A DNA stretch of 64,000 nt, taken from positions 10,428,395 to 10,492,394 of the forward strand of contig OY811976.1 of NCBI GenBank assembly GCA_963681505.1, in the 5' to 3' direction. The stretch is from Eunapius fragilis. Taxonomy: Eukaryota; Porifera; Demospongiae; Spongillida; Spongillidae. The notes below the pieces were generated by a model. That model searched no databases and had not been told where the DNA came from. It saw only the letters and a program-made list of their open reading frames with translations. A program made the position numbers and the translations under genes. Position 1 is the stretch's first letter. The number at the start of each line of letters is the position of its first letter. This document shows positions 1 to 64,000 of this stretch, in pieces.

Positions 1-599
1 GTGGTTGTGCGATTGGTAGTGGATGTGGTAGTGGTGGCGGGATTGGTAGTGGGATTGGTAGTGGGATTGGTTGTGGGATTGGTAGTGGAAATTGTAGTGG
101 TAGTGGGATTGGTAGGTGAATTTGCAGTGGTAGTGGTAGTGGGATTGGTAGTGGGATTGGTAGTGGTAGTGGTAATGGGATTGGTAGTGGGATTGGTATT
201 GGTAATTGAAGTGGGATTGCGGGATCAATCTGTAACAGTTCGGCGCGCTACAACGGATTGCTGCACTATCGCCGGATCAATCTGCAACAATTCGGGGTAA
301 TTCGGCGCGCTGAGCCTGATTGTTTCACTATGGCGGGATCAATCTGCAACAATTTGGCGCAATTCGGCGCGCTGAGACGGATTGCTGCACTTTCGCACGA
401 TCAATCTGCAATATGTTATTCGGCACAATTCGGCGCACTGCGACCGATTGCTGCACTTTCTTTGGTTCAATCTGCAAAAATTCAGCACAATTCGGCGCGC
501 AGCAACGGATTCCTGCACTTTCGCAGGATCAATCTGTAACAATTCGGGGCAATTCGGCGCGCCGAGACCGATTGCTTAGTGGTAGTGGGATTGGTAGTG
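1..599. repeat. Tail of a higher-order satellite unit
   Basis: Bases 1-220 are G/T-rich DNA made of the hexamers GGTAGT and GGGATT. Bases 221-577 are six copies of a ~60-bp repeat, and 578-599 restart the hexamer array before the transposon at 600. The stretch matches 5720-6315 and 9936-10531 closely, so it is the end of a third ~4.2-kb higher-order unit cut by the left edge of the window. Confidence 0.9.
221..577. repeat. ~60-bp satellite block, six units
   Basis: Each unit runs GGGATCAATCTGYAACAATT, then a TTCGGCGCGC core, then GATTGCTGCACTTTCGC. It is unlike the surrounding hexamer DNA (it contains C and CpG). The block is 357 bp, the same length as those at 5938 and 10154. Confidence 0.9.
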
Positions 600-2123
600 C
601 AGAGATAATATATAGAGGGATTGGCAACGAGTTCACTTAACGCTAATTAACGCGTGCCATTCACACGTGAATCCATAGAAATTTCCTGTAGCCTTGTACA
701 GGCACTTTGAGTATGAAAAGCTAGACATAAGTCCACTGATCTGACAACCAGTTTTGCTTTATTCCTCAATCAACTATAATCCTATAGGAATGGATTGGCA
801 TTGACCTTTGGGTGATATGGTTTACTAGCTTAATCGTTGCTAACTTACAAGTTACAAAAGTCATATTTATATCCTGTAGGCTTCACAACCATGCAACACT
901 AATTGCATTGATACAGAGCCACCATAACTTGGTGCACTGTGAACCTTACTAACATGTAGTGGCCTGTTCCAGTAAAAGAAGTGGGGTTTGGGCATGTGGA
1001 GGTGTTGGGGGGGGGGGGGGGTTGCTAATTTGGCGGTATTTATAGTTACAGTAAAGAGTGGGAGGAGGGAAGATGAGAGTCACAGGACTGTTTTTCCTTT
1101 TGTGCAGTTATGCATTATCCAAATTCCACTCGATCCAGACCCCCTTCACAGTGCACCAGCTCCTGAACCCATTCCATTACATCACAACTGCTCCTGTTGA
1201 ATCCCTTTGTCCCACCCCCCCCCACACACACACACTCTTCCAAGCAACAATAAATCCCATCCCCTCACCACAGATGACAAATGGGATTGTGTAGGGGGTA
1301 TTTTAAGGTTACATTCGAGATGGGTGGGAGGAGTAGAGTAGGATCGTTTGAAACCAATTGGACTTTTAAGCAGTAGTGGTTGCATGCTAAACTTTTATAC
1401 ACATTCAAGAAGGGAACAACACACTCTTGTCAACGGTAATAAAAGCTGGATAGAGCCGGCTAGTGGGATTACTCAACGATCAAGAAACAGACTATTCTCG
1501 CGAGGCTGTGGGCGCTCGCCGTTCTTTTGCGAATAAATTCACCTTCCCTTCGAAAAAATGCAGGTTGTCAACCAAACGCGTGGTGCACATCACTATACTT
1601 GGACGCTAAAATGTAAGGAATGTGCTACAAGCCAGTATAGGTTTTATAGTACTAGCTTGCTTAGCAATGACTACACTGTCCCACAAGATTTGCATACACG
1701 ATATGTTATACGGGTGGTTCTGAGCGCGTTATTGGCAAAACAAGAATGGCACGCTAAAATACAACCATTTTTAAGTTGGGGTAACGGATTTCAGAAAGAA
1801 CAACCCGTCAATTCACTAGATACTGTCCCACAAAAAAGAGCGCACCCAACATTGGAAATTTTCGCTTAACTTGGACAAAAATAAAATGACGCGGAGAACT
1901 CTCGATCCTGAAAAACTTGTTAAAATACACATACACAATAACCTGCTTGCGTACTACAGTGAAACGTGCCTATCCATCTTTGTTCCAAAACGCCAGCGAA
2001 TTTTCGTACCCCTTTCACACTTCGATGTACGTGTGATTCACAGCAGGTCGGATGGCACACATAAAATTGCAAATATCTATGGCTCACGTGACGCGTTGCC
2101 AATCCCTCTATATATTATCTCTG
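600..2123. mobile_element. Non-autonomous TIR DNA transposon (hAT-like ends)
   Basis: The ends are near-perfect 30-bp inverted repeats starting CAGAGATAATATATAGAG (600-629 and the complement at 2094-2123). The element splits a hexamer array. CAG.G termini are typical of hAT elements, which make 8-bp target duplications. Here only GGTAGTG (7 bp) flanks both sides, and that motif is the host satellite itself, so the duplication is uninformative. No transposase frame is visible in the 1.5 kb. The interior has a G-run near 1010, a CA/CCC tract near 1210 and a weak ~140-bp internal duplication (1600-1850). A CACGTG lies just inside the right end at 2095. Confidence 0.7.
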
Positions 2124-3403
2124 GGTAGTGGCAGTGGTAGTGGGATTGGTAGTGGGATTGGTATTGGTAGTGGTAGTGGGATTGGTAGTGGGATTGGTAG
2201 TGGGATTGGTAGTGGTAGTGGGATTGGTAGTGGGATTGGTAGTGGGATTGGTAGTGAGATTGGTAGTGGTAGTTGTAGTGGGATTGGTAGTGGTATTGGT
2301 AGTGGGATTGGTAGTGGGATTGGAAGTGGAAATAGTAGTGGTAGTGGGTTTGGTAGTGGGATTGGTAGTGGGATTGGTAGTGGGATTGTCAGTGGAAATT
2401 GTAGTGGTAGTGGGATTGGTAGGGGAATTGGTAGTGGTAGTGGTAGTGGGATTGGGATTGGTAGTGGGATTGGTAGTATGATTGGTAGTGGTAGTGGGAT
2501 TGGTAGTGGGATTGGTAGTGGGATTGGTAGTGGGATTGGTATTGGTAGTGGTAGTGGTAGTGGGATTGGTAGTGGGAATGGTAGTGGGATTGGTAGTGGG
2601 ATTGGTAGTGGAAATTGTAGTGGTAGTGGGATTGGTAGGGGAATTGGTAGTGGTAGTGGTAGTGGGATTGGTAGTGGTAGTGGTAGTGGGATTGGTAGTG
2701 GGATTGGTAGTGGGATTGGTAGTGGTAGTGGGATTGGTAGTGGGATTGGTAGTGGGATTGGTAGTGGGATTGGTAGTGGTAGTGGTAGTGGGATTGGTAG
2801 TGGTTGTGGTAGAGGTAGTTGAATTGGTTGTGGGATTGGTAGTGGTAGTGGGATTGGTAGTGGGATTGGTAGTGGGATTGGCAGTGGGATTGGTAGTGGT
2901 AGTGGTAGTGGTAGAGGTAGTGGTAGTGGTAGAGGTAGTGGGATTGGTAGTGGGATTGGTAGTAGTAGTGGTAGTGGTAGTGGGATTGGTAGTGGGATTG
3001 GTAGTGGGATTTGTAGTGGGATTGGTAGTGGGATTGGTAGTGGTAGTGGGATTGGTAGTGGGATTGGTAGTGGGATTGGTAGTGAGATTGGTAGTGGTAG
3101 TTGTAGTGGGATTGGTAGTGGTATTGGTAGTGGGATTTGTAGTGGGATTGATAGTGGGATTGGTAGTGGTAATTGTAGTGGTAGTGGGATCGGTAGTGGG
3201 ATTCGTAGTGGTAGTGCGATTGGTAGTGGTAGTGGTAGTGGTGGTGGGATTGGTAGTGGGATTGGTAGTGGAATTTGTAGTGGTAGTGGGATTGGTAGGT
3301 GAATTTGTAGTGGTAGTGGTAGTGGGATTGGTAGTGGGATTGGTAGTGGTAGTGGTAATGGGATTGGTAGTGGGATTGGTAGTGGTAATTGAAGTGGGAT
3401 TGC

Positions 3404-3884
3404 GGGATCAATCTGTAACAATTCAGCGCAATTCGGCGCGCTGCGACAGATTGGTGCACTTTTGCGGGATCAATCTGTAACAATTTGGCGCAATTCGGCG
3501 CGCTGCGACGGATTGCAGCACTTACGCGGAACCAATCTGTAACAGTTCGCCGCGCTACAACGGATTGCTGCACTATCGCCTGATCAATCTGCAACAATTC
3601 GGGGTAATTCGGCGCGCTGAGACCGATTGCTTCACAATGGCGGGATCAATCTGCAACAATTTGGCGCAATTCGGCGCGCTGAGACTGATTGCTGCACTTT
3701 CGCAGGATCAATATGCAATATGTTATTTGGCACAATTCGGCGCACTGCGACCGATTGCTGCACTTTCTTTAATTCAATATGCATAAATTCAGCACAATTC
3801 AGCGCGCAGCGACGGATTCCTGCACTTTCGCAGGATCAATCTGTAACAATTCGGGGCAATTCGGCGCGCCGAGACCGATTGCTT
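3404..3884. repeat. ~60-bp satellite block, eight units
   Basis: Same family as the 221-577 block but with two more units (481 bp). One unit carries a GCATAAATTC variant shared only with the block at 7614. Confidence 0.9.
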
Positions 3885-5937
3885 AGTGGTAGTGAGATTG
3901 GTAGTGGTAGCGGTAGTGGGATTGGTAGTGGGATTGGTAGTTGTAGTGGTAGTGGTAGTGGGATTGGTAGTGGGATTGGTAGTGGGATTGGTAGTGGTAG
4001 TGGGATTGGTAGTGGGATTGGTAGTGGGATTGGTAGTGGGATTGGTAGTGGAAATTGTAGTGGTAGTGGGATTGGTAGTGGGATTGGTAGTGGGATTGGT
4101 AGTGGGATTGTCAGTGGAAATTGTAGTGGTAGTGGGATTGGTAGGGGAATTGGTAGTAATAGTGGTAGTGGTAGTGGGATTGGTAGTGGGATTGGTAGTG
4201 GTAGTGGTAGTGGTAGTGGGATTGGTAGTGGGATTGGTAGTGGGATTGGTAGTGGTAGTGGGATTGGTAGTGGGATTGGTAGTGGGATTGGTAGTGGGAT
4301 TGGTAGTGGTAGTGGTAGTGGGATTGGTAGTGGTAGTGGTAGAGGTAGTGGGATTGGTAGTGGGATTGGTAGTGGTAGTGGTAGTGGTAGTGGGATTGGT
4401 AGTGGGATTGGTAGTGGGATTGGTAGTGGTTGTGGTAGTGGGATTGGTAGTGATAGTGGTAGAGGTAGTGGGATTGGTAGTGGGATTGGTAGTAGCAGTG
4501 GTAGTGTTAGTGGGATTGGTAGTGGGATTGGTAGTCGGATTGGGAGTGGGATTGATAGTGGGATTGGTAGTGGTAATTGTAGTTGTAGTGGGATCGGTAG
4601 TGGGATTCGTAGTGGTAGTGGTAGTGGGATTGGTAGTGGTAGTGGTATGGGATTGGTAGTGGTAGTGGTAGTGGTAGTGGGATTGGTAGTGGGATTGGTA
4701 GAAGTAGTAGTGGTAGTGGTAGTGGGATTGGTAGTGGGATTGGTAGTGGGATTGGTAGTGGTAGTGGGATTGGTAGTGGGATTGGTAGTGGGATTGGTAG
4801 TGGTAGTGGTAGTGGTAGTGGGATTAGTAGTGGGATTGGTCGTGGGATTGGTAGTGGGATTGGTAGTGGAAATTGTAGTGGTAGTGGGATTGGTAGGGGA
4901 ATTGGTAGTGGTAGTGGTAGTGGGATTGGTAGTGGTAGAGGTAGTGGGATTGGGAGTGGGATTGGTAGTGGTAGTGGTAGAGGTAGTGGGATTGGTAGTG
5001 GGATTGGTAGTAGTAGTGGTAGTGGTAGTGGGATTGGTAGTGGGATTGGTAGTGGGATTGGTAGTGGGATTGATAGTGGGATTGGTAGTTTTAATTGTAG
5101 TGGTAGTGGGATCGGTAGTGGGATTCGTAGTTATAGTGGTAGTGCGATTGGTAGTGGTAATTGTAGTGGTAGTGGGATCGGTAGTGGGATTTGTAGTGGT
5201 AGTGGTAGTGGGATTGGTAGTGGTAGTGGTAGTGGGACTGGTAGTGGTAGTGGTAGTGGTAGTGGTAGTGGGATTGGTAGTGGGATTGGAAGTGGGATTG
5301 GTTGTGGGATTGGTAGTGGAAATTGTAGTGGTAGTGGGATTGGTAGGGGAATTGGTAGTGGTAGTGGTAGTGGGATTGGTAGTGGTAGTGGTAGTGGGAT
5401 TGGTAGTGGGATTGGTAGTGGTAGTGGTAGTGGCAGTGGGATTGGTAGTGGGATTGGTAGTGGGATTGGTAGTGGTAGTGGGATTGGTAGTGGGATTGGT
5501 AGTGGGATTGGTTGTGGAATTGGTAGTGGTAGTGGTAGTGGGATTGGTAGTGGTAGTGGTAGAGGTAGTGGGATTGGTAGTGGGATTGGTAGTAGTAGTG
5601 GTAGTGGTAGTGGGATTGGTAGTGGGATTGGTAGTGGGATTGGTAGTGGGATTGATAGTGGGATTGGTAGTGGTAATTGTAGTGGTAGTGGGATCGGTAG
5701 TGGGATTCGTAGTGGTAGTGGTTGTGCGATTGGTAGTGGTTGTGGTAGTGGTGGTGGGATTGGTAGTGGGATTGGTAGTGGGATTGGTTGTGGGATTGGT
5801 AGTGGAAATTGTAGTGGTAGTGGGATTGGTAGGTGAATTTGCAGTGGTAGTGGTAGTGGGATTGGTAGTGGGATTGGTAGTGGTAGTGGTAATGGGATTG
5901 GTAGTGGGATTGGTATTGGTAATTGAAGTGGGATTGC

Positions 5938-6294
5938 GGGATCAATCTGTAACAATTCGGCGCGCTACAACGGATTGCTGCACTATCGCCGGATCAATCT
6001 GCAACAATTCGGGGTAATTCGGCGCGCTGAGCCTGATTGTTTCACTATGGCGGGATCAATCTGCAACAATTTGGCGCAATTCGGTGCGCTGAGACGGATT
6101 GCTGCACTTTCGCACAATCAATCTGCAATATGTTATTCGGCACAATTCGGCGCACTGCGACCGATTGCTGCACTTTCTTTGGTTCAATCTGCAAAAATTT
6201 AGCACAATTCAGCACGCAGCGACGGATTCCTGCACTTTCGCAGGATCAATGTGAAACAATTCGGGGCAATTCGGCGCGCCGAGACCGATTGCTT
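5938..6294. repeat. ~60-bp satellite block, six units
   Basis: 357 bp, nearly identical to 221-577 and 10154-10510. It marks the end of higher-order unit 1. Confidence 0.9.
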
Positions 6295-7613
6295 AGTGGT
6301 AGTGGGATTGGTAGTGGCAGTGGTATTGGTAGTGGGATTGGTAGTGGGATTGGTAGTGAGATTGGTAGTGGTAGTGGTAGTGGGATTGGTAGTGATATTG
6401 GTAGTGGGATTGGTAGTGGGATTGGTAGTGGAAATAGTAGTGGTAGTGGGTTTGGTAGTGGGATTGGTAGTGGGATTGGTAGTGGTAGTGGGATTGGTAG
6501 TGGGATTGGTAGTGGGATTGGTAGTGAGATTGGTAGTGGTAGTGGTAGTGGGATTGGTAGTGATATTGGTAGTGGGATTGGTAGTGGGATTGGTAGTGGA
6601 AATAGTAGTGGTAGTGGGTTTGGTAGTGGGATTGGTAGTGGTAGTGGTAGTGGGATTGGGATTGGTAGTGGGATTGGTAGTATGATTGGTAGTGGTAGTG
6701 GGATTGGTAGTGGGATTGGTAGTGGGATTGGTAGTGGGATTGGTATTGGTAGTGGTAGTGGTAGTGGGATTGGTAGTGGGAATGGTAGTGGGATTGGTAG
6801 TGGGATTGGTAGTGGAAATTGTAGTGGTAGTGGGATTGGTAGGGGAATTGGTAGTGGTAGTGGTAGTGGGATTGGTAGTGGTAGTGGTAGTGGGATTGGT
6901 AGTGGGATTGGTAGTGGGATTGGTAGTGGTAGTGGGATTGGTAGTGGGATTGGTAGTGGGATTGGTAGTGGGATTGGTAGTGGTAGTGGTAGTGGGATTG
7001 GTAGTGGTTGTGGTAGAGGTAGTTGAATTGGTTGTGGGATTGGTAGTGGTAGTGGGATTGGTAGTGGGATTGGTAGTGGGATTGGTAGTGGGATTGGTTG
7101 TGGTAGTGGTAGTGGTAGAGGTAGTGGTAGTGGTAGAGGTAGTGGGATTGGTAGTGGGATTGGTAGTAGTAGTGGTAGTGGTAGTGGGATTGGTAGTGGG
7201 ATTGGTAGTGGGATTTGTAGTGGGATTGGTAGTGGGATTGGTAGTGGTAGTGGGATTGGTAGTGGGATTGGTAGTGGGATTGGTAGTGAGATTGGTAGTG
7301 GTAGTTGTAGTGGGATTGGTAGTGGTATTGGTAGTGGGATTTGTAGTGGGATTGATAGTGGGATTGGTAGTGGTAATTGTAGTGGTAGTGGGATCGGTAG
7401 TGGGATTCGTAGTGGTAGTGGTAGTGCGATTGGTAGTGGTAGTGGTAGTGGTGGTGGGATTGGTAGTGGGATTGGTAGTGGAATTTGTAGTGGTAGTGGG
7501 ATTGGTAGGTGAATTTGTAGTGGTAGTGGTAGTGGGATTGGTAGTGGGATTGGTAGTGGTAGTGGTAATGGGATTGGTAGTGGGATTGGTAGTGGTAATT
7601 GAAGTGGGATTGC

Positions 7614-8094
7614 GGGATCAATCTGTAACAATTCAGCGCAATTCGGCGCGCTGCGACAGATTGGTGCACTTTTGCGGGATCAATCTGTAACAATTTGGCG
7701 CAATTCGGCGCGCTGCGACGGATTGCAGCACTTACGCGGAACCAATCTGTAACAGTTCGCCGCGCTACAACAGATTGCTGCACTATCGCCTGATCAATCT
7801 GCAACAATTCGGGGTAATTCGGCGCGCTGAGACCGATTGCTTCACAATGGCGGGATCAATCTGCAACAATTTGGCGCAATTCGGCGCGCTGAGACTGATT
7901 GCTGCACTTTCGCAGGATCAATATGCAATATGTTATTTGGCACAATTCGGCGCACTGCGACCGATTGCTGCACTTTCTTTAATTCAATATGCATAAATTC
8001 AGCACAATTCAGCGCGCAGCGACGGATTCCTGCACTTTCGCAGGATCAATCTGTAACAATTCGGGGCAATTCGGCGCGCCGAGACCGATTGCTT
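7614..8094. repeat. ~60-bp satellite block, eight units
   Basis: Same as the block at 3404, shifted by 4210 bp. Confidence 0.9.
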
Positions 8095-10153
8095 AGTGGT
8101 AGTGAGATTGGTAGTGGTAGTGGTAGTGGGATTGGTAGTGGGATTGGTAGTTGTAGTGGTAGTGGTAGTGGGATTGGTAGTGGGATTGGTAGTGGGATTG
8201 GTAGTGGTAGTGGGATTGGTAGTGGGATTGGTAGTGGGATTGGTAGTGGGATTGGTAGTGGAAATTGTAGTGGTAGTGGGATTGGTAGTGGGATTGGTAG
8301 TGGGATTGGTAGTGGGATTGTCAGTGGAAATTGTAGTGGTAGTGGGATTGGTAGGGGAATTGGTAGTAATAGTGGTAGTAGTAGTGGGATTGGTAGTGGG
8401 ATTGGTAGTGGTAGTGGTAGTGGTAGTGGGATTGGTAGTGGGATTGGTAGTGGGATTGGTAGTGGTAGTGGGATTGGTAGTGGGATTGGTAGTGGGATTG
8501 GTAGTGGGATTGGTAGTGGTAGTGGTAGTGGGATTGGTAGTGGTAGTGGTAGAGGTAGTGGGATTGGTAGTGGGATTGGTAGTGGTAGTGGTAGTGGTAG
8601 TGGGATTGGTAGTGGGATTGGTAGTGGGATTGGTAGTGGTTGTGGTAGTGGGATTGGTAGTGATAGTGGTAGAGGTAGTGGGATTGGTAGTGGGATTGGT
8701 AGTAGCAGTGGTAGTGGTAGTGGGATTGGTAGTGGGATTGGTAGTCGGATTGGGAGTGGGATTGATAGTGGGATTGGTAGTGGTAATTGTAGTTGTAGTG
8801 GGATCGGTAGTGGGATTCGTAGTGGTAGTGGTAGTGGGATTGGTAGTGGTAGTGGTATGGGATTGGTAGTGGTAGTGGTAGTGGGATTGGTAGTGGGATT
8901 GGTAGAAGTAGTAGTGGTAGGGGTAGTGGGATTGGTAGTGGGATTGGTAGTGGGATTGGTAGTGGTAGTGGGATTGGTAGTGGGATTGGTAGTGGGATTG
9001 ATAGTGGGATTGGTAGTGGTAGTGGTAGTGGTAGTGGGATTAGTAGTGGGATTGGTCGTGGGATTGGTAGTGGGATTGGTAGTGGAAATTGTAGTGGTAG
9101 TGGGATTGGTAGGGGAATTGGTAGTGGTAGTGGTAGTGGGATTGGTAGTGGTAGAGGTAGTGGGATTGGTAGTGGGATTGGTAGTGGTAGTGGTAGAGGT
9201 AGTGGGATTGGTAGTGGGATTGGTAGTAGTAGTGGTAGTGGTAGTGGGATTGGTAGTGGGATTGGTAGTGGGATTGGTAGTGGGATTGATAGTGGGATTG
9301 GTAGTTTTAATTGTAGTGGTAGTGGGATCGGTAGTGGGATTCGTAGTTATAGTGGTAGTGCGATTGGTAGTGGTAATTGTAGTGGTAGTGGGATCGGTAG
9401 TGGGATTTGTAGTGGTAGTGGTAGTGGGATTGGTAGTGGTAGTGGTAGTGGGACTGGTAGTGGTAGTGGTAGTGGTAGTGGTAGTGGGATTGGTAGTGGG
9501 ATTGGAAGTGGGATTGGTTGTGGGATTGGTAGTGGAAATTGTAGTGGTAGTGGGATTGGTAGGGGAATTGGTAGTGGTAGTGGTAGTGGGATTGGTAGTG
9601 GTAGTGGTAGTGGGATTGGTAGTGGGATTGGTAGTGGTAGTGGTAGTGGCAGTGGGATTGGTAGTGGGATTGGTAGTGGGATTGGTAGTGGTAGTGGGAT
9701 TGGTAGTGGGATTGGTAGTGGGATTGGTAGTGGAATTGGTAGTGGTAGTGGTAGTGGGATTGGTAGTGGTAGTGGTAGAGGTAGTGGGATTGGTAGTGGG
9801 ATTGGTAGTAGTAGTGGTAGTGGTAGTGGGATTGGTAGTGGGATTGGTAGTGGGATTGGTAGTGGGATTGATAGTGGGATTGGTAGTGGTAATTGTAGTG
9901 GTAGTGGGATCGGTAGTGGGATTCGTAGTGGTAGTGGTTGTGCGATTGGTAGTGGTTGTGGTAGTGGTGGTGGGATTGGTAGTGGGATTGGTAGTGGGAT
10001 TGGTTGTGGGATTGGTAGTGGAAATTGTAGTGGTAGTGGGATTGGTAGGTGAATTTGCAGTGGTAGTGGTAGTGGGATTGGTAGTGGGATTGGTAGTGGT
10101 AGTGGTAATGGGATTGGTAGTGGGATTGGTATTGGTAATTGAAGTGGGATTGC

Positions 10154-10510
10154 GGGATCAATCTGTAACAATTCGGCGTGCTACAACGGATTGCTGCACT
10201 ATCGCCGGATCAATCTGCAACAATTCGGGGTAATTCGGCGCGCTGAGCCTGATTGTTTCACTATGGCGGGATCAATCTGCAACAATTTGGCGCAATTCGG
10301 TGCGCTGAGACGGATTGCTGCACTTTCGCACGATCAATCTGCAATATGTTATTCGGCACAATTCGGCGCACTGCGACCGATTGCTGCACTTTCTTTGGTT
10401 CAATCTGCAAAAATTTAGCACAATTCGGCGCGCAGCGACGGATTCCTGCACTTTCGCAGGATCAATGTGAAACAATTCGGGGCAATTCGGCGCGCCGAGA
10501 CCGATTGCTT
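10154..10510. repeat. ~60-bp satellite block, six units
   Basis: Same as the block at 5938, shifted by 4216 bp. Confidence 0.9.
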
Positions 10511-10680
10511 AGTGGTAGTGGGATTGGTAGTGGCAGTGGTATTGGTAGTGGGATTGGTAGTGGGATTGGTAGTGAGATTGGTAGTGGTAGTGGTAGTGGG
10601 ATTGGTAGTGATATTGGTAGTGGGATTGGTAGTGGGATTGGTAGTGGAAATAGTAGTGGTAGTGGGTTTGGTAGTGGGAT
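10511..10680. repeat. Truncated third higher-order unit
   Basis: The hexamer array restarts exactly as at 6295 and stops abruptly at 10680, where unrelated retroelement-like DNA begins. This is the right edge of the satellite. Confidence 0.85.
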
Positions 10681-10750
10681 TCAGCACGTACATTATGAAT
10701 ACCCTCTACGCCTTGGGTGCTATTTAATCTATCATGGGTGTAGAGGGACT

Positions 10751-11815
10751 CTAAAAATGGTGGTCCCTCCAGTGTTGGGTCCAACTGACATTTGGGTGTG
10801 CTACTCTTCTATCCCCTCTCCAAAAGCTTCCTGGGGGTCCTACGTTGTTCTCCCTTCCTCCTCCATCTACAAGAATGTTTCTTCTATCAGCCCAACCTCC
10901 TCTTCCATCATTCCAGTCTCTATCATTCCAGCTTCTTCCTCCCCTTCCATCGTTCCAATCTCTTCCTTGTACATCATCCCAGCTACTGAAATTATTATTT
11001 CTATCATCCCTTTTGAACCATCTATTAGCTCTATGCCAACCCCCTGTGATGTACCACCCATTGTGTCTCCCATAAGGGATCCATGTTCTTCTATTTTTCC
11101 ATCTACTATCACTCACTGTTTTTCCTGCACTGTCTACCTTTCCTGCTGTTCCTGCCTTCCCTGCATTTCCTGCCTTCCTTGTATACTCTACCTCTCTACT
11201 ATTACCAGCAATCCAAAGATTCTCTGTCTCCCCTCTAATCTGTTTTCCCTTTTCTACATTTGGTATTTCCTCCATCCCTCTGCTTATGTTCTGCTTTCCT
11301 GAAATACCACTCTCCCCACACGCTTCAACTGTACTAACACCCATCTTATTCATTACACCATCTACTTCTCCAAAGTTATCGCCTGCCTCATTTGGGGTCC
11401 CTGAATTTTTATTGGGTTCTATTGCTTTGTTTCCTCCACATGATGTACCCTCATTACTCTTGCTTCTATCACTATCTATTAGTCCATTTCCTTTATTCTG
11501 TGATACCACACTGTTTTGCATTTTCCCTTTCTCTAAAAGACAATTCTCTACGAAGATTCTTCCTTCTTTGTGTACTTTTATTGCATGTTTGAGTTTTTTC
11601 TCCCTCGCTATCTTCATTTCTTTTTCTCTACCATTTATTACATCTCTGATTTGTTTAGTTTTCTTTTCCCATTCTGTTCTACACTTTTCACTGGTAAATG
11701 CATCGCCTAATAGTGGCATGGCGGTGGCGTCGGTACCGTTGGCAATACATTGAATAGGCGTGTGGTTGCTCATTAGGTAACCATTTTTATTCATTGCCAA
11801 CGATAACCCTGCCAA
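10751..11815 (-). CDS. Retroelement ORF1-like protein, Gly/Arg/Trp-rich C-terminus
   Basis: An uninterrupted 354-codon frame from an ATG. Residues ~40-85 are charged and helical, possibly a coiled coil, and end in GRIFVENCLLEKGK, which resembles the end of the RNA-binding ORF1 proteins of some LINE or Penelope-type elements. The middle is low complexity (Ser/Asn/Gly, then Lys-Ala-Gly repeats at ~215-235). The last ~110 residues are rich in Trp, Asp, Asn, Arg and Gly, with DWNDGRGG repeated, suggesting nucleic-acid binding. The first ~36 codons lie in a 132-bp sequence that recurs at 26174 and 27369 without the rest of the frame, so the true start may be further in. No reverse transcriptase follows it. 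It lies between the satellite and the 1.7-kb repeats, most likely as a retroelement remnant. The family is not firmly recognised. Confidence 0.5.
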   Translation of the reverse strand: MAGLSLAMNKNGYLMSNHTPIQCIANGTDATAMPLLGDAFTSEKCRTEWEKKTKQIRDVINGREKEMKIAREKKLKHAIKVHKEGRIFVENCLLEKGKMQNSVVSQNKGNGLIDSDRSKSNEGTSCGGNKAIEPNKNSGTPNEAGDNFGEVDGVMNKMGVSTVEACGESGISGKQNISRGMEEIPNVEKGKQIRGETENLWIAGNSREVEYTRKAGNAGKAGTAGKVDSAGKTVSDSRWKNRRTWIPYGRHNGWYITGGWHRANRWFKRDDRNNNFSSWDDVQGRDWNDGRGGRSWNDRDWNDGRGGWADRRNILVDGGGRENNVGPPGSFWRGDRRVAHPNVSWTQHWRDHHF

Positions 11816-11838
11816 CGGTAGAAATGGTTACCAACCCT
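11707..11838. repeat. 132-bp dispersed repeat, copy 1
   Basis: Shared almost base for base with 26174-26305 and 27369-27500, with different flanks on the left (and on the right versus copies 2 and 3). It contains two perfect 11-bp inverted repeats that interleave: TACCGTTGGCA (11734-11744) with its complement at 11810-11820, and GGTAACCATTT (11776-11786) with its complement at 11822-11832. The two stems cannot form fully together. Confidence 0.85.
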
Positions 11839-13540
11839 GACCCCCGCACTTGATGCGTATGGCCCAGATGCAATACATTGCGTATTGCGGTTGGTCCCTC
11901 ATCGAGGGACCAATATTATTCATACGCATCTGTGCCTTGCATCGGCGCTAATGGTCCCTCGAATCCCGTTTATCGCTCCGTACACGCGAGGGACCACTTG
12001 CTCGTGCCCATCTCGCAAGAAGTGAAACAGTTGTAAAGAGCGAGGGCAAGCGTCTACAGACTCCCCATGCATCGACAGGTCTAGACCGAACTTTGTACTC
12101 GTCTATTGAACGCAGTTGTAAAGAGCGAGGGCAAGCGTCTACAGACTCCCCATGCATCGACAGGTCTAGACCGAACTTTGTACTCGTCTATTCAACGCAG
12201 TTGTAAAGAGCGAGGGCAAGCGTCTACAGACTCCCCATGCATCGACAGGTCTAGACCGAACTTTGTACTCGTCTATTGAACGCTCGTCTTCACTTCCGTC
12301 GAAGGTGCGTCCCTATAATCACTATTTTGTACAACGTGTCTGCCGTGCCATGTTCAAGCGTCTAACACATCTGCCGTACCATGTACCAAGTTAGTACACG
12401 TCTGCCGTGCTATGTGCTATCTTCAAACGCGTTTGCCGCGTCGGTTCTACACATATGGCCGATATGGCTTGTCACCCCGTCTTATATGTCTATACACCAA
12501 GCCTCCCACACGACTGGCGATAGATCTGCAAGCTTAGTTCACATCTACAGTGTCATTTTCAATCTTCGTTAGCATCTGCCGCGCGAGTCAAACACACTTC
12601 CGTAACCCCCCCCCCCCCCCCCCACCCACGCTCACGTAGGTTTGGTTTTGATACAAGCTTTGTTCTATTAACCAAGCCTCACACACGACTGGCATGCCAT
12701 GTAAAAGCTTACTCCATATCTGCCGTGCCATGTGCAATCCTCACACACGTATGCAGCGCGAGTCAACCGCACTACACACACACATACACACACATACACA
12801 CACACACACACATGGCCTTGCCACATAGCTTCGTTGATACACCAACATGCCTGAGGCAGACTAAATTTCTTTACTCCTACTAAAAAATAAATATAGGCCT
12901 AAATTATTTTGTCAAGGCCAATAGGGCCTTCCTTAAAAATCACACACAGTTGCCATGGCAGTTTTAAAAAAAAGTTACACAAAACGAAGGTGCACATGTG
13001 GGGATCCCAAACATTTCAGGTTGTGCCACTTTCTACCGCCTGCTATTTACAACCTTAGTTCACATCTGCCGTGCCCCATGTTTCCTAGTATACTTACATT
13101 CGCTTACATAGCCACGGGTACGCATACATAGCCATGGGGCAAGCTTACGTGGTCACGGGTATACTTGCATTCGCTTACATAGCCACGGGTACGCATACAT
13201 AGCCATGGGGCAAGCTTACGTGGTCACGGGTATACTTGCATTAGCTTACATAACCACGGGTACGTAGCCTTTACAACAGACATGGGTACCCTCGTTCAAA
13301 TCCATACATACTACGCCGTCAGCGTTCTAGGTCACGGGCACACATCAACAAGCTATCATTCATACGAGAAAAGCTTAGAGTCACGACACCACTTATGCCT
13401 TCCGTTCGTTTGGCTGCCAATTGAAAATCAATTGATTTAATTGACATACATGTATGGTCCGGGCACGACTAAAATTATTTGTTTATCATCTTCGAGTGAC
13501 TCGCGTTTTGGGCCCAGTGTTGTACTGTGCAACGAATCCT
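11839..13540. repeat. 1.7-kb tandem repeat, copy 1
   Basis: A 1702-bp non-coding unit immediately followed by a second copy. It contains a palindromic segment around GGTCCCTCATCGAGGGACC (11894-11912), a triplicated 85-bp unit, a C-run near 12607, a (CA)n tract near 12775 and two and a half copies of a ~78-bp repeat (13085-13260). No protein gene is supported. Confidence 0.92.
12028..12282. repeat. 85-bp unit in three tandem copies
   Basis: Three near-identical copies starting CAGTTGTAAAGAGCGAGGGC. The same triplet is present at 13730-13984 and 29924-30178. Confidence 0.92.
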
Positions 13541-15240
13541 GACCCCCGCACTTGATGCGTATGGCCCAGATGCAATACATTGCGTATTGCGGTTGGTCCC
13601 TCATCGAGGGACCAATATTATTCATACGCATCTGTGCCTTGCATCGGCGCTAATGGTCCCTCGAATCCCGTTTATCGCTCCGTACACGCGAGGGACCACT
13701 TGCTCGTGCCCATCTCGCAAGAAGTGAAACAGTTGTAACGAGCGAGGGCAAGCGTCTACAGACTCCCCATGCATCGACAGGTCTAGACCGAACTTTGTAC
13801 TCGTCTATTGAACGCAGTTGTAAAGAGCGAGGGCAAGCGTCTACAGACTCCCCATGCATCGACAGGTCTAGACCGAACTTTGTACTCGTCTATTGAACGC
13901 AGTTGTAAAGAGCGAGGGCAAGCGTCTACAGACTCCCCATGCATCGACAGGTCTAGACCGAACTTTGTACTCGTCTATTGAACGCTCGTCTTCACTTCCG
14001 TCGAAGGTGCGTCCCTATAATCACTATTTTGTACAACGTGTCTGCCGTGCCATGTTCAAGCGTCTAACACATCTGCCGTACCATGTACCAAGTTAGTACA
14101 CGTCTGCCGTGCTATGTGCTATCTTCAAACGCGTTTGCCGCGTCGGTTCTACACATATGGCCGATATGGCTTGTCACCCCGTCTTATATGTCTATACACC
14201 AAGCCTCCCACACGACTGGCGATAGATCTGCAAGCTTAGTTCACATCTACAGTGTCATTTTCAATCTTCGTTAGCATCTGCCGCGCGAGTCAAACACACT
14301 TCCGTAACCCCCCCCCCCCCCCCACCCACGCTCACGTAGGTTTGGTTTTGATACAAGCTTTGTTCTATTAACCAAGCCTCACACACGACTGGCATGCCAT
14401 GTAAAAGCTTACTCCATATCTGCCGTGCCATGTGCAATCCTCACACACGTATGCAGCGCGAGTCAACCGCACTACACACACACATACACACACATACACA
14501 CACACACACACATGGCCTTGCCACATAGCTTCGTTGATACACCAACATGCCTGAGGCAGACTAAATTTCTTTACTCCTACTAAAAAATAAATATAGGCCT
14601 AAATTATTTTGTCAAGGCCAATAGGGCCTTCCTTAAAAATCACACACAGTTGCCATGGCAGTTTTAAAAAAAAGTTACACAAAACGAAGGTGCACATGTG
14701 GGGATCCCAAACATTTCAGGTTGTGCCACTTTCTACCGCCTGCTATTTACAACCTTAGTTCACATCTGCCGTGCCCCATGTTTCCTAGTTTACTTACATT
14801 CGCTTACATAGCCACGGGTACGCATACATAGCCATGGGGCAAGCTTACGTGGTCACGGGTATACTTGCATTCGCTTACATAGCCACGGGTACGCATACAT
14901 AGCCATGGGGCAAGCTTACGTGGTCACGGGTATACTTGCATTAGCTTACATAACCACGGGTACGTAGCCTTTACAACAGACATGGGTACCCTCGTTCAAA
15001 TCCATACATACTACGCCGTCAGCGTTCTAGGTCACGGGCACACATCAACAAGCTATCATTACTACGAGAAAAGCTTAGAGTCACGACACCACTTATGCCT
15101 TCCGTTCGTTTGGCTGCCAATTGAAAATCAATTGATTTAATTGACATACATGTATGGTCCGGGCACGACTAAAATTATTTGTTTATCATCTTCGAGTGAC
15201 TCGCGTTTTGGGCCCAGTGTTGTACTGTGCAACGAATCCT
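13541..15240. repeat. 1.7-kb tandem repeat, copy 2
   Basis: About 99% identical by eye to copy 1, and left edge of the large segmental duplication. It contains the 85-bp triplet at 13730-13984. Its 3' part shows the empty target site TTGACATACATG (15141-15152), which is interrupted by the 2-kb insertion in the third copy. Confidence 0.92.
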
Positions 15241-18200
15241 TGTGTTAGCGCCAGGTATACGATGATTATATTTGTATGGTTGCTCTGAACAGAGCAGTAA
15301 TTGTTCAGCACGAATGTCATTTACGGGTGTCTATTTTACTAACATCAAGGCTTGACGTAGTGTACAATAGGTTCAAAGCGCCACTGCATTAGGACGTGTT
15401 GTTGGAAGATTGCGTTGTGCTCTGGCGTATCGTAAGCACCATATAGGACCAATTGCTGCATCAAGCAGACCTCTAGTTACGAGGCAGACCATCCAGCGCG
15501 TACACACTGCACACGCACTCCACACAGATATAAGCTTTGCCCCTCACCTTTTAAAAACCCTCACGTCACTACAATAAGCAGCCTGTACGCTCGCTACCTA
15601 CCAATCTAATCCTTAAAATTTGAATTTGAAATAGTTACTTATTAATAATTCCTTTTAATGCACTTTGTAGCGATTGGCCTTGGTAGCCGAGCTGAGCTGT
15701 TTAAACAGGTACGAAGGGTGGGATATACGTGCCGCACATTTCTGAAGGTGAACAGGGGTACGCGGGAGAGTGTACAACCTATTCCGGAATACAATGCGCG
15801 AGTCCCTTTATGTACAACCACTCGATACTTTGAAATTTGCCATAGACTTGCCTTACACCTTTCATCCTTTAGAAATGTGTGGCAAAAGAGCGAGGACAGA
15901 CTGCCCACGCAAGACCGAACTTTGTTCTCGTCTATTGAACATCCATCGAGGTACGTTCCTAATTACTTCTTTGTACAACGTCCGCACATATGGCCGTTGA
16001 TACAAGTTTTTTCTATTACCTAAGCTTCCCACACGACTGGCGTGCCACATACGAGCTTAATTCACATCTGCTGGGTCACGCTCAATATTATATCCCTAAG
16101 GCGTGCGATTCAAACGCACTACCGTACCTACCTTGTCACCTAAATTAAGTCGTTGTCCATTAATTAACCAGGCTTCAATCACGCGTGTGGCGTGTCTTTT
16201 ACCAACTAGCTTCATACCTGCAGTGCCATGTATAATTTGAACACACGTATGCAGCGGTAGTAAAAAGCACTACAGTACCTGCATATGGCCTTGTCACTTA
16301 GCTAAGGTTACGTGTGCTGCCACGATGGGCTTGTTAGAACGTCTTGATGCACTAAGGGAAGGACCAACCACCCGCCAACCCACCCAACAGACTTACAAAT
16401 TTTCCTTGCATAAATTCTATTGAAGTGCACATACTGGAACTACATCATTTTAAGTGTACACTGTATTACATGTCCTTAGTATGTGAAGAAACATCGCACT
16501 GCGAATTAAAACAACTTGCAATTAGCAAACGACTTAAACAGATTTGTTGACTTAATTACATTCATACTGATGAACCCACAACTGCTTCGTAAGGTTAATA
16601 CATCGCTATAAATAGACAAATCGATTGTATTTCATTTATACCAGCGAGGCCCGGGAACAAAGTACCGCCAAGGTTCATAGCATTATGGCTTTGGGTCCGC
16701 TATGTTCCTCCCATAGCAGGGGTTTTCTTAAGCGTTTTTATTTTTGTGTATCGCAACAATATATTTATTTTATCTCCAGTGTGTTTTACAGTTACCTTAC
16801 AAAGGCTAGGTGCCCCCGCATCACTACTTTTGTACGTCTGCCTGCCGTGCCATGTACAAGCTTTGTACACATCTGCCGTGCCACGTGCAATCCTTAACTG
16901 TGTTTGCAGTGCCGATTCTAATGCACAACCCCCCCCACCCCACATACACACATACTGCCTTGTCTATTATCCAAGCTTTACACACGACAGGCGTGGCACA
17001 TAAGCTTAATGACATCTTTAATCATGCCGATTCTAACGCACTACCCCTCCACTAGCTTAACAAATTACTGGCATGCCATGTAAAAGCAATATCAGCCGTA
17101 CCCAATCTTCGTACACGTCTGCCACGTGATTGAAATGCACTACCCCCACCACCACACAAACACACGCACGCACACGCTCATATATGTCACGTAGCCTTTG
17201 TCATGGATACAGATACACGCTTTGAACATGCCTAAACGGCAGACCGTGTATATATATTTACCCCTACTAAAAATTTACTTACTACCATGCGTTGCTCTAT
17301 TGTTTTGATAAGGCCACTAGGTCCTTCCTTAAAATCACACATATTTGCCATGCAGTGCAGTTAAAAATAGTACACAAAAAAAAGGTTTCCAATTTTTTTG
17401 ATTTTGGCTCTTACAAAGGTTCTAAGTAAAAAGATATGTAGGAAAATAACAATATGCATGAATTCTTTGGGTAACCAACACATACCTATACATGTATGTA
17501 AGATACACTGTAGATGTACGCATTATAAGAATCTGCTGTGCTATATAGGTAACACCTACTCGCGAGATTACTGTGCCAGGCAGAGAGACCTTATAAGTTT
17601 ACAGTAGTAATAAATTTAATTTAAACGAGAGACTCATTAACTTACAAGTACCCTATGGGCGGTCCTGTTTGAATTGGTTCAAATACATTGTACCAAATAC
17701 ATAATGGTATTCGGTCCCATCTCACCCAAAATAAGATCTATTAAGATGTAATAGTTTTGAACACAAATGTCAAGTCTGTTGTCAATAGCTTCAGAGGGTT
17801 ATGCACACATGCATTATAATTGACACATTGTGGTCTGCTTAAATATATGGGAACCACCATAACAATAAGATTTATTGAAGCAATAAAATTAATAGTTGGT
17901 ACTTGTAGGTTATTATAAATATTTTCTTCTACGTTTCCAGGTGGACCAGCAGTGCTTTGAAGGCATGCATCATTTTTGACCCTCATCTGAAAAAAAAAAA
18001 AAAGTTATCACCAAGTGGGAACAAAATACAGCCATGCAAACAGGCAAATATGAAGGTGACATTGAAGCAGTGGCTATTGCAAAGTAGGGTTGGTAAGTAC
18101 ATAATTATACTAAGACAAATTGCCTTGCTTGCATAATTCTCACCTCCCCTTTGTACTGTGGCTATAGACTTGCATTTAAAATGTTTACACCGTCACAGGC

Positions 18201-20538
18201 ACACTTGCACTGTCAAGGGTACATTTATGCTAACTTTACACTGCCTTGGGCACACCTGCAAAAAAGCTCTAACGGTCTACACTAATGTTGCACACTTACA
18301 CTGCTTCAAAAATGCTTTTAGCATTACGGGCAACACTTAAAATAAATAACAATGCTATTGGACAAGCTTGTACTCCCATGCGGCATTTGCAGTGCCTTTA
18401 GCAGCTTAAACGTAGCCACGGGGCACCTGCAATGCTTTGTAAAGGCATACATAGGCACGGGGACACTTATACAAGCTAGCAATGTCAAAATTGGTTATGG
18501 GAGGAAGCTGAGTGGACCCAGAGCCATAATGCTCAGTACCTTGTGTAGCCGTTAACCTCCCACTACAATTTCCAATTATAGATATGCCATAATGTAGTGG
18601 TAACATAACCTTCCAGTGCAATTGTGGGTTGGTAACAAAAAATGAAATATTGAATTATTTAAGTGGCTTGTACTTGTATACAATGGCTGCACAATGTAAA
18701 CACGTAGACCATTATACAAATGACTGCCTATATACGGGCTTATGCACTAAGTTTGGCCTTTAATATTAACCAAGCCTCACACACGACTGGCATGCCATGT
18801 AAAAGCTTACACCATATCTGCCGTGACATGTGCAATCTTCACACAAGTATGCAGCGCGAGTAAAATGCACTACACACACACACAACTCACACACACACAA
18901 CACACACACACATATGGCCTTGTCATATAGCTTAGTTGATACACCAACATTCCTGGGGCAGACTTAATTTCTTTACTCCTACTAAAAATAATACAGGCCT
19001 AGATTATAATTGTTTGATTTTGTCAAGGCCACTAGGGCCTTCCTTAAAAATCACACACATTTGCCATGGCAGTTAAAAAAAAAAGTTCACGAATAAAAAT
19101 AAACAAAGGCACACATGTATAAAAAGGATCCCAAACATTAAAGGTTGTGCCTCTCACAATGTACAACCTGGATAAAGAAAGTGAATAGTAATATATAAAT
19201 ATAAGTGAATTTATTCTCACACAAGCACACATACACATTCATATACACACACACACACAGACACACACACACACACACACACACACAAATACTAAATTAT
19301 TTATGGGTGCTATAACATATTATGCAGCAAACAGCTTACGGGTCTAGGCCTATGTACTACTTATCACAGTGTACGATGTATTATATACATCTATCAATGG
19401 TGCACACTGAGACCTATAGTAGTTAAATTAATTTTAGTTTGAGGTAGATTAGCTTAAGCACCCTATGGTCCTATTTCAATTGGTTTTAATATATTGTAAC
19501 ACTCATGTAAGCACTACCAAATACATAATGGTATATTACTGCCCAAAGCATTTAGCAATTGTGCCATCAGTTAGTTACTACAAGTGGCCATAGCATTAAA
19601 ATGAAAAAAAAAATGTGGAGGCAAGTACCTCACTGAGTCAAGGTTGGGTATGGGGGAAAGCTGAACGGACCCAAGGCCATAAATGCCAAATAATCTATTC
19701 GTTTTTGCGGCTGGCATTTAATGTTGTCTGCTTTATCCAGCCAATAAAAGAATAATCAGTCAGGATCAGTTTCACACAAGTTTTAGCACACACATCTCAG
19801 CACTTGTAAGTTTATCATCCTCATCCGCTAGCTGGTACAGTACACTTGCAATGCTTTGTAAATAGCCACGGGACATTTGCAATGGGTGCACCTGCAATGC
19901 CTTACAAAAATATTACATAGCAATAGCTACACTTGCAATTGTACACCTGCAATGCCTTGCAACAGGTACACTTGCAGCCTTTAATATAGCCACAGGGACA
20001 CTTGCAATATGCCTTATAAAAGCTTAAATAGCCACGAGGACACTTACATGAAGCTTACAGACTTGCGCGGGCATGCACAACTAAGACACTAGCCACCATT
20101 ACCATACCAAGCTTCTACACACTTATACATAGGTTTAGAAGCTTTACAGGCCCACGGACACACAGTTACCTGCAAGGTACCATTAACTCTCTACCATAAG
20201 CGTGTCCAATGGGACATACTTATGCTTGGGATCGTACTCAAGGTTGCTGATGAGGTCAAACATTCGTAAAGCCACTTTCCATGCAGTAAATCTCATAGCC
20301 ATTCTATTGTAACAGTATACATTTTTTTGTACTTGTATAGTACAAGTACAAATAGCCGTTTGTGTATAACTAAGATGTTTATGTATACTACACGATTTCA
20401 GGTATTAGTGTTAGTTGCAATTAAATAATTATGTATACCATTATAGTAATACCTCTTTAAAATAAAAGCAATTATGTGATATGCTCAGCCAAAATGCACC
20501 TTAAAAAACAAGTGCACATGCTTATTACAAAAGGGAGT
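15241..20538. repeat. Segmental duplication, left copy, near-identical part
   Basis: Matches 33491-38786 with an offset of 18250 (later 18252, then 18248) and only rare substitutions. The content is non-coding: AT-rich DNA, (CA)n tracts (18870-18912, 19229-19288), A- and T-runs, and many diverged copies of a family with the phrases CTGCCGTGCCATGT and CACACGACTGGCATGCCATG. I see no gene, RNA gene or splice-coherent reading frame. Confidence 0.9.
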
Positions 20539-21720
20539 TCAGTTTTTCAAGGGTGCACCATATGGGTTCTTGCACATTGTTCATTACCAGTGTGTGCTTT
20601 TAGTAGATAATGTGCATACAAGTGTACAGAATTGCCTGTTGTACTATCACATACATAAGTAGATGTGCATAGCTCTTACCTTTTTCCACCTCACAAACAG
20701 GAAGTACATCATCGTCCTACATGTGTTGGAGTTGCCACTTGGACAAGCTGGACCAAATAAATATACACGATCTTACAAATGAATCTCGCATATGCTTCAG
20801 TTTGAGACTGTTAGTAGCTATCCTGCAAGGCAAAATGTTGGACAGTGCAGATGAGGTTTTTTTATTTGAGCTTTGCTTATGTTTAAGTGTTGTAAAGAAA
20901 TGTTTATTGAGTTGATTTAATTATTTTAATTTAATTTTAGATACATTAATGTAATATAATGTACACACAGACATACAAAATTATTAATACAATCACACTG
21001 ATATCACGTAATTTTATTAAAAACGATGTTTATATGCTAGCTGGCACACTTTAACAAGTGGTTTTGCAATGCATCCCAAGGTGCAGCATTCCTTTTAGGG
21101 TTCTTAGAAGGCTTCAATCCAGCGTTTGGGTGCAGAGAGGCAATGCAGCATCTGTCATGGGATTTAGAAACTGTGTAATTGTAATGTATTGAACTTTGTA
21201 TTTCTTTCATTCTGTACCTTTAAATAATCGTAGTTAAATAAAAAGAAATCGTCTACCGCCCGACAATATGAATATTTATATTGGGGCATGGCGATACCCA
21301 GAAGGGTACGAAACAAGAAAGAAAGCAGTGATGAAGCTACTCCTGACCAAATGGGTATATGCATTGAAGAGGCTTAAACGAAAATCCGACTTAATGTTAT
21401 CGGAGGGAGGATTGCTGAATGATATCCAGAAGGGCACAGATAGTTGCGCTGAGCTACTCTTGACCTTTAAAGGCTTTAAAGGAGCCAAAAAATAAAAATA
21501 AAATTCCGACACTACCACAAAATATGATGGTTTAATACCGGAGAGAAACGGACGTGCGGAGAGATATCCAGAAGGGTACAAAAATAAAAGTTGCGATCGA
21601 TGGAGCTACTCCCGACCCTTAATTAATGGCAGCATAAAAGCCTAGACAACAAATTAGGCATTGTCCCCACCACCAGAGGAGTTGCCACTTGAACAAGAAA
21701 GACGAAGTATACATGCGCGA
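20539..21720. repeat. Segmental duplication, left copy, diverged part
   Basis: Homology with 38787-40015 continues but drops sharply, with frequent substitutions and small insertions or deletions. It contains a degenerate ~125-bp tandem repeat (about 21265-21625) with the phrase GATATCCAGAAGGG. The frames it contains are broken in the other copy, so it is taken as non-coding. Confidence 0.75.
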
Positions 21721-23112
21721 TGAAACAAATGAATCTCACATCTGCTCGATTCCTGAGGCTGTTAGTAGACATCCTGCAAGGCAATGCCAATATAGTCGGA
21801 GAGTGCAGATCAGGATTTTTTTTGTAACATTTATATAGCAGTATTATATTTAAAAATAGTGTATGATATAGCATTTTATTATATAAAAGTGAAAGCATAT
21901 GCGGCAAGCTGCTGCATTTGAATAAGGGTTCATTCTATCAGAGATCATGTACAAATCACTCTGATTCTATGGCTTGCATTGGTAATGGTTTACAAATCCT
22001 CGCGTGCTAGTGGTTGAGCATCCCTAGCTGGTTTTAGCCATGCACTCTCGCTTGCCTTCTGGAATTGTTCCAAACATTCTCTCCTATACGTCACTCCCAT
22101 GCACGGCATTTAATAGTGAATCCCCAGTTGTGGACCATACTGTCACCAATTTTCAAATGCAAAAGGCAGAGTTGACACGTACCTTGTATGAGCTTGATAT
22201 CTGCTAAAAACTCATATATGGCACATTTGAGCAATTGTCTTGTCCAGTAAATCCTCAGGGAAGTGCTATGATCCCTTGGCCCAGTTATTTTTCTTTGTTC
22301 GATACAGTGTTATAACTTGGTACTAATTCGCTCATCATATATGAGTTGCCCGAGTTTTTTAAAGACCAACTGTAACTTAGTGATGGGACATGCAGGATCG
22401 ATCGTGCTGTGCATGGTCTCACTATGTTTCCTTTGAGAGTCATAAGTTGTTTAGTTTCTGTTAGGGGCCCTATATTATAGAACGGTTTATTTATCTGTGC
22501 ATACACATCGTCGGGTGTTAGCCAATTATAGAGGCAAATGCAGGAATCTGTATACCGTTACTGTTGACGAGGTGGATTACATTAACCATTTTATCAAAGC
22601 TCCCAATTTTTTTAAATTGAGAAAAAATTGTTATGCAAGTCTGACAACACGGATGGTCATTCTCACAGGGTTTGGAGCAACCTATTATTCACTGGCTCAA
22701 TCATGTGTATTGCAAGGTGGATTAATTAAGGACACTTTATTGGCTCCATACATGCAGTTGCATGGAGTATGAATGACAAAGCCTACCTATATTCCAGAAG
22801 GATGGAGGTTTGCGGGTCGGGACGAGAAAATGGCAGATAATTGCGATGTCCATCTACACTGTGCAGATCATTGAATTTAACATTAACACACGACTGTAAC
22901 AGTAGGAGAGATGACGTGTAATAGCAGACCGAATTAGTAATACAAATCGGTTTCCGAATCTTGCCATAGAGTGTAACCAAGACATTATGTGCATCTGTTG
23001 ATACACGACAATCAACTAACGAGTATAATATTAACTATTCCTCTCACATACAACATGTACGAGTGTTTCTGCATTGCACACTTGGTAAATGCATATAACC
23101 TTTACATTATAC
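21721..23112. other. AT-rich intergenic DNA, nothing recognised
   Basis: No long frame, repeat or RNA gene stands out. A 91-codon plus-strand frame from 22497 has no recognisable motif and is not claimed as a gene. Confidence 0.6.
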
Positions 23113-24464
23113 ATGCAGCTGTACACGCATATAGTGACGATCATATCATTTTAGACTTAACGATATGCACGAGATGACAATAGACGGCAATAGCATTATT
23201 TGCAACCGTTGAACGGTATTCTAGTTACTATGTGGAAAAATACAAATCTCTTGAATAGTAATCTACGTGCAAGCAGTAAAATCAAAATAGATGCAACATC
23301 ACTAAGTACGTATGCACAAATTGGAATGCCACATTCGTGTGAATGCTGTATGTGTAAATACACGCGTATATATGACTGCAGCAAATGCACATTGTATATG
23401 AAGCAATGTATTGACGACAGAAAATGGCAAAGTCAACCAGTATTAATACATTTCTCTGCAGTGATTGGAGAGCACGTTCATTGACTGAGAATTGGCAAGT
23501 CCATCTACACTGTGAAGATCAGTTGTCAATTTAGCATCAAACACGACTGTAACGGTCTCATATGCAGACCGAATTATTCTATGTGTGTTCATACATATCA
23601 GAATTTATGGCCTTGCTCTGAGCAGCATCTCTCTGGTACGCTTCTATCAACTGACGAGTAGGAAACCAGCCGTCTCCTATATAACAGGTACGAGTACTTC
23701 CGATCGACCATTTGCAATACTTGTATTTACACTTGGTAAATGCATGCACGTAACCAATTTGATTATACCCGCAGCCTATACACGTATATGGGGACTATCG
23801 ATATTATCATTTTAAATATTATGGACTTAATGATATGCACGAGACGGCAATTGACGGCGATAGAAACATTGAACTGGATATTTTTGTTTACTACAATGTG
23901 GAGCAATTCAAATCTCTCACAGTTAGTTACGTGCAAACGGTCAGAACAAGTTATCTGGAAACGTACATGGCAATTTTTGCAGATGAGACGATGCAAACGA
24001 TACCCGCAGCTGTACACGCATATGGGGACTATCGATAATATCATTTTAAATATTTTGGACTTAATGATATGCACGAGACGGCTATTGACGGCGATGGAAA
24101 CATTGAACGGGATTTTTTCGTTTACTCCGATGTGGAGTAATTCAGATCTCTCACAGTTAGTAACGTGCAAACAGAACAAATTAAAAGGAAACATACATGC
24201 CAATTTTCGGCAGACGAGACGATGCAAACGATACCCGCAGCTGTACACGCATATGGGGACTATCGATAATATCATTTTAAATATTATGGACTTAATGATA
24301 TGCGCGAGATGGCAATTGACGGCGAAACATTGAACTTGGATTTTTTTTGTTTACTACAATGTGATGCAATTCAAATCTCTCACAGTTACTAACGTGCAAA
24401 CAGTCAGAACTAATTATCTGGAAACATTCATGGCAATTTTTGGCAGATGAGACGATGCAAACGG
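23113..24464. repeat. 231-235-bp tandem repeat
   Basis: Three clear copies begin at 23768, 24003 and 24234 (phrase CCCGCAGCTGTACACGCATA). A more diverged copy begins near 23113, with 23361-23767 as a spacer carrying weaker similarity. No coding potential. Confidence 0.85.
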
Positions 24465-24935
24465 AAATATTATATTTCTCAAATGTTTACGAATGCACGT
24501 GGGAATACATCGTACAAAAAATACTTTGATAAAAGCGTGTTTGTATGCTTTCATAATATATAAAATGCAAGACTGTATGAATCCAGCAAATGCAGCATTT
24601 TTAGGTGCATCAAATTTCTGAGCACCGTTCATCTGAATGCAGTACGTGCGTGTGATTATAAATGTAAATACATATAAACGACAGCAGCAACTACTCATGA
24701 ATTAGAATACATGCTAATGCAAATCTGTACTAATGTTGAAAACCATAAAAATGCAATTTTGAATGCAGTGTCGTTAAAAAATAAATGCAACATAGAGAGC
24801 AAGACTAAAAGGGTCAGATAAACTTTTGACAACAATTTATCCAATGTGATAAAGAAGTGGATAAAGGTTTTAAATTCAGTTAAACATGGGATAAAAGGGA
24901 CGGATAAAGCAGGTGTAAGTGAGCAGTATGGGTCA
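24465..24935. other. AT-rich spacer between satellites
   Basis: No gene, repeat or RNA feature recognised between the 231-bp and ~110-bp arrays. Confidence 0.5.
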
Positions 24936-26165
24936 TAGGAAAGAGGTTTTGAAATGAAGGGTTCATGATATTTGTGTTTAGTTAAACAATTAAAACAGAC
25001 CAAGAAAATATTACTTAGTATTATGTGGTAATAGGAGAGATTTTGAATGAAGTGGATCATAATTTCAAGCGAAGTGAAACAATTATTGACTCCAAAAATT
25101 CACCAAGAAGTACAAACAGGACAAGGTCTGGTAGCAGGAAAATAGATATTATGAATGAATAGGGTCGTAATTTTCAAGTGTAGATAAACAAGTATAGATT
25201 AAGAAAATACTGAGAAATTCATACACGGCAGTGTGTCGGATAGATACTTTAATGAAGAGGGTCAAGATATTCATGTGTACATAAATAACTAAAGAACGAA
25301 CAAGAAGTTATTAGGGGCAATGTATCGTAGTAGGATATTAGACATTAAAAATGAAACAGTTCATGATTTTGAATGGTGATGAAAAAAAAATAGAATGAAG
25401 GAAAATAAAACAAGGTCATACTGCAGTGTATGGTAATAGAAAAAATGAGATACCGAATGAAATGGTTAATGATTTTCAAATGTAGTTAAACAATAATAGA
25501 TTGATGAAAAACATTAAGTACATACAGGGCAATGTGTGGTAAAAGGAAATTGGAGATCACAAAAGGTCATGATGTTCAAGTGTAGTGAAACAATAATACA
25601 TTAAGGAAAAAGAACAATTAGATATTACAAGGTAGTGTGAGGTAGTTGGAAAATAGAGATTTTGAATGAAGAGGTTATTTACTTTCAAGTCAAGTTAAAT
25701 AATTACTGATTAAACGAATACATCAAGAAGTTCATACAGAGCAATGTGTGGTAGTAGGAAAACAGAGATTTTGAATGAAGTGTGTCACGATTTTCAAGAT
25801 TGGTTAAGAGATCATTAAGTACAGAAATACATTAAATAGTAATTACAGGCTAGTGTGTGGAAAATCGAAAAAAGATTTTGAATAAAGGGGTCATGATGTA
25901 CAAGTGTACAAGTGTTAGTTACACAATTACGAATTAAAGAAATACATCAAACAGTTAACACAGCAGTGTTTAATAGTAGGAAAACAGAGATTTTGAATGA
26001 AGAGGGTCACATTATTAAAGTTCAGTTAAACGATAATTTAAAAATAGAAATACATAGAGAAGTAGTAACAGGGCAATGTGTTGTAATAGGAAAACAGAGA
26101 TTTTGAACAAAGTGGGCCATGTTATTCAAGTATTGGTTACACAATTGCGAATTAAATAAATACAA
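24936..26165. repeat. Degenerate ~110-bp AT-rich satellite, ~11 copies
   Basis: A unit of about 105-115 bp recurs from 24936, marked by GGAAAACAGAGATTTTGAAT, then GTCATGATTTTCAAGTG, then AAATACATCAAGAAG. Units differ strongly from each other, so the array is old, unlike the young arrays elsewhere in the window. Confidence 0.8.
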
Positions 26166-26173
26166 CGAAAAGT

Positions 26174-27368
26174 CTAATAGTGGCATGGCGGTGGCGTCGG
26201 TACCGTTGGCAATACATTGAATAGGCGTGTGGTTACTCATTAGGTAACCATTTTTATTCATTGCCAACGATAACCCTGCCAACGGTAGAAATGGTTACCA
26301 ACCCTAGTAACCATTTTTTTTTTGCGCATATCTTTTGTTGCGTAGCTTATGGCTTAAACTGGCTTGGTTTTCTCGATAGACCAGTCACTATAGAATTAGC
26401 CCGTACCTCTTGTTGTGTATCGGATGGTAGTGGCTTGCGCGCTACGACGCCGCTAGCTAATACTCCCCCCTCTCCAGGTGCTGTAGCTCAAATCAATTGT
26501 ACAAGCACAACACACGATCATATATACTAATGCACAAAATTGTTTCGACATTGCACTTCCAGTTCTGCCTCCTCAGGTCCTCCTCTCTCGGGCAACGCGT
26601 CTGGTCACTCGCCATCTGCAATCCTTTACAGTGTAGCTATGAGAAGGTTGGATTAACATAGGACACAGTAAAAAATGAAAACAGCTAGCCAAGCGTTGGC
26701 CATGCGGGCCCAAAAAATTCACTACCACACAGCTATGCGGACCCATGGGACACCAACAATTCATTATCACACTCCCTGTGTGTACGGCACCCACGGTACG
26801 GTCGAACATGCCATGTGGACTGTTCGACCCGGCTTACCCATGCGGACCAATGGGCCACTCTAACAAGCGTTACCACGGGTTAGGGAGGCATGAAGCACTC
26901 TATACCAAATCAACTGTTCAAGCGTTAGCCATGGTGCAGCTTGAAACACTGTTACAAATCATTACCAACACCCTGTTCAAGGGCTAACCATACGGGCCAT
27001 GCGGGCTATGTGGACCCATGGGACACATGCACTTACGCTGCGCTTATAAGTTATAACTTGTAGAAACACAGCCACATACAATACACGCACGCACCACAAA
27101 GCAAATTCTCCTGTACACAAAGCTAGAACGAGCGTATTGTAACATGCCAACACATGTACTAGTGTAACTACCGTCAGCCTATTGTAACACGCCAATACTT
27201 AAACTGACTGGCACAACCAACTGTATTACTTCCATACTGCCATACATCATTATTCGGCATGAATAAGATTAGGTTACTCTTTGGGTGCTCGTCATGAATG
27301 TAATTAGGTTCCTTTGTCATGGCATATCTCAAAAGCTGTTTCCTACCCTACAATTGTATCATTTATAC
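26174..27368. repeat. 1.2-kb tandem duplication, copy 1
   Basis: A 1195-bp unit opening with the 132-bp dispersed repeat (26174-26305), then a T-run, a T/G-rich segment and non-coding DNA. Copy 2 follows directly. A ~60-residue frame near 26340-26530 is conserved between copies, but the copies are too similar for this to be evidence of selection. Confidence 0.9.
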
Positions 27369-28540
27369 CTAATAGTGGCATGGCGGTGGCGTCGGTACCG
27401 TTGGCAATACATTGAATAGGCGTGTGGTTGCTCATTAGGTAACCATTTTTATTCATTGCCAACGATAACCCTGCCAACGGTAGAAATGGTTACCAACCCT
27501 AGTAACCATTTTTTTTTTTGCGCATATCTCTTGTTGCGTAGCTTATGGCTTGACCTGGCTTGGTTTTCTCGATAGACCAGTCACTATAGAATTAGCCCGT
27601 ACCTCTTGTTGTGTATCGGATGGTAGTGGCTTGCGCGCTACGACGCCGCTAGCTAATACTCCCCCCTCTCCAGGTGCTGTAGCTCAAATCAATTGTACAA
27701 GCACAACACACGATCATATATACAAATGCACAAAATTGTTTCGACATTGCACTTCCAGTTCTGCCTCCTCTGGTCCTCCTCTCTCGGGCAACGCGTCTGG
27801 TCACTCGCCAGCTGCAATCCTTTACAGTGTAGCTATGAGAAGGTTGGATTAACATAGGACACAGTAAAAAATAAAAACAGCTAGCCAAGCGTTGGCCATG
27901 CGGGCCCAAAAAATTCATTACCACACAGCTATGCGGGCCCAACAATTCAGTATCACACTCCCTGTGTGTACGGCACCCACGGTACGGTCGAACATGCCAT
28001 GTGGACTGTTCGACCCGGCTTACCCATTCGAACCAATGGGGCACTGTAACAAGCGTTACCATGGGTTAGGGAGCACTCTATACCAAATCAACTGTTCAAG
28101 CGTTAGCCATGGTGCAGCTTGAAACACTGTTACAAATCATTACCAACACCCTGTTCAAGAGCTAACCATACGGGCCATGCGGGCTATGTGGACCCATGGG
28201 ACACATGCACTTACGCTGCGCTTATAACTTGTAGAAATACAGCCACATACAATACACGCACGCACCACAAAGCAAATTCACCTATACACAAAGCTAGAAC
28301 GAGCGTATTGTAACATGCCAACACATGTACTAGTGTAACTACCGTCAGCCTATTGTAACACGCCAATACTTAAACTGACTGGCACAACCAACTGTATTAC
28401 TTCCATACTGCCATACACCAATATTCGGCATGAATAAGATTAGGTTACTCTTTGGGTGCTCGTCATGAATGTAATTAGGTTCCTTTGCCATGGCATATCT
28501 CAAAAGCTGTTTCCTACCCTACAATTGTATCATTTATACC
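27369..28540. repeat. 1.2-kb tandem duplication, copy 2
   Basis: Follows copy 1 without spacer. It is slightly shorter because of small deletions near 27940 and 28070. It also opens with the 132-bp dispersed repeat (27369-27500). Confidence 0.9.
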
Positions 28541-29112
28541 TTTAGTCACTTGGCGAAGGCTATCCGTGCTACGACGATGGGCATGTCAGAACTTCTTCAT
28601 GTGAATAGGAGGGCCAGGACCAACCACCCGCCAACCCAACAGACTTTGAATAGTACGAGGCACACCCACGCCGAACTAGGGCATTCCTACAGTTTAGGTT
28701 CCGGCGATTAAATTCACGAGCATTGAAAGGTTTCGAGGTCCAACGGCTGATTTAGACATTATGAATATAATTATAGTCGTAAGGCAGTAAGGCTTCCTGC
28801 TTGATGCTGAGCACGCGAGCAAATGCTATTTTACCGCCAAAACTTTAAAACCTTGCTCGGGGTCTACAATTCAGGATAGCCCACAAAACCACAACGGCAC
28901 ACCACAAACCCCGATGCCGCTGCCGCTGGTATCACTCACAACCACAATCATGGTCTCACGCAGTACCTTCGAATTTTTGTCACGTACACGCAGCGCGCCA
29001 CCATCTTGTTTCCGATCCCAACGTGTACGGCCTCGAAGGGAGCGCTAAGACTGCATGGCTGCTTAGATGCTATTGCCCACAGAGCACTATATTATACAAC
29101 GCTGAAGTCTAA
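28541..29112. other. Unique spacer with a GC-richer CpG segment
   Basis: Bases ~28880-29060 are locally GC- and CpG-richer and contain, on the minus strand, AAGATGGTGGCGCGC, which resembles a YY1-type core-promoter motif. No convincing first exon follows on that strand, so no promoter is annotated. Confidence 0.35.
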
Positions 29113-29733
29113 AAACTAATATTAGCGATATTACAATTTATGTCACGTGAGCATGTCGTATATTTATTGTGGCCAATTACAGGTGATACACTGATGTAAT
29201 GCAATTTATAAACATAGCAAAGGGTGTTTCTTTTCCATGCTGTTTCCTCCAAGCAAACTCTACAAGGTACGTTGGGAATAGGTCCGAAGAGGTTCCGTAC
29301 ATCCTCTTGTACTTCTTCTTTGCATGCGCCCAAGTACTCTCGGGTGTGCATAAGTTGTGTATTACAAATAATCGTTCAAATACTTGACACAGAGGTAGTG
29401 CTTTTATACCGATGCTGCATGTAATTATAATGTGAGATCCAGTATATCCCATGAAGGGTTTTGAATAGACCCTTTGTGAATAGTCTTTTCCTGTCGCACG
29501 TCTATTTAGTGTTAATATTGGGTTTGAAGTACTGCTACTTAATTATTTCATCCAAGCATAGTATAGAAGGCTTCGGAAAGTTTACCTTATAATAGCTACA
29601 TGCTCACGTGACATAAATTATAATGTCGAGTAGAACGCTAATATTAAGTAGCAGCAGCACTTCAAACCCAATATTAACACTAAATAGATGTGTGACAGGA
29701 AAAGACTATTCACAAAGGATCTATTCAAAACCC
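29113..29733. repeat. Overlapping inverted-repeat complex
   Basis: Two inverted repeats interlock. 29115-29156 pairs with 29598-29648 (core ATTTATGTCACGTGAGCATG). 29456-29545 pairs with 29640-29733 (~90 bp, ~95% identical). The right arm of the second ends exactly where the third 1.7-kb repeat begins. It could be a MITE or composite foldback element. Confidence 0.75.
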
Positions 29734-29734
29734 T

Positions 29735-31347
29735 GACCCCCGCACTTGATGCGTATGGCCCAGATGCAATACATTGCGTATTGCGGTTGGTCCCTCATCG
29801 AGGGACCAATATTATTCATACGCATCTGTGCCTTGCATCGGCGCTAATGGTCCCTCGAATCCCGTTTATCGCTCCGTACACGCGAGGGACCACTTGCTCG
29901 TGCCCATCTCGCAAGAAGTGAAACAGTTGTAAAGAGCGAGGGCAAGCGTCTACAGACTCCCCATGCATCGACAGGTCTAGACCGAACTTTGTACTCGTCT
30001 ATTGAACGCAGTTGTAAAGAGCGAGGGCAAGCGTCTACAGACTCCCCATGCATCGACAGGTCTAGACCGAACTTTGTACTCGTCTATTGAACGCAGTTGT
30101 AAAGAGCGAGGGCAAGCGTCTAGAGACTCCCCATGCATCGACAGGTCTAGACCGAACTTTGTACTCGTCTATTGAACGCTCGTCTTCACTTCCGTCGAAG
30201 GTGCGTCCCTATAATCACTATTTTGTACAACGTGTCTGCCGTGCCATGTTCAAGCGTCTAACACATCTGCCGTACCATGTACCAAGTTAGTACACGTCTG
30301 CCGTGCTATGTGCTATCTTCAAACGCATTTGCCGCGTCGGTTCTACACATATGGCCGATATGGCTTGTCACCCCGTCTTATATGTCTATACACCAAGCCT
30401 CCCACACGACTGGCGATAGATCTGCAAGCTTAGTTCACATCTACAGTGTCATTTTCAATCTTCGTTAGCATCTGCCGCGCGAGTCAAACACACTTCCGTA
30501 ACCCCCCCCCCCCCCCCCCCCCACCCACGCTCACGTAGGTTTGGTTTTGATACAAGCTTTGTTCTATTAACCAAGCCTCACACACGACTGGCATGCCATG
30601 TAAAAGCTTACTCCATATCTGCCGTGCCATGTGCAATCCTCACACACGTATGCAGCGCGAGTCAACCGCACTACACACACACATACACACACATACACAC
30701 ACACACACACACATGGCCTTGCCACATAGCTTCGTTGATATACCAACATGCCTGAGGCAGACTAAATTTCTTTACTCCTACAAAAAAATAAATATAGGCC
30801 TAAATTATTTTGTCAAGGCCAATAGGGCCTTCCTTAAAAATCACACACAGTTGCCATGGCAGTTTTAAAAAAAAGTTACACAAAACGAAGGTGCACATGT
30901 GGGGATCCCAAACATTTCAGGTTGTGCCACTTTCTACCGCCTGCTATTTACAACCTTAGTTCACATCTGCCGTGCCCCATGTTTCCTAGTATACTTACAT
31001 TCGCTTACATAGCCACGGGTACGCATACATAGCCATGGGGCAAGCTTACGTGGTCACGGGTATACTTGCATTCGCTTACATAGCCACGGGTACGCATACA
31101 TAGCCATGGGGCAAGCTTACGTGGTCACGGGTATACTTGCATTAGCTTACATAACCACGGGTACGTAGCCTTTACAACAGACATGGGTACCCTCGTTCAA
31201 ATCCATACATACTACGCCGTCAGCGTTCTAGGTCACGGGCACACATCAACAAGCTATCATTCATACGAGAAAAGCTTAGAGTCACGACACCACTTATGCC
31301 TTCCGTTCGTTTGGCTGCCAATTGAAAATCAATTGATTTAATTGACA
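29735..31347. repeat. 1.7-kb repeat, copy 3, left part
   Basis: Matches 13541-15146, including the 85-bp triplet (29924-30178), the C-run (30503) and the (CA)n tract (30674). It is interrupted at 31347 by a 2049-bp insertion and resumes at 33397. Confidence 0.92.
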
Positions 31348-31630
31348 CAAGTGATAAAAACATTCTCTATGCGAGAAGGTTGGTGGTATATAGGAATCAA
31401 AGGCGGTGGTGGTGTAAAAAGCAAGGGAACAAGGATTGTGATTGAAAAGGAAAAATGAAATAGACCTATATTAGCACACACAGTTAAACATGACGACATG
31501 CTGCTAATATAGGTCTATTTCATTTTTCCTTTTCAATCACAATCCTTGTTCCCTTGCTTTTTACACCACCACCGCCTTTGATTCCTATATACCACCAACC
31601 TTCTCGCATAGAGAATGTTTTTATCACTTG
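31348..31630. repeat. Perfect 129-bp inverted repeat (foldback)
   Basis: Arms 31348-31476 and 31502-31630 are complementary over their whole length, separated by a 25-nt loop. As DNA or RNA this would make a very stable hairpin. It forms the left end of the Helitron-like insertion. Confidence 0.93.
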
Positions 31631-31807
31631 TTTCCTACATTTTTTGGTAGATTTAGTATTGTATTTAGTTCTTGAAAAGTAACCATGTAGCAAGAATGTC
31701 AAATGACAGTTTTATTTTAGAATCTCGTGGCCATGCAATTTTTTGAGGTGTGGGTGTACCATTAAAACACACAGTATTACTATTTAAACAATAAGTATAC
31801 AAGTATT

Positions 31808-31959
31808 TCATTTATAACCCAGGAGCATGTCATCTTGTATAGGATATACTGCTGTATATTCTGGACCAGGATATACTTCTGTATATCCAGGATATATAGC
31901 AGGTAGAGCAGGTGGAGCTAATCCTGCAGCTGGACATGGAACCACTCCTGGACCTGGAC
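31808..31959 (-). other. Possible terminal exon inside the insertion
   Basis: A ~50-codon frame on the strand of the element, rich in Pro, Gly and Tyr (PGYTEVYPGPEYTAVYP) and ending with a TGA at 31808-31810. It is preceded by a CTGTTTCAG that looks like a 3' splice site. The regular residue pattern suggests captured or element-encoded protein. No family is recognised. Confidence 0.3.
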
Positions 31960-32270
31960 CTGAAACAGGTGATTTAAACAACCATTAGTTAAAACAAATC
32001 CTCCACTGGCAAGTGAAGCCATATAATACATCAGACAAAGATTACATGTACCCACTGATCTCACGCTATTATCAGATAAACCACAATACGTTGTCATCAG
32101 CAACTTTGATACTATTAGATATAAATTATGCACCACAATACACATTAACATTATTACGAAATTATTGTCAGCGAACAGCGTGCACATATTTCAAACAACA
32201 GCACGGAGAGAGATGCAATATCTTCCGCTGTAACTGTTGCATAAAATATTTTAGCGATACACTTTTCATG

Positions 32271-32400
32271 CTATAATTTATGTCCAGATCCAACATTCAT
32301 GGTGTAACGCACCTTCGGGGTGGTCGCTTTGATGGTCCTTTCAGTAGCGCGCTTGACACCTTGTCGTGTCTTGTATTGCACTCGTTTGGCATATCTGTAG
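32271..32400 (-). other. Possible basic exon inside the insertion
   Basis: An open frame on the element's strand giving a Lys/Arg/Thr-rich peptide (containing KRATERTIKATTPKVRYTM) and ending in TAG. The composition is coding-like, but splice sites are ambiguous and there is no recognised family. Confidence 0.25.
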
Positions 32401-33105
32401 GTGTACGAGTGGCTAGTTGTTGCCGGGTTTTTTTTCTGTAAGGGCGGTGGTGTGGGGGAGACACATTCTAATTGGAGCCTCTTGCTTCACATTATCTGCT
32501 GTAGACTGTATACCGTAGTATCAGATCGCGTATGTAGTTCCACCGACAGAATTCGAAAGTTATGCTATATAAGAAGCTATAGTATAGAAATCAATTCGGT
32601 CAAAACAATTATATGCGATAGTGTCGGGTACTTACGTGTATGGTAGTTTTGGCTTTCATTTCAAGCTGCGTAACGAATGATAAGAGTTGTAGAGTAACGC
32701 ACAGGCGTCATGCAGAAAATGATACCTTGAATATTCGTCAGGAGCCTTCCTATAACGTTATCGCTGCTCCATTCCGTTTCTCAACCATTTGGCATTATGG
32801 TTGGACATTTATACATGGAGCCGTAGGGACCCGAAAAGGCTCTTGGATTCAGTGCGTATACCTCTTCCACAGCGTGCGGGAATATTAAGAATTTGAATCA
32901 CGCCCACGACACGTGGCTATTATTGCATTTAAAAATAGCTACTGATGTAATTGGGTATTTTTAACCGAATACCAAATGAGGTACTATTCGCTTTAGTTAA
33001 TTGCCCGAACAGTTAGGCGTCTAACAGACCCCCGAAGATAACCTGTGGACGCATCCTGAAGCGATTGGTACACTTGGCGTGCTTTACAAACGTTCCTGTC
33101 GTGAG

Positions 33106-33351
33106 TTATACTCTCCGGAAGGAAGAAGAAGAAGAAGAATAAGAAGCCGACGGAGGAGAAATTTTAGGTGGGACTGGGTACGGACGATGGGGACGAGTAT
33201 TTTTGTTCTCTAAAAGTACACCGTCTTGTGACACAAATACAACGCAGAACTGTTGTCCTTTTTTATATCGCTCGAATGCCACTAAGAGCGAAGTGACCCG
33301 ATTCTTAAATGTCCCGCTAGACGTGAGTGACGTTTTTTTAATGACATTCAT
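33106..33351 (-). CDS. Small hypothetical protein at the 5' end of the insertion
   Basis: An 81-codon frame with an ATG start, beginning ~45 nt inside the hairpin end of the element and on the same strand. The N-terminal half is mixed and compact (FKNRVTSLLVAFERYKKGQQ); the C-terminal half is Pro/Ser-rich with a serine run. It may be a real first exon or chance. No family recognised. Confidence 0.3.
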   Translation of the reverse strand: MNVIKKTSLTSSGTFKNRVTSLLVAFERYKKGQQFCVVFVSQDGVLLENKNTRPHRPYPVPPKISPPSASYSSSSSSFRRV

Positions 33352-33396
33352 GATACTGTTGGATTCCTATATGGAACCTACTCGCGTAGGTTCCGA

Positions 33397-33490
33397 TACA
33401 TGTATGGTCCGGGCACGACTAAAATTATTTGTTTATCATCTTCGAGTGACTCGCGTTTTGGGCCCAGTGTTGTACTGTGCAACGAATCCT
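33397..33490. repeat. 1.7-kb repeat, copy 3, right part
   Basis: The last 94 bp of the 1.7-kb unit after the insertion, matching 15147-15240. Confidence 0.9.
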
Positions 33491-36400
33491 TGTGTTAGCG
33501 CCAGGTATACGATGATTATATTTGTATGGTTGCTCTGAACAGAGCAGTAATTGTTCAGCACGAATGTCATTTACGGGTGTCTATTTTACTAACATCAAGG
33601 CTTGACGTAGTGTACAATAGGTTCAAAGCGCCACTGCATTAGGACGTGTTGTTGGAAGATTGCGTTGTGCTCTGGCGTATCGTAAGCACCATATAGGACC
33701 AATTGCTGCATCAAGCAGACCTCTAGTTACGAGGCAGACCATCCAGCGCGTACACACTGCACACGCACTCCACACAGATATAAGCTTTGCCCCTCACCTT
33801 TTAAAAACCCTCACGTCACTACAATAAGCAGCCTGTACGCTCGCTACCTACCAATCTAATCCTTAAAATTTGAATTTGAAATAGTTACTTATTAATAATT
33901 CCTTTTAATGCACTTTGTAGCGATTGGCCTTGGTAGCAGAGCTGAGCTGTTTAAACAGGTACCAAGGGTGGGATATACGTGCCGCACATTTCTGAAGGTG
34001 AACAGGGGTACGCGGGAGAGTGTACAACCTATTCCGGAATACAATGCGCGAGTCCCTTTATGTACAACCACTCGATACTTTGAAATTTGCCATAGACTTG
34101 CCTTACACCTTTCATCCTTTAGAAATGTGTGGCAAAGGAGCGAGGACAGACTGCCCACGCAAGACCGAACTTTGTTCTCGTCTATTGAACATCCATCGAG
34201 GTACGTTCCTAATTACTTATTTGTACAACGTCCGCACATATGGCCGTTGATACAAGTTTTTTCTATTACCTAAGCTTCCCACACGACTGGCGTGCCACAA
34301 ACGAGCTTAATTCACATCTGCTGGGTCACGTTCAATATTATATCCCTAAGACGTGCGATTCAAACGCACTACCGTACCTACCTTGTCACCTAAATTAAGT
34401 CGTTGTCCATTAATTAACCAGGCTTCACTCACGCGTGTGGCGTGTCTTTTACCAGCTAGCTTCATACCTGCAGTGCCATGTATAATTTGAACACACGTAT
34501 GCAGCGCTAGTAAAAAGCACTACAGTACCTGCATATGGCCTTGTCACTTAGCTAAGGTTACGTGTGCTGCCACGATGGGCTTGTTAGAACGTCTTGATGC
34601 ACTAAGGGAAGGACCAACCACCCGCCAACCCACCCAACAGACTTACAAATTTTCCTTGCATAAATTCTATTGAAGTGCACATACTGGAACTACATCATTT
34701 TAAGTGTACACTGTATTACATGTCCTTAGTATGTGAAGAAACATCGCACTGCGAATTAAAACAACTTGCAATTAGCAAACGACTTAAACAGATTTGTTGA
34801 CTTAATTACATTCATACTGATGAACCCACAACTGCTTCGTAAGGTTAATACATCGCTATAAATAGACAAATCGATTGTATTTCATTTATACCAGCGAGGC
34901 CCGGGAACAAAGTACCGCCAAGGTTCATAGCATTATGGCTTTGGGTCCGCTATGTTCCTCCCATAGCAGGGGTTTTCTTAAGCGTTTTTATTTTTGTGTA
35001 TCGCAACAATATATTTATTTTATCTCCAGTGTGTTTTACAGTTACCTTACAAAGGCTAGGTGCCCCCGCATCACTACTTTTGTACGTCTGCCTGCCGTGC
35101 CATGTACAAGCTTTGTACACATCTGCCGTGCCACGTGCAATCCTTAACTGTGTTTGCAGTGCCGATTCTAATGCACAACCCCCCCCACCCCACATACACA
35201 CATACTGCCTTGTCTATTATCCAAGCTTTACACACGACAGGCGTGGCACGTAAGCTTAATGACATCTTTAATCATGCCGATTCTAACGCACTACCCCTCC
35301 ACTAGCTTAACAAATTACTGGCATGCCATGTAAAAGCAATATCAGCCGTACCCAATCTTCGTACACGTCTGCCACGTGATTGAAATGCACTACCCCCACC
35401 ACCACACAAACACACGCACGCACACGCTCATATATGTCACGTAGCCTTTGTCATGGATACAGATACACGCTTTGAACATGCCTAAACGGCAGACCGTGTA
35501 TATGTATTTACCCCTACTAAAAATTTACTTACTACCATGCGTTGCTCTATTGTTTTGATAAGGCCACTAGGTCCTTCCTTAAAATCACACATATTTGCCA
35601 TGCAGTGCAGTTAAAAATAGTACACAAAAAAAAGGTTTCCAATTTTTTTGATTTTGGCTCTTACAAAGGTTCTAAGTAAAAAGATATGTAGGAAAATAAC
35701 AATATGCATGAATTCTTTGGGTAACCAACACATACCTATACTTGTATGTAAGATACACTGTAGATGTACGCATTATAAGAATCTGCTGTGCTATATAGGT
35801 AACACCTACTCGCGAGATTACTGTGCCAGGCAGAGAGACCTTATAAGTTTACAGTAGTAATAAATTTAATTTAAACGAGAGACTCATTAACTTATAAGTA
35901 CCCTATGGGCGGTCCTGTTTGAATTGGTTCAAATACATTGTACCAAATACATAATGGTATTCGGTCCCATCTCACCCAAAATAAGATCTATTAAGATGTA
36001 ATAGTTTTGAACACAAATGTCAAGTCTGTTGTCAATAGCTTCAGAGGGTTATGCACACATGCATTATAATTGACACATTGTGGTCTGCTTAAATATATGG
36101 GAACCACCATAACAATAAGATTTATTGAAGCAATAAAATTAATAGTTGGTACTTGTAGGTTATTATAAATATTTTCTTCTACGTTTCCAGGTGGACCAGC
36201 AGTGCTTTGAAGGCATGCATCATTTTTGACCCTCATCTGAAAAAAAAAAAAAAATTATCACCAAGTGGGAACAAAATACAGCCATGCAAACAGGCAAATA
36301 TGAAGGTGACATTGAAGCAGTGGCTATTGCAAAGTAGGGTTGGTAAGTACATAATTATACTAAGACAAATTGCCTTGCTTGCATAATTCTCACCTCCCCT

Positions 36401-38786
36401 TTGTACTGTGGCTATAGACTTGCATTTAAAAAGTTTACACCGTCACAGGCACACTTGCACTGTCAAGGGTACATTTATGCTAACTTTACACTGCCTTGGG
36501 CACACCTGCAAAAAAGCTCTAACGGTCTACACTAATGTTGCACACTTACACTGCTTCAAAAATGCTTTTAGCATTACGGGCAACACTTAAAATAAATAAC
36601 AATGCTATTGGACAAGCTTGTACTCCCATGCGGCATTTGCAGTGCCTTTAGCAGCTTAAATGTAGCCACGGGGCACCTGCAATGCTTTGTAAAGGCATAC
36701 ATAGGCACGGGGACACTTATACAAGCTAGCAATGTCAAAATTGGTTATGGGAGGAAGCTGAGTGGACCCAGAGCCATAATGCTCAGTACCTTGTGTAGCC
36801 GTTAACCTCCCACTACAATTTCCAATTATAGATATGCCATTATGTAGTGGTAACATAACCTTCCAGTGCAATTGTGGGTTGGTAACAAAAAATGAAATAT
36901 TGAATTATTTAAGTGGCTTGTACTTGTATACAATGGCTGCACAATGTAAACACGTAGACCATTATACAAATGACTGCCTATATACGGGCTTATGCACTAA
37001 GTTTGGCCTTTAATATTAACCAAGCCTCACACACGACTGGCATGCCATGTAAAAGCTTACTCCATATCTGCCGTGACATGTGCAATCTTCACACAAGTAT
37101 GCAGCGCGAGTAAAATGCACTACACACACACACAACTCACACACACACAACACACACACACACATATGGCCTTGTCATATAGCTTAGTTGATACACCAAC
37201 ATTCCTGGGGCAGACTTAATTTCTTTACTCCTACTAAAAATAATACAGGCCTAGATTATAATTGTTTGATTTTGTCAAGGCCACTAGGGCCTTCCTTAAA
37301 AATCACACACATTTGCCATGGCAGTTAAAAAAAAAAGTTCACGAATAAAAATAAACAAAGGCACACATGTATAAAAAGGATCCCAAACATTAAAGGTTGT
37401 GCCTCTCACAATGTACAACCTGGATAAAGAAAGTGAATAGTAATATATAAATATAAGTGAATTTATTCTCACACAAGCACACATACACATTCATATACAC
37501 ACACACACAGACACACACACACACACACACACACAAATACTAAATTATTTATGGGTGCTATAACATATTATGCAGCAAACAGCTTACGGGTCTAGGCCTA
37601 TGTACTACTTATCACAGTGTACGATGTATTATATACATCTATCAATGGTGCACACTGAGACCTATAGTAGTTAAATTAATTTTAGTTTGAGGTAGATTAG
37701 CTTAAGCACCCTATGGTCCTATTTCAATTGGTTTTAATATATTGTAACACTCATGTAAGCACTACCAAATACATAATGGTATATTACTGCCCAAAGCATT
37801 TAGCAATTGTGCCATCAGTTAGTTACTACAAGTGGCCATAGCATTAAAATGAAAAAAAAAATGTGGAGGCAAGTACCTCACTGAGTCAAGGTTGGGTATG
37901 GGGGAAAGCTGAACGGACCCAAGGCCATAAATGCCAAATAATCTATTCGTTTTTGCGGCTGGCATTTAATGTTGTCTGCTTTATCCAGCCAATAAAAGAA
38001 TAATCAGTCAGGATCAGTTTCACACAAGTTTTAGCACACACATCTCAGCACTTGTAAGTTTATCATCCTCATCCGCTAGCTGGTACAGTACACTTGCAAT
38101 GCTTTGTAAATAGCCACGGGACATTTGCAATGGGTGCACCTGCAATGCCTTACAAAAATATTACATAGCAATAGCTACACTTGCAATTGTACACCTGCAA
38201 TGCCTTGCAACAGGTACACTTGCAGCCTTTAATATAGCCACAGGGACACTTGCAATATGCCTTATAAAAGCTTAAATAGCCACGAGGACACTTACATGAA
38301 GCTTACAGACTTGCGCGGGCATGCACAACTAAGACACTAGCCACCATTACCATACCAAGCTTCTACACACTTATACATAGGTTTAGAAGCTTTACAGGCC
38401 CACGGACACACAGTTACCTGCAAGGTACCATTAACTCTCTACCATAAGCGTGTCCAATGGGACATACTTATGCTTGGGATCGTACTCAAGGTTGCTGATG
38501 AGGTCAAACATTCGTAAAGCCACTTTCCATGCAGTAAATCTCATAGCCATTCTATTGTAACAGTATACATTTTTTTGTACTTGTATAGTACAAGTACAAA
38601 TAGCCGTTTGTGTATAACTAAGATGTTTATGTATACTACACGATTTCAGGTATTAGTGTTAGTTGCAATTAAATAATTATGTATACCATTATAGTAATAC
38701 CTCTTTAAAATAAAAGCAATTATATGATATGCTCAGCCAAAATGCACCTTAAAAAACAAGTGCACATGCTTATTACAAAAGGGAGT
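33491..38786. repeat. Segmental duplication, right copy, near-identical part
   Basis: Partner of 15241-20538. Non-coding throughout. Differences are isolated substitutions and microsatellite length changes, e.g. the (CA)n tracts at 37120-37164 and 37495-37534. Confidence 0.9.
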
Positions 38787-40015
38787 ACAGTTTTTCAAGG
38801 GTGCACCATATGGGTTCTTGCACATTGTTAATTACCAGTGTGTGTTTTTAGTAGATAATGTGCATACAAGTGTAGAGGATTGCCTGTTGTACTATCACAT
38901 ACATAAGTATATGTGCATAGCTCTTACCTATTTCCCACCTCACAAACAGGAAGCACATCTGCGTCCTACATGTGTAGGAGTTGCTACTTGGACAAGCTGG
39001 ACCAAATAAATGTACACCATCTTACAAATGAATCTCGCATCTTGTTCAGTTTGAGACTGTTAGTAGCTATCCTGCTAAGCAAAAAGTTGGACAGTGCAGA
39101 TAAGGTGTTTTTTATTTGAGCATTGTTTATGTTTAAGTGTTTTCAGAGTTAATTGCATTATTTGAATTTTATGTAATAACATCTGCACACAGACATACAA
39201 CATTATTAATACAATCACACTGATATTGTGTTATTTTATTGAAAAGTAGCACGAGGTTGATAAGCTAGCTGCCACATTAAAACAAGTGGTTTTGCAATGC
39301 ATCCCAAGGTGCAGCCTTCCCTGTTGGGTTCTCAGAAGGCTTAAATCCAATGTTGCGATGCAGAGAGGCAATGCAGCATCTGTCATGGGATTTAGATGCA
39401 GTGTAATTATAATGTATTGAACTCTGTATTTCTTTCATTCTGTACCTTTATTACACCATTAAATTATCCATTTCAACACAGTAAAAAAAAAAGACTTAGG
39501 GTCTATCGCCCGACAATATTAATTTTCGACAATATTAATATCGGGGCATGGCAATAGCTAGAAGGCGACGAAGCAAGAAAGAAAGCAGCGATGAAGCTAA
39601 CTCCTGACCAAATGGGCATATGCATTGAAGAGGCTTTAATATCGTCGGATTTTTTTGTTTAATATGATAGCGGAGCTGAATGATATCCAGAAGGGTGCAA
39701 AGCTAGAAAGAAAGTTGCGCTGAGCTACTCTTGACCTATCAAGGCTCAAAAGGAGCCAAAAAAAAAATCCGACAGCTACTCTTGACCTTTAAAGGCTCCA
39801 AAGGAGCCAAAAATAAAAAATAAAAATCCTACACTACCACAATACACGAAGGTGTTATACCGGAGAGAAACGGACGATATCCAGAAGGGTACAAAAAGGA
39901 AAGTAGCGATGGAACTACTCCCGACACTTTATGGCAGCAAAAAAGCCTACACAACAAATTAGGCTTTGTCCTCACCACCAGAGGAGTTTCCACTTTAACA
40001 AGAAAGACGATAATA
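38787..40015. repeat. Segmental duplication, right copy, diverged part
   Basis: Partner of 20539-21720, with much lower identity and several insertions or deletions. It contains a degenerate ~125-bp tandem repeat (about 39525-39925, phrase GATATCCAGAAGGG) with one more unit than the left copy. It ends ~200 bp before the OrsD-like gene. Confidence 0.75.
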
Positions 40016-40223
40016 CTGATATCGGAGGATATCTAGCAAGAAAAAAAGTAGCGATAAAGATGTCAACAGCACACCGTATATCTATATGGTATACTATCAT
40101 GCCATATATGTCCTTTTCAAACTGAATAACTTGCGTCACGCGCATGGCAAAGGAACTGCTGGGGGTAAAGACGATCGTGACCTAATTGCGGTTAGCAATC
40201 GTTTGTGTTATAAAAAGTTTAAC

Positions 40224-41969
40224 ATGGCATCTTTTCGTTGCAAACTGTGTTCCTTTGTCGGCAATACCCGGGGAGAATTGAGACATCATTGCAGTACCAC
40301 CCACATCACCACACATACTTTTCACTCTGATGATGGCAAGGTGAAAGTAACCGTAACCAAAGAGAACGGATATTTCACTTGCGTGTGCGGTGGCAAGACC
40401 ATCAGCAGCAAGGCGTTCTACAGCCACAAGGGGTGCTATTTTCCAGACGCTAGCATCCCCGCCACCAATGAAAGTAGTCACGACGATGGAAGACCAACTC
40501 CAACTGACACTTCATCCGCTTGTGCACGCACTGATCTGAACGAGCAAGTTCTAAGTGTGGGATCGTGTACAACACAATTGCAAGTTCCTGGTACCTCTAC
40601 TTCTGTAGACAATACTACATTAACAGCGGATACCGCTGCTGCTGACCATTGCGACCTTCTGGACAAGTACAATCTCGTTTATCGTCCAGAATACGGCCTT
40701 CTCACGTGTCGATTGTGCATTAGTGTGCTTGGGAAGGGCTTCTCTGATCACATGAGGAGGATGCATAAGGTGCACATTAAACATCCAGACGAGGCCAAAA
40801 TACGGGACTTGGCGTTTTCAGCTTTTAGTCTGTACTGGTTAGGTGGACAACCACTGTTACCAGCTCTTGATTTTGTACCTGTGTTCGATGGCTTCAAGTG
40901 TGCCTCGTGTTCGCACTATGGAAAATCACTGCGTCACGTTAGGGACCACACCAAGAAGAACCACGATTGCGACAACGCTCCGATTGAGTGTAAGGTGCAA
41001 ACCATTTCGGCTACCTGCTGTAAGACCTACTTTGGTGTTCACGATGCTTCAAGCACGCTTGTAACACCTCTAGCAGACGACATTGCTGCTGCCGTTAAAC
41101 GAGCAATGAAGGAAGTTATTCAGATCCATCCGTCTGCAGAACCCGTGAAGCGAAGGAACCTTTTCTACGTTCAGGCCGGTTGGTACCCAGAACCGGAGCG
41201 GGCGGACAAATACAGCCACGTAGACAAGGCTGCCACATTGCAACTACCGCAAAAGGATGAAGCAGACTATTCTACCATATGTGCTATACATGCCATTTTC
41301 CGCGATGCAGTTGTTGCCATAAACAACCGTGATTTTGCATTTCGAGCTGTGCTAGGGGACACTGATAAACGGTTCAAGGCTTTTTCCACGCTGCAGAACG
41401 ATGCTTCCATTAACATGTACTCCCAGACGTGGACGAAGCTAGTGTACTTTGCTCGTAATTTGATCACCCTACGTGTCATTCCACTTGAAAACGATGTTAG
41501 AAGCGTCATCGAAGAGGCATTTCGAACACCAGATGCTTGTACCATTTTCGAACTCATGCAACATCTCGTCGCGCAACGTACAACGCTAGATTCTGCGATC
41601 ATCCCACTGTTCATACGCTTCAGCTGTTGTTTGACAAACGGACGTTTGATGCCACCTGAGGATGTGTCACGTCTGTGCGCTAAGGTAGCGTACGGTATGA
41701 AGCTAACGGTACTAGAAGTAGCTTCGAACAATGCAGATGGGAGTCGCAGGGTGGAAGCTATGAAGACACTCAAGTCGTTCGTTGAACTGGATAATTACAA
41801 CGTGTTTTCATTCGTATGTCGAATACAATCCCTCGCTGAGTGGGTTGTCAAGCACAGTGACAGGCTACCAAAGATTGCCAGACTAGGGCGTGTAACCTTT
41901 TTTATAAATCAAAATCGATTTTTTTCGACTATGAAAAAAGTCCAATCGATTAGGGTTAGGGTTATTTAG
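40224..41969 (+). CDS. Zinc-finger protein with OrsD-like (DUF3505) region, 3'-truncated
   Basis: A single 581-codon frame from an ATG at 40224. An in-frame extension to 40086 exists, but the ATG directly before the first zinc finger fits better. Zinc-binding pairs: C6/C9 with H22/H27; C53/C55 with H68/C71; C162/C165 with H176/H181; C226/C229 with H242/H247. The last two, with the following ECKVQT..YFGV stretch (~255-271), match the layout of the OrsD family (PF12013), known in fungi and some animals and in fungi sometimes joined to helicase domains. The rest (~280-560) is alpha-helical and unrecognised. The last ~10 codons are translated telomeric repeat: TTAGGG sequence starts at 41950 and supplies the stop, so the natural C-terminus is missing. 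Its role is unknown; nucleic-acid binding is inferred from the fingers. Confidence 0.72.
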   Translation: MASFRCKLCSFVGNTRGELRHHCSTTHITTHTFHSDDGKVKVTVTKENGYFTCVCGGKTISSKAFYSHKGCYFPDASIPATNESSHDDGRPTPTDTSSACARTDLNEQVLSVGSCTTQLQVPGTSTSVDNTTLTADTAAADHCDLLDKYNLVYRPEYGLLTCRLCISVLGKGFSDHMRRMHKVHIKHPDEAKIRDLAFSAFSLYWLGGQPLLPALDFVPVFDGFKCASCSHYGKSLRHVRDHTKKNHDCDNAPIECKVQTISATCCKTYFGVHDASSTLVTPLADDIAAAVKRAMKEVIQIHPSAEPVKRRNLFYVQAGWYPEPERADKYSHVDKAATLQLPQKDEADYSTICAIHAIFRDAVVAINNRDFAFRAVLGDTDKRFKAFSTLQNDASINMYSQTWTKLVYFARNLITLRVIPLENDVRSVIEEAFRTPDACTIFELMQHLVAQRTTLDSAIIPLFIRFSCCLTNGRLMPPEDVSRLCAKVAYGMKLTVLEVASNNADGSRRVEAMKTLKSFVELDNYNVFSFVCRIQSLAEWVVKHSDRLPKIARLGRVTFFINQNRFFSTMKKVQSIRVRVI

Positions 41970-42001
41970 GGTTAGGGTTAGGGTTAGGGTTAGTGTTAGG
42001 G
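41950..42001 (+). repeat. Interstitial telomeric tract 1, ~8 TTAGGG units
   Basis: About eight TTAGGG units with two variant units, G-rich strand on the plus strand. The left junction cuts the OrsD-like gene; the right junction is the 3' side of Penelope-like DNA lying on the minus strand. Confidence 0.95.
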
Positions 42002-42421
42002 CCCCCACGGGTCCTGGTCCCAACCCCACTCCCGATCCCGTAACTGGTGTTTCTTGTCCTTTAGGACTCACAGTCTGTGCATACGTTCTTTTAACACCAG
42101 CGGTGTGTGGTAGTGTGTTTGCGTTTGTGTGTGTCTGTGTGTATGCAATGTCAGTAGGCGCTTGCGCTTGCTTGGGCGCCTGCGCAACCCCGGCTACCCT
42201 CTCCACTCCTCTGCTTTCTTCTACAATCCCCTCTATAGCCATCAACATAGTACCCCCCTCTACTTCATCCCCACTGCCGTCTACATCATTCTCACTCATA
42301 TTCCTATTAGCGCCCACCTTACTTGTTGCGTCCAGGGCGTTCTTCAGGTTCTTCACTGGAGTTCTTTTAACGGGCATTCCACGCACGAATACCCTTCCCA
42401 CGGTAACAAATTGAAAGTAAA
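42002..42421 (-). pseudogene. Truncated N-terminal part of a second Penelope-like copy
   Basis: Minus-strand frame reading VTVGRVFVRGMPVKRTPVKN, then a low-complexity Gly/Glu/Thr/Ala region, running without stop into the telomeric tract, where it translates as Leu-Thr repeats. It lies downstream of the intact polyprotein and its terminal repeat, as expected for the start of a next head-to-tail copy cut off by the telomeric junction. The GRVFV motif parallels GRIFV in the ORF1-like frame at 10751. It is clearly incomplete. Confidence 0.5.
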
Positions 42422-42433
42422 CTTGATAGGATG

Positions 42434-42464
42434 CACAACGTTTCGGCCAGAGGCCTTTGTCAAG
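42434..42464 (-). ncRNA. Hammerhead-ribozyme-like motif in the terminal repeat
   Basis: The minus strand reads CTTGACAAAGGCC-TCT-GGCCGAAACGTTGTG: a GGCC/GGCC stem followed by GAAACGTTGTG, like the 3' half of the hammerhead core known from Penelope-like terminal repeats. The 5' core box deviates from CTGATGA, so a degenerate or inactive copy is likely. ACTTG and CAAGT on either side could form a closing stem. Confidence 0.35.
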
Positions 42465-42545
42465 TGCAAGTACAGAAAATTCAAAAAAATGAATGAATAC
42501 GTAATGATACTTCCACGCATGCGTGGGAAAAAAAACAAAAAACAT

Positions 42546-43033
42546 GGTGCGCGTTAATTAGAGAAACATTATTACAAAGTGTGTGTGACTATGCAGAGAA
42601 TGTTTTAAGTATAGGAAACATGGTTCCAAAATAAAAGACAGAATTTATAAAAAATTAATTAATGAGTGAATAAATAAATAAATAATAAAAAATATCTCCA
42701 AAGTAAATAAAAAAATATATACAAAAATAAAGAACTCCAGTTCATCTATTGACTTGGGTAAAGACGGTATGTGGGTGGATTTCCTTAACGGGTGCTGTTG
42801 CGTCCTAGTTAGGTTAGGTTTGGTTTTGGGGGGGTGAGTAGATGGATTTGACTGTCTGAAGTGGATGCTGTTGTGTCCTAGTTAGCTTAGGTTTAGCTTT
42901 GGGGTGGTGAGTAGATGGAACTCTAATATTGTTACGTCCAAGTTAGGTTAGGTTTAGTTTGGAGAAGGTAAAGAGATGGATTAGCCATAATATAAGATGG
43001 TGAATGTGATGGCTGTATTGCCTTTTGACCGGG
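42546..43033 (-). other. 3' untranslated part of the Penelope-like element
   Basis: Between the stop codon of the polyprotein and the terminal repeat. It contains an A/T-rich (AATA)n segment (42660-42740) and three tandem ~65-75-bp copies (about 42795-42985) whose minus-strand sequence includes AACCTAACCTAAC or close variants, similar to the C-rich telomere strand. Confidence 0.6.
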
Positions 43034-45382
43034 TCACAGATAATAATTCAGTCCTAGTGGTAACAATGATTTCATCCTTTTAATCCACAGGGTTTCACAC
43101 CTCCTTCTCTCATGGAAGTTCGCCACCTGTTGCACTATCGTGAGGCTTGCTTCATGGAAATTATGTGACTTTCTCCTGTAGTGTCTGTATATGGGCTTGT
43201 TATCCCCTCCTTCTAATTTGTTCCGATGTGCCCTCATCCTACGTCCTACTGTGGTGCCAGTTTCACCCACATACTGTATCCCACATTGGCTGCATGTGAT
43301 AATATATATCACCTCCATACTTTTGCACGTATACGTGCCTTCGATGGGGTATGTTTGGTGTGATGCTGTTGAATGTATGTGTGAAACGTTTTTGATGAGT
43401 TTGCAGCACTCACACTGGGGGTAGTTGCAGATTGTGTTGTTCGTGGGGAAACAGATGTGAGATTCATTGAGGCCAATGTCTGGGGGATTGGGTACGCATT
43501 TCAGTTTAGCCCTCACTACCATCTTAGACACTGATTTAGCAACGGTGTATGATGAAAGGGGACCCCCATCAAACTTATCGGCAAGGTCAGGCAAATTTGT
43601 AACAACACCCCAAGATTGGTTGAGGATCCAGCCAATAGGTTTTGTCTTCCCGCTGAACTGCTGTACCATCACAGGTCTACGAACGCGATCGTGCACTTTA
43701 TCCTCCAACAGGAGTTTACGGTTCTCAAACAGCCTGGTTTGTACCCACTTGTCTAGGAGGTGGGGAGGATATCCCCTGAGTTTTAAAGCCTCCTTCAGTT
43801 TCTGTATGGTTTGTGTGTACGTAACCTGGTCACTGGAGTTACGGATGAACCGTGTGCATTCGCCTACAACAATACCCTTAAAGACGGAAGGGGGGTGGGA
43901 TGAGGAATAATGTAGGTAATTCATTTGATTCGTCTGTTTAAAATATGGCCTGATGTCAAGGATCCCGCTGTTTTTGAACCTATCACCCTTGTACAGTGTC
44001 ACGTCAAGGAAGTTGACTTCGGAGTCGGATGTAGTGATTGTGTATTGTATCCTATCCTTCTGCCTATTTAGTCTTTCAAAGGCTCTGTCAAGGTTTTCTT
44101 GGCCGTGAGGCCATGTTAGGAGGATATCATCAATATACCTGAGGTAAATATCAGGCTTAAGCTGCTCATTTAGCCAGAACTCTTCCTCAAGGTGCGCCAT
44201 ATATAATATGGCGAAAGGGGGGGCCATACTTGTGCCCATGGCAGTACCATACTTCTGGCGATAGGACTTCCCATTGAAATTGAATATGTTATGTTTTAGT
44301 ACATACTTAAACATTTCTCTGACCACACTGGGTGGCAGCCAAAAGGGTACCTCCTCCTTGTATTTCTCCATGTACGATAGGGCTACTTCCACTCCCTCGT
44401 CTTGGGGGATGTTCGTGTATAAACTCCCTACATCCATTGTCACCAGAAGGCTAGAGGGCTGGATTGTCGTCGACTCAATGATGTTTACAAGATGTTTTGA
44501 GTCTTTGACGTAAGATTTCACCCTCTTAACGATGGGGTTAAGGATATAGCTGATGAACCTAGAGATGTTTTCGTTGGGACCACTGCATCCAGACACAATG
44601 GGTCTGGTGGGTATGGGTGTAACCTTCTTGTGTGTTTTCGGTAAGGTATAGAAAGCCTGTGATCTTACTTTGGCACACGGTCTGAGGAAGTTGCTTGTGA
44701 TTTTATCGATTACCCCTCTCTCGGTAAGGTGGTCGATAAATTCATGGATATGTTGGGCTAAGGCTTTAGTGTAATCGCCATTAAGTTGTTCATACGTATC
44801 CGCGTCGTTGAGGTGGACCATGCAAGCTGTTATATAGTCGGTAGTGTCTTGCATGACTATGATTTGGTCTTTATCGGCTGGTTTGATGGTTAGGGAGGTG
44901 TCTTTCCCGAGAGCGATCAACGTTTGCATTTCTCCATTAGTGTAAACGGATCTGGTGGAATCACCCATGTGCCTTTCTAGCCGATCGCGGGTCAAGGTTA
45001 TGTACTCCTCTATATCTGGAATATTACAGGGCCCAGAACCCTTTATTTTTTTACTCCCCAACAGTGGATGGCCCCCTTTCCATACGCCACCTCCTCCCTT
45101 TGCCAACTTCCTGATTCTGGATGCAAACCTCTCAAATTCATTCCTCACTTCCCCGTCACTTGGACCCCTCCCCCACGGCACAAACCCCATACCTTTACCC
45201 AAAACGTCGAGTGTTTTTTTGTCAAGTGCCTTAGATGACAGGTTTAGTACCCCCCTCTGGCAGACCTCTGCCAGCCTCTTCCTCTTCCCCTCATTCCTCC
45301 TCTGCTCATGCTTCCGTCTATGGGATACCTTCCACGAGGTCCGTTTTTTGGCCCATAACCCCCTCTTCCTATCACGATCCAA
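43034..45382 (-). CDS. Penelope-like element polyprotein (RT + GIY-YIG endonuclease)
   Basis: A 782-codon frame encoding a retroelement reverse transcriptase with a C-terminal nicking endonuclease. N-terminal region with the Penelope signature VLNLSS..L (~45-55). RT motifs: LPKTHK (247-252), RPIVSG (260-265), TMDVGSLYTNIP (315-326, first catalytic Asp), GTSMAPPFAILY (383-394), YIDD (416-419, catalytic Asp pair), VNFLD (456-460). A Cys cluster CNYPQCECC (652-660) precedes the GIY-YIG domain, with IYIITC at ~693 and YVGETG at ~704, then Arg, His and Glu residues in expected places to ~764. The frame opens with TTG, not ATG; an overlapping frame starting with ATG at 45447 continues the likely N-terminus, so the 5' end is probably truncated or frameshifted. 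The catalytic part is intact. Telomeric tracts lie on both sides. Confidence 0.93.
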   Translation of the reverse strand: MDRDRKRGLWAKKRTSWKVSHRRKHEQRRNEGKRKRLAEVCQRGVLNLSSKALDKKTLDVLGKGMGFVPWGRGPSDGEVRNEFERFASRIRKLAKGGGGVWKGGHPLLGSKKIKGSGPCNIPDIEEYITLTRDRLERHMGDSTRSVYTNGEMQTLIALGKDTSLTIKPADKDQIIVMQDTTDYITACMVHLNDADTYEQLNGDYTKALAQHIHEFIDHLTERGVIDKITSNFLRPCAKVRSQAFYTLPKTHKKVTPIPTRPIVSGCSGPNENISRFISYILNPIVKRVKSYVKDSKHLVNIIESTTIQPSSLLVTMDVGSLYTNIPQDEGVEVALSYMEKYKEEVPFWLPPSVVREMFKYVLKHNIFNFNGKSYRQKYGTAMGTSMAPPFAILYMAHLEEEFWLNEQLKPDIYLRYIDDILLTWPHGQENLDRAFERLNRQKDRIQYTITTSDSEVNFLDVTLYKGDRFKNSGILDIRPYFKQTNQMNYLHYSSSHPPSVFKGIVVGECTRFIRNSSDQVTYTQTIQKLKEALKLRGYPPHLLDKWVQTRLFENRKLLLEDKVHDRVRRPVMVQQFSGKTKPIGWILNQSWGVVTNLPDLADKFDGGPLSSYTVAKSVSKMVVRAKLKCVPNPPDIGLNESHICFPTNNTICNYPQCECCKLIKNVSHIHSTASHQTYPIEGTYTCKSMEVIYIITCSQCGIQYVGETGTTVGRRMRAHRNKLEGGDNKPIYRHYRRKSHNFHEASLTIVQQVANFHERRRCETLWIKRMKSLLPLGLNYYL

Positions 45383-45461
45383 CTATCATCTGTTTCCACC
45401 AAGTGGTGGTTCTCCACACTCTGAGTTCCAGGAATACCCTTTTTCATTTGATGTTCCTTCG
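45383..45461 (-). pseudogene. Residual 5' end of the Penelope-like element
   Basis: About 80 bp between the polyprotein frame and the telomeric tract. In another frame it starts with ATG at 45447 and then gives a Gly/Arg-rich peptide overlapping the polyprotein start. No terminal repeat is present here, so the element is 5'-truncated at the telomeric junction. Confidence 0.5.
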
Positions 45462-45490
45462 TAGGGTTAGGGTTAGGGTTAGGGTTAGGG
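45462..45490 (+). repeat. Interstitial telomeric tract 2, ~5 TTAGGG units
   Basis: Directly follows the 5' end of the Penelope-like element and opens subtelomeric unit 1. Same orientation as tract 1. Confidence 0.95.
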
Positions 45491-46810
45491 TGGATTTATG
45501 GCCCTGGCATAGTTTCTATTTACCATGTTATGGAGCTTCTTGTAGGTTACAAGTGGGGGCGGATACGCCCGTCACGTTTAATCACGTGATATGAGGGAGG
45601 CGAAATTTGTGTGCAACCCCCAGTGTGTTTTCCAAACTAGTACATCTCTTTACAAGTAGCTAGAGCATGTGATAGCTAGTGATAATTCAGTTATTCAGTT
45701 CTATCAGACTCTCCAAGCTGGACAACCACATATACTAAGGACGGCTGATGGCCACTGATATTTTCAACCTGAAGACTTTGGCTTGGAGCAGGTGAAGGGA
45801 GCATGGGTGACATCTCAGCAGAATGGCCCTAGCATATTCTGCGTCAGTAACGTGATACCCCCAGATTTTTAATATTCTGAGATAGGGGCTGGAGAAGAGA
45901 AAAGGGATGGAATGTGTTATTAAGTGGTACATAAAAAAGGACAAGTTATAAGACAAATAAAATATTGAATTTGTGTGTTTGTTCAACAGTTACATGATGA
46001 AATCATATCACATGAAGGGAGGGGGGTGGGGTGAAAGAGGGACAGACATAGGTGTGGCAATGTTGCTAGTCACCTCACTCCTAATTCTCTGTCTCCCTCC
46101 CCCACCCTCACCATATCTCCTGAACACCCTCATTCTCCACACACACACACACACACAAATACACACACATGCAAACATACGTACACATTGCCCCACACAC
46201 ATGCACAAACACAGTGACACACATGCACACAACCTTTGCTGGTCCTTCGATCAGTTTAGTAAGCTCGGTCGGCATCCAGCCAAAATAGCCAACCCTTCTC
46301 TTACAGCCAAACGTTTCTCAGCTAGAGAAGTACTGATAGAGTGTTGAGGTAGTAATGGTTGTGTGTTGAAGTGAGAGTGTATCTCAGGGAAGCCTTTGAG
46401 GAATGGTCTGGACACTCCTGTAAATGAACCACTAGCTCAACAAGCGAGTTCTCAACTTTATTCACAAGCACCCACGGACTGTGAACAAGAACAAGAAAAA
46501 GGGTTAACAGCTGAAGAGTCGGACATAGACATTCACAAGTATATACATTCATTAATACATTTGAAATTATGAATCTTAACGGTTTTGTTAATGCGTCGGT
46601 TTATTGTTGATCGGTTGATCTGGGTAGATCGCAATTAGGCTGCTCACGTGAGTACCATTTATATTCAATGGCGACGTACAACAGGCAAGAATATATGACA
46701 GGCGGATGGTAGGACCTACCAGTGTGATCACAGCGTAGTTGGATAATCATTTCTCAACAGGCTCAATTCATATTAGCTGTAATTGTGAGAAAATTGTCAA
46801 TTCTTATAAG

Positions 46811-48365
46811 TGCACACAACCCCCTCAACACCCCCAGTGCACACCCATAGGTATGTACACATCCCCTCAACACCCCCAGTGCACACTCATAGGTATGCAC
46901 ACATCCCCCTCAACACCCCCTACGCACACCCATAGCTATGCACACATCCGCCTCAACACCCCCAGCGCACACCCATAGGTATGTACACATCCCCCTCAAG
47001 ACCCCCAGTGCACACACATAGCTATGCACACATCCCCCTCAACACCCCCAGTGCACACCCATAGGTATGTACACATCCCCTCAACACCCCCCAGCGCACA
47101 CCCATAGCTATGCACACATCCCCCTCAACACCCCCAGTGCACACCCATAGGTATGTACACATCCCCTTCCCCCCCCACCCCCCAGCGCACACCCATAGGT
47201 ATGCACACATCCCCCTCAACACCCCCAGTGCACACACATAGCTATGTACACATCCCCCTCAATACTCCCAGTGCACACCCTTAGGTATGTACACATCCCC
47301 TCAACACCCCCAGCGCACACCCACATCCCCTCAACACCCCCCAGCTCACACCCACATCCCCTCAACACCCCCCAGCTCACACCCACATCCCCTCAACACC
47401 CCCAGTGCACACTCATAGGTATGCACACATCCCCCTCAACACCCCCTACGCACACCCATAGCTATGCACACATCCGCCTCAACACCCCCAGCGCACACCC
47501 ATAGGTATGTACACATCCCCCTCAAGACCCCCAGTGCACACACATAGCTATGCACACATCCCCCTCAACACCCCCAGTGCACACCCATAGGTATGTACAC
47601 ATCCCCTCAACACCCCCCAGCGCACACCCATAGGTATGTACACATCCCCTTCCCCCCCCCCCCCCCCCCCAGCGCACACCCATAGGTATGCACACATCCC
47701 CCTCAACACCCCCAGTGCACACACATAGCTATGCACACATCCCCCTCAACACCCCCAGTGCACACCCATAGGTATGTACACATCCCCTTCCCCCCCCCCC
47801 CCCCCAGCGCACACCCATAGGTATGCACACATCCCCCTCAACACCCCCAGTGCACACACATAGCTATGTACACATCCCCCTCAATACTCCCAGTGCACAC
47901 CCTTAGGTATGTACACATCCCCTCAACACCCCCAGTGCACACCCATAGGTATGCACACATCCCCTTCAACACCCCCAGTGCACACCCACATCCCCTCAAC
48001 ACCCCCCAGCTCACACCCACATCCCCTCAACACCCCCAGCGCACACCCATAGGTATGCACACATCCCCCTCAACACCCCCAGCGCACACCCATAGGTATG
48101 CACACATCCCCCTCAACACCCCCAGTGCACACACATAGCTATGTACACATCCCCCTCAATACTCCCAGTGCACACCCTTAGGTATGTACACATCCCCCTC
48201 AACACCCCCAGTGCACACCCATACGTATTTACACATCCCCCTCAACACCCCCAGCGCACACACATAGCTATGCACACAACCCCCTCAACACCCCCAGTGC
48301 ACACCCATACGGTATGTACACATCCCCTCAACACCCCCAGTGCGCACACATAGCTATGTACACAT
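46811..48365. repeat. ~43-bp C-rich minisatellite, array 1
   Basis: About 36 copies of a 42-43-bp unit with the phrases GTGCACACCCATAGGTATG and ACACATCCCCTCAACACC. Two main variants (ATAGGTATG and ATAGCTATG) alternate irregularly. Several units are expanded into long C-runs (47168, 47650, 47790), and shorter units appear near 47320 and 47990. Confidence 0.93.
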
Positions 48366-48425
48366 CCCACCTCTAAACCTTTCCAATTGGAAATAAGGTG
48401 TTATTACCTATTCTACCAGCCTGAG

Positions 48426-48444
48426 GTTAGGGTTAGGGTTAGGG
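48426..48444 (+). repeat. Interstitial telomeric tract 3, 3 units
   Basis: Boundary between subtelomeric units 1 and 2, same orientation as the others. Confidence 0.9.
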
Positions 48445-59558: not shown

Positions 59559-62436
59559 ATGATGGCCCTATCGACGGTGGAGCGCACCATAGCGGACTTG
59601 GCAAAGAACCTCAACGCGTCGATCGCCGGAGCCAGACCATACCTGGCTCAGCAGCTTGACCCTTCAGTGGCCCGACTCCTCTCTGATTTGGCAGAGTTGA
59701 TTCATGCCATTTTGCCCGCGAGGGTCTGGCCACGTGCTCCTGCGACGACGCGTTATGTGGGCTCTTTTTCCAGCTCAGGTTTTTTTATATATAATAAGTC
59801 GCGCGACGCATATCCACGGTTACTCATTTTTATGTACAGATCTAGGAAGTCCATCTGGCCTGTCTTCCCAGGCATCATCACCACCATCACCACCAACGCG
59901 GTCTCCACCACCACCACCACCACCACCACCACCACCACCACCACCACGACCAGCACCACCACCACTACCACGACACGTCTCCGGTTTGCGCGGTATATCC
60001 TCCCTCCCTCAGTTACGAAATTTAATCCATGCAGGGACGACGAGGACACCTCAGGAGGCGGCGGCCAGGAAAAGAAAACGGACCTGCGACACCTCGGGCT
60101 CCGTTGTGAGGGACTCTTCCACTGGTTGGCAGGTCCAAAGAGCCACGGAAGAGGTTACCCTCCCAATAGAGCCTGAGGTGTCCAGGTCATCTGTGGACCT
60201 CACAATTAAAGCAGCATCGCCCGAGGTGATAGGGAGGTTCATCGCCACTAACATCGAGTGGACCTCCCTTCACCTCGGGCTGGGTAGCACGGCGGAGAAG
60301 GTGGAAGCACTGCTGGAGTCTACTCTCCACGACAGAGGTGAAAGAGGCCTTCCTGCACTGTGCAATAAGGTTATATACCTATGCATGCGCATGCATGTAT
60401 ATTTTTTTATAACACTTTTTTTTGCGCGCACGCGCACACACACAGGTTCGCGCATTGCACCACCTTTCCTCTGTCGTGGAGAACATGGCTAATCACCGCG
60501 TTGGCACACTCCTCAAGGACTCGCGCGGTGAAAGCCATGGTGTAGACGTCTACATAACCAACGCTATCGAATCGGAGAGGACCAAGACATACCAATGTCT
60601 TGTCCGGCAGTGTGCGGAACAGTACAAATGTCAACAGTGCTGTTCCCACCTCGCTGTTCTCCCCGGGGACCCGCTGGTCTACCCGTGCAGGGGAGTGCAG
60701 CAGGTGTTCCGCCTTCTCCAGTACCATTATGAAGGTTTCTCACCTTCACATCTTGGGGCCTGCAGGTTAGTACAAAAATTACATCAAAACTCTATGCATG
60801 ACTTGTTTTGATGTGTGTAAATTTTTTTTTTTTACAGAACTTTGGCTACCAGGGTGACATCAGGACTGGGACTCACTGGTGTGCCGTCCTCCATGATGAG
60901 GGCGCTGATGCCAAGGATGGGGGAGGTGGCAACATCAATAACCAACACCCTCCTCCCTTCCTACGCCTCAGGGGAGCAAGAGGTGTTTTGGCAAGTTGGG
61001 GGATTGGCAGCGGAGGCTGTTCACTATTTCGATGGCGATGGTGGCTCCATATTTGTTGACCGCTTCCCGGGCCTGATCCGTTACCTCAGAGTGAAGGGGA
61101 TACCTATTCACTCGGTGAACACTCCCAGGTGCAACCTGGTGTACTTCAGGGAGGTCTTCCACGATGCGATAGAACTAGGCCATCAATATACCATCGCACC
61201 TGTGGAAGACGCAGACGCACTCCCAGAGGGGAGCAATGCACGTCCACAGGTCGAAGCGTTTGGTCACCTCTCCCTGGTGCATGCCAGGAACCAGGTTGGC
61301 AGGCCGACGTGTGGACGTGTGTTGCTTGTCCCTCACGGGGTTCACCATGGGCGTAACGGTGATCGCCTCCTTGTTGAGCTCTACACCTGCAACAAGGCGT
61401 CTGACCAGTTTGTGTCGACTGGTGTAAGGCGGGTAGAAGACGGCCTCTCGTTCCCCACGCGGGGTGCCCCCCAACGATACCTCCAGGCTCTGGAGACTGC
61501 CCGGGCCCAGGCTCGTGGCGTCTTTCAGTTTGGTCAGGAGATGGGGCACGAGGATCTTATGCCATGGGTACTGAAGGAGAGATTTGCGGCTGGGGAGCCT
61601 TCCGTAACTCTTCGTTGTGGTACCTCCATGACATGTAGCGTGACCAACAGTGACAAGATCCTCAACGAGAGTCACCTAATGGTGCTTCCCAGCCTGGTAA
61701 GAGGTGCTGGTTCGGGCCTCATGGTCCGTCCAACACCGCCAGGCCGACAGGATGTCACAATCCCTTCGCAAAAGTACCTGTGCTTCTTTGCCACCAGGCA
61801 GGAGCAATCACATGGTCCAGATTCAGACTATGTGCTGGAGTCGGCACGTGGCCCAAGGGGTGATTCCCATAACCTCGTGTACGATCCCCAGGTGTATGAT
61901 GGTAAAAATATAGGCAGATTTGTGAATCAAGCAGGTCTTTGCGATGGGATCAAGGCTCTGGTGGCATCCTGTGACAGGGAATCTGGTTGTGAAACGTATG
62001 CGCCTGGTGTAGCTGAAAAAGTTTTTGACGCCAAGTCCAATTGTGGTTATAAAACAAGAAATGGTGGACGGGAGATGGTCATTACTGCTAAGGTGGACAT
62101 CACCACCAGTTCGAATGAGGCCATAGAGCTCTATGCCAACTATGGCCTGTCGTACTGGATGACCTTAGCAGTAAGGGACCATCTCCGCCTGGGACATGAT
62201 TGCGACTTGGTCAAGGGCGTCTTCTGGCTACTGCTTAGCAGCAATTCGTGCGTGCCAGAAGACGTCCGGGCTGCATACATCACGCCAGATAGACCCATCG
62301 CCCCCGAGATAGTGCAGCTGTATGCTCATGCCACATGCCCCTTCCCACCTGCTGCTGGTAAGTACTACTAATAAGTAATGTATATGCTTGAATTTTATAT
62401 ACATACTTCTTTCATATAGGATCAAGGAGGAGATGA
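59559..62436 (+). CDS. Five-exon gene for a SET-domain-like protein
   Basis: Exons 59559-59778, 59840-60369, 60446-60765, 60838-62357 and 62420-62436, with GT-AG introns of 61, 76, 72 and 62 nt in phases 1, 0, 2 and 1. The joined length is 2607 nt, exactly 869 codons. Start: ATG at 59559 (a second ATG follows at once). Residues ~95-112 are a proline run encoded by CCA/CCG-type codons; exon 3 has a Cys-rich patch (CQQCC, ~310). The C-terminal ~200 residues look like a SET fold: an N-terminal GSGL strand (~645), GKNIGRFVNQAG (~713, equivalent to the RFxNHS motif) and NEAIELYANYGLSYW (~786, equivalent to the GEEL..YG motif). SET proteins methylate lysines on histones or other proteins. The usual NHSC is NQAG and no post-SET cysteines are seen, so activity is uncertain. 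If intron 4 is not spliced, the protein ends GKYY. Confidence 0.8.
59888..59960 (+). repeat. (CCA)n trinucleotide repeat within exon 2
   Basis: Encodes a run of prolines in the SET gene's frame. It is likely to vary in length, and remains in frame. Confidence 0.85.
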
Positions 62437-64000
62437 CCACACCACTACCACTCGACACTATTAACACCCCTGCAATAACTTTCAACGTTCTAATATGTAA
62501 TTGTATTGTGTCATATATGTGTGTTCGTACTATTCGTGCATGTGCTTATCCAATGTCACTATATGTTATAACCACTATACTAAAGGCACGGATATAAATA
62601 GCATTATACGCTAGCTAGGGTGCATGGAAGCGTATTATAAACTACCGGTCCGCTTAGTGAAGTTATCTTTTCTCTTAATAATTTCACAACTGCCTAGAAC
62701 CCCATGAATAATGGTTATACACACACATGCATAAATGAATAATTACTACGACTAATCTTGTAAGTCTGCTTAGGCAAACACATCCTGTCTTAAAACTGCA
62801 CCGTCAGATACCAATCGTTTGAGCCAGTGCTTCCCATAGATGTCACCTACTCTATTGCTAAACTGGATTGTCATGACCTCGAAGTGCAGTGATTATATTA
62901 GACTATACTTTATTAACAACAATTGGCCCTCTTAGAATAAGTGGATGACTCATAATTACACGCAAACAACACGACTTCAGAATACAATACAACAGGGTCA
63001 ACAGGTCACATTCCATCTCTCTAAACTTGAACACCACGCGCAAAGCTCCTGAGGAGGGAAAACAAACAATAACAAGTTATAACTAGTAGCAATTAAAACA
63101 CAGTGTATTCATGATCAATTACAATTATTGACAACATATTATTAATGCTGCTATAAATAAGCAAATGCAAGACAATAAATTAGAAACGAAATCATTATTC
63201 GGCTGTCATGCACACACCAAATGCAACTACCAGACCCACCTCCATGTTGTAATTATTAACGCAACCGCCCACTGGAATTAGTGACCGTTTCAAATGCATC
63301 AATCACCTGCAAATTAATTTACAATCAATTAATAAAGGTAGCCAACCTGCATTATTAAAGCACTGGTATAGTTATTAACTTAATTAAAAACATGACCTTA
63401 AATTTATTAAAAGTATAATTCATTCACCAGCACTCAAATTATTAAAACAAGTACCAATGAATGCTGCAATTATTAAAAAGTAATTACCTCTAAATTAATA
63501 ATCACTATTAATGCAATACCATTTACAACCAATTTGTTATAAACTTAACTAATAACATGACCTCAATTTAAGAGCTAATTAAGGCTGCCATTTCTTATTA
63601 AACGCATGACCTTAATTATTAAGCAGTCATGCACACAGACTACACATGTGTGCAGACACATGTACCCATACATGTGTACCTACGTACGTACATACACATA
63701 TGCTCAAACACACGTCTGTACTACCATCTATGAAGCAATAACTAACTCGTTAACTTGACTTCAAGAGGACCTTCATTTTCATGTCAATCCGCTGAAATTC
63801 AATTTTAAAAATAATTACCAGCTTGACATACCGCTACATACATACACAAGTACATACATGCATACATACGTATACACATACATGCATGTGTACGTACATA
63901 CCCCCTAGCCACACCCCTGTGCATCAACATCCACATCATGCCGTAATTTTTTAAAAAATTTTAACGCACCTGCCCACTGGAATTAGTGACCGTTTCAAAT
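62437..64000. other. AT-rich intergenic DNA with dispersed short repeats
   Basis: Rich in TTAATTATTAA-type words and in CATGACCTTAATT repeats (63390, 63556, 63606). A 38-bp segment including CCCACTGGAATTAGTGACCG occurs at 63258-63295 and again at the window edge (63962-64000), implying a ~704-bp tandem repeat continuing beyond. ACATAC/CATG tracts lie near 63650-63700 and 63830-63900. No gene recognised. Confidence 0.6.

What the first reader, a model, noticed from the sequence alone, without database searches (positions are those of the whole stretch)
41950..45490. Endonuclease-bearing Penelope-like element enclosed by telomeric tracts in the telomere-primed orientation
Seen: (TTAGGG)n on the plus strand at 41950-42001 and 45462-45490, and between them a minus-strand element with intact RT and GIY-YIG motifs. 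If reverse transcription is primed by the 3' end of a G-rich telomeric overhang, the cDNA joined after TTAGGG must be the complement of the RNA, 3' end first; the element lies exactly so, and a fresh TTAGGG tract follows its 5' end. Known: telomere-attached Penelope-like elements (Athena, Coprina) lack the endonuclease. A full GIY-YIG element in this arrangement would bridge the two classes.
Basis: partly seen in the sequence, partly recalled or inferred. Interest (0 to 1): 0.9.

Follow-up and report, generated by a model that had tools for sequence, protein, structure and literature searches.

The report
Endonuclease-bearing Penelope retroelements at sponge telomeres
In what appears to be a freshwater sponge, jumping genes that still carry their own DNA-cutting domain sit on chromosome ends, wedged between telomere repeats, although elements of this type were thought to insert inside chromosomes while only relatives without the cutter attach to ends.

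Summary
In detail: a minus-strand Penelope-like element (PLE) with an open RT + GIY-YIG frame lies between plus-strand (TTAGGG)n tracts, at the right end of scaffold C6 of what is probably Eunapius fragilis, a freshwater sponge.

It is not a one-off. Two more copies (99.8% identical) lie at C6-left and C5-right; two other PLE families with the same catalytic residues (28-29% identical) lie at C3-left, C8-left and C19-left. All 7 copies point the G-strand-primed way, with telomere-type sequence at both junctions; at least 5 are 5'-truncated. One 178-bp fragment lies inside C8's terminal telomere array; two families are stacked at C3-left. Of 69 coding PLE loci found, 10 lie within 75 kb of scaffold ends, all 10 in the expected orientation.

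Corrections: the window copy lacks most of an upstream ORF1, and a subtelomeric repeat follows its 5' tract. The 3' junction lies inside ORF1, at a telomere-complementary motif. More diverged copies are internal.

Best reading: telomeric 3' ends, some freshly formed on broken chromosomes, prime reverse transcription at this motif and telomerase caps the cDNA. Overhang versus endonuclease nick as primer is open. New variant of a known kind.

The parts
41950..41989 (+). Proximal (TTAGGG)n tract, with one irregular unit: the presumed primer side
41990..42001 (+). TTAGTGTTAGGG; in sense CCCTAACACTAA: telomere-complementary motif belonging to the element's 3' end, where reverse transcription is inferred to start
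   Evidence: TTAG[T/C]GTTAGGG at the 3' end of 6 of 8 copies read, a shorter part in 2; read as 'GALTLT' within ORF1 in diverged copies
42002..45461 (-). Body of the Penelope-like element (3460 bp); 5' end (45461) capped by TTAGGG, 3' end at 42002
42002..42377 (-). N-terminal part of ORF1 (begins MPVKRTPVKN...), cut off at the telomere-complementary motif
42438..42463 (-). Hammerhead-core-like motif (TTGACAA-stem-GAAAC) upstream of the ORF1 start
   Evidence: no Rfam match
42790..42982 (-). Tandem repeats of about 65-70 bp in the 3' non-coding region
   Evidence: self-matches
43034..45382 (-). ORF2: 782-codon RT + GIY-YIG open frame (opens on TTG after stops; start codon uncertain)
44045..44479 (-). 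RT domain as matched by Pfam RVT_1 (aa 302-446)
43070..43312 (-). GIY-YIG endonuclease domain as matched by Pfam PF01541 (aa 691-771)
45383..45461 (-). Probable remnant of the C-terminal end of ORF1, truncated by the distal telomere tract
   Evidence: alignment to the C16 copy and ORF1 frames
45462..45491 (+). Distal (TTAGGG)5 tract capping the element's 5' end
45492..48424 (+). Subtelomeric repeat unit whose first 609 bp recur (identity rounding to 100%) at many scaffold ends in the orientation TTAGGG-repeat-terminus; next unit starts 48425
40086..41969 (+). Proximal flank: open frame with an OrsD match that runs into the TTAGGG tract

Best explanation
This is a copy of an endonuclease-bearing (EN+) Penelope-like retrotransposon that was added to a telomere. 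The 3' end of the telomeric G strand, most likely the natural overhang of an old telomere or of a short one freshly formed on a broken chromosome, pairs with a C-strand-like motif (CCCTAAC[A/G]CTAACC) inside the element RNA, within the ORF1 coding region, and primes reverse transcription there. The first-strand cDNA becomes the new G strand, and synthesis usually stops before the RNA 5' end. Telomerase then extends the cDNA 3' end with TTAGGG, often at 1-3 nt of shared sequence. A subtelomeric repeat later joined that tract, as at many other ends. Shown: the anatomy, orientation, multiple copies, truncation points and the motif within ORF1. Inferred: RNA template, primer, telomerase step, and that the endonuclease is not needed for the cut.
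For: Seven copies of three families at six scaffold ends, 7 of 7 in the primed orientation and 7 of 7 with TTAGGG at the 5' end. Truncation inside the element is shown against a longer sister copy for 4 (C6L, C5R, C8L, C19L) and inferred for the window copy from lost ORF1. 3' junctions fall at one motif per family; no shared proximal flank was found for the three window-family copies. At C6L and C5R the proximal flank is a repeat with unoccupied relatives in the window, and the relatedness stops where the telomere tract begins; at C5R only about 9 nt of telomere precede the element's own motif. C8L: a 178-bp element 3' end lies between about 1.58 kb of terminal CCCTAA (sampled at five places) and 408 bp of proximal CCCTAA with a few irregular units. 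C3L: two families stacked, separated by (CCCTAA)21. 10 of 10 coding PLE loci within 75 kb of scaffold ends have the expected strand. A lizard PLE starts reverse transcription internally, in an AC-rich stem-loop 111-118 bp into its ORF (PMC11167929, main-text section read); the motif here is likewise AC-rich and inside an ORF, and falls in a predicted stem-loop in 4 of 5 copies folded. 7 of 44 scaffold ends read have TTAGGG arrays in their last 60-80 bases.
Against: No reads, RNA or biochemistry. Copies could also have spread by recombination between telomeric tracts, as the neighbouring subtelomeric repeat evidently has. More diverged relatives lie inside chromosomes, one PLE-B piece as close as 96%, and 2 of 10 internal PLE-array pairs are in the opposite orientation. 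All three families keep the endonuclease catalytic residues, which is odd if it is not used. The C5R proximal flank breaks after ATT, the motif cut by the lizard PLE endonuclease, so an element-made break is possible. ORF1 continuing through the motif is seen only in diverged, partly broken copies of one family; the PLE-B frame from its first ATG does not reach its motif. A telomerase search found nothing but was uninformative.
Confidence: 0.6

Rival explanations
1. Endonuclease-primed insertion: the GIY-YIG domain nicks the G strand within double-stranded TTAGGG arrays and the nick primes reverse transcription, as TRAS and SART do with their own endonuclease in silkworm TTAGG arrays. The orientation would be the same.
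For: RT and GIY-YIG catalytic residues invariant in three families, the other two 28-29% identical to the first, as if the domain is in use. The C8L fragment has telomere on both sides. TRAS/SART precedent (PMC4700185, passages).
Against: The TRAS/SART copies at telomeres are reported as full length, whereas here at least 5 of 7 copies are 5'-truncated. The 5' junctions share 1-3 nt with telomere, by eye, at varying phases, which suits telomerase capping. Proximal tracts as short as about 9 nt beyond the element's own motif (C5R) are poor duplex targets. No target-site duplication can be read in a tandem repeat.
Confidence: 0.22
2. Recombination capture: the copies spread by strand invasion of a telomere end into a telomere-like motif of an existing element (break-induced replication), then terminal loss and telomerase healing.
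For: The adjacent subtelomeric repeat is at about 19 scaffold ends, with identity rounding to 100% over 609 bp in 36 of 43 rows, following TTAGGG where the junction was read. Three window-family copies differ by only 1-3 mismatches. Internal copies contain the motif TTAGCGTTAGGG.
Against: Captured DNA would be of any kind and would run past element ends. All 7 pieces are PLEs of three different families, and none extends beyond the element. Each truncated copy compared has its own truncation point.
Confidence: 0.14
3. Ordinary subtelomeric insertion or assembly artefact, with TTAGGG tracts next to it by accident.
For: The assembly is scaffolded from 825 contigs, sequenced from ultra-low-input libraries (PMC12616128, passages).
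Against: The same anatomy at six ends in three families; no N in the window or in the C6L, C5R and C3L stretches read; 10 of 40 loci on C1+C2 near arrays against 0.47 expected.
Confidence: 0.04

Closest known systems
EN-deficient telomere-attached PLEs (Athena/Terminons of bdelloid rotifers; the fungal PLE of Mycosphaerella graminicola)
   Same: Telomeric sequence in reverse complement at the element 3' end, 3' end pointing away from the telomere, 5' truncation by telomeric repeats, head-to-tail arrays, priming from exposed chromosome ends or breaks (PMC6431247, PMC4522978 and PMC3846280, passages)
   Different: Those lack the GIY-YIG domain fused to the RT. Here it is present with its catalytic residues, and the 3' junction lies within ORF1
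Canonical EN+ PLEs (Penelope/Poseidon, Neptune)
   Same: RT followed by C-terminal GIY-YIG; Cys-rich stretch between RT and EN, as stated for Neptune (PMC3846280, passages); hammerhead-core-like motif near the ORF start; internal start of reverse transcription (PMC11167929, main-text section)
   Different: The lizard PLE studied homes to AT-rich sites and EN+ PLEs are described as inserting within chromosomes; the near-identical copies here are at telomeres. No phylogeny was built
TRAS/SART telomere-repeat LINEs of silkworm
   Same: Element-encoded endonuclease plus telomere-repeat targets (PMC4700185, passages)
   Different: Non-LTR elements with another endonuclease; reported full length at telomeres, whereas these are mostly 5'-truncated
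Degraded GIY-YIG PLEs next to telomere-like repeats in lake sturgeon
   Same: EN+ PLE bounded by telomere-like repeats, five contigs (PMC12031113, passages)
   Different: Not intact, next to a herpesvirus whose own ends are TTAGGG repeats; the authors treat such PLEs as random inserters. No orientation or copy table was seen in the passages read
HeT-A/TART/TAHRE of Drosophila
   Same: Retroelements stacked at chromosome ends
   Different: They replace telomerase; here pure TTAGGG arrays remain between and beyond elements. Compared from general knowledge and the abstract opening of PMC5537684

Membership tests
Penelope-like elements, EN+ | RT domain with catalytic Asp and YxDD | tested here: met
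   D317 and YIDD 416-419 invariant in three families; RVT_1 26.6 bits, below cutoff, for the window protein; 36.4 and 40.7 bits, above cutoff, for PLE-B and PLE-A
Penelope-like elements, EN+ | C-terminal GIY-YIG endonuclease | tested here: met
   Window protein 29 and 32.7 bits, above the 22.6 cutoff. PLE-B 20.3 and PLE-A 14.9 bits, below cutoff, with the catalytic residues aligned
Penelope-like elements, EN+ | RT groups with PLE/telomerase RTs in a phylogeny | not tested
   No reference PLE sequences were at hand; PDB, viral and prokaryote searches gave no PLE relative
Neptune-like PLEs | Cysteine-rich stretch between RT and EN (PMC3846280) | tested here: met
   C652, C657, C660 and C686 invariant in three families; clade membership itself untested
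Penelope-like elements | Hammerhead ribozyme motif near the ORF start | tested here: inconclusive
   Core-like motif found in 9 of 10 window-family stretches scanned, plus PLE-A; PLE-B did not meet the scan pattern. No Rfam hammerhead match
EN-deficient telomeric PLEs (Athena, Terminons, Coprina) | Absence of the endonuclease domain | tested here: not met
   GIY-YIG present
EN-deficient telomeric PLEs (works like) | 3' end complementary to telomere, G-strand-primed orientation, 5' ends capped by telomere repeats | tested here: met
   7 of 7 near-identical copies
TRAS/SART-like | Endonuclease cuts telomere repeat DNA | not testable with these tools
   needs biochemistry

The most novel reading that the evidence does not exclude
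Several deeply diverged EN+ PLE lineages in one sponge have become telomere-specific by turning the PLE-type internal reverse-transcription start site, within the ORF1 coding sequence, into a telomere-complementary template. They form stacked telomere-element arrays alongside telomerase and seize freshly healed chromosome ends: a living intermediate between chromosome-inserting PLEs and end-attaching, telomerase-like ones.
Probability: 0.35. Interest if true: 0.92.

Novelty: new variant of a known kind. Interest (0 to 1): 0.8.

Why it matters
The usual division is that PLEs with an endonuclease integrate within chromosomes and those without it are confined to ends. Here endonuclease-bearing families behave like the end-attaching kind. 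This makes testable how PLEs, the retroelements closest to telomerase, moved between the two life styles, and whether telomere attachment came before loss of the endonuclease. The ORF1-embedded telomere motif suggests a simple route: an AC-rich internal start site drifting into a telomere complement. It also suggests that such elements can work on chromosomes that carry ordinary TTAGGG arrays.

Tried and rejected
Chance: rejected, 0 of 100 shuffles. TTAGGG as purely flanking telomere: rejected, since the last TTAGTGTTAGGG is element sequence. Full-length element: rejected, most of ORF1 missing. The shared 243-bp 3' flank of the C16 and C1:11.58M copies first looked like target specificity; it is ORF1 sequence following the motif. 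Relatives in viral and prokaryote contigs: none confirmed. Rfam: nothing in window 41900-45550; the microRNA matches at C3-left are below their gathering scores and the best fall on a long hairpin matched on both strands. Telomerase RBD family: 0 matches, but it rang in 0 of 14 control genomes, so uninformative. PDB: only weak RT matches. The promoter scan of 42000-42100 was of no use here. A DNA alignment with strands mixed was discarded. No structure prediction, covariation test or phylogeny was run. The 2021 paper on EN+ PLEs (msab225/PMC8557442) is not held. Gladyshev & Arkhipova 2007 was seen only as cited in other papers.

Not-in-print statement: the searches (open-licence PMC only) listed no paper that I recognised as reporting intact EN+ PLEs at telomeres; I judged most listed papers by title and abstract opening. 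Subscription papers are mostly not held.
Full report
WHAT AND WHERE. The window is G000:C6:10428395-10492394, the right end of scaffold C6, whose length is 10,492,394. The genome has 218,937,333 bases in 24 records, of which C24 is 28.5 kb. The identity is inferred from sizes, not sequence. That paper's main text has no word beginning with 'telomer'. Below, L and R mean the left and right end of a scaffold.

THE OBSERVATION. Both TTAGGG tracts are where stated and are not chance (0 of 100 shuffles). The minus-strand frame 43034-45382 carries RT and GIY-YIG.

OTHER COPIES. A search with the 3' 501 bp gave 18 matches; 11 are family-like (>=71% identity over >=120 bp) and 7 are short matches of 42-48 bp. 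Three are essentially identical: the window (C6R), C6L and C5R. C6L is truncated at element position 1366 and C5R at 1923; against the window copy they differ by 3 mismatches in 2095 and by 1 mismatch plus 2 gap positions in 1538. C5R ends directly in about 115 bp of terminal telomere with one irregular unit. No shared proximal flank was found for the three; each joins the same element 3' end to a TTAGGG tract of its own length. The element's 5' 562 bp were found at only 2 places, C6R and C16.

WHAT THE FLANKS SHOW. The last 62 bp of the C6L flank have three unoccupied relatives inside the window (79-94% identity), and the last 72 bp of the C5R flank have two (86%); relatedness stops where the telomere tract begins. 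The window's own flank is an open frame running into the tract. So these ends look like broken chromosomes healed with short telomere tracts before or as the element was added; the relatives are repeats, not the alleles. At C5R only about 9 nt of telomere precede the element's motif, and the break follows ATT.

TWO MORE FAMILIES. A protein search (59 rows; 58 of 214 candidates scored) found two open frames at C3L. From the scaffold end inward the order is: subtelomeric repeat, CCCTAACCCTAACCCTA, PLE-B (903 codons stop to stop), (CCCTAA)21, PLE-A (824 codons stop to stop), (CCCTAA)6. They are 29% and 28% identical to the window protein, with the RT and GIY-YIG catalytic residues aligned. Their 3' ends recur at 100% identity at C19L (746 of 746 bp) and C8L (178 of 1065 bp); PLE-B also has a 96% piece of 356 bp inside C1 and three weaker ones. 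PLE-B at C19L is 5'-truncated, capped by four CCCTAA units, then the subtelomeric repeat; its 3' side has only CCCTAACCTTAACC before unique sequence. PLE-A at C8L is a 178-bp piece inside the telomere array: CCCTAA repeats at every stretch sampled of C8:1-1578 (1-60, 341-400, 761-840, 1161-1220, 1501-1578), the fragment, 408 bp of CCCTAA repeats with a few irregular units, then unique sequence.

TABLE OF THE SEVEN. Orientation as predicted for G-strand priming: 7 of 7. TTAGGG at the 5' end: 7 of 7. Telomere-type sequence at the 3' end: 7 of 7. Truncation shown against a longer sister copy: 4 of 7 (C6L, C5R, C8L, C19L); the window copy is inferred to be truncated because relatives have ORF1; for the two C3L copies truncation could not be judged. 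Shared bases at the four junctions, by eye: 2, 3, 1, 1.

GENOME-WIDE TESTS. I merged the rows of three protein searches (58 of 214, 55 of 234 and 50 of 244 candidates scored) by hand into 69 coding loci. Within 30 kb of scaffold ends: 7, all as expected. Within 75 kb: 10, all as expected; two of these, at C23L, may be one element. On C1 and C2, for which the listing runs to the end (44 arrays of three or more units), 10 of 40 PLE loci have an array within 6 kb, mean 0.47 in 5000 random placements (p about 2e-4, the smallest value possible); 8 of the 10 are in the consistent orientation and 2 opposite. The loci are not all independent.

SUBTELOMERE. The block following the distal tract gave 43 matches (40 of 80 candidates scored) at about 19 scaffold ends by my count, right ends on plus and left ends on minus, plus a few internal places. 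It shows that telomere-adjacent DNA is exchanged between ends in this genome, so recombination must be kept as a rival. Of 44 scaffold ends read (C23 not read), 7 have TTAGGG arrays in their last 60-80 bases.

ORF1 AND THE 3' JUNCTION. The C1:19.41M and C1:19.50M copies carry ORF1-like coding sequence, broken by stops, upstream of the RT frame; C16 has a short match there; C16 and C1:11.58M carry related ORF1 sequence just after the motif. The element's 3' segment holds the first 376 nt of ORF1 (MPVKRTPVKN...). In telomeric copies it is cut at CCCTAACACTAACC. In C16, C1:11.58M and C1:10.22M an open frame continues through the equivalent stretch (GALTLT.. or GALTQT..); C16 has a frame change between the ORF1 start and the motif, C1:11.58M is truncated upstream, and the C1:10.22M frame ends soon after. 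So the junction is best read as an internal site of the RNA. This fits the lizard element PAc, where reverse transcription starts in an AC-rich stem-loop 111-118 bp into the ORF and needs the first 172 nt of the ORF (PMC11167929; main-text section read). Single-sequence folds put the motif in a similar stem-loop in 4 of 5 window-family copies; C1:10.22M folds differently. No covariation test was made. PLE-A's 3' frame also runs into its motif; PLE-B's frame from its first ATG stops before it.

MECHANISM. Shown: anatomy, orientation, repetition across families, truncation, capping. Inferred: RNA template, telomeric 3' end as primer, telomerase capping. TERT and telomerase RNA genes are reported from other sponges (PMC8480181, passages), though the telomerase search here was uninformative. 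I favour a free telomeric end because short proximal tracts on broken flanks, and truncated copies capped at variable phase, look like end additions. Retention of the endonuclease in three diverged families is the best argument for a nick. Recombination is disfavoured because only PLE sequence was captured, never more than the element.

KNOWN OR NEW. EN-deficient telomeric PLEs carry a reverse-complement telomeric stretch at the 3' end, are mostly 5'-truncated by telomeric repeats and form arrays (PMC6431247, passages), and are described as priming from deprotected telomeres or breaks and largely confined to chromosome ends (PMC3846280, passages). The elements here work like these but keep the endonuclease, so they are not members of that group. 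The nearest precedent found is degraded GIY-YIG PLEs bounded by telomere-like repeats in sturgeon (PMC12031113, passages). In eight library searches I recognised no report of intact EN+ PLEs at telomeres; key subscription papers were not readable.

LIMITS. Scaffolds were built from 825 contigs from ultra-low-input libraries. The stretches read at C6R, C6L, C5R and C3L have no N. No reads, no transcripts, no phylogeny.

Noticed in passing
window 42438-42463 and equivalents in L031, L033, L034, L036, L038, L039, L041, L043: Hammerhead-core-like motif upstream of ORF1 in which the usual C3 and G8 are U and A in all 9 window-family stretches that matched the scan (10 scanned); PLE-A has the canonical C and G (core numbering recalled and from PMC11167929). 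Possibly a natural compensatory C3-G8 to U3-A8 change.
   Followed up: partly
window 45492-51361; G000 C3, C6, C10, C16, C19 and other ends: A roughly 3-kb subtelomeric unit with a 43-bp minisatellite, its first 609 bp at identity rounding to 100% between many scaffold ends; internal copies at C9:2.02M, C11:0.46M and C4:13.77M suggest old ends or mis-joins.
   Followed up: partly
G000 C1 (11.58M, 14.5M, 19.4-19.5M): Clusters of diverged PLE copies, some near interstitial TTAGGG arrays, on the largest chromosome, possibly relics of former chromosome ends after fusion.
   Followed up: partly
window 16332-16625, 28584-28645, 34582-34875; L031 and L033 flanks: Unoccupied relatives of the repeats that flank the C6L and C5R copies; relatedness stops where the telomere tract begins, and the C5R break follows ATT.
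   Followed up: partly
window 40086-41969: An open frame with an OrsD match runs straight into the proximal TTAGGG tract, as if a gene was cut by chromosome breakage and healing.
   Followed up: no
L044 593-705 (C3 left end): Long near-perfect hairpin matching microRNA models on both strands below their gathering scores; looks like a small inverted-repeat element.
   Followed up: no
window 12028-14964 and 29924-31165: Matching 85-bp and 71-bp tandem arrays recur in blocks starting at about 12.0, 13.7 and 29.9 kb.
   Followed up: no
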